Source of the DNA: Crenarchaeota archaeon 13_1_40CM_3_52_17
GTDB lineage: Archaea > Thermoproteota > Bathyarchaeia > 40CM-2-53-6
NCBI GenBank assembly: GCA_001918745.1
Contig: MNGN01000060.1
Location: 1 to 42,919, forward strand
Direction: 5' to 3'
DNA length: 42,919 nucleotides
In this document: piece after piece, positions 1-42,919 of the stretch
Position numbering within the stretch: the stretch's first letter is position 1
Layout of the letters: every line of letters begins with the position of its first letter
Position numbers and translations under genes: made by a program
The notes under the pieces: model-generated
Seen by the model: the letters and a program-made list of their open reading frames with translations, nothing else
Database searches by the model: none
What the model was told of the DNA's origin: nothing

Positions 1-1425
1 GGCTTCTCGTAGTCGAGAAAAGCGCGAGTTTTCCGCTATTCTTTGAAGAGATCTTCTCGCACGTTCAGGACAAACTCGGACCCTACCCTCTAGTCTGGGA
101 GTTCTAACTGTACGGGCGAGAGTAGCGATTTCTTTGAGGCCGGATTGTTCTACCGGGAACATTTCAAAGATAGCATGGCGGCAATCCTTGTGGCAACTAC
201 TTCGAATCGTTTCAAAACGAGTTCTATGTCTTCTCTTGAGAAACGATTTCTTGAAGGGATGAAGCCCATTAGGGCCAACAAAATAAATTGTGTGAAGCCT
301 CTTCCCTTTTATTATGTTGAAAGGTATTCTGAGGTGGAGGGCTAAGTATCCTATCTGCACCGCAAAATCATAGGAGTGGGTCGCTATTGAGACCTGGTCT
401 CGATCCTTGTTTACGCTCCCATCTCCAGCTACAAGTCCGGAAAGAAAACCAAGGATCGCTTCTTTTGAAGCGTTAAAGAGAAGAGGGGGGACCTTCAATT
501 TGCCAGCGGTAGACGAAGAGGGAAGTTCGAAGATCCGATTCAGAATCTGAACTAAGCTTATGCTGTTAACCTGAACCACGAACATGTTAGCCTTAGATTC
601 TTTGTATACTCGAGGCGTAAGTCCAAACTTTGTTTTGATGATGGAAAAAAGATGATCAACGATATCAGTTTCGTTTCCTCCCATGTCGAGTCGTACGAAA
701 TTCTCTCCCGCACTTCCAGCTGCTACGTAAAATCCCAGAAAGAAACCCAAGTCTTCGTCCAAGTCGAGGGAAGCGGGTAGCCAAGCTACATGTCCTCCTC
801 TTCTACCGCGGCCAATTATGATATCCGAGGACTGTTCAGGAAGGGATAACAGGTCTAGATATCGAAAAGGGATTATTCCATTTTCACGCCACGCCTCTAA
901 GTTCTGAATATGTCTTCGTTCCTTTTCCAGAACAACTTGAAGAGTGCTCGAAGAAGAGCTCACGACTAATCGGAGGCTATCCCCCTTGGCCCGCCAAAGG
1001 TCGTTCTCAGTCTGGCCTATCTCTTGTCTAACTCGTTCTAGAAGGTCTAATCTCGAAACTGTTGAATTGTGAACGATCCGTTTGGCTACTGGTACGAGGT
1101 CTCCTTTGGACAACTGCTCTGCGTTTATTTCAACCAGGTGTCCATTTCTCAGAACATAAAATGAATGGTTAGTAGTGCACTTTACTTCCCTACCATCATC
1201 CATTCTTACCCTCAGGAGTTTTTCTGGAGAAGGGGTCTTGATTAGTTTCGAGACTCTGCAAAATTGTGATTTTAGATTCTTATCGACTCCTGCAACAAAC
1301 AATTCCTGAGGACAATCAAAGACTCCTATGTCCTCACCTAATTGCTGGTCAATTATTTTGCCAATTTGTTGGTAACTGACCTTTCCATTCTGAGAGATCA
1401 GTACAGGTGATTCAGGCGGTAAGCA
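1..1425 (-). other. Intein with LAGLIDADG homing endonuclease, inserted in PolB motif B (partial)
   Basis: After ILVC of motif B the reading frame continues with Cys1 and CLPPESPVLI, a typical intein N-terminal splicing block, instead of the expected CFGY. A second splicing-like block (VKCTTNHSFYVL, with the block B TxxH) follows about 65 residues in. Two dodecapeptide endonuclease motifs are present: GFFLGFYVAAGS near 709-744 and GFLSGLVAGDGSV near 412-450. The C-terminal His-Asn and +1 residue lie beyond position 1, so splicing competence cannot be judged. The frame has no stop, which argues for an intact mobile intein. The insertion is just before the conserved Cys of CFGY, that is, within the catalytic core. 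Confidence 0.9.
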
Positions 1426-2823
1426 ACAGACTAGGATCCACTTGAGCGCGGACTGTCGGCGATCATAAAGCGTCTTCAACTCCTCGTCCACAGCAGCTTT
1501 CTTTGCAATCTTGTACCGTGCTCGTTTGTCGAGCAAAATTTTCAGGGAGAGAGGAACGATGCCCGCCGATCGCTCGCAGATGTTGAACTCGAGCTCCGGA
1601 ACACGGTTCACGGAATTAGGACAACAGGTACAGTTGACTGTTTCACCGCTGAGATTCATCTTGGTCATGAGTGTCGGATAGAGCTGGCAAAAGTCCAGCT
1701 CTCCAACATGATCATGAATCCCGATCTCAGGCTGGTAGATGAATCCCCCCCGATCGGCGGTTACCAGCTCTCCACTGTTCTTCAGTTCTTCAGGCTGATT
1801 CTTGTTCCATGGAATGAGGACGTCTCGCTTGACCGCGTGGTATAGCTGGAGGCTTGTCATGTTGGTGCCGATGGTCGCACGGCTGGCTCTCTGGATCGGC
1901 ATGATACATGTCCTTGAAACCTCGAACAGGCCTTCGAGCCCGCAGTCGGCGCTCACGTAGGCGTTTCTCTGGTCAACGTGCAAACGACCCAAAAGCCGAG
2001 CAGCAGTCTCACGATACAGTATTTTTCCGTAGGAGAAGTAGCTGTGGCCCTGAACCTCATAGACTCTGAGAGGCGAGATGTCGCGGCCAAGGATCAGCCG
2101 GTCTAGAATTCCCAGCTCTTGCGCTCTCCGAGCAAGATAGGGAAGGATGAAAGAATCGCCACCGTGGGTCACGATTACGTCAGGGTCCTCGTCCCTGAAG
2201 ACCTCTACCAACCCAATGATCTTGTCCACTTCATCGCCTGAATCTATGGTGACTGTTTCCTTTTTGTCGCGTGTAAACTGGACTGATGCTAGTTTATCCT
2301 CGAAGCTCTGGACCTTCCTGATCTTCTCAGTCTTAATCTGAAGCTCGATCCCTCTGAGAGGCGGCAGCTGATAATCGATGGATTCTCTTGAGTCTTTGAG
2401 AGTCCAGCTAACTCCTCGACTGGTTTCTTCTGCTTCAACAAATGCGAGGGGAAAGAGGCCTTTGCGATAAAGATACAACTGTGGAGAGGGAATGTCAATG
2501 TCGTAGAAGCGGAACTTGGAATATCGGCCGACCTGTTCGAGCTTTCTTGCCAGTCCTACTGCTTCCCGGTCTCCATCGACTTCTACTTCTAATACTCTCG
2601 ATCTTTCACGGTCGCCAGCTCTTTCGTACCTTTCTACGAAAATGGCATTTTCAAGACCCGGGCGACATGCGAGATCTAAGAGATCGCGATAACTTCCGCC
2701 GATGTGGATCTTGGGCTTCCAAGGATCAGTGAGTCTTACACAGCTACCATCGGTTTTCTTTAGCCATAAGACCATCTGGCCGGCTTTGTGGTAGAGATCG
2801 AGAATCCAGCCTGCCTGCTTCAA
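1..2823 (-). CDS. DNA polymerase family B, intein-containing, N-terminal part (runs off left edge)
   Basis: The frame is open from a TTG at 2823 to the window edge; an in-frame TAG lies 14 codons upstream and no ATG/GTG intervenes, so TTG is the best start (next choice is an ATG at 2776). The N-terminus (KQAGWILDLY) looks like archaeal PolB. Polymerase motif A is visible as ELDFCQLYPTLM (canonical DFxSLYPS), and motif B begins as RRQSALKWILVC before an intein interrupts it. The 3'-5' exonuclease region looks inactive: the Exo I site reads RGIELQIKTEKI with no DxE, and Exo II reads THGGDSFILPYL without the Asp after Phe. Weak exo motifs plus a CFGY-type motif B recall the archaeal PolB2/Dpo2 lineage; that subfamily call is from memory. 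The C-terminal palm and thumb lie outside the window. Confidence 0.9.
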   Translation of the reverse strand, partial: MKQAGWILDLYHKAGQMVLWLKKTDGSCVRLTDPWKPKIHIGGSYRDLLDLACRPGLENAIFVERYERAGDRERSRVLEVEVDGDREAVGLARKLEQVGRYSKFRFYDIDIPSPQLYLYRKGLFPLAFVEAEETSRGVSWTLKDSRESIDYQLPPLRGIELQIKTEKIRKVQSFEDKLASVQFTRDKKETVTIDSGDEVDKIIGLVEVFRDEDPDVIVTHGGDSFILPYLARRAQELGILDRLILGRDISPLRVYEVQGHSYFSYGKILYRETAARLLGRLHVDQRNAYVSADCGLEGLFEVSRTCIMPIQRASRATIGTNMTSLQLYHAVKRDVLIPWNKNQPEELKNSGELVTADRGGFIYQPEIGIHDHVGELDFCQLYPTLMTKMNLSGETVNCTCCPNSVNRVPELEFNICERSAGIVPLSLKILLDKRARYKIAKKAAVDEELKTLYDRRQSALKWILVCCLPPESPVLISQNGKVSYQQIGKIIDQQLGEDIGVFDCPQELFVAGVDKNLKSQFCRVSKLIKTPSPEKLLRVRMDDGREVKCTTNHSFYVLRNGHLVEINAEQLSKGDLVPVAKRIVHNSTVSRLDLLERVRQEIGQTENDLWRAKGDSLRLVVSSSSSTLQVVLEKERRHIQNLEAWRENGIIPFRYLDLLSLPEQSSDIIIGRGRRGGHVAWLPASLDLDEDLGFFLGFYVAAGSAGENFVRLDMGGNETDIVDHLFSIIKTKFGLTPRVYKESKANMFVVQVNSISLVQILNRIFELPSSSTAGKLKVPPLLFNASKEAILGFLSGLVAGDGSVNKDRDQVSIATHSYDFAVQIGYLALHLRIPFNIIKGKRLHTIYFVGPNGLHPFKKSFLKRRHRTRFETIRSSCHKDCRHAIFEMFPVEQSGLKEIATLARTVRTPRLEGRVRVCPERARRSLQRIAENSRFSRLREA

Positions 2824-2979
2824 AACCCTGCAGCCAAGCCATGCATAGCTTGGGCGTGTCTAATCCAGGAGAGAGAAGCGAACGGAGGAACGAAACTATT
2901 CGATAAGCAAGCAGCGTGTAACTTGGCAAAAGCCCAATAACCCGCTCCGAGACGAGAGCCTCATCGGAGCAGTCTGACC

Positions 2980-3447
2980 GTGACGGCTGGAGAATCTAAA
3001 AGCTCCTGGCATAACACTGCCATGATCCTACTCATTCTCGCATCTCTCGCCATGTTCGGAACCATCGCGTACATCATCACTCTTCAAGACGTCACCAACT
3101 CCGCGATCTCATACATTACCGGTCTCCTCATTAGCGTCACAGGTATTCTACTCGGGCTGTCAGGGCTCACACCGGCATCAAAGTCTCTGGAGAGAATGAA
3201 GCTGCAAGTTACGCTTACAATAACCACTCTACTATGGCTGGTCGCGGTTGTCATGATCGCCCAGACCGCTGGGCCGTTCGCGTTCGCCACCTCAACTGCT
3301 TATCTTCGATATCTCTTCCTTGTCGGAATTGCGCTCTTCACTGTACTGGTTGTAATGTACTCTACTTCTACGATAGAAGCGACACGACAACGGCTCATGG
3401 CCGAGCAGGCGGCCAAGTCAAGTCAGCCAGGAAGAACGACTGGCTAG
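2980..3447 (+). CDS. small multi-pass membrane protein
   Basis: A 155-aa protein starting at GTG, divergent from the polymerase gene. It has four hydrophobic segments at about residues 11-31, 38-60, 74-92 and 104-126, and a short charged C-terminal tail (RQRLMAEQAAKSS). I see no catalytic motif. The helix spacing suggests a small four-helix integral membrane protein with both ends in the cytoplasm. Function unknown. Confidence 0.7.
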   Translation: MTAGESKSSWHNTAMILLILASLAMFGTIAYIITLQDVTNSAISYITGLLISVTGILLGLSGLTPASKSLERMKLQVTLTITTLLWLVAVVMIAQTAGPFAFATSTAYLRYLFLVGIALFTVLVVMYSTSTIEATRQRLMAEQAAKSSQPGRTTG

Positions 3448-3497
3448 CGAAGAAAAGAGAAAGATTAGTGAAGGGAGTACCGTCAGGCCGGCGGGAG

Positions 3498-3854
3498 TTA
3501 TCGCCAGAAGGCCCACCAGGGCTTCATCTCAGCAGCCACCAGTCCTAAGACTCCGGCGACGATTACCAGTATTACTGAGGTTCCTGCGCCTCTTGTCAAC
3601 ACGAACAGGATTATTCCAGCGAATAGGGTCATGATCCCGCCGAGTTTCCGTATGCCCGTGTAGATGAGCCAGCCGCCTAGTATCGCGCCAAGGCCGAATA
3701 GGAAGACGAGGCCGTTGATGGCAAGTGAGCCGATGCTTAGACGTTCAAGTCCGCCGAGCGCCGACACGACGACTAGTAAGCCGCCAATCAGCGCTAGGAT
3801 GAACGCGATGAGAGATAGTAACTTGTGCATTTTCAAAGGCATCTTCAACCTCAT
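3498..3854 (-). CDS. small multi-pass membrane protein
   Basis: A 118-aa hydrophobic protein with four Gly/Leu-rich predicted membrane helices (about residues 10-33, 42-65, 69-85 and 88-108) and little else. It starts at ATG 3854; internal Met codons at residues 5 and 9 are alternative starts. It converges with the membrane protein gene at 2980-3447. No family recognised. Confidence 0.65.
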   Translation of the reverse strand: MRLKMPLKMHKLLSLIAFILALIGGLLVVVSALGGLERLSIGSLAINGLVFLFGLGAILGGWLIYTGIRKLGGIMTLFAGIILFVLTRGAGTSVILVIVAGVLGLVAAEMKPWWAFWR

Positions 3855-3962
3855 GATTTCGAAAACTACAAAGTTCCGGATAATAACTCAACAGATTTGA
3901 ACAGAAATAAGCGATTATTCTTAATGACAGATAATGATAAGCGATTAAGTGCTTTGAGACGT

Positions 3963-4511
3963 CTATCCTCTGTTGATCTTCTCGGTCCAGCCAACGAGTG
4001 TCTGAAGAATGGTCTTCAACGCCTCTTTGGCTTGCGGATCTTTCAACTTGAGATCGCTGTCAAACGAGTCTTGGGCTCGGGCGAGAAGGAGTTGTGGCTG
4101 GTTGATCGGATACATGTTAAGGTCCACCAGTATCTGGCGGAGGTGCAATTGTGCCCGGGCACCTCCACGGGGACCCGACGAGGCACTCACGATAGCTGCT
4201 GCTTTCCCGTTCCATGAGTTGTCTCCACCGGGCCGGTTACCCCATTCGATCGCGTTCTTCAACACAGCAGTGATCGTATAGTTGTGCTCAGGTGTTGCAA
4301 ACAGTATTGCGTCGGATTGTCTGATCTTCTGTTTGAACAATTGTACTTCTGCAGGCGGGTTTCGCTCATGATCTTGTGTGAAAAGAGGAAATCGGGAAAC
4401 GTCAAAAATCTCCAAGGTGGCATTGTCTGGAAGCATTTCCTTCGCTGCTTCGAGCAGGCCCCAGTTGTAGGATCCCTTGCGATTGCTTCCAGAGATTCCG
4501 AGTATTTTCAT
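3963..4511 (-). CDS. NAD(P)H-dependent FMN reductase family protein
   Basis: A 182-aa flavodoxin-fold protein. MKILGISGSNRKGSYN carries the GSxRxxS FMN-phosphate loop of the SsuE/ArsH/chromate reductase family; DAILFATPEHNYTITAVLKNAIEW matches the family's central PEYN-type block that packs on the flavin, and the following GGDNSWNGKAAAIVSAS matches the next strand. The protein should reduce FMN or quinones with NAD(P)H in the cytoplasm. I chose ATG 4511 because the flavodoxin strand begins there; a longer frame to 4586 would overlap the QueA-like gene. It lies 53 nt downstream of that gene on the same strand and may be its last operon member. Specific substrate unknown. Confidence 0.85.
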   Translation of the reverse strand: MKILGISGSNRKGSYNWGLLEAAKEMLPDNATLEIFDVSRFPLFTQDHERNPPAEVQLFKQKIRQSDAILFATPEHNYTITAVLKNAIEWGNRPGGDNSWNGKAAAIVSASSGPRGGARAQLHLRQILVDLNMYPINQPQLLLARAQDSFDSDLKLKDPQAKEALKTILQTLVGWTEKINRG

Positions 4512-4564
4512 CGTATGCGTTTCCGTATTGTGATGTTTCTCCGGAGCGAGCTTGGTTCTCTCTT

Positions 4565-5605
4565 TTAGTTTGCGATTTGCCGCCATAGCAGATGGCTATC
4601 GCCGAATTCGTGCCAGAGATACTTGTTCCGGATTGCTTCCGCGTATGCTCTCTTGACTCGGCCGAGGCCAGCGATTGCGCTGAGCATCGCTAGATGGCTC
4701 GTGACGGGATCGTGTAATCCGGTTAGAAGCCCGTCGATGACATTGACAGTGGTTCCCGGGTGAATGTAGAGGCCGGTGGCGCCGGAGCAGGCGCGAACAC
4801 CGTTCGGGGTCCAAGCGGTTTCGAGAGCGCGGACGACGGTTGTGCCAACCGCGATGACGCGGCCGCCGCGGGCGTGTGTTGCGTTGACAGCGTTGGCGGT
4901 TGCCTCTGGAACCCGGAAAATCTCGGGGTACAGAGCCTGTTGCTCTACGGTGTCATCTTCGATTTCTAGGCTCGAGACGCCAGTGTGGAGGATTACTCCG
5001 ACAATTCCGATGCCACGTTCCCGTAATGTATCTCGAACGTGTGGTGTGATAGGTCGTGCGGCGCTCGGCATCTCGGCACTCCCTGGAAAGTGGGAGAAAA
5101 GTGTCTGGTAGTCTGACATCGGGTAGGCCGGTGCGTAGCTGTAGTGAATTGGTTCACCGTGCTTCGCCATGAGAACGCTGGCAGGAGTATCGAAATGAGT
5201 GAACCAGAGTCTCGGGATTCCCGGATACTGTTGGAGCAGGATGGCTTTTGCATCTCCGATCTGCAGGATCTCGTTCAAGTCCAGCGGAAGCGGACCAGGT
5301 CTAGATGGGCTCCATCGCGGCTCCGCGAGCCAGAGGTCATCAGCGAACCGGGTCGAGAGGTTAAGCCGGATCTTCCCAATGCGACAGGTGGCGGAAAGGC
5401 TTGCGGGTAGAGTTGCACTTTCGTTGACAACCAATAGGTCCCCCGGCTCAAGGAGCCATGGTAGATCAGTGAATGCATGATGAGTATCGTCTTCTGGTGT
5501 CGACATCATTAGACGAACGTCGTCCCGATCGTGTCCACGTAGCTCGGGTGGCGCGGAGGCGAAGAGGTGGGTTGGACGATCGAACAAGAGTTCGGACCTG
5601 TTCAA
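4565..5605 (-). CDS. QueA-like protein (SAM:tRNA ribosyltransferase-isomerase superfamily, divergent)
   Basis: The 346-aa product follows QueA over its length: RGHDRDDVRLMM, HAFTDLPWLLEPGDLLVVNE, GGRVIAVGTTVVRALETA (canonical GTTSVRTLE), ATGLYIHPG and a C-terminal YLWHEFGDSHLLW. Key bacterial QueA blocks differ: the APTAGLHF region reads MPSAARPIT and HKMHSE reads QQALYPE. That pattern, and the WHEFGDSHLL end, is how I remember a QueA paralogue of actinobacteria rather than the queuosine enzyme. QueA transfers and isomerises the ribosyl of SAM onto preQ1-tRNA; this paralogue's substrate is not known. The TTG start overlaps the upstream SDR stop by 4 nt (TTGA), so translation is probably coupled. 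Likely acquired horizontally. Confidence 0.85.
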   Translation of the reverse strand: MNRSELLFDRPTHLFASAPPELRGHDRDDVRLMMSTPEDDTHHAFTDLPWLLEPGDLLVVNESATLPASLSATCRIGKIRLNLSTRFADDLWLAEPRWSPSRPGPLPLDLNEILQIGDAKAILLQQYPGIPRLWFTHFDTPASVLMAKHGEPIHYSYAPAYPMSDYQTLFSHFPGSAEMPSAARPITPHVRDTLRERGIGIVGVILHTGVSSLEIEDDTVEQQALYPEIFRVPEATANAVNATHARGGRVIAVGTTVVRALETAWTPNGVRACSGATGLYIHPGTTVNVIDGLLTGLHDPVTSHLAMLSAIAGLGRVKRAYAEAIRNKYLWHEFGDSHLLWRQIAN

Positions 5606-6321
5606 GCCGGAATCTCCCAGAGTGTTCCTTGTGCGTGGTATCGCATCCCGGTGATTCTCTCGGGATTTTGGCTGACGAGCCAGGCCCAGAATGGGAGCGT
5701 TACCTCTGGGAGGGGGCGGTCGGAAATGTCCTCCCCAGGAAACGCGTCCTGGTGCATGCGGGTTCGCATGTCTCCCGGGTCGACGCTGACGACGGATATG
5801 TGTCGGGGTTTGAGTTCTGCTGCGAGCGTTTTCGAGGCGAGGTCTAGGGCGGCCTTACTTGATCCGTAGATTCCCCAGTGTTCGTAGCCTCCTTGGCTCG
5901 CATCGCTCGAGATGTTGACCACTAGTCCTCTGGACTGTTCTAGCTGGGGGAGAGACTCTTGGATGAGCGCGATAGGTGCGACAAGATTTGTTTCTAGTGT
6001 CAGCCGAAAACGCTGGAGAGATGCGAGGGCGAGCTCGGGACGCGGGATCTCGCCGAGATCAGAAGCGTTGTTCACAAGCAGACTGAGGCCACCGATCGCT
6101 CTCGTCTGTTGCAATAAACGGGTCCTGTGTACGGGATCTGTTATGTCACCGGGAATTGCGACCACTGTTACACCGGTACTTTCTAGGGATTGAGCAACAT
6201 CATGAAGCTCGGTGAAGGTCCGTGCTGTGATGACGATTTTGTGTCCTTGGCCTGCGAGGAAGGTGGCTAGGATTGGTCCGAGGCCGCGTCCCGCGCCTGT
6301 TACGAGTGCGACCCCCTTCAC
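5602..6321 (-). CDS. short-chain dehydrogenase/reductase (SDR)
   Basis: A 239-aa classical SDR. The cofactor loop TGAGRGLG is at residues 9-16, NNAS follows strand 4, the catalytic Ser is in NISSDAS and the YGSSK catalytic Tyr/Lys pair is near 152-156. The C-terminal half carries DPGDMRTRMHQDAFPGEDISDRP, which would shape the substrate pocket. It is the middle gene of a tightly coupled run: its GTG start overlaps the SufR-like gene (GTGA) and its stop overlaps the QueA-like gene. This coupling suggests that it acts on the same small molecule or nucleoside as the QueA-like protein. Substrate unknown. Confidence 0.88.
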   Translation of the reverse strand: MKGVALVTGAGRGLGPILATFLAGQGHKIVITARTFTELHDVAQSLESTGVTVVAIPGDITDPVHRTRLLQQTRAIGGLSLLVNNASDLGEIPRPELALASLQRFRLTLETNLVAPIALIQESLPQLEQSRGLVVNISSDASQGGYEHWGIYGSSKAALDLASKTLAAELKPRHISVVSVDPGDMRTRMHQDAFPGEDISDRPLPEVTLPFWAWLVSQNPERITGMRYHAQGTLWEIPA

Positions 6322-6989
6322 CCAGGCGTCCTCCGTCTTGGTGTGACTAGAAAACGGCAGACATTCTCGCCCGCGACGACCCGATGTGTCGTCTCCACGT
6401 TCGCGTCCAGAACCTTTCGGAATAACTCGTTCTCAACCGTGCATGCTTCCCAATAGCTCTCAGCGACCGCCAGTATTGGACAGTTGTGTTCTAGTATCTC
6501 GAACTTTGCGGGACCTGCTTGGTGATCCTCGGCCATGTAGCCTTCGCGATCGCGGAGTCCGGTTAGCTGGTGGACGCGTTCAGCGAGGGTCTCAGCTTTG
6601 ACCGCGCCACGATAGGTCGTGAGCGTTTCGGCTTGTCTACGACGCAGCGCTTCTTCGACAGCCTTACGTCCGAGTTTTTCTTCAATGTATGCGAGGGCGG
6701 CGCAGGTTACGCCTGCGTAGGCTCGCGGGAATAGTGAGGTTGCGGTTGGGGCAAGTCGTAAGGCTAGACGAGGACGTCCGGTTGTTCCTCGGACGGGTAT
6801 GCGTTCGATTAGTCCTCTCTCCTCCAATTCCTGGGCGTGCTTGTGAACGGCCATCTTTGAGATGCGCAATCGTTCGGCGAGTGTTTGGAGGTCTGACTGA
6901 CCTTCGCGCTTCAGGATCAGGAGGATCTCGCGCTTGGTGGACCCGAAGACTGGGTTGTCGGCCGGAGGATCGGGTAGTGGAATGCTCAT
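6318..6989 (-). CDS. SufR-like Fe-S-sensing winged-helix transcriptional regulator
   Basis: A 223-aa protein with an N-terminal winged helix (about 17-80: KREILLILKREGQ, then LQTLAERLRISKMAVHKHAQ, a wing ending RGTTGRPRL) and a C-terminal domain with cysteines at 170 (HNCPI), 183 (EAC) and 211 (ENVC). The spacings of 13 and 28 residues are what I recall for the three [4Fe-4S] ligands of actinobacterial SufR. SufR represses suf genes when it holds its cluster. Here it heads an SDR/QueA-like operon, not a suf operon, so it probably controls that operon autogenously in response to iron or redox state. ATG 6989 is a clear start. Confidence 0.85.
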   Translation of the reverse strand: MSIPLPDPPADNPVFGSTKREILLILKREGQSDLQTLAERLRISKMAVHKHAQELEERGLIERIPVRGTTGRPRLALRLAPTATSLFPRAYAGVTCAALAYIEEKLGRKAVEEALRRRQAETLTTYRGAVKAETLAERVHQLTGLRDREGYMAEDHQAGPAKFEILEHNCPILAVAESYWEACTVENELFRKVLDANVETTHRVVAGENVCRFLVTPRRRTPG

Positions 6990-7155
6990 TATGGTATTCG
7001 TTGTCTAGAGAGTATTTCAACTTACGGGTTTACAAAGTTTCGAAAAGGTCGGACTCATCGCTCTCACGGCGCGAGGTGCTCTCTGCTATCGCCTCCTCGC
7101 CTGTTTTTCTAGAGAAAATTTTCTGTCTGGCAAGGATAATCGCCGAGACAGGCTA

Positions 7156-7275
7156 ATCAGGGCGCAATCCGGGCTTAGGTGAAAAGGGAAAGAGACGGGA
7201 AATCTAGGAATATTCCTCAACGATTTCCGGGCGAGAATCGGGGCGTATCCCAGATTTGAGATCAGGGCTTATTCC
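7156..7275 (+). repeat. three imperfect 15-bp repeats in the 6990-7325 intergenic region
   Basis: The divergent intergenic region between the SufR-like gene and the gene at 7326 holds three related 15-mers at 7156-7170 (ATCAGGGCGCAATCC), 7237-7251 (ATCGGGGCGTATCCC) and 7261-7275 (ATCAGGGCTTATTCC). The shared core is ATCrGGGC-n3-4-TCC. All are in the same orientation. They could be binding sites for the neighbouring regulator or chance; nothing else is evident in this gap. Confidence 0.35.
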
Positions 7276-7325
7276 ACTTCCAGATGGAAGGATTATGATA
7301 GAGGATCGCTTGGAAACGTGGAGAG

Positions 7326-7604
7326 ATGTCTGAAAAGAAACGCGTTCCCCCATGGGAACGCGCCCAACTAAGCTTCACACTGGCAGAACGTAGAAGGCTC
7401 AGGAAAGTCGAAGAGAACGAGCGCCCTGGCAAGGCGCGCTTGCTGGATCTGGAAGAGAACCGGAAGCGGCTCGCGGAGATAAGGAAACATTTCTGCTCGG
7501 ATTGTCAACGCTACATCCGTAGTGGTCAGTTAACGAGAGAGGAGGAGAAGATTGGTGAGGAACAAGGATTTTGCAGATGCGCAAAAAACGTGCTCAAACC
7601 CTGA
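7326..7604 (+). CDS. small charged protein with C-terminal Cys cluster
   Basis: A 92-aa protein starting at ATG, rich in Arg, Lys and Glu and predicted helical for residues 12-55. The C-terminal part carries FCSDCQRY and FCRCAKN, that is, CxxC and CxC pairs about 28 residues apart, likely a single zinc site. Its compact charged make-up would fit a nucleic-acid or ribosome partner, but I do not recognise the family. Confidence 0.65.
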   Translation: MSEKKRVPPWERAQLSFTLAERRRLRKVEENERPGKARLLDLEENRKRLAEIRKHFCSDCQRYIRSGQLTREEEKIGEEQGFCRCAKNVLKP

Positions 7605-7645
7605 CCGTTAACGACTGCCTAGTGCATGCCTGACGAATAGGCCTT

Positions 7646-7900
7646 CTACGACTTCAAGGATGTGCCGCAGTTGTGGCAGTAGTTCTTCCCAAGAGATAGA
7701 TTGTTGCAAGCGGGGCATCGGAGCTTGATCCCGCATTGACCGCAGTACCTCCAACCGGCCTGTTGCATGTGACCGCAAGCAGGGCAAGTGTTCTGAGGTT
7801 GAGGTGGAACCAGTAGCAGTAAGCCCTGAGTCGACGCCAACTGCACCGCTTGTCCAAGTGGGTTTTGTCCGTTTCCCTGCATCGGCTGGTTGGCGTGCAT
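7646..7900 (-). CDS. double zinc ribbon protein
   Basis: An 84-aa protein with a Gln/Asn-rich N-terminus followed by four CxxC knuckles: CPACGHMQQAGWRYCGQCG and then CPACNN...YCHNCG. This is the DZR/zinc-ribbon arrangement common at archaeal protein C-termini. I chose the ATG at 7900; the frame extends to 7981, but that stretch would be an unrelated hydrophobic leader overlapping the opposite gene's region. Probably a protein-interaction or RNA-binding module; partner unknown. Confidence 0.7.
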   Translation of the reverse strand: MHANQPMQGNGQNPLGQAVQLASTQGLLLLVPPQPQNTCPACGHMQQAGWRYCGQCGIKLRCPACNNLSLGKNYCHNCGTSLKS

Positions 7901-8003
7901 TCCTGTTATAGATCGATGCCTCCCTAGCTCATATAGATTCTTGAGTAACACGAGACTTAGGATTGGCGACAGAGTCAGCATAATATGGCGTCGGTGTCAG
8001 GCT

Positions 8004-8411
8004 GTGAGCTCGGAGGATTATGAATCGCCTGAGCAGCTGCTGCTCTCAGATCCTGTACGCAGAAAGGCGCTGGAACTTTTCGAACACGAGCAAGAAGCTA
8101 CAGGCGAAGAATACGACTTTGAAGAGCTGTTTGTCCGAATACTCTGGGAGAGAGACTGGACTGACAAGCTAGCTTCAGTTATTGGTAAGATCCGAAACCG
8201 ATTCCATCTGCGCAATACAGATACGAAACTCTCTTTGGGACTCAGCGCACTCATTCCAGATATGAACGAAGTCGCGAAAGCATACGAGGAGATGACGAGC
8301 GGCTACAAGGAATTCATACGAACGGTCTTGCAAGCGAAAATCGCTGGCAAAGAGACGAATAAGAAAACTCCGCCCATAATATTGAAAAATCGATTCGATC
8401 CTACGAAATAA
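8004..8411 (+). CDS. hypothetical helical acidic protein
   Basis: A 135-aa product from GTG 8004; the frame stays open to 7890, but the stretch before 8004 is not protein-like. It is mostly charged amphipathic helix (SDPVRRKALELFEHEQ, DFEELFVRILWERDW, MNEVAKAYEEMTSGYKEF), with no Cys cluster or membrane segment. It ends 18 nt before the permease pseudogene. No family recognised. Confidence 0.55.
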   Translation: MSSEDYESPEQLLLSDPVRRKALELFEHEQEATGEEYDFEELFVRILWERDWTDKLASVIGKIRNRFHLRNTDTKLSLGLSALIPDMNEVAKAYEEMTSGYKEFIRTVLQAKIAGKETNKKTPPIILKNRFDPTK

Positions 8412-8429
8412 CACACCGAGTCCACTGTC

Positions 8430-9726
8430 TTGTCCACTCTCGACGAACCAGCCTTTATTCGACAGAGATTCGAACACAAGGCGACGGATAGTGTCCGAGG
8501 ACAAACCGGGTCTTCGCAAACCGTGACGATGCGTTACGCAGTCGCACTGTACATGAGCTCAGTCCTCGGCTCAGGGGTCCTAGTCCTACCGGGACTGGCA
8601 GCACAGATCGCGGGCCCTGCCTCTTTGTTCGCATGGGTCTTGTTGTCATTAGCAAGCTACCCGCTAGCGTACACCTTCGCGAGCCTGTCAGCTCGAAAGC
8701 CAGAGTCAGGCGGAGTATACTCGTTCGCGCGTGAGAGCTTCGGGTCGTCCACGGCAGACGCCGTAGGCTGGCGGCGCTCCAGTTGTCACCGTCATAGCGG
8801 CTTCGTATCTCTCATACGCGATACCACTTAGCAAGACAATGATTTACATCGTTGCCGCACTGATAATTCTCGGAACGTTTCTCATCAACTATCGAGGTAT
8901 AGTGATTAGCGGGAAGGTTCAGCTCGCAGTGATAGTCGCGATCGTCGGGCTTCTGCTGACAGCGGTGATCGCGTCTGCCCCGCTTGTTCGAGTCGAGAAT
9001 TTCAGTCCCTTCTTTCCCAACGGGATTCTGCCAATCGGTGTGGCGGCAGCCTTGATCTTCTGGTCATACCTAGGTTATGAGAACGTGTCGAATGTGGCTG
9101 AGGAGTTCAAGAACCCAAAGCGAGACTTTCACAGAAGTATTGTTCTCAGCGTTGTCGTCATCAGCACCTTGTATCTCTCGGTAGCTATCGCGACTGTTGG
9201 GACCAGGGCGTACGCAGCTGGAGGGAGCGTCGCACCATTCGCCGCAATCCTGTCCAACGCACTAGGCGTCTACGGTGGCGTCACTACTGGCGTTCTGGCA
9301 GTTTTCATAATATTCGGAACCGTCAACGCGTACACAACCGGAATGTCCAGAGTTGTCTACTCCCTGGCTAAAGAAGGAGGTCTTCCAAAAGCGGTAGCTC
9401 GAATCCATCCAAAAACAGGTGTCCCACCTCTCGCCCTGGCCGTGGTCTCCGGACCCTCCATGATAACGTTAGTAGCGTCTTATTTCTTGAATATCGATCT
9501 GCAGACAGCGCTCTTGATTCCAAGCGGGGCCGCAATCCTCGTCTACGTGATCGGTTCTGCGTCTGGAATACGACTCCTCAAGGGAAGCCGGCTGAGACTG
9601 TATCCATGGATCTCTCTCGCCGTTTCACTCATCATGCTGCCGTTCGTAGGAGTGGTTCTAGTCGTCAGTCTTGTGGTTGCGCTGTTCGGCTTCTTCTACC
9701 GAAGAATCCGCGGATTACGCCGATAA
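8430..9726 (+). pseudogene. APC-family amino-acid permease, frameshifted
   Basis: The N-terminal frame (TTG 8430) has the APC TM1 block MSSVLGSGVLVLPG, TM2 and the family's GGVYSFARESFG before it runs into unrelated residues after AVGW near 8770. The rest continues in another frame: GGAPVVTVIAASYLSYAIPLSK leads directly into MIYIVAALI (8839) and on through about eight more helices to 9726. Compared with the usual VGWLF...GAP segment, about 8 residues are missing, so a short out-of-frame deletion is more likely than a single-base error. The transporter would be inactive unless the assembly is wrong. Amino-acid or amine specificity cannot be told. Confidence 0.85.
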
Positions 9727-9765
9727 ATACCGTCATCAAGTTTCATGGGACAGGAGACGGGCCCT

Positions 9766-10722
9766 ATGAAATTCGGTGTTCAGATCGAGAACCACCTGGG
9801 GATTAACTACAACGGCGTTCGAAAGGTGGCATTGGAGGCTGAGAGATCTGGTTTTGACGGTCTCTTCATCTGCGACCACTTGATGGGAAGGAACGAGGAG
9901 ACATATCGGCAGCCGTGCCTGGACCCATGGGTGACGCTGGGCGCGTTGGCGCAGGCTACAAAGAAGATTACTCTCGGGACCCTTGTGAGTGCTATCGGTT
10001 TCCGTTATCCGTCGCTGTTGGCGAAGATGGGTGCGACCCTTGACCATGTTAGTGGGGGAAGGTTGCAGTTGACTGTTGGCGCAGGTTGGCATGAGCCGGA
10101 GTACAAAGCGTATGGAATACAGTTTCCACCGGTTGCTGAGAGGATGCAGCAGTTGCGGGAGGCGGTCCAGATCATACGATCAATGTGGACACAAGACCCG
10201 GCAACTTTTGAAGGGAAATACTTCAAGATCGATCAAGCCTGGTGCTACCCAAGACCGGAATCGCCGAAGATCTGGATTGGTGGGGGCGGAGAGAAATCGT
10301 TGCTGCGGATGGTCGCGGATCTAGCTGATGGATGGAATGCTGTCGGGTTGAGTGTTGACGAGTACGCGCGCAAGCTGGAGATTCTTCGATTGTTCTGCGA
10401 GAGTGCTGGCAGAAAGCTGAACACCATCGAGAGATCCTACTATGCTACTTGCGTGGTCGGGAGCAACGAGAACGAATTCCGCGAATCCTTCAACAGATAC
10501 TACGGACAGTATCGCAAGGCGGAAGAATCGATGGAGACTTTTATTGAGCGAATGCGTTCCACACGGCCTTTTGTCGGTACAGCAGCTGAAGTAGTGGAGA
10601 AGATGAAAGGTTTCCAGGAGCTAGGCGTTTCCTACTTCATCCTCTACTTCCCAGACAAGGAAGGGTTGAGCCTGTTGAGGCGTTTTGGGGATCTGGTGAT
10701 GCCTCGATTCACGGCTGCATAG
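9766..10722 (+). CDS. LLM-class F420-dependent oxidoreductase
   Basis: A 318-aa luciferase-like TIM barrel. MKFGVQIENHLG begins the first strand, so I use ATG 9766 (an ATG at 9745 gives 7 more residues). Family blocks are ERSGFDGLFICDHL, DPWVTLGALAQAT, ITLGTLVSAIGFRYP, GGRLQLTVGAGW and PKIWIGGGGEKSLLRMVADLADGWN. These proteins bind F420 (some FMN) and move hydride between it and diverse substrates in the cytoplasm. The substrate cannot be read from sequence. It follows the permease pseudogene by 39 nt. Confidence 0.88.
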   Translation: MKFGVQIENHLGINYNGVRKVALEAERSGFDGLFICDHLMGRNEETYRQPCLDPWVTLGALAQATKKITLGTLVSAIGFRYPSLLAKMGATLDHVSGGRLQLTVGAGWHEPEYKAYGIQFPPVAERMQQLREAVQIIRSMWTQDPATFEGKYFKIDQAWCYPRPESPKIWIGGGGEKSLLRMVADLADGWNAVGLSVDEYARKLEILRLFCESAGRKLNTIERSYYATCVVGSNENEFRESFNRYYGQYRKAEESMETFIERMRSTRPFVGTAAEVVEKMKGFQELGVSYFILYFPDKEGLSLLRRFGDLVMPRFTAA

Positions 10723-10740
10723 CAACAGGATCGCTGACCC

Positions 10741-10926
10741 CTAGGAGAATTGTAGGCGGACGAGTAGAAATCCGAGCAGGAACAGAACCATGGCAAGAGT
10801 TACAAATCCGCGCGAGAGACATTCTTCTCCCAGAGATAGGAAGCGTGGTGTCACGTCGACCCTTGGGTGAAAATATTCGGACTTATCCGGAACTTTCCTA
10901 GAAAAGGGGGAGTTTGGGTTGGACAT
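10741..10926 (-). CDS. small single-pass membrane protein
   Basis: A 61-aa product with a polar N-terminus and one C-terminal hydrophobic helix (about 40-57, FVTLAMVLFLLGFLLV). It begins 12 nt after the exported protein gene on the same strand, with AGGATGA about 6 nt ahead of the ATG as a possible ribosome-binding site. The position suggests co-expression with that gene. Function unknown. Confidence 0.45.
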   Translation of the reverse strand: MSNPNSPFSRKVPDKSEYFHPRVDVTPRFLSLGEECLSRGFVTLAMVLFLLGFLLVRLQFS

Positions 10927-10937
10927 AGACTATCATC

Positions 10938-11438
10938 CTAGCTAGTGAGTGGTACGATTAGCGCTTGCGCGTGCATCGTAGTGGTCAGGGAGCCAGTGCC
11001 AGTGAGGGTGAGGGTTACGGTTGTGGGGCTTGTCCATCCTGAGGCGATTGTGGTGCTTCCGCTGAGTTCTGGGGCGAGGCCGATGACTGTTATGGCTGGC
11101 GTGGTCCCGGCGCCGTAGTAGGCGATTGTGATCGTGAAGTGTGTGCTATCAGTGATGGCGAATCCTGTTGCGGTGACGTTAGCGACTGTGCTTACTGCTC
11201 TGAAACTTAGCGAGGAGCCTCCTTCATGGCCCAAGCCAGGCGGTCCGGCCCCTCTCAGACCGGACCACTGCTGGCCGTTCGTGGTTGTCGTTTGTGGTGA
11301 TGGGTTGGCTGCTGCAAATGCGTTGTTGAGCCCGTAGCCTACTGCTCCTGCGCCGAGTCCGACGAGCAGTATCGCGAGTACTAGTGAACGCGTTGAGATG
11401 CTTCTTCGCGTTGTTGGTTGAATGTCTTGTTGAGACAT
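10938..11438 (-). CDS. membrane-anchored Thr-rich extracellular protein
   Basis: A 166-aa protein: a cytoplasmic Arg-rich stretch (TTRRSISTRS), one membrane helix or uncleaved signal anchor at about 19-40, a Gly/Pro linker and a Thr/Ser-rich beta domain (about 80-160) with NxT sequons. It looks like a small pseudopilin-like or surface beta protein displayed outside the cell. No enzymatic motif. Confidence 0.7.
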   Translation of the reverse strand: MSQQDIQPTTRRSISTRSLVLAILLVGLGAGAVGYGLNNAFAAANPSPQTTTTNGQQWSGLRGAGPPGLGHEGGSSLSFRAVSTVANVTATGFAITDSTHFTITIAYYGAGTTPAITVIGLAPELSGSTTIASGWTSPTTVTLTLTGTGSLTTTMHAQALIVPLTS

Positions 11439-11603
11439 TTTTTCTTCGAAAGATATGGTGCTCGGGATAGAGATGGTGGTTCTCCTAGGAATTTGCTTAA
11501 GTTCTCAGAAAGAGGTGTACGACTCGACAGCCCGTTTCCGCTTGTCGGAATAGATTCGGGCCCCTCTGCCCGTCATATTCTCTCAAACGCTCGGGCCTTG
11601 AAC

Positions 11604-11828
11604 ATGTCCAATATGGCAAGCCAGGGAACGGTGGCAGGGACGGAAGCAGGCAAGCTTCAGACTGAACTTCGCGATGTTTTCAGCAAGATCCTGAGCCACG
11701 CGAGGAGCATAGACATGACTTTAGCGCTGGGAGATGCCACGGAGGCTCTGGGACAAGTTAGAGAGCTTGAAGCATATCTCGAAAGGGGCCTGGTGGTTCT
11801 TAGCAAACCCTTGACCCACGAGTCCTAA
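11604..11828 (+). CDS. small helical protein
   Basis: A 74-aa product from ATG 11604, predicted as two amphipathic helices (AGKLQTELRDVFSKILSHAR and ATEALGQVRELEAYLERGL). The frame is open back to 11418, but that part overlaps the start of the opposite gene and is not protein-like. Family unknown. Confidence 0.5.
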   Translation: MSNMASQGTVAGTEAGKLQTELRDVFSKILSHARSIDMTLALGDATEALGQVRELEAYLERGLVVLSKPLTHES

Positions 11829-11870
11829 GAACTACTGGATTCCAGGACAAATCACGCAACTCTCCTCTTC

Positions 11871-11881
11871 TGGTCTTTTTT
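11871..11881 (+). terminator. T-rich terminator after the 11604-11828 gene
   Basis: About 45 nt past the stop of the upstream gene there is a pyrimidine-rich stretch ending in a run of six T. This fits intrinsic T-tract termination in archaea. A short CTGGATTCCAG palindrome lies just before it at 11835-11845. Confidence 0.4.
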
Positions 11882-11884
11882 CCC

Positions 11885-11896
11885 AAACGATTTAGT
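11885..11896 (+). promoter_or_regulatory. candidate BRE/TATA for the SDR gene
   Basis: AAACGATTTAGT is centred about 30 nt ahead of ATG 11920, the distance expected for an archaeal TATA region driving a nearly leaderless mRNA. The match is weak. Confidence 0.3.
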
Positions 11897-11919
11897 CTGA
11901 GGGCTCCTCCGCATCCAGT

Positions 11920-12729
11920 ATGGTGGAGAACAGGGTAGTTCTCATCACTGGAGCGTCTTCGGGATTCGGCAGAGAAACCGCGCGGATCCTGCTCGGTCAA
12001 GGCTTCAAAGTGTACGGCACGAGCCGGAACCCTACAACAAAGCCTCAGGAGTCAGGTGTGGGAGTGATCGCGCTCGATGTGGACTCAGACGACTCGGTCC
12101 AATCTGGCGTGAAAGAACTAATCGATGAAACAGGACGTCTGGATGTACTTGTGAACAACGCTGGTTACGTGCTGACGGGTGGTGCTGAGGAGACGACGAT
12201 TGCCGAGGCGAGGGCCCAGCTTGAAACGGACTTCTTCGGTCCGGTCAGAATGACGAAAGCTGTTCTCCCGACGATGAGAATGCAAGGATCAGGTCAAATC
12301 ATCAACATATCCTCGATGGCAGCATTTCTACCGGTTCCGTTCGAGGGCTACTATGCGGCCGCGAAGGCTGCCTTGCTCGCGTGGTCCGAGGCACTCCGGC
12401 ATGAGGTCAAGAGTCTCGGCATCAAAATCTCAGTTATTGAGCCTGGATTCTTCAAGACCAACCTGGGCGAGGCACGGAAGGTCGCGAAATACCCGATACG
12501 TGACTATGATCATCTGAGAGTGCGAGCAATATCGGCCTTGGATGAGGATTTCCGAAATGGAGCGGATCCGAAGATCGTTGGAGAGACAGCTCTTCGAATC
12601 ATCACGAGCAAGAACCCGAAGCTCGAGTACGCTGTTGGGAGGGAGGGGCGTTACAGGAGGCTAAAACACCTGATGCCTCAATCAATAATCGAGAATGGTG
12701 TGAGAAGACACTGGAAACTGGACCCATAG
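11920..12729 (+). CDS. short-chain dehydrogenase/reductase (SDR)
   Basis: A 269-aa classical SDR with TGASSGFG at residues 9-16, NNAGY after strand 4, NISSMA with the catalytic Ser and YYAAAK with the Tyr/Lys pair. EPGFFKTNL follows strand 6. The C-terminal YRRLKHLMPQSIIENG region is typical of the ketoreductase-like branch often annotated as oxidoreductase of unknown substrate. An Arg or Lys in the strand-2 region (YGTSRNP) suggests NADP(H) preference. A promoter-like element sits about 30 nt upstream. Confidence 0.88.
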   Translation: MVENRVVLITGASSGFGRETARILLGQGFKVYGTSRNPTTKPQESGVGVIALDVDSDDSVQSGVKELIDETGRLDVLVNNAGYVLTGGAEETTIAEARAQLETDFFGPVRMTKAVLPTMRMQGSGQIINISSMAAFLPVPFEGYYAAAKAALLAWSEALRHEVKSLGIKISVIEPGFFKTNLGEARKVAKYPIRDYDHLRVRAISALDEDFRNGADPKIVGETALRIITSKNPKLEYAVGREGRYRRLKHLMPQSIIENGVRRHWKLDP

Positions 12730-12768
12730 AATTCTGGTGCTCCACGCATCGATCGTAGTGGATGGTCT

Positions 12769-13356
12769 TTGCCGGTCTTTGCCTCAGGTTTCGGCCTCGT
12801 CCTCGTCGACTTTACCATTTTCGTCTGGATTGCCAGCGAGATTTTCGGGGCAGGATTGGTTCCACTGCTTCGGCGCCGCGGTGCAACCCGCGTCAAGAGA
12901 GACCGAGGCTCGCGAGTCCTAATCACCGTCACGATTTTCCTCTCGGTGGTCATCGCGTTCTATTTCGGATATGGAGGCGTTGGAGCTCTTCCTGACTGGA
13001 TCTTCTATGTCGGGATTTTTCTGATGTTTCTTGGGGTTCTGATCCGCCAGGTCGCTATCGCGATCCTGGGCCGGTTCTTCTCTCTTTCTGTTCAGATATC
13101 GGAAGACCACAAGGTTGTCGACAAGGGTCCCTACAAGCTGGTCCGTCACCCATCGTATACCGGGGTCCTGATCACGTTCATCGGACTGGGCTTGGCGGTG
13201 CAATCCTTAGGCGCGCTATTGGTGCTGGTTCTCTTCTTCGGTATCTCGTTCGGATACAGAATGCTCGTTGAGGAGCGAGCCTTGTTGTCGGGGCTGGGCC
13301 AGGATTATGCCAGTTACATGAAGAGGACGAAACGGCTCATACCATTCCTCATCTAA
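12769..13356 (+). CDS. isoprenylcysteine carboxyl methyltransferase-like membrane protein
   Basis: A 195-aa membrane protein with about five hydrophobic helices. The C-terminal catalytic half carries GPYKLVRHPSYTGVL and VEERALLSGLGQDYASYMKRTKRLIP, the SAM-binding signature of the ICMT/PEMT fold (RHPxY and the E-E-x-L-...-Y block). It would methylate a small or lipid-like carboxyl or amine at the membrane. Archaea lack the eukaryotic CaaX system, so the substrate is unknown. Start TTG 12769, with no better start in frame, 39 nt after the SDR gene; probably the same transcript. Confidence 0.85.
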   Translation: MPVFASGFGLVLVDFTIFVWIASEIFGAGLVPLLRRRGATRVKRDRGSRVLITVTIFLSVVIAFYFGYGGVGALPDWIFYVGIFLMFLGVLIRQVAIAILGRFFSLSVQISEDHKVVDKGPYKLVRHPSYTGVLITFIGLGLAVQSLGALLVLVLFFGISFGYRMLVEERALLSGLGQDYASYMKRTKRLIPFLI

Positions 13357-13425
13357 GAGGATACTGTCGGGGAGGACTCTGGGTCATTAAGGGCGATTAC
13401 CTCGAGTGTTCTCGAGGAGTGTTCT

Positions 13426-13746
13426 TTGGGGCGTACGATTCCTTCGTGGCGGCTTGTTGTGAACGATGAGATTGAACGAATTGAAAGGTTCAAGAGCTTT
13501 CTTAGAATAGAGGACAAGGAAATTTTCGATGATCTTCTGCGCCAGTGCAAGCACTACGCGCCCTACGCGAGCACTATGGCCTCTGTGGTGAAGGAGGTTC
13601 CACTGATGTTTTCGATGCTGTTCGGCCAGCACAAGATGATATGGGAACTAGAAAAAAGACTAGCAAAACTAGAGGCTAACCAAACCCGACAGTCCAGTGT
13701 GGAGAAGTCCAACTCGGGATTGGAAACATATCCAACCTATGATTAG
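13426..13746 (+). CDS. conserved hypothetical helical protein
   Basis: A 106-aa product from TTG 13426. The N-terminal half (IERFKSFLRIEDKEIFDDLLRQC) and the APYASTMASVVKEVPLMFSM block are well-formed, followed by a C-terminal coiled coil (MIWELEKRLAKLEANQ). The block looks like a small archaeal family I have seen in haloarchaea and Thermoproteota, without known function. The end is polar and variable. Confidence 0.65.
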   Translation: MGRTIPSWRLVVNDEIERIERFKSFLRIEDKEIFDDLLRQCKHYAPYASTMASVVKEVPLMFSMLFGQHKMIWELEKRLAKLEANQTRQSSVEKSNSGLETYPTYD

Positions 13747-13750
13747 TGGT

Positions 13751-14158
13751 CTAGACTGATCGCCGCCGGTAACGCACCAGCGAGTTTGTCACCTCGACCC
13801 CTGCCCAGACCGTCCCAAGGAGAGTCGCGTTGAAAATCCGGACCGGTTGAGAGGACCAGACGGCCCAGACAAAGACGAGGCTTAACGCTAAGACTAGAAA
13901 CTTCAGACCGTCAGCGATACCAAGGTGGCCGAGAAGATAGCCCCGGAAGACCGGAGTCAGCGCTCCTGCGCCGACTCGTTTAGCCACGGTCGCTCTGAGA
14001 TAGTAGCTGGTGAACCACGCCACGAGAAGCGTCGCGATCAGAATAGGCTCAATCAATGATAGGGTAGCGAGCGGGACAGGAAGTTGGAGAAACACCACTA
14101 GAATTAGCCCGAGAATTGCGAGGGTCCGATAGAAGGCTACCCGCAGGATCTCCTTCAC
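13751..14158 (-). CDS. four-helix membrane protein
   Basis: A 135-aa product with hydrophobic segments at about 9-28, 33-52, 81-99 and 105-124 and a basic C-terminus (RYRRRSV). It ends 4 nt from the stop of the convergent gene at 13746. No family recognised. Confidence 0.65.
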   Translation of the reverse strand: MKEILRVAFYRTLAILGLILVVFLQLPVPLATLSLIEPILIATLLVAWFTSYYLRATVAKRVGAGALTPVFRGYLLGHLGIADGLKFLVLALSLVFVWAVWSSQPVRIFNATLLGTVWAGVEVTNSLVRYRRRSV

Positions 14159-14251
14159 CTGCGACTACACGCTCCGCTCTCAATACAACTGGAAAGTCAT
14201 TTACCTTTATCGGACGGGTAAACAGTTGGCTTACTTGGAAGAACTGATCCT

Positions 14252-14776
14252 CTAAAGTGTCTGCGAAGCACCAGTGTTCGAGACTGACGTACCACGTCCG
14301 TCTTGACGAGCCATCTTGGTCCGGAGGCCGAATATCCCGCCAAAAAGCAGAACCATAGCCCACCAGCTAAAATCCAGCCCGTACAAAGCAAAGAAGCCCA
14401 CTGAATAGTAAAAGATAGCTAGTGTAAGGATAGCGATGCAAGCCGACCAAACCATTACTGCTCCACCTCTCCCAGGGTATCTAATAGAGACGAAGGCACC
14501 TACCATCCCCATCACTGACGAGCCGCCCAGGCCCAACAAGACGAGGTCCTCTTCTGGAGTGAAAAGAGGCGCGTTTGCTATTCGCGAGCTGAAAGAGAAG
14601 AGAGCGAATGCGATTGCGAAGGTGATGAAGTTCACTAATCCCCCGGCACTTCCTAATATTCCGAGCACGGCGGCCGTCGACAAAGGCTTTCGTCCTGACG
14701 TCATAGGCCGAGAGAATGTAGTCCGGGAGAATATAGGGAATGAGTTCGCTACAACCTGAATGATGACTTTGCTCAT
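14252..14776 (-). CDS. multi-pass membrane protein, DUF4064-like layout
   Basis: A 174-aa product if it starts at ATG 14776; ATG 14704 would give 150 aa beginning just before the first helix. The open frame runs back to 14968 but would overlap the divergent HTH gene. It has four Gly-rich helices (AAVLGILGSAGGLVNFIT, LVLLGLGGSSVMGMVGAFVS, and two more near 107-128 and 133-150), like the DUF4064 group of small bacterial and archaeal membrane proteins. Function unknown. Confidence 0.55.
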   Translation of the reverse strand: MSKVIIQVVANSFPIFSRTTFSRPMTSGRKPLSTAAVLGILGSAGGLVNFITFAIAFALFSFSSRIANAPLFTPEEDLVLLGLGGSSVMGMVGAFVSIRYPGRGGAVMVWSACIAILTLAIFYYSVGFFALYGLDFSWWAMVLLFGGIFGLRTKMARQDGRGTSVSNTGASQTL

Positions 14777-14867
14777 GGAAACCGCCGGAGGGGAACGTTT
14801 TGGCGGGGGTTTCGGTGTCAGTTTGTTAATGAGCCAGTACTTTTGAAATGATAGAGGGTCTTCCCTC

Positions 14868-15239
14868 TTGGAGAGCAGGCTCGATTCCGGCCTCGAGATC
14901 AGACGAATCCTACTGTTGACGAGGCTGAGGGAAGTCTCCAAAGGGATGACGCTGCCGCAGCTTGTCAAGGACTGCGGGAAAGTCTCGGGGTGGAATATTC
15001 CAGGGAAGACCGCGTGGGAGATTGTCCAGCACGTCGTTCAGAGCCTGATTGACGATAAGTTAGTCGCATTGGGAACGAAGTTCGTGGTCACGATCAGGGG
15101 CCGAGAGTACCTTGAGGACCCGTTGAAGTGGCGGATCGACGAGAAGACGACGGAAGAGCTGGCGGACGACATGTTCTGGAAGGAAATCTACGATGTGTTC
15201 GGCAAAGCCTACCGCAGACTAAAATCCAAAATCTCGTGA
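14868..15239 (+). CDS. winged-helix protein, putative antitoxin/regulator paired with an AbiEii-like gene
   Basis: A 123-aa product from TTG 14868. Residues 8-80 fit a winged helix: LEIRRILLLTRLREV, a second helix at LPQLVKDCG, the recognition region TAWEIVQHVVQSLIDDKLV, and a beta wing FVVTIRGREYL. The C-terminal tail is helical. Its stop overlaps the next gene's GTG start in GTGA, so the two are translated together. The order regulator-then-nucleotidyltransferase is that of AbiE-type type IV toxin-antitoxin modules, although this protein is shorter than classical AbiEi. No obvious relation to AbiEi at residue level. Confidence 0.65.
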   Translation: MESRLDSGLEIRRILLLTRLREVSKGMTLPQLVKDCGKVSGWNIPGKTAWEIVQHVVQSLIDDKLVALGTKFVVTIRGREYLEDPLKWRIDEKTTEELADDMFWKEIYDVFGKAYRRLKSKIS

Positions 15240-15979
15240 TCGAAAAAATGCTGAGCGAATCTAGCAACCTCATCGCGCATGAGACAGAGATCATCAGAAT
15301 CCTCAAGATCTTGAATGAAGCGACAGACGGGTTCGTTTTGATAGGAGGGTACGCGGTTAACGCCCACGGTCAACATCGATTCTCCGTCGACTGCGAACTC
15401 GCAACCAACCGGGATAACGTTCCCGTAATAGACGCAACACTTCTCGGAGAGGGATACGAGTTGAAGAGAAGTGAGGTTCGGCCGCCCATAGGCGTGACGA
15501 TCAGGGAATACGCCAAACCGATTCGGGGAGAAACAACATTGGTCTTACTCTTCGTCGACACGGTGGTGAGTACGACAACCAGGGGAATCTGGACTTACAA
15601 GTTCATACAGGAGAACTCTGTTGAAGCGATAGTCGTGGGAGCAACAGGCTCAACCCCGTCCAGAGTGGCCCAGAGAAATCTGCTCGTTGCGATGAAGCTG
15701 CACGCTGGTGAGACCCAAGACTTCGAAGACGTTGTGATGCTGGCAGAAAGGGTTGACTGGAAGACGGTTGCGAGATGCACGGCCACAGGATCAAAAGATC
15801 AACTGATAGAACATATAGATTATGCGATCGAAGAGATATCCTCAGCGAAATTCGCCTCGGAGCTGAAGTCCATCTTCGCCATGCGCAGCGATCCAACACC
15901 CCTTCTCAAGCGGGCAAAGCTTGGTCTTGAGTCGCTTAGAACCTTGGTCGCCGAGCAGAAATTCAGAGATTCCCTATAA
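15236..15979 (+). CDS. nucleotidyltransferase of AbiEii/MNT type (putative toxin)
   Basis: The 247-aa protein has the N-terminal nucleotidyltransferase signature FVLIGGYAVNAHGQHRFSVDCE near residues 33-54: GG-x-A, then H-x3-R-x-S-x-D-x-E, where the second acidic residue is Glu instead of the usual Asp. A DFEDVVML helix near 160 corresponds to the substrate-pocket helix of AbiEii/DUF6036 proteins. AbiEii-like toxins add nucleotides to RNA or tRNA ends. Start GTG 15236 gives a 4-nt overlap with the HTH gene; ATG 15248 is the alternative. The last 9 codons recur at 17138-17167. Confidence 0.78.
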   Translation: MIEKMLSESSNLIAHETEIIRILKILNEATDGFVLIGGYAVNAHGQHRFSVDCELATNRDNVPVIDATLLGEGYELKRSEVRPPIGVTIREYAKPIRGETTLVLLFVDTVVSTTTRGIWTYKFIQENSVEAIVVGATGSTPSRVAQRNLLVAMKLHAGETQDFEDVVMLAERVDWKTVARCTATGSKDQLIEHIDYAIEEISSAKFASELKSIFAMRSDPTPLLKRAKLGLESLRTLVAEQKFRDSL

Positions 15980-15981
15980 AA
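15950..15981 (+). repeat. direct repeat copy 1 (3' end of the nucleotidyltransferase gene)
   Basis: The segment encodes AEQKFRDSL-stop plus two bases. A second copy lies at 17138-17169, with 28 of 32 bases identical including a 19-base exact core AATTCAGAGATTCCCTATA. The 1.15 kb between the copies holds only the beta-propeller gene. Confidence 0.85.
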
Positions 15982-16116
15982 CAAGGTCTCTGGGATTGTC
16001 TCGCGGAATTCTTCGTTGTCTCACTGTATATCCACGATATACCGTAATCAGCCGCGATAAGCTACAGGTGCCTCCGGACAGACACGGGTGACGATCGTGA
16101 AATGATTGTCCAATAG

Positions 16117-16125
16117 TGATATATG
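16117..16125 (+). promoter_or_regulatory. candidate TATA box of the beta-propeller gene
   Basis: TGATATATG lies about 31-39 nt ahead of ATG 16156 in otherwise GC-balanced sequence, consistent with an archaeal promoter giving a short 5' leader. Confidence 0.5.
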
Positions 16126-16155
16126 TTTTGACGAAGGCTGGTTGTTGAAAACACA

Positions 16156-17052
16156 ATGTTGAACAAAATACGACTCATTATTTTGAGCGCAATAATGATC
16201 ACTGTGGTTCTTGCATCACCAGTGGTAACTGTCAGAGCAGATGGAAACCTGCTGCGAGGCTTCGACGTGCCTGCCCTCACACCATTCGGTCAGAATGTCC
16301 TCCCATCGCTCTACTGGCCTATCGGGGTCGCGTTTGATGGCCACAACCTCTGGTATTCCGAACCTTGCAGCTGCACCTCCGATATCTTCCTCACCTCAAC
16401 CACCGGGACGCTTCTCAACACACTCCATGAGGTCAACCAGGCTGGCGGGCTCGCTTGGGACGGAAGCCATCTCTGGGTCGGCAGCTTCCTGAAGAACCCC
16501 TTCACGTGCACGACAGGAAGCACACAATGCGCCTTCCTCACGGAAGTAGATGTCTCCACTGGTAATCCAATAAAGGTCGTGGACCTATCGAACATCTTCG
16601 CGGCGGACCAGGAATGCGGCCTCATAAGCGGCCTAGAGTTTGACGCGGCCAGCGGAGCTCTCTGGGTCACTCCCAACGTGGGCTGCCTGAACGGGATCGT
16701 GCCTGATGCTTGCGCGGTAGGATTCCTCTACAATGTCGACACGTCTGGAAACCTGATTCGTAGGGTCCCACTGAACCTAGGCGCTTTCGGCGCGGCCAAA
16801 GTGGGAAGCAACCTCTACATCTCATCCTGCCAGACAACAGGTTTCGCCCAGCGCCCAATCTACAAGCTCGCCCTTGACGGAACGCCGATATCCGCCTTCA
16901 GCACTGTCAGTGTAAGCGGGAACAGGGAAAGCGCTGAGGACATATCCTTCGATCCCGTGACTTTCGCCCCCAACTGCGCTCTCTGGGTCAACCAGCTGTA
17001 CGGCTTCCCATTCGACGCCTCGCTCGCCGCCTACCAGATACCCTGCCCGTAA
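16156..17052 (+). CDS. exported beta-propeller (NHL/Vgb-like) protein
   Basis: A 298-aa protein with a signal peptide (about residues 1-29, KIRLIILSAIMITVVLAS core) and repeated propeller blades: GVAFDGHNLWYSE, GLAWDGSHLWVGS, GLEFDAASGALWVTP and AAKVGSNLYISS. This [FL]-D-G-x-x-L-W pattern is that of Vgb/streptogramin-lyase-like propellers. Several Cys occur in pairs (CSC, CTTGSTQC), possibly disulfides outside the cell. Ligand or enzymatic role unknown. The gene sits alone between two copies of the preceding gene's 3' end. Confidence 0.8.
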   Translation: MLNKIRLIILSAIMITVVLASPVVTVRADGNLLRGFDVPALTPFGQNVLPSLYWPIGVAFDGHNLWYSEPCSCTSDIFLTSTTGTLLNTLHEVNQAGGLAWDGSHLWVGSFLKNPFTCTTGSTQCAFLTEVDVSTGNPIKVVDLSNIFAADQECGLISGLEFDAASGALWVTPNVGCLNGIVPDACAVGFLYNVDTSGNLIRRVPLNLGAFGAAKVGSNLYISSCQTTGFAQRPIYKLALDGTPISAFSTVSVSGNRESAEDISFDPVTFAPNCALWVNQLYGFPFDASLAAYQIPCP

Positions 17053-17082
17053 AGCAGTATCCACGACATCGTCAATCACCCC

Positions 17083-17092
17083 TTTTTTGTTT
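17083..17092 (+). terminator. T-tract terminator after the beta-propeller gene
   Basis: TTTTTTGTTT occurs 31 nt downstream of the stop codon, directly after a CCCC, without a stable hairpin; archaeal transcription can stop at such T-tracts. Confidence 0.5.
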
Positions 17093-17137
17093 GCTCTCGC
17101 ACAATGCCGGCTTTGACCTGGAAAAAGAGCCCTCGCC

Positions 17138-17169
17138 GTCGAGCAAGAATTCAGAGATTCCCTATAGAA
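17138..17169 (+). pseudogene. remnant: 3' tail of a nucleotidyltransferase gene (repeat copy 2)
   Basis: In frame it reads VEQEFRDSL-stop, matching AEQKFRDSL-stop at the end of the intact gene. The homology may extend a few codons further as ALA. There is no gene body upstream, so this is an orphan gene end, most likely left by duplication or insertion. Confidence 0.75.
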
Positions 17170-17218
17170 GCAACGAAAAGCTCGCTCCGCACTAGGCTGG
17201 CTGTCGAGAACTTCTAGG

Positions 17219-18370
17219 TCAGTCTCGCTGAGCCTCGTGATGAGAGTCTTCGGATAGCTCAATGTGGTGGTTTCCGTCGGAGTTTTCGTGGTCCTTCATC
17301 TCATCTTCGTGTACCGAGTGATCATGATCCGCCGGGTGGATGAAGAATTCCTTCATTGTCGAGGCGCCTTTGTCGTTGCTGGTCAGGGGTCGAAGGTGCC
17401 AGTTCGCTTCGACGGTTCTCAAGAATGAGTAGTGGCTGTACTGGTTGGAGGAGCTGAAGCCGGTCTTGGCTACGGAGCCGGCCCATATGGCGTAGACGTA
17501 ATCGCTGGGAAAGGCCGTGTTGCCTTCGTCAAAAGCGATGAACAGTGCTGCTTTATGGTCAGTGAAGAGTTTGCTGTCGAGTATTTTCGGGACTATTTGC
17601 GAGAGGTAGCTGTCGCCGGTGGAGATGGGGCAGTCGTGCATATCATTGCAGAGGTTCGGTGTCAGCCACATGAAATTGGATGATCCAGCGGGTGATTCTA
17701 AGTCTGCGAGAAACTGATCATCAGGGGCAGCGTTGGTGGAGTTGGCTGGGACAATTCTTGAGCATCTTTCTGTGCTATTGACGATGTCGCCGAAGTAGAC
17801 GAATGGGTTGTGCCGGGCAGCGTACTGTGTTGTTCCATTATCTCCTAGGAAACAGTTGCCTGGGGAGCAGTTTGTTCCACAGTTTGTGGGGTAGCCTTCC
17901 ATGTACGCCTTCCACGTCAAGTCTCTAGACTCCAGTCGATCAACAAGGTTGGGAGCGTCGCCAGCATTGCAACTTGCACCCGGGTTGCAGTCGGACTGGC
18001 TCCAGGTCGCGAATTCTTGGCCTGAGACTAGTGCTAGATAGTTTGGAAGGCTTGGATGGTCTAGTGCGGTATAGTTTGTTGCTAGGGACCAGGCAGATGC
18101 TAGCTTGTTCATGAATGGGGCGGATGGACTGCCGATGATGTCGCCGAGACCGTGGTTCTCCATGAGTATGGTTACGATGTAGTTGAAGGAGTGGTTCATC
18201 GAGTCTGACTGGTGAGCAGCATTCATCGGAGCGCCTAGGGTAAGAGATACGAACAGGAGAGCTAAGAGCACCATACAACCTACTTCCGGTGTAGTGAGAA
18301 AGGTCCGCGAGAAATGCTGCACTTGAAGGTTCCGGAAAATGATACGACCATCGCGTGCCCGCGATATCAC
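17219..18370 (-). CDS. secreted phosphoesterase (acid phosphatase / phospholipase C-like superfamily)
   Basis: A 383-aa protein with an N-terminal hydrophobic signal (about residues 30-50, MVLLALLFVSLTLGAP). Family blocks follow: YIVTILMENHGLGDIIG (the nucleophile region), ALDHPSLPNYLALVSG, LTWKAYMEGYP and FIAFDEGN with the metal-binding Asp-Glu. The C-terminus is His/Asp/Glu-rich (HPADHDHSVHEDEMKDHENS), possibly metal-binding. It should hydrolyse phosphomonoesters or phospholipids outside the cell. Start M1 (18370) is kept; the in-frame Met at the signal core (residue 33) is an alternative. Confidence 0.85.
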   Translation of the reverse strand: MISRARDGRIIFRNLQVQHFSRTFLTTPEVGCMVLLALLFVSLTLGAPMNAAHQSDSMNHSFNYIVTILMENHGLGDIIGSPSAPFMNKLASAWSLATNYTALDHPSLPNYLALVSGQEFATWSQSDCNPGASCNAGDAPNLVDRLESRDLTWKAYMEGYPTNCGTNCSPGNCFLGDNGTTQYAARHNPFVYFGDIVNSTERCSRIVPANSTNAAPDDQFLADLESPAGSSNFMWLTPNLCNDMHDCPISTGDSYLSQIVPKILDSKLFTDHKAALFIAFDEGNTAFPSDYVYAIWAGSVAKTGFSSSNQYSHYSFLRTVEANWHLRPLTSNDKGASTMKEFFIHPADHDHSVHEDEMKDHENSDGNHHIELSEDSHHEAQRD

Positions 18371-18440
18371 GCTATAGAATTCTATACCGCTTTCAAGCCC
18401 GCGGCCGGAATACTCGTTGACTCAAATCTGTGCAGGTCTG

Positions 18441-18788
18441 TTATGGCTGGAACTCTTTTCCAACCTTGATTGCAGAGGTCATTCGTTCTCCTAGTGTGCC
18501 GTCTGGATTCAGGAAGCGGTAGTGTTCTCCACAGTTTACTGTAGGTCTCCAGTGGACGTAAGCGACTTTGATGGGTCCCTTCTCCGTTTCCATTGTCATG
18601 TAGAAGACTTCTCCGGGCTCGAAAATGTCCTTGCCATCGTGCTTCTTACGTTCTGATTGTGGGACGAGGTGAGCCTTTTGGAGTAACTCTAGGTGTTCAG
18701 CTCTTACGGTCTCTTCTACATGGAAGATGGTTTCGGCGGCTTTCCAAGGCTTGAGGCGCTTTCCATTGGCTTTCATAGTGATTTTCAT
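18441..18788 (-). CDS. hypothetical soluble protein
   Basis: A 115-aa product from ATG 18788 (the frame runs back to 18866, but the extra residues are Arg/Ser-rich and unlike protein). It has a mixed alpha/beta profile, a EPGEVFYMTMETEKGPIKVA strand pair and a single Cys (TVNCGEHYRF). No family recognised. Confidence 0.6.
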   Translation of the reverse strand: MKITMKANGKRLKPWKAAETIFHVEETVRAEHLELLQKAHLVPQSERKKHDGKDIFEPGEVFYMTMETEKGPIKVAYVHWRPTVNCGEHYRFLNPDGTLGERMTSAIKVGKEFQP

Positions 18789-18967
18789 CGAGGCCTCTTC
18801 CAAACCAGATGTGGACCGGGAAGCTCTTAGCCGAACTGAAACTCTCAACCCTTCATGTGCGGACACATCTAGTAGGTTCCTTGAATAGAGGCCGATGATC
18901 GCTGCTAAACCGTCAAATTATTAGAAGAGACGTGACGTTGTAACTACCAAAGGGGTCGGGATAGTTT

Positions 18968-19183
18968 TTGACTCCAAGGGAGAGAGAACTCATGACTGGG
19001 ATGGGCAATTGTTATGCTTCGTGCCACGAGGACTTTGAACATACCGTAGAGATGGTTGGTGATGCTCGGGGTTTATCGATCGATCAGGTGAAGAGTATGC
19101 TCGAGGATATTCGTGGGAAGTATGGCAAGGATCTTGATTATCAGAAGCTTCGTGGCAGGTTGCCAAAGGATTTTCCATTGTAA
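18968..19183 (+). CDS. small conserved hypothetical protein of the zinc-finger/HO-like cluster
   Basis: A 71-aa product from TTG 18968 (ATG 18992 alternative). It reads GNCYASCHEDFEHTVEMV, then an acidic-helical region and a Lys-rich end (GKDLDYQKLRGRLPKDF). The CxxxCH pattern could bind a metal with its partners. It lies 14 nt upstream of the next gene and probably forms one operon with it and the Ta0938-type gene. Confidence 0.6.
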   Translation: MTPRERELMTGMGNCYASCHEDFEHTVEMVGDARGLSIDQVKSMLEDIRGKYGKDLDYQKLRGRLPKDFPL

Positions 19184-19197
19184 AAGGTCGAGAGTAA

Positions 19198-20100
19198 TTG
19201 ACGAAGTGTCCGTGTTGTGGTGCAGGTTTTCAGAAGCGTGATGATTGGGATGATCTTGCTGGTCATTTTGTTGCTGAGGCGGGGCGCAGTGATGCGGGGC
19301 ATGTTATGTGGTTGAACCGGAACATCACCAAGAATAAGTCTGACCGGAAGGCTCTTTCGAAATTATTGGCGGAATTCTTCAGCTTAGGAAATAGTAGCTT
19401 GGAATCGTGGGTTAAGCAGCGTTTTATCGAGAAGTTCTATGGGTCTAGTCCGCATCCTTTCGTTCTCGCGTTGCAGCATCCTAGCCGGGCGGTGTTGTTG
19501 GGGTATGTTGTTGAGCATCAGCATTTCCTCCGTCAGTGGGTCCGATCGTGCAGCTACATTATGGCCCGGACAGACGAGATGGACGTGGTCTTGTATGAGC
19601 TGGATAATATCAACACGGAATACGGTGGCGTAGGGACCGGTCAGCCGAGTCACTATGAGCTTTTGTTGAGGATGGGCGAGAGCCTTGGCCTAGATCGGAA
19701 GAAAGTGTTTCGGATGGCGCCGTTGGAGGATACGAGAGAGGCAATACGGGTGTGGGATAGTATCTGTCGGGATGATCACTGGGTTGAGGGGATGGCGGCG
19801 ATGCATGGCTTGGAGTTGATCGCGAACCGGAAGCTAAAGGGTGAGGGCGCGAGTATCGGCTATTTTGATCCTGTGATTCTGAAAAATAAGGAGATATCGG
19901 ATCAGGCGAAGGCGTTCTTGCGGGAGGGGTATGAGGCGGATGTGGGCCATTCTGAACAAGGCCTTGGGCTAGTCGAGAAGTACTCTAAGTTGTATGGGAA
20001 TGTGGATGATGTGCAGTCGACGTTTCTTCGGTCGATTGACTATTTTGACCGGTATTTGATGGCCCGTTTGGAGAGGAGTAGACAGTTTGAAAGTAGCTGA
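19198..20100 (+). CDS. zinc finger fused to a haem-oxygenase-like (TenA/CADD-type) iron protein
   Basis: A 300-aa product from TTG 19198 with GGTCGAG upstream. Residues 4-36 form a C2H2-like finger (CPCCGAGF...HFVAEAGRSDAGH). The rest is an all-helical haem-oxygenase-like fold: VEHQHFLRQWVRS, YELDNINTEYG, HYELLLRMGESLGL, HWVEGMAAMHGLELIANR and a GYEADVGHSEQGLGLV helix. The D-x2-H-S-E motif and the earlier Glu/His residues match metal ligands of haem-oxygenase-like di-iron proteins. Such proteins oxidise small amines or fatty acids. Substrate unknown. Its last 14 nt overlap the next gene. Confidence 0.72.
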   Translation: MTKCPCCGAGFQKRDDWDDLAGHFVAEAGRSDAGHVMWLNRNITKNKSDRKALSKLLAEFFSLGNSSLESWVKQRFIEKFYGSSPHPFVLALQHPSRAVLLGYVVEHQHFLRQWVRSCSYIMARTDEMDVVLYELDNINTEYGGVGTGQPSHYELLLRMGESLGLDRKKVFRMAPLEDTREAIRVWDSICRDDHWVEGMAAMHGLELIANRKLKGEGASIGYFDPVILKNKEISDQAKAFLREGYEADVGHSEQGLGLVEKYSKLYGNVDDVQSTFLRSIDYFDRYLMARLERSRQFESS

Positions 20101-20380
20101 GAAAGGCTGCGCGATCTGCCAGGCAACATGGGGCGATTACTGGGAGGAGATCGAAGGACAACGCATGTTCTTCTGCTGCGACATCTGCGCTATCGAATTC
20201 AAGAACATGATCAACGAGGTGAAGAAACGAACGGGATGGAAAACGATTGATGAGATCAAGATGACAGGAAACTACCGAGGACGGGAGTGCCTGGCCTTGT
20301 ACCAGGGCAAGAAGTACCCTTTCAACATCAGATTTGACTCAAAGGGCGGGATATCCCTATTCAGCGAATTGGACATTTGA
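20087..20380 (+). CDS. Ta0938-like zinc-binding protein
   Basis: A 97-aa product from TTG 20087. N-terminal CAICQATWGDYWEEIEGQ and FFCCDICAIEFKNMI carry two Cys pairs as in Thermoplasma Ta0938, a zinc-binding family restricted to archaea. A beta C-terminal half (YQGKKYPFNIRFDSKGG) follows. It is translationally overlapped with the haem-oxygenase-like gene, which points to one complex or a metal-delivery role. Function unproven in any organism I know of. Confidence 0.75.
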   Translation: MKVAEKGCAICQATWGDYWEEIEGQRMFFCCDICAIEFKNMINEVKKRTGWKTIDEIKMTGNYRGRECLALYQGKKYPFNIRFDSKGGISLFSELDI

Positions 20381-20394
20381 GCAGGAATATTAAG

Positions 20395-20420
20395 CGCGCA
20401 CCCAATTTGCGGGTTGCGCT
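20395..20420 (+). promoter_or_regulatory. imperfect hairpin ahead of the HEPN gene
   Basis: GCGCACCC and GGGTTGCGC pair around AATTTGC between the Ta0938-type gene and the HEPN gene. There is no T-tract after it. It could be an operator or 5'-leader structure of the HEPN-MNT module, or a weak terminator for the upstream operon. Confidence 0.35.
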
Positions 20421-20437
20421 TTCAGGAGGGTTAGGGA

Positions 20438-20854
20438 ACGGCGAAGCGAGCTAGGGAGGATGCGCAATGGTGGCTCGCAGCCTCTATCGACGATTATGAG
20501 TCAGCCCAGTTGCTCTTTAAAGGAGGAAAGTACAGCAAGACAGTTCACGTTCTCCACAACGCGACAGAGAAGGCTCTGAAAGCCGCGATCTTGGACGAGA
20601 GAAAGAGGCCTCCTTACGGGGCTGGCGGCCACAACCTCGGCCGTCTCTACGAGATGGTTCAGTCGAGGCTCAAACTATCCGCGAGATTGGTGAGGACGAT
20701 AGACGATTTATCGCCTCTATACTTACCATCAGAATATCCGGACGCGGCACTAGGGGTTCCTGGGACACTGTTCAAAAAGGAGCAAGCCCAAAGATACCTT
20801 AGAGAAGTAGGCGAGCTGTTACAATGGCTAAAGAAGAAGATGCCCAGAGAATAG
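20438..20854 (+). CDS. HEPN-domain protein (toxin of a HEPN-MNT module), apparent ACG start
   Basis: The 138-aa HEPN protein begins with REDAQWWLAASIDDYESAQ, then GGKYSKTVHVLHNATEKALKA, the classic HEPN helix pair. The first helix is encoded upstream of the first normal start (TTG 20510). In that frame a TAG sits at 20432 and no ATG/GTG/TTG follows. ACG 20438 is preceded at 8 nt by a strong GGAGG (20425-20429), so I take ACG as start; an N-terminally truncated protein from TTG 20510 is the alternative. An R-x7-H (RPPYGAGGH) replaces the usual R-x4-6-H. It overlaps the MNT gene by 31 nt. Confidence 0.75.
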   Translation, partial: TAKRAREDAQWWLAASIDDYESAQLLFKGGKYSKTVHVLHNATEKALKAAILDERKRPPYGAGGHNLGRLYEMVQSRLKLSARLVRTIDDLSPLYLPSEYPDAALGVPGTLFKKEQAQRYLREVGELLQWLKKKMPRE

Positions 20855-21168
20855 CCAAGAACTACGTCAGGAGACTCGCCCGAGACATCACCGTTCGACA
20901 GGCAATATTGACGGGCTCACGGGCAACCGGCTCGTACCTGGAAGATAGCGATGTGGATCTGATAATCGTCTCAGACGATTTCTCCAAGATGCAACTCCCA
21001 GAGAGGCTCAGGTATCTCCAAAAGCAGTGGAAGAGCAAGATCCCTCTGGAAGCGTTCGGATACACCGTCGACGAGTTCGCAACGTTAAGGCGGAAAAGCA
21101 CCTACGTCAAGGAAGCTGTACGGACGGGGATCGTGCTGGTAGACAGGCGAACGCCGACCACGTCCTAG
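20824..21168 (+). CDS. MNT-domain nucleotidyltransferase (antitoxin of HEPN-MNT)
   Basis: A 114-aa minimal nucleotidyltransferase with ILTGSRATGSYLEDSDVDLIIV, the G-S-x10-D-x-D active-site motif, near residues 28-49. In HEPN-MNT modules the MNT partner neutralises the HEPN RNase, in some cases by AMPylating it. The overlap with the HEPN gene supports a co-expressed pair. ATG 20824 is the likely start. Confidence 0.85.
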   Translation: MAKEEDAQRIAKNYVRRLARDITVRQAILTGSRATGSYLEDSDVDLIIVSDDFSKMQLPERLRYLQKQWKSKIPLEAFGYTVDEFATLRRKSTYVKEAVRTGIVLVDRRTPTTS

Positions 21169-21960
21169 ACGATCCAACCGACAGGAAGGATAGGTTCCGC
21201 AGACTACTTTCCGAGGCCGTTCAAGATTTCCCAGTATAACTCGTCTCTTTTCTTATCCGTGTAGCTACTGTAGCTCAGTTCTAGGATCCTGTATCCTCTT
21301 GTTGACTTGTTCAGCGAACGGGTTTAGGCTCCATAGGGCTCGTCAGGCCCCTGCAGCTGGGCATGAAGGAAGGAGCACTGGGTAAGGACGGCTGAACGTG
21401 GGATTCTCGGCGTTTCACGAAGGGCGCGGCGCGGGAAAAACAGGCCCCCTAGGGGTCATGATTCAGTTAACGGAAAAATAGGTAACAAGAAAAGAATAGT
21501 TACGAAAAAAGAAATTGTTAAGGAAGAAGGTCCGTTCGCGATGACGTTGTCCTATTCGCCTCGCGAAATCTGTTGGTTTGATATGTTCCCTGACAGGGCA
21601 CAACTTGTGTAGACTTATACCCTCGGACATACCGCTTCCCCGCAGTAGACGATTATCGAAATGATCTCCAGCACTCGCGAACAGGCACATGCAAAACCGG
21701 AGAAGATCTACTCGATTACAGCTGCGTCGTGGTGGGAGGACGCCTGGAACCGAATTACGATTTCACACGATGGGCGGAGAGCCATCTACAATAGACCATG
21801 GAGAGGGTCCCGGCTGGGAAATTCGGCACGAAACTGATCTATCGTAAAGGATTGATTGCCAAAGACTTCGCACATCCAGCCCCAGAGCTCCACATACTTG
21901 TTCATGGTTTCCAATTACCATTACGGTAATCAGCCAATAAATAGCTGCTGCCCGCCCCTC
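21169..21960. other. gene-poor region with possible structured RNA (21255-21460)
   Basis: No convincing protein gene covers this 0.8 kb. Between 21255 and 21460 GTTCAGC (21309-21315) can pair with GCTGAAC (21391-21397), enclosing GGGC/GCCC hairpins; CGTG/CACG and CCCCTAGGGG palindromes follow. The sequence looks RNA-like but matches neither tRNA, 5S, SRP nor RNase P RNA as far as I can see. A 58-aa frame at 21661-21837 (ATG, WWEDAWNRITISHDG) looks partly protein-like and may be a gene fragment. Confidence 0.3.
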
Positions 21961-21961
21961 G

Positions 21962-22384
21962 CTAGACTGATTTGAGACCGTGGAAACGAAGCGGGCTGAA
22001 ATCATCGTCATAGGTGAAAATGTCCGAGACACCATGCGTCCGAGCCAGTACCGCGGTTGAACAGTCTGTGAAGCTGAGGTTGATCTCCGCTCTCTGCTTG
22101 TAGAGCTCCCAAGAGCCCTTCAAGGCATCGTTGTCGACTTTCAGCAGGACTATTGTCCTAGAGTCGAAAACGTCTGTTCCGAGTTCTACGGCCAGCTTAT
22201 GATTCCTGGTTTGAGATCGACAGAGAGTAAGTGACTCGTCTAGAACATAGTCCGAGGTGTAGAGCTTTCGATAGGGGGTCTCACCGCGCGCAATCCTCGC
22301 GAACGAGTCACGAGCGGAGACGTGTTGACCGTCCCGCTTGTTGTAGAAAGCTACAAGGGGTCCTGTGTCAATGAAGAGCTTCAG
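21962..22384 (-). CDS. VapC-type PIN-domain toxin with apparent CTG start
   Basis: The 140-aa frame reads LKLFIDTGPLVAFYNKRD, the PIN first strand with catalytic Asp6, then YVLDESLTL (Glu50), FTDCSTAVLARTHG (Asp107) and DIFTYDDDFS (acidic cluster near 126), a complete set for an RNase. The frame is closed by TAG directly upstream and has no ATG/GTG/TTG before the first strand, so the only sensible start is CTG 22384. It overlaps the antitoxin stop as CTGA, the same geometry as ATGA coupling. It should cleave a specific RNA until bound by the antitoxin. An RNA-level reason for the odd start cannot be excluded. Confidence 0.8.
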   Translation of the reverse strand: MKLFIDTGPLVAFYNKRDGQHVSARDSFARIARGETPYRKLYTSDYVLDESLTLCRSQTRNHKLAVELGTDVFDSRTIVLLKVDNDALKGSWELYKQRAEINLSFTDCSTAVLARTHGVSDIFTYDDDFSPLRFHGLKSV

Positions 22385-22641
22385 CTAGAGTCCCCGTAGA
22401 GGACCTTGTCATGATCGATAGATGTTCTCTCAGTCCCCTTTCCCCAGTCCTGAGCCTTGCGCCGACCAAGGGCTATGTCAAAAATCGGATCTTTCGGATC
22501 AATGCCCGACTCCTCGCTGGTCCAGCGGAGGGCAGCCTCACGGAGGGCGTCCTTGATTGTGATACCCCTCTTCTCAGCTATCTTGACCAGGGCACGGTAT
22601 TCTTCAACGTCTAGCTCAGTCTGAGCAACTTTTCGCTCCAT
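22381..22641 (-). CDS. VapB-type antitoxin
   Basis: An 86-aa product. The N-terminal QTELDVEEYRALVKIAEKRGITIKDALREAALRW resembles a ribbon-helix-helix: a short strand with two helices. The acidic C-terminal tail (SGIDPKDPIFD...) would bind the PIN toxin. ATG 22641 lies 19 nt from a TACATGTA palindrome pair that is the likely autoregulatory operator. Toxin follows with 4-nt overlap. Confidence 0.8.
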   Translation of the reverse strand: MERKVAQTELDVEEYRALVKIAEKRGITIKDALREAALRWTSEESGIDPKDPIFDIALGRRKAQDWGKGTERTSIDHDKVLYGDSS

Positions 22642-22659
22642 GAAACTCCCATGCAGAAA

Positions 22660-22678
22660 TACATGTAACGTACATGTA
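22660..22678 (-). promoter_or_regulatory. palindromic operator of the 22641 VapBC module
   Basis: TACATGTA-ACG-TACATGTA: two copies of a self-complementary 8-mer, 3 nt apart, 19 nt upstream of the antitoxin ATG. The centre-to-centre distance of 11 bp (one DNA turn) suits a dimer of ribbon-helix-helix dimers on one face. Confidence 0.7.
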
Positions 22679-22968
22679 AGCGTTTCGGAAGATCGAGACT
22701 AAGGGGAACAGTGATTCCGAACGAAGTCAGTTTCCTTACCGCCGGGCGTTTTGCCTCTCTTGCCTTCCGAGCTCATCGAGACCGAGACGTAAAGCCCGAC
22801 TAGTGATCGCGCTCTCAGTTGGAGCATCACTCTTGACGGCACTCGATTCTCGCTGGGCACGGCCGAGGAAGGCTCTGATTCTATCGTCGTCTTCAGAGTC
22901 AATTCTTAAAACCTTGATAGTTTTGGACTCGTAGATTGGTATCTTACCCGTTTCCGTTCGCCGGAGAG

Positions 22969-23107
22969 GAGAGTCTTCTGGATCTTATTGTTGCTTCTTT
23001 TGAGCCGTTGACTCCTGGTTTTGGTGGGGAGTGTTGTTGGGAAGAAGGAGAAGCTTGCCAACGCTATTAGAGAGAGGATCCGAGAAGGATCTAGGGGAAA
23101 GTGGCTC
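22969..23107 (+). pseudogene. degenerate duplicate of the 5' part of the rusA-like gene
   Basis: Translated, it gives LLDLIVASFEPLTPG, then after a frame change KKEKLANAIRERIRE, parallel to LLDLTIAPFEPLTPG...KKEKLANAIKERIPE of the intact gene just downstream. The copy has a stop (TAG) and a frameshift, so it cannot be functional. About 45 codons are recognisable. The surrounding 22679-22968 stretch shows nothing else. Confidence 0.8.
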
Positions 23108-23119
23108 TAGGCCGGCCGG

Positions 23120-23680
23120 TTGGCGAGTCCAGGGCTTCGATCTGATAGTTTCAGGTTTTTCCAAAACACTAATTTCCTAGGTCGCAATGTGGAGTCTCAG
23201 CGAGCGCGCTTGGTCGAACAACTTCAAGCTCAAGAAGTCCTCCTAGACCTGACCATTGCTCCGTTCGAGCCGTTAACCCCTGGCAATGGGCAGAGTACTG
23301 GGGAGAAGAAGGAAAAGCTTGCTAACGCCATCAAGGAACGAATCCCTGAGGAGAGTCTCGAGAGGCTCAGACGCCAGCTGGCCGGGCGACTCGTCGGAGT
23401 AACAGTCGTCTTCCTGCTCTGGAAGGGATCGCCGAGCGTATCCAACACGCGTCCCGTAAAGGATCTGGATAATCTGCTGAAGATAGTCTTCGACGTTCTC
23501 CGCCACGGCCCTCAAGGAATAGGAATAATCGAGGAGGACAGCTACATCGGTGAAGTGTACGCGACCAAACAGTTAGTCAGTCGAGAAGAGGACGAGGGTT
23601 ATCGGATTATTATGGAAGAACACCATGATCCACAGATGCTACGAACGCTGAAACAGTACTACTCGAAAATACCAGCATAA
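23120..23680 (+). CDS. RusA-like Holliday-junction resolvase family protein
   Basis: A 186-aa product. The C-terminal half has RPVKDLDNLLKIVFDVLRHG and IGIIEEDSYIGEVYATKQ, the DxDN...EED-x-I-x-E-x-x-A-x-K pattern of RusA endonucleases (the acidic residues bind metal). RusA cleaves four-way junctions as a dimer and is usually phage-borne. The first 40 residues look unstructured; GTG 23189 is a possible shorter start. It is flanked by a broken 5' copy upstream and a 3'-tail copy downstream of the next VapBC pair, so the locus has been rearranged. Confidence 0.75.
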   Translation: MASPGLRSDSFRFFQNTNFLGRNVESQRARLVEQLQAQEVLLDLTIAPFEPLTPGNGQSTGEKKEKLANAIKERIPEESLERLRRQLAGRLVGVTVVFLLWKGSPSVSNTRPVKDLDNLLKIVFDVLRHGPQGIGIIEEDSYIGEVYATKQLVSREEDEGYRIIMEEHHDPQMLRTLKQYYSKIPA

Positions 23681-23714
23681 TCTGGCACATGCCAGCCTGA
23701 GTCAACCAATGCTC

Positions 23715-24092
23715 CTAGTGCCCGATGAAGATCGCGTCGGGTATTTGTTTGAAATCGGGGTCTCCTGTTACAACTTTGGCCCTTCGACTCCTTGCAGTCG
23801 ATAGTATCAAGCTGTCCGCGAGGCTTGTTTTCAGGCTCTGCTTCAGTCGAGCCGCTTCGATCCCTATGCCTTCATCGACGGGTATCAGAAAGCATCTTTT
23901 CTTCAATGTTTCCCGCTTCTCCTCAGCTTTCTTCTCGCCGTAGTGACCGAGGACCCAGAAGTATGTCTCAGTCAGGTTAATCGTCGACGCCAGAGCCATC
24001 TCGGACCCTTCGATGAACTCCGCAGCCTTCATGGAGCTTGGGCCACCCCTCCAGTATTCTATCCACGACCAGGAGTCAATCAAAACGGTCAT
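23715..24092 (-). CDS. VapC-type PIN-domain toxin
   Basis: A 125-aa PIN protein with MTVLIDSWSWIEYWRGG (Asp6), INLTETYFWV (Glu), SLADSLILSTARSRRAKVVTGDPDF (two Asp), i.e. all four acidic residues of the RNase site. ATG start; the first 17 nt overlap the antitoxin. Sits with its antitoxin between the rusA-like gene and a rusA 3'-tail remnant. Confidence 0.88.
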   Translation of the reverse strand: MTVLIDSWSWIEYWRGGPSSMKAAEFIEGSEMALASTINLTETYFWVLGHYGEKKAEEKRETLKKRCFLIPVDEGIGIEAARLKQSLKTSLADSLILSTARSRRAKVVTGDPDFKQIPDAIFIGH

Positions 24093-24276
24093 GTTTCTCT
24101 CGAACGAACGGCTTCAATTTCGGCAGGCTGCCTCGTTCCGATCTTCTCAAGGTCTTGCTCTCCCTGAGAACCTCCCGCAGAGCATCTGAGTAGCTCTTTA
24201 GAGCCTTCTCGCGCTTCAGCTGTTCAAGCACTTTCATTATGTCCTCGTCTACCTGGATCGTGGTCTTAGCCGTCAA
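24076..24276 (-). CDS. VapB-type antitoxin
   Basis: A 66-aa product: TTIQVDEDIMKVLEQLKREKALKSYSDALREVLRE forms a ribbon-helix-helix or similar DNA-binding unit, and the basic/acidic tail (KLKPFVREKHDRFD) would wrap the toxin. It precedes and overlaps the PIN gene. An inverted-repeat operator lies 25-50 nt upstream. Confidence 0.8.
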   Translation of the reverse strand: MTAKTTIQVDEDIMKVLEQLKREKALKSYSDALREVLRESKTLRRSERGSLPKLKPFVREKHDRFD

Positions 24277-24300
24277 ATCAGGATCAAACTATGGGCTTCT

Positions 24301-24326
24301 AACCTATAAGGTTATAGAACTATAGG
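24301..24326 (-). promoter_or_regulatory. operator/promoter of the 24276 VapBC module
   Basis: AACCTATAAGGTT (24301-24313) is a palindrome, nested in CCTATA...TATAGG (24303-24308 and 24321-24326). Its centre is about 30 nt from the antitoxin ATG and includes TATA-like DNA, so repressor binding would occlude the basal transcription factors. Confidence 0.6.
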
Positions 24327-24389
24327 AATTGAGGTTTTCGGTCTCGCGGGAAGTGTTAAGGTTTCTGCAAGGACAACTACCCGCGAAAA

Positions 24390-24432
24390 GCTACCGAAAC
24401 TCAAACAGTGCCACTCAAAAATACCATCATAG
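24390..24432 (+). pseudogene. remnant: 3' tail of the rusA-like gene
   Basis: In frame it reads LPKLKQCHSKIPS-stop, against LRTLKQYYSKIPA-stop in the intact gene (33 of 43 bases identical). It has no gene body. Together with the intact end it brackets the 23715-24276 VapBC pair. Confidence 0.65.
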
Positions 24433-24454
24433 GCGCGCGCCCACGACTGTTTTC

Positions 24455-24676
24455 TCATCGGTCTTCGCCCCTATCATCCTCATCGAACGATCGGACCCGT
24501 CCTTTGTCCGCCCCGAAGGCTCCCTCCAAGGTTCCCTTACGGTAGTTCTTGATGAGTTCGCTTATGGTCTCCTCTAGACTTCCGAGTTTCATCTGATCCC
24601 GAAGACGCTCTAGACGGGACACAGTTTCACGCGAGACCTTCACCTTCTGCCCAGGAGACGACAAGGTATGCCGCAT
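24455..24676 (-). CDS. orphan antitoxin-like protein
   Basis: A 73-aa product from ATG 24676 (TTG 24688 possible): KVKVSRETVSRLERLRDQMKLGSLEETISELIKNYRKGT has the strand-helix-helix layout of short VapB-type antitoxins, followed by an acidic tail (SFDEDDRGED). An ATG overlaps its stop (ATGA at 24455-24458), as a coupled toxin would, but the following frame (48 codons) shows no PIN features. The toxin seems to have been lost at the junction with the rusA-tail remnant. Confidence 0.7.
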   Translation of the reverse strand: MRHTLSSPGQKVKVSRETVSRLERLRDQMKLGSLEETISELIKNYRKGTLEGAFGADKGRVRSFDEDDRGEDR

Positions 24677-24786
24677 ACGCCTGCACAATCTACACCCATT
24701 AAGCTATTCTGGAGACATGAGAACTCGCTTCGCTGCTCTGATTAGGGGTTTGCTTCTCTCTGGATAAAAGGAAAGTTTCGCGAAAA

Positions 24787-24856
24787 ATATTATCAGGACT
24801 CGAAAATATTCTATCTCGATAATATCGAAACCTGACAATATCGGGGTTCGATAATA
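24787..24856. repeat. nested AT-rich inverted repeats ahead of the M48-like gene
   Basis: ATATTATCAGG (24787-24797) pairs with CCTGACAATAT (24831-24841), one mismatch. Inside lies the perfect palindrome TCGATAATATCGA (24816-24828), and TCGATAATA recurs at 24848-24856. The stretch is far more AT-rich than its surroundings. It could be a regulatory site or a small replication or recombination site. Confidence 0.55.
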
Positions 24857-24934
24857 CTGGAGGCTGTCTGAGACTCAAGCTAGCACTGATGAAAGCTTAC
24901 AACATCTGCAGAAGACTAGGGGCAAGGACCAGGC

Positions 24935-25561
24935 TTGGCCTCAGACACTGTTCAAAATCCAGACGATGAGAGGATTCTGAAGTATGCTGGCGAGCTGTTC
25001 CATCCGTTTGGAATAACCAAGCCAGATCCGGACACTGTTGTCTGGGACGATAATATGGACCCTGACCGTGTAATTGTCCAGCTTGGAGAAGCCAAACTTC
25101 CTCGTAGCATGATGGGTCGTCTGACGGCTGAAGAATGGAAACCGCTGCTCGCGCCCGCGATAATCCTAGGCTACTTCCTCTTACCCCGCCAGCCTCGGGA
25201 TACAATCCTGCGCCTGGTCTTACCCCTAGGTATCGGGGAAGTACCTCTGACCGTCGCTTTACTCAAGACTCTCCCGCTCGGGAGACAAGACCCAGCGCTC
25301 TCAATATCCTTACTTTTCGCAACAATCATCATCTGGGCATCATATGCGCTTTTGATGGTCGCGTTGTGGAGCAGACGAGCCTGGAGGGGCCTCTTCTACA
25401 CCGCTGACGGGCAAGCGGCAGACAAACTCGGAAGAGAAGTGCTTCTGGCAACTCTCACCAAATATGGCGAGACAATCTCTGTCACGGGATATCCACGGAA
25501 ACGTCTGCACCTATGGCCCACCGTCAGCCAGAGAATCGAGCGCCTTCAGAGAAGCCGATAA
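24935..25561 (+). CDS. M48-family peptidase-like membrane protein lacking catalytic residues
   Basis: A 208-aa product from TTG 24935 (a TAG precedes in frame, and no other start). The order LGEAKLPRSMMGRLTAEEWKPLLAP, two membrane helices (about 105-125 and 127-146), ADGQAADKLGREVLLATLTKYG and LWPTVSQRIERLQ follows the M48 metallopeptidases. There the same places read EEL..VLAHEIGH, a helix pair, REFEADRxA and THPSxxxRIxxL. Here HExxH is replaced by LAPAII and the third ligand Glu by Ala, so the fold is kept and catalysis is not. It may bind substrates or regulate an active M48 enzyme elsewhere. Confidence 0.65.
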   Translation: MASDTVQNPDDERILKYAGELFHPFGITKPDPDTVVWDDNMDPDRVIVQLGEAKLPRSMMGRLTAEEWKPLLAPAIILGYFLLPRQPRDTILRLVLPLGIGEVPLTVALLKTLPLGRQDPALSISLLFATIIIWASYALLMVALWSRRAWRGLFYTADGQAADKLGREVLLATLTKYGETISVTGYPRKRLHLWPTVSQRIERLQRSR

Positions 25562-25565
25562 GATC

Positions 25566-25937
25566 TCAGATCAGCGTGACTCTTTCCAGTGCCTGAAAAT
25601 GGTGGTCGCCTGTGATGAGTTCCGCTTTGTAGTATCTTGCGACGGCGTAGATCATGCTGTCGACCATTCCTAGTCCGGTTTTGAGTCCTATGTCAGCAGC
25701 CGCGACCGCAGTGCGCACGTCCAGGGGGACCACGCTGGTCCCGTCCAGGTGGGCGTACGCTTCCAATGCCTTCTCTTCACCCTTGTCCTTCTTGATCTTT
25801 CGGTAAACCTCCAAGACCACGATTGTCGGTGTGAGAATTTGTTCTGGAGCGTTCTCGACAATATACTTCTCGTAGAGTTCCGCTTTCGGCCCCTTGCCTA
25901 GGTATTCTATCCAACCGGTTGAGTCGATGAGAATCAG
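25566..25937 (-). CDS. VapC-type PIN-domain toxin with apparent CTG start
   Basis: The 123-aa product reads LILIDSTGWIEYLGKGPKA (Asp5), TIVVLEVYRKI (Glu near 44), GMVDSMIYAVARYYKAELITGDHHF (Asp pair), a complete PIN domain. An ATG/GTG/TTG-initiated protein would begin at residue 40 and lose Asp5. The codon in front of the first strand is CTG 25937, overlapping the AbrB-type stop as CTGA, exactly as in the 21962-22384 toxin. The frame continues open upstream but only through the antitoxin gene in another frame and without a start. Confidence 0.82.
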   Translation of the reverse strand: MILIDSTGWIEYLGKGPKAELYEKYIVENAPEQILTPTIVVLEVYRKIKKDKGEEKALEAYAHLDGTSVVPLDVRTAVAAADIGLKTGLGMVDSMIYAVARYYKAELITGDHHFQALERVTLI

Positions 25938-26143
25938 CGTCTGTCGCCTTCGTCCCGGAGCCCCTTCAGAGTGGCCCCGGAAGCCATCCCCTTCAGCTCC
26001 TTCAGTGGACGAATCGGGACCAGGTGGACAACCCCATCTTTCTCGATGACGGCAACTTTCTGTCCAGGTTTGAGCTTCAGCCTCTCCCTAACGTCGCTAG
26101 GGATGACCACTTGATACTTCGGAGATACTGTTACAGTTGCCAT
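25934..26143 (-). CDS. AbrB/SpoVT-type antitoxin
   Basis: A 69-aa product: VTVSPKYQVVIPSDVRERLKLKPGQKVAVIEKDGVVHLVPI is a swapped-hairpin AbrB domain (residues 4-45), followed by a tail (LKELKGMASGATLKG) that would block the PIN site. It forms a module with the CTG-start PIN toxin. A 13-bp inverted repeat begins 10 nt upstream of its start. Confidence 0.9.
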   Translation of the reverse strand: MATVTVSPKYQVVIPSDVRERLKLKPGQKVAVIEKDGVVHLVPIRPLKELKGMASGATLKGLRDEGDRR

Positions 26144-26152
26144 CGGTCCCCA

Positions 26153-26192
26153 CGTACAACGATCCGCCTATCGAAATAAGGATTGTTGTACG
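26153..26192 (-). promoter_or_regulatory. inverted-repeat operator of the AbrB-PIN module
   Basis: CGTACAACGATCC (26153-26165) and GGATTGTTGTACG (26180-26192) match at 12 of 13 positions around a 14-bp spacer. It lies between the AbrB gene and the divergent S9 peptidase gene. It is nearest the antitoxin start, so an autoregulatory site is most likely. Confidence 0.65.
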
Positions 26193-26249
26193 CCACACTC
26201 AGCATGTCCGATAGTTCTAACTATCCCCGTCCTGTCCCTACGTAACCTC

Positions 26250-28124
26250 ATGATTCCCACGCCTGCCGCGAAACTGGCCAGTGACTCTATCCTCAGCCCG
26301 TCCAGCCCGGCTTATCGTCCCTTGGACATTGACACTCTCTACTACACGCGTTCCATCTACACTCTCCGCTGGTCAGTTGACAATGAGCATCTCTATTTCG
26401 AGACGAACATAACCGGCCGATACAATATTTGGCGAGTCCCTAGCGCCGGTGGCTGGCCAGTCCAGCTAACAGTCAGCGACGAGAAAACAGATCTCGCCGA
26501 TGCCTCGCCTGACGGCCGCCACCTCCTCTATGCTCAAGACTATGAGGGTGACGAGAAACCGAACCTCTACCTACTCGATCTGACGGAATACACCACACGG
26601 AACATCACCAACACAGAGAAGAGGGGTCACAGAGACATGAAATGGAGCCCCGACAGCCGCTCGCTTGTCTACGCAGCAGAGCGCGACATACCCGGAACCT
26701 ACCCGATCTTCCACCACGACCTAGCAACAGGGACCGTCAAGAAGATTATCGGAAGCGATACTGGGGACTGCGAAGCTCTCGAGCTCAGCCCTGACGGTAG
26801 GAAGCTCGCTTTCTGCCGTACAAGTAATTACCAGTACACTGGTGTAAGCGTCCACGATATGGAGGCGGGACGTGAGACAGTCCTCGCTCCGATAGACGAT
26901 CGTTCTACCAGCTTCGTCGGCGGCTGGACACGGGACAACAAACGAGTCTACGTCACCAGCAACGCCAACGAGAAAGGAATGGACGCTGTCGCCCTCCTCG
27001 ATCTCAGAGAGAACAGCGAATTCCAGTGGCTCACCCTCCAAGACTGGGACAGCTCTCTCGTCGACGTCAGCCCGACAGAGGACAAGTACGCCTACATCGT
27101 CAACCATGCAGGCAATCTCCATCTATACATCCGAGATCTGAAAGGGGAGCAGGAAGAGATACCGCCTGGCCACGGAGTCATACGCGCCGCCAAATTCAGT
27201 CCAGACGGCAAACAGCTCGCGATATTACACGCATTAGGTGATAGCCCCCATGATATCTGGGTCTATGATCTCAAAGCCCGGTCCCTCAGACAGATCACCT
27301 ACTCGCTTGTTGGCGGATTGAACCAGGACAACTTCGTCCAACCACACCTGATCGTTTATCCCGCTCAGGACCAGACCCCTATCTCCAGCTTCCTCTACAT
27401 TCCCGCCAACATCAAACCCGACCGATCACACCCAGCCATCGTCTATCCCCACGGCGGACCCCAATGGCAACACGTCAACAGCTGGTACCCCAACATCCAA
27501 TACCTCACAAGCCACGGATACATCGTCATCGCGCCAAACTATCGCGGATCAACAGGCTACGGACGCGAATACATGGAATCCCTCCGCAAAGACGCTGGCA
27601 GAGGAGATCTCAACGACCTCGTCTCCGCAGTCGACTATCTCAAGACAACAGGCTACGTAGATCCAAAGAGAATCGCGATAATGGGCGGTTCATGGGGAGG
27701 CTACCTCGCTCTGATGGCGTTGACCAAGACCCCTGAGATATGGGCAGCTGGAGTCAGCATCGTCCCGCTCGCCAACTGGTTCACAGCTCACGAGAACGAG
27801 GATCCTGTTCTGCAGAAGAACGACGAATGGTTGATGGGTAATCCAATCACCGATCGCGAGCTCTGGCGTGACCGCTCGCCAATATTCTTTGCAGATCAAA
27901 TTCGCGCACCCCTGCTCCTGCTCGCCGGCCAACACGACATCCGATGCCCCGTGGAAGAAACACAGCAGATGGCCGAGGCAGCACGGAAGAACGGGGTAAC
28001 AGTTGAGGTCAAGATCTACGAAAACGAAGGCCACGGATTCGTGCGTCGAGAGAATGAGATAGATTCGATCAGGAGAGCCGCAAGATTCCTGGACACGCAC
28101 GTCGGACAACAGAGACCGGACTGA
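26250..28124 (+). CDS. S9-family serine peptidase (acylaminoacyl/dipeptidyl peptidase-like)
   Basis: A 624-aa two-domain protein. Residues 1-370 form a beta-propeller (repeats such as DASPDGRHLLYA, KWSPDSRSLVYA, ELSPDGRKLAFC and KFSPDGKQLAIL). Residues 380-620 are an alpha/beta hydrolase with HGGP, NYRGSTGYG, the GGSWGGY nucleophile elbow, the Asp in AGQHDIRCP and the His in NEGHGF. Such enzymes trim short peptides or N-acylated residues in the cytoplasm; no signal peptide is seen. Strong ATG start, promoter region shared with the AbrB module. Confidence 0.95.
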   Translation: MIPTPAAKLASDSILSPSSPAYRPLDIDTLYYTRSIYTLRWSVDNEHLYFETNITGRYNIWRVPSAGGWPVQLTVSDEKTDLADASPDGRHLLYAQDYEGDEKPNLYLLDLTEYTTRNITNTEKRGHRDMKWSPDSRSLVYAAERDIPGTYPIFHHDLATGTVKKIIGSDTGDCEALELSPDGRKLAFCRTSNYQYTGVSVHDMEAGRETVLAPIDDRSTSFVGGWTRDNKRVYVTSNANEKGMDAVALLDLRENSEFQWLTLQDWDSSLVDVSPTEDKYAYIVNHAGNLHLYIRDLKGEQEEIPPGHGVIRAAKFSPDGKQLAILHALGDSPHDIWVYDLKARSLRQITYSLVGGLNQDNFVQPHLIVYPAQDQTPISSFLYIPANIKPDRSHPAIVYPHGGPQWQHVNSWYPNIQYLTSHGYIVIAPNYRGSTGYGREYMESLRKDAGRGDLNDLVSAVDYLKTTGYVDPKRIAIMGGSWGGYLALMALTKTPEIWAAGVSIVPLANWFTAHENEDPVLQKNDEWLMGNPITDRELWRDRSPIFFADQIRAPLLLLAGQHDIRCPVEETQQMAEAARKNGVTVEVKIYENEGHGFVRRENEIDSIRRAARFLDTHVGQQRPD

Positions 28125-28185
28125 GAAACCGTCCCTGGAGTGTAGAGATCTCTAACCAGTCCGATAGGACCAGTTCGAATCCCGG

Positions 28186-28473
28186 TTACCCGAATGCTAT
28201 AGATAGCCATAGCTCAAGTGTCACAATGATGGCCCCGAAGCCGATGAGGGCGTAATTCATCTGATCTTTTCTTATGACTCGTGATCCGAGGGTTCCTACT
28301 ACTGCGAGCATTAGGCCGAACCAAGCGACGAGATGGATCAGGAATCCAATAATCGCTGTTGCAGCGCCGAGCCAGCGAGGAACAAATCTAACAGTCGCGT
28401 TGAAGATTTCCAGAATTATCGCCCCAATTATTACCCCGATCAGGAACCAGCCAAAGCGTCCAGTAGCAGCCAA
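28186..28473 (-). CDS. three-helix membrane protein
   Basis: A 95-aa product with helices at about 7-24, 31-62 and 74-92 and few charges. It runs against the S9 peptidase gene. No family recognised. Confidence 0.6.
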   Translation of the reverse strand: MAATGRFGWFLIGVIIGAIILEIFNATVRFVPRWLGAATAIIGFLIHLVAWFGLMLAVVGTLGSRVIRKDQMNYALIGFGAIIVTLELWLSIAFG

Positions 28474-28591
28474 GACCTTTCGCTCTTTGGCAGCGTTGTC
28501 TCGCTGGGTCTTTAATCAGATGTGACCTTAGTTGCCGTTTCGCTTTACCAGCCCCGTGTACAGCAATTTCCGAGAGGAGGGAGGGCGACTT

Positions 28592-30019
28592 CTACGCTTG
28601 GGACGCCGGGGTTGACCCTTCACCATGGGCGACGATAGCCTCGCTTGGTTTTCGGCTGAAGAGCAGAAAGCCCACTAGCGCTGCAACGACCGCGGCAACC
28701 CCTATTCCTCCATAGACCACAGGCATCGGTAGACTCGTGGCAGGCTGACTTGGAATTGGAGAAGTGCCTACAGTCATTATTGTCTGTGTGGAGTGCGTTG
28801 TGCCGCCGCCCGTCGCCTTGACCATCACGGTATAGCTTCCCGGCTGGCCAGAACAAGTTAAGGTCACAGATCCATATCCGGAGACACTATTGGTGTTTAG
28901 ATTGCAAGTGAGCCCTGACGGTGTGCTTGTAACTTCGAGGGTTGTCGTAGCGCTGTAACCGTTCTGGGCGGTGATCGTGATTGTCACCGCTCCTGAAGTT
29001 CCGGTCTTAAAGCCGACCGGTCCAGTGTTCGTGATAGTGAAGTCCGGACCGGTAGCTATGCTAACGGGGATTGATAAGCTGTGGACGGAGAATCCCGCGT
29101 TCCCATTGACGGTGACCGTGTATGTTCCAGGCGAGCCTGTGCAGGATAGGGTCGATGTGTCTGGGCCGCCCATTGCTAGACTACTCGAAGAGAGCAAGCA
29201 ACTGACGTGTGAAGACGACGGATTAGCCGTGAGGCTTGTAGTCGCTGAGAAACCGTGCGAACGTGTGAGAGTTATCGTGGTAGTTCCCGTTGCGCTTCCA
29301 ATAATGTTTACAGTAGCGGGATTGGCACTTAAGCCGAAATCGGGGAGATGGTCCGTCCCCCAAATATTGTTGTCAACCATACCCAAGGCAAAATCCAACT
29401 CGGTCGCCGCAAGATCGATCTTAATCGAGAAGTCTATCTCGATGAGAAAACCTGAAGATTGGTCATAGGTAAAACCCGCGGATTCCGTGTAGGCCGTTCC
29501 CATGGAAACGCCGGAACTTGTGATATTCAGGAAGTTGACAGACCTAGTCATTCCAACGATCATCCTGCTGCTGGTGGTGTTGAAAGTCGGAGCTGAGGCG
29601 GTGTTCCAGAGTGTGTCCCCGGCTGCGAGGTTACCAGCGAGCACGAAATAATCGCCCGAGAGAGAAGAGAAAGCCGTGATGTTAGATGATCCCGTCGCGA
29701 CATCTACGAGTGCTCCCTCTTGGGCACCTGTTCCGTTCTTGTATGTCGAGATGAGACCCAGGGTGATGGTTGATCCGGATACTCTGTCTACCTGGATCGC
29801 CGCGTAGTTCGTATCGTTCAGGCTGATCTTCAACGCTTGGCAAACTTGTGGGATTGAGGATTGGCATGTGTTCTTGAGAACCTTGTACTGAGCAAACTCA
29901 CCAGCCATGACATTAGGAGCGTAAAGCGGGACGGCATGGGCGGAAAGGGTCGAAGGAGAAACAACCAGCACGGCGAGTATGAAGCAGAAGACGACCTTGA
30001 GCCCATTGGAGCTGTGCAT
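28592..30019 (-). CDS. cell-surface protein with Ig-like domains and C-terminal membrane anchor
   Basis: A 475-aa protein: signal peptide (about 1-29), a beta-rich domain (40-230), then two similar Ser/Thr-rich Ig-like repeats (GTTTITLTRSHGFSATTSL and GAVTITITAQNGYSATTTL, about 95 residues apart, each ending in C-SG-PG-TY). A C-terminal helix (about 434-456, VVYGGIGVAAVVAALVGFLL) is followed by basic residues. Typical archaeal surface anchoring. The repeats would be adhesive or structural. ATG 30019 start. Confidence 0.8.
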   Translation of the reverse strand: MHSSNGLKVVFCFILAVLVVSPSTLSAHAVPLYAPNVMAGEFAQYKVLKNTCQSSIPQVCQALKISLNDTNYAAIQVDRVSGSTITLGLISTYKNGTGAQEGALVDVATGSSNITAFSSLSGDYFVLAGNLAAGDTLWNTASAPTFNTTSSRMIVGMTRSVNFLNITSSGVSMGTAYTESAGFTYDQSSGFLIEIDFSIKIDLAATELDFALGMVDNNIWGTDHLPDFGLSANPATVNIIGSATGTTTITLTRSHGFSATTSLTANPSSSHVSCLLSSSSLAMGGPDTSTLSCTGSPGTYTVTVNGNAGFSVHSLSIPVSIATGPDFTITNTGPVGFKTGTSGAVTITITAQNGYSATTTLEVTSTPSGLTCNLNTNSVSGYGSVTLTCSGQPGSYTVMVKATGGGTTHSTQTIMTVGTSPIPSQPATSLPMPVVYGGIGVAAVVAALVGFLLFSRKPSEAIVAHGEGSTPASQA

Positions 30020-30188
30020 GCGAGTTCTGATACAGGTTATCGATTCGTATATTTAGACAATGCGGAAAGGGCTTCTCGGAAAGAAACCTTTCTGTGGAAA
30101 CCCTTGGATTGAATTTTCTATCTCGTACGGATAAATGCTCGAGGCATACTTTCCTCTCGGGGGAGAGCGAGAAATTTTTGGCTGTGAC

Positions 30189-30422
30189 CTAGTTGTCGGG
30201 CTCGTCTAGTTCTGCTTCTTCTCTTTCCTCTTCGATCATCGCAAAAACATCATCCACTATTTCGAAGAGCAATCGCGTCTCCTCGTAGTCCTCTGGAAGA
30301 GTCGAAGGGACGAGCGCAACTTTTCCCTCGCTGTTCAGAACGAATCGAGTCTTGAGTGTAGACTCGGCGAGCTTCTTGTTAGCTCTCTCCCACCAAGTGT
30401 CCGATTTCTCAGCTGCTTTCAG
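30189..30422 (-). CDS. small acidic hypothetical protein, apparent CTG start
   Basis: A 77-aa frame: KAAEKSDTWWERANKKLA, then STLKTRFVLNSEGKVALVPS and a strongly acidic end (DDVFAMIEEEREEAELDEP). The composition and helix periodicity look like a genuine protein. No ATG/GTG/TTG precedes residue 45, and a TGA closes the frame 5 codons upstream, so a CTG at 30422 is the probable start. A broken gene is the alternative. No family recognised. Confidence 0.45.
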   Translation of the reverse strand: MKAAEKSDTWWERANKKLAESTLKTRFVLNSEGKVALVPSTLPEDYEETRLLFEIVDDVFAMIEEEREEAELDEPDN

Positions 30423-30505
30423 CGTGTAATCACTTCACTGAGGGCGGTGTTGAATTACGGTAAGAAAAAGGTTTGGCGATGCCTTCACAAATCAGTTCAT
30501 TGACG

Positions 30506-31108
30506 TTATGCTCTAGTGAAGCTCTCTATTCTTGCTTCGAGTCCCTTCTTGACTGTTGGCCACTCGTTAGGTATTATCGAGTATAGCATTGAATCGCGGA
30601 TAGAGCCATCTGGTCTTATGCCCTGATTCCTCAGCTTTCCCTCGAACTTTGCTCCAATCTTCAAGATTGCCCGTTGCGAATGAGCATTGTTAGCATCCGT
30701 CCTCAGCTGTACACGCACCGCATCCCAATCCTCGAACGCGTGTTTCAAGAGCAGGAATTTGCACTCGGGATTCACAGCCGTGCCCCAGACATCAGGCGAG
30801 TACCATGTGTAACCGATCTCCGCACTCTTGTGCCTAGGAACTATCCCGAAAAAGGAAGTACTTCCAACCACGATGCCATCGCGCTTGAGAATTACAGCGA
30901 ACACGTACTCTTCATTCCTCGCTTCAGCCTTCAATCCATCGGCGATCCGCCGATCCACATCCTCCCTCGACCGTAGTGGTGCGAGCATCCACCCCCAATC
31001 CATCTTACGCGCAACCTCCGTCAAGGCCGAGGAATGATTCTCTCGAAGCGGCTCTAGCCTAACGAATCTCCCCTCTAGAGTGACGGGCCCTAGAGTGGTG
31101 CTGCCCAA
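30506..31108 (-). CDS. GNAT-family acetyltransferase (RimJ/RimL-like)
   Basis: A 200-aa protein from TTG 31108: VTLEGRFVRLEPLRENHS, GIVVGSTSFFGI, AEIGYTWYSPDVWGTAVNPECKFLL (acetyl-CoA region) and RVQLRTDANNAHSQRAILKIGAKFEG, the C-terminal R-T-x-x-x-N-x-x-S-x-x-A block of RimJ/RimL-type N-acetyltransferases. It would transfer acetyl from acetyl-CoA to an N-terminal amine or small amine. 22 nt downstream of the IsdG-like gene and perhaps co-transcribed with it. Confidence 0.88.
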   Translation of the reverse strand: MGSTTLGPVTLEGRFVRLEPLRENHSSALTEVARKMDWGWMLAPLRSREDVDRRIADGLKAEARNEEYVFAVILKRDGIVVGSTSFFGIVPRHKSAEIGYTWYSPDVWGTAVNPECKFLLLKHAFEDWDAVRVQLRTDANNAHSQRAILKIGAKFEGKLRNQGIRPDGSIRDSMLYSIIPNEWPTVKKGLEARIESFTRA

Positions 31109-31130
31109 ACGAAACCCACTCTATCAGTCG

Positions 31131-31451
31131 TCAGGTAGAGTTGGCAGCAGGCGGGCTTTCAGCGATAATCTCGTGGACCTCGAGCTTGCTCGGACCCGCG
31201 AACGCCTCTTTCGGAGGCGTGTTCGCATGAGCATCCATGAACGCCTGACTCTCAGTCCACCGCTCAAAATCCTCCTTCGATTTCCAATAGGTCATCACAA
31301 CGTAGTGGTCTCCCTTCATCGGTCGTAAGACCTCTGTTCTGATGAACCCCGGCGACTGTGCGATCGACCACTTCCTCTGCTTCCAACGGCGCTCAAAATC
31401 TTCCTCCCAACCCTTCGCAACCGGTATCCTGTTCGACACAACTAAGACCAT
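31131..31451 (-). CDS. IsdG/ABM-family monooxygenase (putative haem-degrading)
   Basis: A 106-aa ferredoxin-like alpha/beta barrel protein. The Asn in VSNRIPV, the Trp in TYWKSKEDFERW and the His in FMDAHANTP occur in the order of the Asn-Trp-His triad of IsdG/MhuD haem oxygenases. The C-terminal PSKLEVHEII is also typical. If so, it opens haem and frees iron; an antibiotic-biosynthesis-type role is the alternative. Starts at ATG 31451. Confidence 0.78.
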   Translation of the reverse strand: MVLVVSNRIPVAKGWEEDFERRWKQRKWSIAQSPGFIRTEVLRPMKGDHYVVMTYWKSKEDFERWTESQAFMDAHANTPPKEAFAGPSKLEVHEIIAESPPAANST

Positions 31452-31547
31452 GACGCACTCTCGCGCGAAGTTCCTATTTTAGCAATGCGGGGTTAGATCA
31501 CGGACTGCAGAGAGGCTTAAGCGAAGGTGACCTGCTCAAAAATCAAC

Positions 31548-32039
31548 ATGGCAGCTGCTCCATCGGTCAAACTATACGAGAAGTATGGATGGATTACTCT
31601 TTTCATCTTGTGGGCACTACACCTAGTCCTGTCCGCGCGCGACTTTTTTCCCAGCCTGCAGGATCTATGCCTCGGATGTCTTCCTGGCGCACAAACTCCG
31701 CTGCAATCTGTCACGGGTCTGACTTGGAGTCAGCTAGTGTCCTCGAATCCTAAGTTCGCAAGCTTTCTCGCTTCCACTTTGATCGATGACGGTATTTCCG
31801 GCGTTGGTCTCGCAATATTCGGAATGGTCGTTTCCATGACGGGCTACAAGAAGGGCGAAAAGTGGGCGTGGTATGTCTCATGGTCCATGCCGATCGGTAT
31901 ACTTGCTGCACAGCTCAATGTCTACGCTCTCACAGGGTCCACGTTGGTGATCTATCTCGCTACGGCATTCACTCTCGCGTCGCTTCTCGCGCTTTTTCTT
32001 CCGTACAGACAGTTCTTTCATCGGAAGCCGAGTCGCTAG
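31548..32039 (+). CDS. four-helix membrane protein
   Basis: A 163-aa product from ATG 31548 (GTG 31527 possible). Helices lie at about 12-30, 67-88, 102-120 and 130-148, and a Cys pair (LCLGCLPG) sits in the first loop. Its end overlaps by 4 nt the stop of the opposite TMEM175-like gene. Family unknown. Confidence 0.65.
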   Translation: MAAAPSVKLYEKYGWITLFILWALHLVLSARDFFPSLQDLCLGCLPGAQTPLQSVTGLTWSQLVSSNPKFASFLASTLIDDGISGVGLAIFGMVVSMTGYKKGEKWAWYVSWSMPIGILAAQLNVYALTGSTLVIYLATAFTLASLLALFLPYRQFFHRKPSR

Positions 32040-32695
32040 TGTCGCTGTTTTAGAGCCGCTCGGGAGTACAGGTTTCCGCCGCGTCGAACGAAGAACGATA
32101 GAAGCCACAGAACATACCTGAGATTTGTGCCGCCTATTGCATAGGTCCAAAACGGTGGGAGAATAGATACGAAAAAGAGTCCTCCGACGATTAACTCGAG
32201 GTTCCTAAACAGCCTGTATTTCCTCAACAGATCAGGCGCGACCAGATTTCTCTCCTCGCTGGACAGGATATGTGAGAAAGATGCGAGGATCGCCCAGATC
32301 GCCCCTATGTCGAGAGCGTAGACGGCGGATGCATCATTCTGGGAAAGAGTCGAAGAGGCAACTGTGTTCAAGCCGAACGAGAGCTGGTTGAACAGGTAAG
32401 GCTCGATAGCAACGAGGAAGAGCATTATCGTGTTGAGCGCGCGGGTTCTAGTTGTCTCAACGGGAAGGACTGACATTATTTCCGTGTAGCGGAACCAGAC
32501 GAGGATCAGGACTAGAAAGCTGAAGCCGAAGCTCGCGATATTCCCGAGCAACGCGGCTGTATCAGGCGGCTTGCTCGCGATGAGGTTGAGCGCGCCGATC
32601 GATAAGGCGAGGCCGAATATCAGATCTGATAGCGACTGGATCCGCGGACGGGGCCGCTGAAACTGTTCGGCTCGTCCTCTCCCGTTCTCAGACAT
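32036..32695 (-). CDS. TMEM175/DUF1211-like membrane protein
   Basis: A 219-aa product with about six helices. The first helix carries RIQSLSDLIFGLALSI, close to the RxxxFSDxxFAI pore motif of TMEM175 K+ channels (SDL in place of FSDG), and the second helix pair (LVLILVWFRYTEIM) also fits. It is the last gene of a three-gene operon, overlapping the TPR gene by 8 nt (ATGTCTGA). It may conduct ions or only share the fold. Confidence 0.7.
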   Translation of the reverse strand: MSENGRGRAEQFQRPRPRIQSLSDLIFGLALSIGALNLIASKPPDTAALLGNIASFGFSFLVLILVWFRYTEIMSVLPVETTRTRALNTIMLFLVAIEPYLFNQLSFGLNTVASSTLSQNDASAVYALDIGAIWAILASFSHILSSEERNLVAPDLLRKYRLFRNLELIVGGLFFVSILPPFWTYAIGGTNLRYVLWLLSFFVRRGGNLYSRAALKQRH

Positions 32696-33656
32696 TTTTT
32701 GTCAATTGCCCGTGAAGCCAGTCGATCTCAAACTGGTCATCAGCCCCGGGGTCGATCCCGGCCTCTTTGAGCAGTGATTGAGCACGTTGCAGGAAAGTGC
32801 GCGACTCGCCCTTGTTCCCGCGGAGGAATGCAATGGCAGCCTTGTTGATAACAGCCATCGCGGTGCTGTATGGATCACTTGCCGGTACAATTTTCTCGCC
32901 TTCGGTAAAGTAGCGTTCAGCCGCGTCGGTGTTTCCTCGGTGGATCTCGACAAAACCTAGGTTTTGTAGCTCCGCAGCCACCATTCCTTGGTCTCCGATC
33001 TTCCGGTTGAGAGCGAGGCTCTGCTCAAAAAGTGCCGCCGCCTTATCGTAGTCACCGGTGAGCCGGGTCGCTGAGGCGTGGAGGAATAGCGGGGCCTGCC
33101 CCATCGAGGGATCAAGGTCATGAGCGAATTCTCTAGATTTGACAGCCAGGTTGAGTGATTTTGGATAGTCGCCGTCCTCGAACGCTATCCGGCTGAGCGC
33201 AAGGTATGCGAGTGTCAACGCTTCTCGATCATTTGCCGCGAGTGCTCCGTCGAGTGCTGCCTGGCTCCTTTGCCGAGATTCCTCGATCTTCCCCTGCCTG
33301 AACGCAAACAAAGCATCACCGTACAGTGCGAGTGGTCTGGCTCGCGATGGTTTCTTCTCACCCTTGTCTAGCACGGCCGCGAGAAACACCCGTCCACCGG
33401 CGAGGTCTCGGGCAACTGCCCAGAGCCGCCATGCGTTGGCAGCAATCTCAATCGCGTCCTCTTCGTGTTCGCTCTCTAATAGAACACGGGCTGCGTTCGC
33501 ATAGGATTCTCGCTCCTGAGCCGCTTGCTCAACCAGCTTGCTCGTGGCCTGGCCCTTGACAATTGGAGTGCCCTGGGAAGAAGGGAAGTCCCAGTGCAGC
33601 ACCCGAGAACGTTCGAGCAGGTTTCTTGCTCTCTCGTCAGTCATTTCTTGAAGCAT
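32688..33656 (-). CDS. TPR-repeat protein
   Basis: About 322 aa, all helical with tetratricopeptide repeats from about residue 55 to 300 (ARPLALYGDALFAFRQGKIEES, LTLAYLALSRIAFEDGDYPKS, AAELQNLGFVEIHRGNTDAA, MAVINKAAIAFLRGNKGES). A protein-interaction scaffold. The N-terminal helix (TDERARNLLERSR) is not TPR. GTG 33662, ATG 33656 and ATG 33644 are all possible starts; all overlap the HExxH gene, so expression is coupled. Confidence 0.85.
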   Translation of the reverse strand: MLQEMTDERARNLLERSRVLHWDFPSSQGTPIVKGQATSKLVEQAAQERESYANAARVLLESEHEEDAIEIAANAWRLWAVARDLAGGRVFLAAVLDKGEKKPSRARPLALYGDALFAFRQGKIEESRQRSQAALDGALAANDREALTLAYLALSRIAFEDGDYPKSLNLAVKSREFAHDLDPSMGQAPLFLHASATRLTGDYDKAAALFEQSLALNRKIGDQGMVAAELQNLGFVEIHRGNTDAAERYFTEGEKIVPASDPYSTAMAVINKAAIAFLRGNKGESRTFLQRAQSLLKEAGIDPGADDQFEIDWLHGQLTKNV

Positions 33657-34308
33657 ATTCACGACTCCTGAGGCGTGTCAACTTATGCTTGACCGTCCTG
33701 GAGCTCTTTTCCCACAGAACGTTCTCGATGACTGACGAGAATTGTGATCTTAGGACCCCATCGACTTTGTCGGCCCACTGTTTCATGTACGTTTTTTCCA
33801 ACCTCTGGACCATTCCCTCCTCGACATAACGGGCAAGGCTTCTCTGCTGGAACTTCACATGCAACACCTCGTGGATCAGCGTGGAGATTGCCGCGGTGGA
33901 GATCTCGCCGATAAGCTTCCTCTGCGCAATGGAAAGATGGTTAAGATGAGTCGCGAACATTGCGGTACCCTCTCTTCGGATCCTGTCTTTGCTAATTCTC
34001 AGCGGGTAGAGGCTTATCTGGGCGAGAGAGTGACTGTAGCTTCCATATAGTATTCTCGAGGGTTGTCGTCTCAACTGTTTCGCTGGAAAGATCATTACAC
34101 GGAGGTCAATAGATCGATCTGAACGAATTCCCTCCGAAGCAACTAGATTACTCAACAGTTCTCTGATGTCGGGGGAGAGGATTAGTCCGAGGATAAAATT
34201 GGCATAACCGAGAAAGAACTCTCGCTCATAACGCGGAAACTTAACTAGCACATGTTCCGGGGGCTTGGCCAGCCGCGCCCTTATCCGGATCTGAGAAACG
34301 GAACTCAT
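33637..34308 (-). CDS. HExxH zinc-metallopeptidase-like protein
   Basis: A 223-aa protein with LIHEVLHVKF (HExxH) near residue 144 and RYVEEGMVQRL 15 residues later, offering the third ligand Glu in gluzincin spacing. The N-terminal half is a mixed region with SILYGSYSHSLAQISLYPL strands, and the C-terminus is basic (KHKLTRLRSREYASRND). No signal peptide or membrane helix. It heads the operon with the TPR and TMEM175-like genes. No known family from memory. Confidence 0.65.
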   Translation of the reverse strand: MSSVSQIRIRARLAKPPEHVLVKFPRYEREFFLGYANFILGLILSPDIRELLSNLVASEGIRSDRSIDLRVMIFPAKQLRRQPSRILYGSYSHSLAQISLYPLRISKDRIRREGTAMFATHLNHLSIAQRKLIGEISTAAISTLIHEVLHVKFQQRSLARYVEEGMVQRLEKTYMKQWADKVDGVLRSQFSSVIENVLWEKSSRTVKHKLTRLRSREYASRND

Positions 34309-34386
34309 ACTCTCCTTCCCTATTGTTCAACAGGTCTTTGAAAAATCTACAGTTGACAGTCTCGGTTGCTACGGTCTTCTCGAAGG

Positions 34387-34791
34387 TCACTCTTCTTCTG
34401 CAATCTTTCTCACTCTCTTTTCAATATCGTCCCGGATCCTCCGAACCTCTTCAATCGGTCTGCCTTTCGGATCGTCCAAGTGCCAGTCAACCAGCTTCTT
34501 CTGCATTGCCGCCAGCATCGGCCTGGGACACGCCTCCTCGACCGAGCAGCCCATGGTTACGACTAGACGCGCATTCTTGATCATGTCGGCTGTCAATACT
34601 TTCGGTGTTCTCTTGGACAAGTCTATTCCCCGCTCTCTCATCGCCTCGACCACAACGGGATTGACACGGCTGGAGGGAACTGTGCCGGCGCTCGAAGCCT
34701 TCAGCCCATGTTTCTCAGCAAACGCCTGGGCCATTTGACTGCGTCCAGCGTTCTCCACACAGACAAAGAGAATTTCTCCTTTCAAGGGCAC
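34387..34791 (-). CDS. arsC: arsenate reductase, low-molecular-weight phosphatase type
   Basis: A 134-aa protein: ILFVCVENAGRSQMAQAFAE has the CX5R P-loop (VENAGRS) at residues 11-18, followed by KASSAGT. GCSVEEACP carries the two additional redox cysteines (near 83 and 89), and DWHLDDPKG is the acid loop. It would reduce arsenate to arsenite using thioredoxin. ATG start. No ars operon partners are visible nearby. Confidence 0.9.
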   Translation of the reverse strand: MPLKGEILFVCVENAGRSQMAQAFAEKHGLKASSAGTVPSSRVNPVVVEAMRERGIDLSKRTPKVLTADMIKNARLVVTMGCSVEEACPRPMLAAMQKKLVDWHLDDPKGRPIEEVRRIRDDIEKRVRKIAEEE

Positions 34792-34940
34792 TATTCATCA
34801 CTCAGGCGGACTTTGTTAAGCGGGGAGGATTCGATCCTAAAAAAACGCTTTCGGAGCCGCATTGTTTCCCCGCCGGGAAGACCGGTGGTTCACAATCAGC
34901 CCTAACATTAATTCCCAGTCCTTGAACGCATGGTAACAAC

Positions 34941-35100
34941 GGGGTTCGAAAAATCGGTTCCTGAACACGACTTTTGAAAACGGGTCTCGAAAACAGGTTT
35001 TTGAAAAACGGTTCCTGAAACAGCTGTGGAAAACGGGTACTCAAAAACGGTGCCGAAAAATCGAATCCTGAAAACAGCTCCCCAAAAACGGTAACCGTGA
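34941..35100 (+). repeat. degenerate tandem repeat, 12 units of 13-14 bp
   Basis: Consensus about CGGTTCCTGAAAAC. Units: 34941, 34955, 34969, 34982, 34995, 35009, 35022, 35035, 35048, 35062, 35076 and 35089 (last unit partial), each 13 or 14 bp and each ending in a GAAAA-type run. Unit length is not a multiple of 3 and long frames on either strand do not have protein-like codons, so this is non-coding. It occupies most of the gap (34792-35228) between the arsenate reductase gene and the MDR dehydrogenase gene. The remainder, 34792-34940, shows no gene. Confidence 0.85.
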
Positions 35101-35228
35101 ATTTTCCAGGCCCCCCCGGGCCTACCCAAGTCTCGCGCCCCGACTACCCCTCGTTCATCCCCCAAGCAAGCGTAAAGGGAAAGAACCAGGCAAAGAATGG
35201 GCCCCGCGAAGGAGAAGCTGGACACGCC

Positions 35229-36290
35229 ATGAAGGCAATCGTCCTCCCAAAATACGGACCACCCGACGTCCTCCAGCTCAAAGATGTCGAGAAGCCTGCT
35301 CCCAAGGACAATGAAGTGCTGATAAGAGTACACGCGGCAAGCGTAACAACAGGAGATTGTGAGTTCCGAAGTCTCAAGCTTCCCCTAGCGTGGCGGCTCC
35401 TCTTCCGCGTAGGATTCGGGATCAGACGGCCGAGAAAGAAAATACCCGGGCAAGAGCTCGCCGGGGTAATCGAATCGGTTGGCAACGCTGTAAGATCCTA
35501 CAAGAAAGATGACCAGGTATTCGCCGCGACCGGTCTTGGTCTCAGCGCTTGGGCCGAGTACTGCTGTCTTCCTGAAAAGGGGCTGATCGCGATGAAACCA
35601 TCCAACATGACCTACGAGGAAGCCGCAGTTGTTCCGGTCGGGGGACTTCACGCGTTGCATCTCTTCAGAAAAGCGGACATTCAGAGGGGGCAAAAGGTCC
35701 TGGTCATCGGTGCAGGGGGAACAGTAGGCACTATTGCAGTGCAGCTTGCAAAGTCCTTCGGAGCAGAAGTAACCTGCGTGGACAGCGCGAGGAAACTAGA
35801 CATGTTGCGCACGATCGGTGCGGATCACGTTATTGATTACACGCGAGAAGATTTTTCCAAGAACGGGGAGAAATACGATGTTATTCTTGATGTGGTGGGC
35901 AAGAGTTCGTTCTCAGCGTGCATCAGGTCCCTGAACAAGAAAGGATTCCTTCTCTTGGGTAACCCTGGCCTGTCACAGCAGCTTCGCGGCATGTGGACCT
36001 CGATCAGAACCAGCAAGAAAGTAACAGGCGGAATGATATCGTATAAGACTGAGGATCTAGTCTTTCTCAAAGAGCTCATTGAGGCTGGAAAGATAAAGTC
36101 GGTAATAGACAGACGCTATCCGCTGGAACAAGTGGCAGAAGCCAACCGGTATGTTGAATCGGGACAGAAAACAGGAAACGTGGTTATCACGGTTCAATCA
36201 TGGCATCCATCTTGCACCTCTGAGCGATCGAGAGAGTGGCTAGACGAAGATTTTAGAGGAGACATTGTCGATAAGAACGGTGATCGCTGA
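35229..36290 (+). CDS. zinc-independent medium-chain dehydrogenase (quinone-oxidoreductase type)
   Basis: A 353-aa MDR protein starting at ATG 35229 (MKAIVLPKYGPPDVLQL); the long frame to 35097 is not protein-like. Blocks: EVLIRVHAASVTTGD, IPGQELAGVIESVG, EEAAVVPVGGLHAL and the Rossmann motif VLVIGAGGTVGTIAVQLAK. The zinc-binding Cys/His of alcohol dehydrogenases are absent. It reduces quinones or enones with NADPH. The last 20 residues (WHPSCTSERSREW...) look like a non-family extension. Overlaps the next gene as TGATG. Confidence 0.9.
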   Translation: MKAIVLPKYGPPDVLQLKDVEKPAPKDNEVLIRVHAASVTTGDCEFRSLKLPLAWRLLFRVGFGIRRPRKKIPGQELAGVIESVGNAVRSYKKDDQVFAATGLGLSAWAEYCCLPEKGLIAMKPSNMTYEEAAVVPVGGLHALHLFRKADIQRGQKVLVIGAGGTVGTIAVQLAKSFGAEVTCVDSARKLDMLRTIGADHVIDYTREDFSKNGEKYDVILDVVGKSSFSACIRSLNKKGFLLLGNPGLSQQLRGMWTSIRTSKKVTGGMISYKTEDLVFLKELIEAGKIKSVIDRRYPLEQVAEANRYVESGQKTGNVVITVQSWHPSCTSERSREWLDEDFRGDIVDKNGDR

Positions 36291-36472
36291 TGGGCAATGC
36301 TCCTATGAAGAAGTCCCCGTTCAAGTCCACTCACCAGTCTCGAAAGGTGACCTGTGAAAAGTGCGGGGGAACTTATGACCGCTTCTTCTATGAGAAAATT
36401 CACAAAGACGTCTGCAGCGGGAAAGGCGCATCGGCTGTTGACATGGCGAGATTCATTCCCCGCAAAGCCTAG
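36290..36472 (+). CDS. small zinc-finger protein
   Basis: A 60-aa product with VTCEKCGGTYDRFFYEKIHKDVC: CxxC then H-x3-C, a single finger with basic flanks (MKKSPFKSTHQSRK). ATG overlaps the MDR gene's stop by one base (TGATG), indicating coupled translation. Nucleic-acid or protein binding likely. The 266 nt downstream hold nothing recognisable. Confidence 0.7.
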   Translation: MGNAPMKKSPFKSTHQSRKVTCEKCGGTYDRFFYEKIHKDVCSGKGASAVDMARFIPRKA

Positions 36473-36756
36473 AATCCTAGACAAGCCCATTTTCAGCCCT
36501 GATCCCGATTCCGAGCCCGTGATTTCTAGAACCGGACTTTCCACGTTGATCCCTAGGAAAGCACGGGGATCGAAAAAGCCCGGACAAGTCGATAACTCGC
36601 CTGTCTCAAGGAAACAAGCGCAAATCGGGTTCAGACAGGAGGCAGTTCTGGAAAAAATTGATCCACTTTGTGATTTCTCCTCGCGACGCGAGCGTGGTTT
36701 CTCCGGGAAGGCTTCATAGGCGATCTTGAGGGAAAAAATTGAAGTGGAACCCAGAC

Positions 36757-37599
36757 ATGCCCATCGGCACGGTGCAAGCTACAATCGAGCCGTTCGCCAA
36801 GCTCAACAACGGGGTCATGATTCCGCGCCTCGGCCTCGGAGTATACCAGTCGCCCCCAGGCCCAATAACCCAGAACGCTGTCGAATACGCACTCAAAATA
36901 GGATATCGCCACATCGACACCGCACGAATCTACAACAACGAATCCGACGTCGGCACCGCCCTCCGCAAGACCGGTATCAAACGCGAAGACGTGTTCATCA
37001 CCACAAAGCTCTGGAACAGCGACCACGGATACGAAAACGCACTCCGAGCCTGCGACGAGAGCCTGAAAAGACTCGGACTGAAATATCTCGACCTCTACCT
37101 AATCCACTGGCCCGTCCCTGAGACCAGAAACGAGAGCTGGGAAGCACTGGTACAGTTATTGAAGGATGGAAAGTGCCGCAGTATCGGTGTCAGCAACTAC
37201 ACGATCAACCATCTAACCGATCTACTGGAAGACACGGATGTCGTTCCGATGGTGAACCAGGTGGAGTTCAGCCCCTTCCTCTACCAGAAACAACTTTTAG
37301 ACCACTGCGAGAAGAACAAGATCCAGCTCGAAGCCTACAGTCCACTGACACAGGGCGCGAAGCTCAACCATCCAAAGATCCAACAGATCGCAAAGAGTCA
37401 CAGCAAGACCCCTGCACAAGTGTTGATACGCTGGAGCCTCCAACACAACCTCGTAACCATACCAAAATCGGTCAGGGAAGAGAGGATCAAGGAGAACAGC
37501 AAGGTATTCGACTACATCCTCACCGCAGAAGACATGCGAATACTCGACTCGCTAGACGAGAACTTTCGAAACTCCTGGGACCCAACCAACGCTCCCTAA
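36757..37599 (+). CDS. aldo-keto reductase
   Basis: A 280-aa AKR barrel from ATG 36757: GVMIPRLGLGVYQSPPG, YRHIDTARIYNNES (catalytic Asp/Tyr), VFITTKLWNS (Lys), LIHWPVPE (His), GKCRSIGVSNY, EAYSPLTQG and LVTIPKSVREERI at the NADPH site. Likely reduces aldehydes or methylglyoxal-like compounds with NADPH. TTG 36739 is a possible longer start. Confidence 0.92.
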   Translation: MPIGTVQATIEPFAKLNNGVMIPRLGLGVYQSPPGPITQNAVEYALKIGYRHIDTARIYNNESDVGTALRKTGIKREDVFITTKLWNSDHGYENALRACDESLKRLGLKYLDLYLIHWPVPETRNESWEALVQLLKDGKCRSIGVSNYTINHLTDLLEDTDVVPMVNQVEFSPFLYQKQLLDHCEKNKIQLEAYSPLTQGAKLNHPKIQQIAKSHSKTPAQVLIRWSLQHNLVTIPKSVREERIKENSKVFDYILTAEDMRILDSLDENFRNSWDPTNAP

Positions 37600-37663
37600 A
37601 ACAATCAGGATCTCTTTCTCGGGTCTCTACCATACTTATCCCGCAGCCCAGCCATAACTAGGC

Positions 37664-37885
37664 ATGCTCTGCGCCGAGTGTCTAAGAGACCTCCAAGACG
37701 TCGTCAAAGCCCACGACTCCAACCTCTATCTCTGCGGACTCTGCTATGAAAAAGAGAGGGTTCACTGGAGAATACTATTGTCATCTGACGTGGAGGAACA
37801 AGCACTTCTCGCCAGAATACTCCGAGTAATCGAGTGGGCCGACCAGTCCCGTCCGAAAGACTACGGAAGACCGAAGCAGAGTTAG
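37664..37885 (+). CDS. small two-CxxC protein
   Basis: A 73-aa product with MLCAECLRDL and YLCGLCYEKE, two CxxC pairs 18 residues apart that can hold one zinc, then a helical C-terminal half. Function unknown. Confidence 0.6.
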   Translation: MLCAECLRDLQDVVKAHDSNLYLCGLCYEKERVHWRILLSSDVEEQALLARILRVIEWADQSRPKDYGRPKQS

Positions 37886-37893
37886 AAGATTGT

Positions 37894-38400
37894 CTAGAAC
37901 GGTTTGCCGCAGGATCCGCAGAACCTAGTCCCAGCCGCACTACGCGCCCCACACTTTCCGCAGACGATTCCCTGTATCTGAGGAGGCTGCTGCTGGATCA
38001 TGGCAGCCACAGGCATCGTCGGCGTCATTCCCGCGTAGCCTGTTGAGAAGGGTGTCTGAAACCGTGAAATATTCGATCTGATAATCCCGTAAGCTTTCTC
38101 CGCATCGCTGTTCGGGAGATCGTTGAGACTCAACGGGTCACCGCCAAACCTCAAAGTAATCTTCACCGTTGATCGAAGAATTCCCTTGTCAAGAATCGCG
38201 TTCGCAACATCAGTATAGTTAAAATCGGTAAAATCCTTCTTCAAACCCAGCTCATGTGGATGACGCAGAATAATCCGCTGAGTTGTCAAGACAACAGAGT
38301 CGATATTGATCTTTGGATGATAGATCTTCTGTTGAATGTACAGTTCAACTTGCTCACCGGGACCGAGAACCCTGACAATATCAGGAGGAACATTCGCCAA
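37894..38400 (-). CDS. bacterial-type PH domain protein with C-terminal zinc ribbon
   Basis: A 168-aa product from TTG 38400. Residues 8-105 look like a PH-like domain (GPGEQVELYIQQK, SVVLTTQRIILRHP, FTDFNYTDVANAIL, KITLRFGGDPLSL). A flexible Met/Pro/Gln linker follows, then IVCGKCGARSAAGTRFCGSCGKPF, a zinc ribbon. Probably a lipid- or protein-binding adaptor in the cytoplasm. Confidence 0.78.
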   Translation of the reverse strand: MANVPPDIVRVLGPGEQVELYIQQKIYHPKINIDSVVLTTQRIILRHPHELGLKKDFTDFNYTDVANAILDKGILRSTVKITLRFGGDPLSLNDLPNSDAEKAYGIIRSNISRFQTPFSTGYAGMTPTMPVAAMIQQQPPQIQGIVCGKCGARSAAGTRFCGSCGKPF

Positions 38401-38477
38401 GACTACGACCTTCCTGCAATCTCAATGACAATGGTCAATATCTGTTTTCCAGTACCAAACCAGAAGACCTGAAAGAA

Positions 38478-38717
38478 TCAGGCCAGGAGGCTAGCAGTAG
38501 CCTTCGTAAGCTTTCGGATCTCTTCTTCCAAGGGATCCAGTTCCGCCTTTCTGTACAGAAAGGGAACACCGACAACCATACAGAACCACTCCGCCATCTC
38601 CCTCGCGTCCGGAAACACGAAAACAGTCCCATCCATAGTCGTTACTGTCCATCCGTTCTCGACCTGGTCAATCTTGTAAGACAGCTTGATGCTCCGAATA
38701 GTGGAAAACTTGTCCAT
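38478..38717 (-). CDS. hypothetical small protein
   Basis: A 79-aa product from ATG 38717 with a beta-hairpin-like N-terminal half (SYKIDQVENGWTVTTMDGTVFVFPD) and a helical end. It is plausible from composition, but I recognise no family. Confidence 0.5.
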   Translation of the reverse strand: MDKFSTIRSIKLSYKIDQVENGWTVTTMDGTVFVFPDAREMAEWFCMVVGVPFLYRKAELDPLEEEIRKLTKATASLLA

Positions 38718-38890
38718 CCTTACTCACGGTCCTCCAAGATCAATCTAAGAGCCAAGAAAACAGCTCGACAGACCCGGTCGCGCTCCCCTCACATGAGGAC
38801 TAATCCAACCGGCGATATCAGAATGGTGTTCCCCAGACCATCATAGTCATAGAACCCTTTTTTCGAGGCGCAATCGGGACCTCGGACAGG

Positions 38891-39376
38891 TCACGAAAGA
38901 CCTGAAGGTTTGGCTGGTTGCTCGCGTAATCGCTCGACACTGAAGGGTCTCAGCTTCCCTTCCAGCCAGAGACCAGCATAGTTCTCTTCTCGTGGAACCC
39001 ACTCCAATCGGATAGATCCCAGCTTCTCGATCACTGCCCTCGCTTGGCTGCTCAGCTCCAAGAGCCTCTCGTCTTCAACCCGCCACTCTCCATTGACCTG
39101 GTTTACTACAAGCTTTGAGTCCGAACGAACAAGCGCCCCACCGATGCTACCGGGAACCTTTCCCTCAACCTTCTCCGCGATCAGCTCCAGCGCCTTGAGC
39201 AACGCGTAATACTCCGCCTCGTTGTTAGTCCTGTCTCCTATAGGCTGCCAGTAGATTCTGAATTTTCCAGGATCAACCGGATAGGACTCCGCGTAGGCAA
39301 TTGCAATTTTCGCCTTTCGAGGTAGGCTATTCTGCTCGTTTCCCTGACTCTGCCCATCGATGTAGAAGACCTGCAA
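38891..39376 (-). CDS. RNase HI-like protein
   Basis: A 161-aa product from TTG 39376: FYIDGQSQGNEQ (first Asp), NNEAEYYALLKALELI (Glu), VRSDSKLVVNQVNGEWRV (Asp), and a C-terminal VPREENYAGLWLEG. The first three catalytic acids of RNase H are present. The fourth position, usually Asp in N-x-x-A-D, appears as Gly, which some RNase H-like proteins tolerate. It would cut RNA in RNA-DNA hybrids. Confidence 0.85.
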   Translation of the reverse strand: MQVFYIDGQSQGNEQNSLPRKAKIAIAYAESYPVDPGKFRIYWQPIGDRTNNEAEYYALLKALELIAEKVEGKVPGSIGGALVRSDSKLVVNQVNGEWRVEDERLLELSSQARAVIEKLGSIRLEWVPREENYAGLWLEGKLRPFSVERLREQPAKPSGLS

Positions 39377-39401
39377 AATCCGGTCAGACCTACATGGACC
39401 T

Positions 39402-41027
39402 TCAGAAGATCCAGCCGAACATCCGCATAATGAACGGAGTAATGTCGGCTTCTATCAGGCCCGCAATGAAGAAGAGAGGCGCGAGCCCGACGACAACGTA
39501 CACAGCCAACCTCAGAGTCTTTGAGAGATACTCGCTATTCTCCGGCCCCCGCCGGAACCTTGCCTTCCAAGCCGCATAACCCAGCCGAATCCCAACCGAT
39601 CCCGACAAGACAAACGAGGGAATCTCAATAATCCCGTGCGGCAAGATCGCCGCGAGAAACATCGTTAGGCTAGGCGACAACTGCGGTGCCAACAGCACCC
39701 CAAGAATGAACCCGTTGAACATTATCGTGACAAAGCTCGGAGCACCAAACCCCAACCCGGACAGCGCCGTCGCTATGGACACGAGCCAGTTGTTGAGGAA
39801 AATATCGATGCCAAGAACAGGAAGCGCGGGAACCGGCAGATTCGCAAGAAGACTATTCCCGTGACCTGGCTGGTAGCCTGAGCTCAGAAAGAACCCTGCA
39901 ACACCATTGACGGATACATAGTACCCCGAGTAGATTCCAAGCGCGAACGCGAGCGTTGAGAGAATGTGAAAAGGAAGATTCCTCGGTCCTGTGACGAATC
40001 TGAATCCTTCTGCAAGTCCAGTCTTGATCTTTACCCAAGCTGCCCGTGGCAACCGCCGGAGAACATCCGGCCATATCGGACTAGATAGCTCGAATGGCAT
40101 CTCGGGAACAGAGGGTCCAGCATAGTAGTAGATCATCGTCTTGGTAAGGTGAAGAATCGGCGTCAGCAAAAAGCTCAGGATCACTGTAATAAGCGACGTC
40201 AGCGGCAGACCGATCGTTCCGGCGAAGAAGACGACGAGAAGGAGTAATCCCTGGAATATTATCCGGACAAGCGAGTAGGTTAGCGTGATTCCGAGATTGT
40301 GGGATGCTACTCTGAAGCTCTGGCGAATAGCTCTCAAACCGGAGACCCCATCGACGACCACCACAGGATACGAGTATACGGTGAACACCGATAGTATCAA
40401 TGAGGCAAAGAGAAGCGGTTGAAACACGCTAAGAGCGGTTAACAAAGCAATCACTCCAGTCGCGCTGTTGACGCTTGCCGCGGATGCAATTATCAACGCG
40501 TAACCTATCACCGCCGGACCCCAAGTAATCAGATTCGAGAGAAACAAAGTCCATGCCATCGCTCTCCATCTCCGAGAACCATTTTCCAGGACCGACTTAA
40601 CCGGGACACTGTCCTTGCTCCACGCCTCCACATAGATACCGTACTCAGAAGAATAGACATAGCCGGCTCCGACGATAGCGATGAGAACTAGAGCTACCAG
40701 CATGACCACGAACACCGGTACAATCGTCAAGGAAACCGCGGGGTCTTGAAACACCCCAAGCAACCCAGAGTTGCCGTATGTCACCAGAACCCTTGAAAGC
40801 GTGCCTGATAGAGCCCAGCTCGTCAAGAGAGTCATTACCACGAGCGTCACAATAGATTGCAGGATAACCTGCAACGCTGATCCCAACATCGTTGGAATAA
40901 TGATTGCAGGATGCTTTCTCCAGGTCCAGAAGGATCTCTCAAAGATTCTATCGAAGAATATTCTCTTCAAACCGAGAAGAGCGTTTCTCGCCAATTCACC
41001 CAGCTCCAACATTGCTGATGCCAGCAA
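39402..41027 (-). CDS. SpoIIM-family (DUF95) membrane protein with N-terminal multi-helix region
   Basis: A 541-aa product from TTG 41027 (ATG 41012 likely also). The N-terminal 290 residues have about six helices with Ser/Val/Leu content. The C-terminal part (about 330-530) is SpoIIM-like: FHILSTLAFALGIYSGYYVSV, LSGLGFGAPSFVTIMFNGFI and AAILPHGIIEIPSFVLSG, the characteristic PHGxxExP motif. The family helps membrane remodelling in bacterial sporulation; archaeal roles are unknown. Last gene of a three-gene operon with 32-nt overlap upstream. Confidence 0.85.
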   Translation of the reverse strand: MLASAMLELGELARNALLGLKRIFFDRIFERSFWTWRKHPAIIIPTMLGSALQVILQSIVTLVVMTLLTSWALSGTLSRVLVTYGNSGLLGVFQDPAVSLTIVPVFVVMLVALVLIAIVGAGYVYSSEYGIYVEAWSKDSVPVKSVLENGSRRWRAMAWTLFLSNLITWGPAVIGYALIIASAASVNSATGVIALLTALSVFQPLLFASLILSVFTVYSYPVVVVDGVSGLRAIRQSFRVASHNLGITLTYSLVRIIFQGLLLLVVFFAGTIGLPLTSLITVILSFLLTPILHLTKTMIYYYAGPSVPEMPFELSSPIWPDVLRRLPRAAWVKIKTGLAEGFRFVTGPRNLPFHILSTLAFALGIYSGYYVSVNGVAGFFLSSGYQPGHGNSLLANLPVPALPVLGIDIFLNNWLVSIATALSGLGFGAPSFVTIMFNGFILGVLLAPQLSPSLTMFLAAILPHGIIEIPSFVLSGSVGIRLGYAAWKARFRRGPENSEYLSKTLRLAVYVVVGLAPLFFIAGLIEADITPFIMRMFGWIF

Positions 41028-41814
41028 ATGTGTCAGGCAAAGATCGAAGAATATCGGGTTCGAACTGAGAATGGAAGGAGAAGTGCACTGTTGGATCTCT
41101 GATGGCTAAGTCGAGCCAGACCAGGGAAAACGCCCCCACGGTTAGATAGATTAGCACTAGACCGCCAGCAGGTCCAAGAAGGAATGACGACAATAGTTCG
41201 ATCGTCGACACGATCGCCACTGACACGCCCAAGATGTCGCGTGAGGCCACTGGCGCGCCTCTTACGGAAGCGCCCTGCAATCCGGTCGCCTTTAGGGTCC
41301 TGTCGACGTCCTCTAGGACCAGTTCTTCCAAGCGAGCGTGTTTCGCTAGCTCTCGTGAGAGGAACCATAGGGCAGTTACAAGAAAAATCCAGCCGACAAC
41401 AGGGATCGAGGCAAGGAGAGCCCACAGCACCGCGCTCCTTTCATGCTCTCCTCGCGACAGCCTATAGAGGCCCTCTTCAGCGGAACTCAGGGGCAGCATG
41501 GCTTCCTGACCGGTCGCTCCAGTCCTCGACTGAAGCTCGCCGACTGCCTTCCATAGAAGGGCTCTCGTTCTACTGGAGTGATTATTCGCCCTACTCATAA
41601 CCAAATAGACAACGTAAGACGCGGCGGCCGACGCTACCAACCCCACGATCCCAAGCTCACTAACCGCAAGCGTTAGGTCACCCGTTCCTAACCCCGCGCC
41701 CGCGCCCCACCATGCTACCATAAAGAGCGCCCACGAGAGATAGCTTGCGAGGGGCAGCAGCAAATATGACGCTGGAACAGAAAAGTCAGTTCTCGCGCGC
41801 ATCTGAGCCAACAT
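40996..41814 (-). CDS. multi-pass membrane protein, middle gene of the SpoIIM operon
   Basis: A 272-aa product if read from ATG 41814 just before the first helix (TTG 41919 in frame would overlap the upstream gene). Five helices: about 17-38, 46-65, 126-150, 198-220 and 221-242. A cytoplasmic loop with charged residues (ERSAVLWALLASIPVV nearby) resembles DUF4234 proteins such as its neighbour. Function unknown, presumably in one complex. Confidence 0.65.
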   Translation of the reverse strand: MLAQMRARTDFSVPASYLLLPLASYLSWALFMVAWWGAGAGLGTGDLTLAVSELGIVGLVASAAASYVVYLVMSRANNHSSRTRALLWKAVGELQSRTGATGQEAMLPLSSAEEGLYRLSRGEHERSAVLWALLASIPVVGWIFLVTALWFLSRELAKHARLEELVLEDVDRTLKATGLQGASVRGAPVASRDILGVSVAIVSTIELLSSFLLGPAGGLVLIYLTVGAFSLVWLDLAIRDPTVHFSFHSQFEPDILRSLPDTFAGISNVGAG

Positions 41815-41884
41815 CGAGAGACTTATCTCGCGACTAGGAGGATCGGAGAAGGTCACTCGCGAACGCCAGCTTGACTGGTTCAGC

Positions 41885-42709
41885 TTAGTTGGGCGGCGCT
41901 GAGGGAATGGGTGAAGCAAGTGGAGAGGTCGAGGAGAGCTGGGCCATGATGGTGTCTTCCATGAGCATCTGTTGTCTGAAGTGATTGTTGGGATCAGTTA
42001 CTAGCACATAGACCCAGTACACCCCGAAAATGCTCCCAGTTATCAGTGTAAGGACAAAGTAGAGAGCAAAACTTCTGTCCGGTATCGGCGGATTTCGGTA
42101 GGGGAAGTTTATCGGCACACCTACCGCATTAAAGGCCCTAAGCATGTCATTGATGAACAGGTCCTCTCTTCTCTCATGCTTGAAAAAATCCTTCATGAGA
42201 AAGTAGGCCGTGTAGATCCACACGAAGCCATAGAGTAGAGCATACAGGGTAGCGTTTTTCTCACCCTCTTCAAGCCGCGCTTCCCTCACATTCCTTTCCA
42301 TGTTGTTAAGCAGAATCGAGACATCAACGCCCTTCTTTGCCGCTATCTCCTTTGCCATAGTGATGATGTCCTCCTGCAAGAGAATCTGCCGGTTGAAGTG
42401 AGTGTTACGGCGACTCACTAGCTTGAAGATCAATACACTGACCAGAACTAAAACCACGAAATAGAGAAAATAAAGGAGAAATATTGATCCAGCCAAAGCG
42501 GCTCCCAAGGCTGGACTTCCTGTGGTCGTCGTGCCAGGGGGTCCTATTGAATTGATGGCTGAGATGACGGCTGTGAGTACTACGACAAACACGACCACTC
42601 CCACTATAACCGGCAGAAGTGGAACTATGGCCCAGGCACCCGACATTTGTTTGTCGCTTTCTAGTCGCGTCCTAAGGTCGCGTCGGAGGTTCTCAATCGG
42701 GATGCTCAA
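41885..42709 (-). CDS. DUF4234-like membrane protein
   Basis: A 274-aa product from TTG 42709 with helices near 23-46, 66-94, 157-175 and 217-239. A cytoplasmic DPNNHFRQQMLMEDTIMAQ segment after the last helix matches the DUF4234 style, and a HFNRQILLQEDIITMAKE segment earlier repeats the theme. First gene of the three-gene membrane operon. Confidence 0.75.
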   Translation of the reverse strand: MSIPIENLRRDLRTRLESDKQMSGAWAIVPLLPVIVGVVVFVVVLTAVISAINSIGPPGTTTTGSPALGAALAGSIFLLYFLYFVVLVLVSVLIFKLVSRRNTHFNRQILLQEDIITMAKEIAAKKGVDVSILLNNMERNVREARLEEGEKNATLYALLYGFVWIYTAYFLMKDFFKHERREDLFINDMLRAFNAVGVPINFPYRNPPIPDRSFALYFVLTLITGSIFGVYWVYVLVTDPNNHFRQQMLMEDTIMAQLSSTSPLASPIPSAPPN

Positions 42710-42829
42710 GGGGTTGCCGCTTCGAGTTCGCGAATCATCCGGTTTTTCTATTTAAGACAATGGAGTCTTGTTCGATCGATCAATAGCTGCTCGATTCAGG
42801 ACGATTGCTTAACGGTGAGATTCGCCAGC

Positions 42830-42837
42830 CTTTAAAT
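42830..42837 (+). promoter_or_regulatory. TATA box of the tRNA-Gly gene
   Basis: CTTTAAAT lies 28-36 nt upstream of the tRNA 5' end, the position expected for archaeal RNA polymerase with TBP. A clear match. Confidence 0.75.
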
Positions 42838-42865
42838 GACCGAGGCCCGTTGGAGTTCGTTTTGT

Positions 42866-42919
42866 GCGGCCGTGGTCTAGCCTGGTCTATGATATCAGCC
42901 TGCCAATCCTAGGCTTAGC
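42866..42919 (+). tRNA. tRNA-Gly(GCC), 5' part, probably intron-containing (cut by window edge)
   Basis: GCGGCCG acceptor strand, TG, then GTCTAGCCTGGTC of the D-arm and an anticodon loop CTGCCAA reading GCC, all as in archaeal tRNA-Gly. After the loop the expected 3' strand of the anticodon stem (GCTGA-like) is absent; TCCTAGGCTTAGC follows instead. That is what an intron at the canonical position 37/38 would look like. The 3' half is outside the window. Confidence 0.75.

Follow-up and report, generated by a model that had tools for sequence, protein, structure and literature searches.

The locus described here comprises three minus-strand genes in a window of 42,919 nucleotides (the whole stretch of DNA that was analysed; contig C12 of genome G000) from a soil Bathyarchaeia metagenome-assembled genome (MAG) of 1.78 Mb and 80% completeness. 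A SufR-type winged-helix regulator (REG; positions 6318 to 6989) is followed by an SDR (5602 to 6321) and by a QueA-like PF02547 protein with a TTG start (4565 to 5605), and the genes overlap by 4 nt at both junctions (6318 to 6321 and 5602 to 5605). An earlier note on this DNA had described an archaeal operon of a SufR-type regulator, an SDR, and a QueA-like protein coupled through such overlaps; all three genes are real, and the coordinates and both overlaps hold. The window's kin are soil “Candidatus Bathyarchaeota” MAGs, the best named relative (L026) standing at 89% in the QueA-like protein. Since the gene order REG-SDR-QueA-like is repeated in every own-family genome with a long QueA-like match, wherever that side of the match is present, the arrangement is far from chance. 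An NADPH-dependent FMN reductase directly downstream on the same strand (3963 to 4541) was considered as a fourth module member and rejected: it is found in the closest kin only, outside the conserved core, and L019 and L020 carry broken or truncated copies. Elsewhere in the window (8430 to 9726), an amino acid permease is split into two ORFs (8430 to 8831 and 8839 to 9726) that correspond to a single 419-amino-acid frame in L026, which is a frameshift or an assembly error. Genome G018 holds two copies of the triplet (L017 and L023) and an extra REG-like gene (C37:107513) away from its QueA-like genes.

The regulator and its candidate operator

REG consists of an HTH and a SufR-like C-terminal part, scoring 127.6 bits against TIGR02702, below the equivalog cutoff of 178.8. 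As the earlier note had held, the regulator keeps the SufR cysteine spacing: C170, C183, and C211 (C170-X12-C183-X27-C211) follow each other in steps of 13 and 28 residues, equal to those of C203, C216, and C244 in Mycobacterium tuberculosis SufR (Rv1460), and the triad, C-X12-C-X27/28-C, is invariant in 25 of 25 aligned REGs. M. tuberculosis SufR requires these three residues (PMC6034842). Domain and triad together agree with the suggestion that this is a regulator of the Fe-S type. Of 61 Bathyarchaeia relatives, only the 9 with long QueA-like matches contain REG at about 440 bits or above, and the other 52 lack it at that level. In a tenth genome (G020), there are just two short C-terminal QueA-like fragments (L022:9479-9610 and L025:3922-4053; one at a contig end, one internal, with a 54-amino-acid frame), possibly a decayed gene.

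Upstream of REG lies a 27-bp candidate operator/promoter (7013 to 7039, minus strand) with an AACTT...AAGTT dyad. Each of the nine Bathyarchaeia REG upstream regions scored matches this element with 0 to 2 mismatches, and the Thermoplasmata locus L224 with 6, whereas random windows from the same loci mostly give 12 to 16; the few random windows at 0 to 6 mismatches presumably caught the element itself. The dyad would be compatible with an autoregulatory site. A TTTGTnAAC box, followed in some cases by a TATAAA-like stretch, is seen upstream of REG in four Thermoplasmata loci (L050, L057, L064, and L066).

The QueA-like subfamily and its SDR partner

To our knowledge, no activity other than that of QueA has been characterised for the QueA fold, and very few other reactions transfer a ribosyl group from SAM. 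The window's QueA-like protein matches PF02547 over its full length (237.3 bits; cutoff, 25) and stays far under both QueA equivalog cutoffs (TIGR00113, 143.6 against 267.45; NF001140, 188.1 against 324). Its AlphaFold2 model (pLDDT 92, pTM 0.91) finds only QueA chains as significant PDB matches in Foldseek (1vky, 1yy3, and 1wdi); given the TM scores by query length (0.54 to 0.58) and the large rmsd, the two domains of the model are probably placed differently from those of QueA. A 45-row tree splits canonical QueA from the QueA-like group at 100/100, making the latter a sister subfamily. Across 18 canonical and 36 QueA-like sequences, we find 25 positions that are conserved and equal, including N61, Y166, Q167, P180, H207, E228, G254 to T256 (GTT), R259, and E262, and 8 where each group conserves a different residue, mostly near the PPYI and AAPTAGLHF blocks of canonical QueA. 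The QueA substrate blocks are thus missing, as had been claimed: PPYI, AAPTAGLHF, and NFHLPxST are replaced by PI(H/R)Y, AEMPSA, and GFHDPxxSH, and the PTAGLHF block is not present in QueA-like proteins. From the shared core and the altered regions, we infer that SAM chemistry is kept and the acceptor site changed, a reading that stays indirect because a 2023 review knew of no SAM complex of QueA (PMC10491745). The protein does end in WHEFGDSHLL, which had been likened to actinobacterial paralogues, but this ending is not specific to actinobacteria, HEFGD being found in all 25 aligned sequences from several archaeal and bacterial phyla. The public annotation of QueA-like genes as tRNA ribosyltransferase-isomerase is probably wrong. 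Among phage records, homologues occur in 21 of 50,697, the five listed having at most 33% identity, like canonical QueA. Some Thermoplasmatota carry a canonical-clade QueA without an SDR (L155 to L163, L229, and L230), which is odd for archaea.

The SDR is of the classical type by its domain match and motif residues, TGxGRGLG, N112, S139, Y152, and K156 being invariant in nine aligned family members. We assembled 119 QueA-like loci and, for comparison, 21 canonical QueA loci, 20 of them with upstream sequence, and counted an SDR as linked if it lay on the same strand within 1.5 kb upstream. Of the QueA-like loci with at least 700 b of upstream sequence, all 113 have an SDR immediately upstream, in 75 cases at most 35 nt from the QueA-like match; in the remaining six loci, it is still visible in three and a contig end cuts the other three. 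By contrast, no SDR precedes canonical QueA in any of the 20 loci with upstream sequence, and in a second set of 20 canonical QueA neighbourhoods, taken from carrier genomes (up to about 6 kb on each side), nothing matches an SDR, REG, SoxR, or HK, and one weak match is to a response regulator. These loci are not independent, as the six from Rhizobium and the nine from Bathyarchaeia are close kin, and 7 of 48 Chloroflexota QueA-like matches (at least 272 bits) lie outside the locus set.

Patristic distances of SDR and QueA-like proteins correlate at 0.90 (110 pairs; 0.89 after thinning to 76), a level that no permutation reached, and those of REG and QueA-like proteins at 0.78 (25; 0.67 for 16 thinned). 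Both the QueA-like and the SDR tree show the same two large clades, with L193 as the exception in the SDR tree, where inner branches are poorly resolved and the SDR branch of the strongly divergent Rhizobium pair measures 2.77; fragmentary rows were omitted from the trees (by a named fragment list in one, and below 250 amino acids in the tree used for counting regulator switches). Since vertically inherited, unlinked genes also produce congruence, it counts only alongside the linkage; in that combination, it bears out the earlier expectation of co-inheritance as a single unit, and we regard SDR and QueA-like protein as almost certainly one functional unit. The proposed neighbourhood search for SufR-SDR-QueA-like triplets did find them, but as one version only of a wider arrangement: the core that archaea and bacteria conserve is the SDR-QueA pair, with a variable regulator. 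No transporter or resistance gene recurs beside the pair across lineages, those seen being lineage specific, and a search of the open-licence PMC literature found no paper on the pair. An SDR on a Streptomyces clavuligerus plasmid (L084:3974-4714), 48% identical to that of the window, has no QueA-like neighbour; an MFS transporter and a type I polyketide synthase are nearby.

Regulators across the loci

Our main new result concerns the regulator beside the pair, which has changed between three unrelated kinds of probable Fe-S redox sensor. A regulator of one of these kinds accompanies 62 of the 119 QueA-like loci (SufR-like, 30; SoxR, 10; HK/RR, 22), leaving 57 with none, in some cases because of short flanks; despite long flanks, no listed regulator is present in EA-type Thermoplasmata (none upstream among the stretches listed) or at five Anaerolineae-type loci. 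At the thresholds used, the three types are mutually exclusive: L245, where HK/RR is matched weakly some 3 kb from SoxR, was counted as SoxR only, and the weak matches to RR alone in L212, L232, and L233 were excluded. At least nine switches between the three types fall on the tree (60 labelled rows), and the sisters L055 and L062 have a kinase pair and a SoxR, respectively. An Anaerolineae MAG has, by eye, an ECF-type sigma factor (L039:575-1525) preceding the SDR-QueA-like pair, perhaps another regulator kind.

In Bathyarchaeia and many Thermoplasmata, the SufR-like gene is part of the operon and precedes the pair; other Thermoplasmata and Chloroflexota have it downstream or in divergent orientation, so its linkage to the pair survives rearrangement. 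The 10 SoxR genes, divergent from the SDR, are found on six Rhizobium plasmids and in Bauldia, one Deinococcota, and two Chloroflexota; the Rhizobium etli plasmid p42f is among the carriers of a soxR-SDR-QueA-like locus, and close to the locus of Rhizobium sp. T136 lies another soxR-like stretch, which is broken (L080:1844-2401). All 10 linked SoxRs contain CX2CXCX5C, which we take to be the SoxR motif. Upstream of the SDR, a sequence resembling TCAAGTTNACTTGA, presumably the core consensus of the sox box, occurs at 10 of 10 SoxR loci (0 mismatches in seven, 1 in two, and 2 in one) and, with up to 2 mismatches, at none of 100 QueA-like loci without SoxR; the shuffle control gave 11 of 10,000 shuffles for this core, which was selected after the sites had been seen. 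A search with the E. coli-type outer halves gave no separation, the best sites having 3 to 5 mismatches in SoxR loci and controls alike.

The 22 HK/RR loci belong to Actinomycetota, Chloroflexota, Deinococcota, and Methylobacteriaceae. Pfam, used here for L045, resolves a GAF-HisKA_3-HATPase kinase and a receiver-GerE regulator. Out of 20 linked kinases recovered, 18 have the GAF part, and 14 of these 18 a C-X-C-X17-20-C motif (it is missing in L077, L209, L045, and L249). AirS of the Staphylococcus aureus AirSR system is a [2Fe-2S] sensor kinase with the motif C-X7-C-X-C-X17-C (PMC4601167); in the linked kinases, the first cysteine of that motif is at a variable distance or absent, and L216 has the whole AirS spacing. 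The cysteine motif is in position in 12 of 12 linked kinases compared with 0 of 18 unlinked paralogues, one of which (L300) has an unrelated string of this form near its N terminus. A kinase-profile search of 12 carrier genomes gave the linked kinase as the genome's best match in 11, and the one broken over two frames in G692 also ranks first; because the query contained several linked kinases, their scores are high by construction, and what informs is the distance at which the best unlinked kinase (at most 287 bits) follows. Taken together, the sequences of the three sensor kinds make Fe-S-based redox control of the pair highly likely.

Function, origin, and relation to known systems

The earlier note had the operon probably imported from actinobacteria, which our trees do not support. 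The window's QueA-like protein groups with that of the Thermoplasmata locus L224 (98/92) and then with soil EA-type Thermoplasmata (100/99), within a clade of Chloroflexota, Deinococcota, Alphaproteobacteria, and other Thermoplasmata. The single actinobacterial member sampled, from Nonomuraea, falls in another clade, and constraining it with Bathyarchaeia is rejected (p-AU 3.3e-54); this dismisses an actinobacterial source for the one sequence and does not cover every actinobacterial donor. In a sample of the phylum, the module occurs in the window's own genus only (3 of 398 genomes), which makes exchange among soil archaea the likely route.

That three unrelated Fe-S-type sensors serve one pair suggests redox stress, Fe-S cluster loss, or redox-active compounds as the signal. 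We consider it fairly probable that the locus is a mobile module of an SDR and a QueA-family SAM enzyme, induced by redox stress through an Fe-S sensor that would here be a SufR-type, autoregulated repressor of the operon. Redox-active compounds, oxygen, or NO would damage or oxidise the sensor's cluster and so switch the operon on; the QueA-like protein would perform a QueA-type reaction on SAM, transferring or isomerising the ribosyl part and releasing adenine and methionine, and the SDR would reduce or oxidise the acceptor or the product, before or after that step. The acceptor would be a small molecule and not preQ1-tRNA, a point on which we see even chances. In Streptomyces and Pseudomonas, SoxR controls small groups of oxidoreductase-type genes that respond to redox-active compounds, the targets in antibiotic producers being transporters and tailoring-type enzymes (PMC4146615); by this analogy, the likeliest purpose would be the tailoring or detoxification of a redox-active metabolite. 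For the nucleoside substrate named in the earlier note, the sole basis is the family name. Against our reading weigh the 57 loci with no listed regulator, the four linked kinases that lack the cysteine motif, the strong divergence of the Rhizobium pair, and the finding that no transporter or resistance gene accompanies the pair in lineage after lineage.

Other readings weigh the same evidence differently. The pair may biosynthesise a SAM-derived small molecule, such as a protective compound, a cofactor, or a signal, with redox control timing its production: the two consecutive enzymes are of a small-molecule type, no transporter or resistance gene recurs, and very different regulators are tolerated provided that they read redox. 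We think this unlikely, as two genes without a further conserved enzyme make a short pathway and no result pinpoints the product. A redox-stress modification of tRNA, related to queuosine, or of another RNA, with the SDR finishing the side chain, is decidedly improbable, although fold and core residues are common with QueA and E. coli lacking Q is reported to be altered in metal and oxidative-stress homeostasis (PMC9508795). Eight of 17 carrier genomes searched already have a canonical QueA, as bacterial carriers often do, the QueA-like type being alone in nine (six archaea, two Deinococcota, and one Chloroflexota), and the canonical PTAGLHF block is replaced. QueG is above the cutoff in 9 of 18 genomes, among them none of the seven archaeal carriers tested (G000 included) and neither of two Deinococcota, and QueH in 0 of the 18 searched; these being drafts, single absences weigh little and the pattern counts. 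We know of no SDR partner in Q synthesis. On the genome counts and the replaced block, a queuosine role was rejected, and the QueA-like protein very probably does something else.

It is also conceivable that the QueA-like protein breaks SAM, another sulfonium, or a nucleoside without ribose transfer, the module salvaging or disposing of a damaged nucleoside. The replaced conserved positions (A178E-type changes and the HEFGD tail) could mean new chemistry, but the shared core (from N61 through Y166-Q167 and GTT254-256 to E262) argues that SAM chemistry is kept and no result favours breakage positively, so we give it little credence. That the regulators are mere hitchhikers, kinases and MarR/MerR regulators being common enough to sit there by chance, could draw on the 57 of 119 loci with none of them; it is scarcely credible given that 0 of 20 canonical QueA neighbourhoods carry any of the three, that sox-box-like sites stand at 10 of 10 SoxR loci, and that the linked kinase ranks first in 11 of 12 genomes with the best unlinked one at 287 bits or less, even with several linked kinases in the query. 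The redox-induced module acting on a small molecule remains our preferred reading; that it further represents a novel class of SAM-ribosyl chemistry, in a widespread redox-defence module wired repeatedly to SufR-type, SoxR, and AirS-type sensors, we put forward only tentatively. If this is true, QueA chemistry would gain a second role outside tRNA, a question that the R. etli p42f locus makes testable.

The three-way exchange of unrelated Fe-S-type regulators provides a clean example of convergent regulatory wiring in nature, and each part resembles a known system while departing from it. With SufR, both as the cyanobacterial TIGR02702 family and as Rv1460, REG has the winged helix and the Rv1460 cysteine spacing in common, but it adjoins an SDR-QueA-like pair with no suf genes beside it and scores under the SufR_cyano cutoff. 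The predicted structure shares the PF02547 fold and core residues with QueA (SAM:tRNA ribosyltransferase-isomerase), from which the QueA-like proteins differ in their sub-cutoff scores, separate clade, replaced blocks, and an SDR upstream wherever this is visible. Most of the linked kinases appear to share the C-X-C-X17-20-C core with AirS (PMC4601167), but they belong to other phyla and are tied to one enzyme pair, and any cluster in them is predicted from sequence. Finally, where the abstract of the Streptomyces and Pseudomonas work mentions no QueA-family target of SoxR (PMC4146615), the loci described here place SoxR divergent from such a pair in Rhizobium, Bauldia, Deinococcota, and Chloroflexota.

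Follow-up and report, generated by a model that had tools for sequence, protein, structure and literature searches.

The window analysed here, a stretch of 42,919 nucleotides from Crenarchaeota archaeon 13_1_40CM_3_52_17 (contig MNGN01000060.1) whose closest named relatives are soil Bathyarchaeota MAGs, carries three consecutive genes on the forward strand: ORF1 (18968..19183, 71 aa), ORF2 (19198..20100, 300 aa), and ORF3 (20087..20380, 97 aa), all of which start with TTG. Coordinates and lengths agree exactly with the first-pass annotation, which had described the genes as tightly overlapping. This description holds for ORF2 and ORF3, which share 14 nt, but not for ORF1 and ORF2, which lie 14 nt apart. 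The overlap is identical in five relatives. Overlaps of 14 nt are the form seen in Bathyarchaeia, and most of those in Sulfolobales measure 4 nt; a purine-rich AGAGGAG precedes the TTG of ORF3. Because of this tight spacing, the three genes are probably co-transcribed as one unit and ORF2 and ORF3 are probably translationally coupled; among relatives, the promoter region shows no conservation. For all three genes, comparison with the three nearest counterparts gave dN values of 0.04-0.11 and dS values of 0.6-2.2, and most differences among relatives affect third codon positions (ORF1 versus genome G010: 9, 5, and 29 changes at the first, second, and third position, dN 0.095, dS 1.33). With dN far below dS, ORF1, ORF2, and ORF3 are real translated genes under strong purifying selection. 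No relatives of the operon genes were found among the plasmids and viral contigs searched, so the operon is not a mobile-element gene there, and PADLOC returned no defence match for any of the three.

ORF2 is a modular protein. Its N-terminal finger region (residues 1-62, 19198..19383, forward strand) matches PF16293 (zf-C2H2_9; 5e-18, 65.2 bits, cut-off 29), includes the invariant H35-x-MWLNR, and contains the C2H2-type finger residues C4, C7, H23, and H35, which are invariant in the family. The remainder has a haem-oxygenase/TenA fold and is recognized by PF03070 (TENA_THI-4; 6e-32, 111.5 bits, cut-off 22) and PF14518 (Haem_oxygenas_2; 2e-11, 44.8 bits, cut-off 28.9), which bears out the fusion of a finger to a haem-oxygenase-like domain proposed in the first-pass annotation. 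Both domains that define the SSO2700/Ta0939-type family (PF16293 and TENA/THI-4) thus score above their cut-offs, and the haem-oxygenase fold of the HDO superfamily is evident from the AF2 model (pLDDT 92.7), from Foldseek, and from PF14518. The top Foldseek match and nearest solved structure is 4LQX (SSO2700; about 49% identity), which aligns over the whole length including the finger (TM 0.93), followed by CADD (TM by target 0.75-0.77), PqqC, TenA, BesC, and UndA. SSO2700 shares with ORF2 the TENA/THI-4 and PF16293 finger family and full-length similarity; Ta0939 is linked to ORF2 by its PQQC mark and by a locus tag consecutive to that of Ta0938 in Thermoplasma. In profile searches ORF2 matched CADD (1.1e-5) and a second 4-aminobenzoate synthase of the PDB, 9pj4 (1.5e-4).

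The first-pass annotation had taken a D-x2-H-S-E motif of ORF2 as a hint at di-iron oxidase chemistry. D248-x2-H251 is indeed conserved, but the following S-E is not. Together with E141 and H152 of core helix 1 (19618..19653) and E206 of core helix 2 (19813..19815), D248 and H251 occupy five of the six HDO ligand positions and are invariant in 31 of 31 ORF2 sequences. The sixth position, at which HDOs have the first histidine of core helix 3, is a glycine (G244) in all 31 (E243-G244-Y-E-A-D248-V-G-H251, 19924..19950, with E243 likewise invariant). The standard 3H/3C site, that is, the E-H-E-H-(D/E)-H set of dimetal HDOs, is therefore not present in ORF2: the ligands whose absence had been named as counter-evidence to di-iron chemistry are there, five of them without exception, in an altered set. 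In an alignment with CADD (1RCW/8VA9), E141, H152, E206, D248, and H251 correspond to E81, H88, E142, D178, and H181, metal ligands of CADD, and G244 aligns with H174, the numbering having been counted from the alignments. In a distant homologue from the Sulfolobales genome G445, this helix aligns without gaps and shows the standard H-x3-D-x2-H, which secures the register and identifies G244 as a replacement. This homologue (G445:C1:385483-386031) scores above the PF14518 cut-off, lacks the finger, and represents a standard-motif HDO paralogue in Sulfolobales. A new invariant feature of ORF2 is the EHxH motif E106-H107-x-H109 (19513..19524), whose residues, all conserved in 31 of 31 sequences as is H203, are candidate replacement ligands or substrate contacts.

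In a survey of the 150 largest HDO groups published in 2024, the full ligand set was predicted in about 85%, a minority gave no firm predictions or had Asn in the last three positions, and a single group showed a different firm motif, the FlcD type, in which E-H-E-H-V-R replaces E-H-E-H-(D/E)-H and a mononuclear Fe is bound at site 1 (PMC11363339). Like ORF2, FlcD is a natural HDO variant with changed helix-3 ligands, but FlcD retains the first His and lacks the Asp and the last His, and ORF2 shows the reverse. The motif E-H-E-G-D-H is absent from the ligand sets described in PMC11363339 and PMC13108848; the latter, a review of 2026, treats the members as bacterial and does not mention archaea. 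UndA, BesC, and SznF, which are dimetal HDOs, have the fold and most ligands in common with ORF2, yet differ from it by the full E-H-E-H-D/E-H set and by their place in bacterial natural-product pathways.

The same residues bear on the question whether ORF2 is a metalloenzyme at all. The missing ligand in every ORF2 leaves the metal and the nuclearity putative, and PqqC and TenA, which match the fold of ORF2, have it without a metal (for PqqC, see PMC11363339). The top Pfam model of ORF2 is TENA_THI-4/PQQC. ORF2 could thus be a metal-free enzyme of the TenA/PqqC type, its conserved Glu, Asp, and His residues serving acid-base chemistry and its finger being purely structural. We regard this as unlikely, although it is the most probable of the alternatives, as CADD ranks above PqqC in the sequence profiles and five HDO ligands stand invariant at the HDO positions. 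The catalytic nucleophile of TenA thiaminase II is a Cys. It is absent from ORF2, whose alignment has invariant Cys residues in the finger alone.

CADD and NePabS, p-aminobenzoate synthases with Fe/Mn or Fe/Fe sites, match ORF2 in fold and in the E, H, E, D, and H ligands, and CADD-type 4-aminobenzoate synthases are its nearest solved relatives outside its own family. An ORF2 of CADD-like function would supply p-aminobenzoate to archaeal pterin cofactors, and a possible folate link is offered by two ThyX-family (PF02511) genes located directly upstream of the operon in genomes G012 and G003. Nevertheless, we consider this function very improbable: ThyX adjoins the operon nowhere besides these two genomes, ORF2 has Gly in place of the first helix-3 His, and it reaches only 35.4 bits with the NCBIfam CADD model TIGR04305 (cut-off 200). 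Moreover, K212, which aligns with the sacrificial Lys152 of CADD, is variable in the ORF2 family (K, R, N, D, S, T, G), and ORF2 differs from CADD and NePabS by the additional finger and the partner genes.

ORF3 was correctly assigned to the Ta0938 family in the first-pass annotation (PF11494, 9e-38), with 2FQH, the NMR structure of Ta0938, as its closest solved structure. Its five Cys residues (C8, C11, C30, C31, C34) are invariant across 16 aligned sequences, and it lacks the N-terminal extension of roughly 10 residues found in the Sulfolobales forms. Weak matches to TRASH and YHS domains (0.006-0.01), which fall short of the cut-off, together with the five Cys suggest that ORF3 binds a metal. 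Ta0938-like proteins also occur without ORF2 beside them, and two such paralogues are adjoined by ABM (PF03992) monooxygenase-like genes (L051 1083-1376 and L068 812-1114, in genomes G175 and G351). ORF1 had been called a Cys-His small protein; C15-x3-C19 is its only invariant Cys/His feature, and the next His is G or K in relatives. No Pfam family was found for ORF1. Its AF2 model (pLDDT 95.7) comprises four helices, the first of which ends in C15-x3-C19, the nearest PDB folds are helix-turn-helix domains without significance (E 0.24 and above), and a profile search against the PDB gave only short, scattered matches of repeat type. These features could be read as those of a sensor or regulator, in which the finger of ORF2 and ORF1 would bind nucleic acid, the haem-oxygenase fold would sense a metal, haem, or a small molecule, and ORF3 would act as a TRASH-like metal sensor; the ABM proteins next to Ta0938 paralogues would also fit. 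We judge a regulatory role to be rather improbable, since the invariance of the cavity-type residues of ORF2 among distant lineages is what a catalyst would show, the fold matches of ORF1 are not significant, and a conserved adjacent target gene was not found.

ORF2 was detected in 13 genomes of the family to which the window belongs, as an intact copy in 17 of 147 Sulfolobales genomes (the order of G249), in one thaumarchaeote MAG, SubAcS15-15 (an acid-soil source, read from the isolate name), and in the Caldivirga-like genome G144 and genome G236. The co-occurrence proposed as a check in the first-pass annotation is strict for the core pair: ORF3 lies directly downstream of ORF2 in 33 of 33 carriers, comprising aerobic soil Bathyarchaeia, the thaumarchaeote, Sulfolobales, and the Caldivirga-like genome. 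It is still adjacent in G236, where only the first 109 residues of ORF2 are present (L075 7106-7829), which reflects either a decayed gene or an assembly error; in G124, ORF2 is decayed and the locus has no ORF3. Besides ORF2 and ORF3, no neighbours common to the lineages were found. ORF1 precedes ORF2 in 15 genomes of one clade, namely in SubAcS15-15, in the Sulfolobales genomes G243 and G445, and in each of the 12 Bathyarchaeia loci whose upstream sequence is available; searches of the other genomes, Sulfolobales included, did not detect it. Most Sulfolobales carriers are devoid of ORF1, which shows that it is not essential to the ORF2-ORF3 core pair. A single branch of the ORF2 tree (support 95/95) separates the operons with ORF1 from those without it, and a single gain or loss is therefore enough to explain the distribution. 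The placement of G243 ORF2 apart from its genus (AU p 0.004) suggests that the gene was transferred horizontally or duplicated long ago.

The statement that no system of this composition had been described needs qualification. The ORF2/ORF3 pair is already on record: Ta0938 and Ta0939 (PQQC), with consecutive locus tags, appear in a list, published in 2007, of proteins that Thermoplasmata have in common with Sulfolobus (PMC1852104), which extends the gene pair to a second phylum, and single structures are available, 4LQX (crystal) and 2FQH (NMR). In our literature search, Ta0938 and Ta0939 occurred only in that list and a description of function or operon was not found, nor was a paper on SSO2700 or 4LQX; the only match for TenA/THI-4 in Sulfolobus concerned SSO2089, another gene. 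Compared with SSO2700/Ta0939, the window operon occurs in soil Bathyarchaeia and has ORF1 in front, and in the literature searched neither the three-gene form nor the altered ligand set appears to have been described.

The distribution of ORF2 was also compared with that of the terminal oxidase subunit COX1, which is present in 17 of 17 intact Sulfolobales carriers and in 48 of the 147 genomes overall (hypergeometric P 6e-10, a statistic inflated by ignoring relatedness). In Bathyarchaeia, every carrier falls within the one family in which COX1 is common. This association agrees with the use of O2 by ORF2; however, it may reflect acidophilic or aerobic ancestry, with acidophily as a confounder, and many COX1-bearing relatives lack the operon. 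Independently of the operon, full-length COX1 haem-copper oxidase genes were observed in most members of the soil Bathyarchaeia family of the window, including its own genome (G000:C10:30360-31685), and in 1 of 40 sampled relatives at the order and class level outside it. They represent aerobic respiration within Bathyarchaeia, a class usually described as anaerobic.

Taken as a whole, the data somewhat favour the interpretation of ORF2 as a non-haem metal enzyme that has an altered metal site, activates O2, and is accompanied by Cys-rich partner proteins. ORF2 would be an archaeal branch of the HDO superfamily with a finger domain and would bind Fe (or Fe/Mn) in the cavity of the haem-oxygenase fold through E141, H152, E206, D248, and H251. 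Of the two metal sites in CADD, site 1 has two His ligands and site 2 has one, and in substrate-bound HDOs Fe1 is ligated by the substrate (PMC13108848). With Gly in place of the first helix-3 His, site 1 would be weakened and site 2 left intact, so that site 1 may be open for a substrate or refilled by H107, H109, or H203; alternatively, site 2 alone may be occupied, which would make ORF2 a mononuclear site-2 enzyme. ORF2 would activate O2 to oxidize a small cytosolic substrate, while ORF3 and ORF1, whose presumed partnership in the case of ORF3 derives from linkage, may supply ORF2 with metal or electrons or dock onto its finger. More tentatively, and with a probability well short of even, ORF2 may found an archaeal HDO subfamily with a new site (E-H-E-G-D-H plus the EHxH helix), the mirror image of FlcD, and form, together with its dedicated partner ORF3 and in one clade also ORF1, a multi-component oxygenase in acidophilic and aerobic archaea. 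Such an archaeal branch, with its perfectly conserved alternative ligand set, would test the minimum of ligands needed by the HDO fold, and a role would be found for an archaeal gene pair whose solved structures have long lacked a function. The HDO superfamily is growing fast, and as the three proteins are soluble and of small size and Sulfolobus is amenable to genetics, these proposals are directly testable.

Several genes in the vicinity of the operon deserve mention. ThyX, Rieske ferredoxin, amidohydrolase, and rhodanese genes adjoin it in a few genomes each and were excluded as functional evidence. The adjacent ThyX-family genes (L078 1406-2598 and the matching part of L079), of which the first is a weak match of about 152 aa and the second has 245 aa, end at most 4 nt before ORF1 and possibly encode a two-subunit ThyX. 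In G243 only, a Rieske [2Fe-2S] protein (PF00355; L076 10265-10618, reverse strand), a possible electron donor, is encoded directly upstream of ORF1, and in G364 a related gene on the opposite strand lies a short distance downstream of ORF3. Upstream of the operon, the window contains additional genes (16156-18370), including a phosphoesterase gene (PF04185, 17219-18370), that separate it from a conserved upstream block; in relatives this block lies about 1-2 kb closer to the operon. Directly downstream (20510-21168), a HEPN (PF05168) and a nucleotidyltransferase (PF01909) gene resemble a HEPN-MNT toxin-antitoxin system and are not conserved with the operon. Further downstream (23715-24276, reverse strand), a PIN-domain gene overlaps a ribbon-helix-helix gene in a VapBC-like toxin-antitoxin pair, near which more RHH-like ORFs are found.
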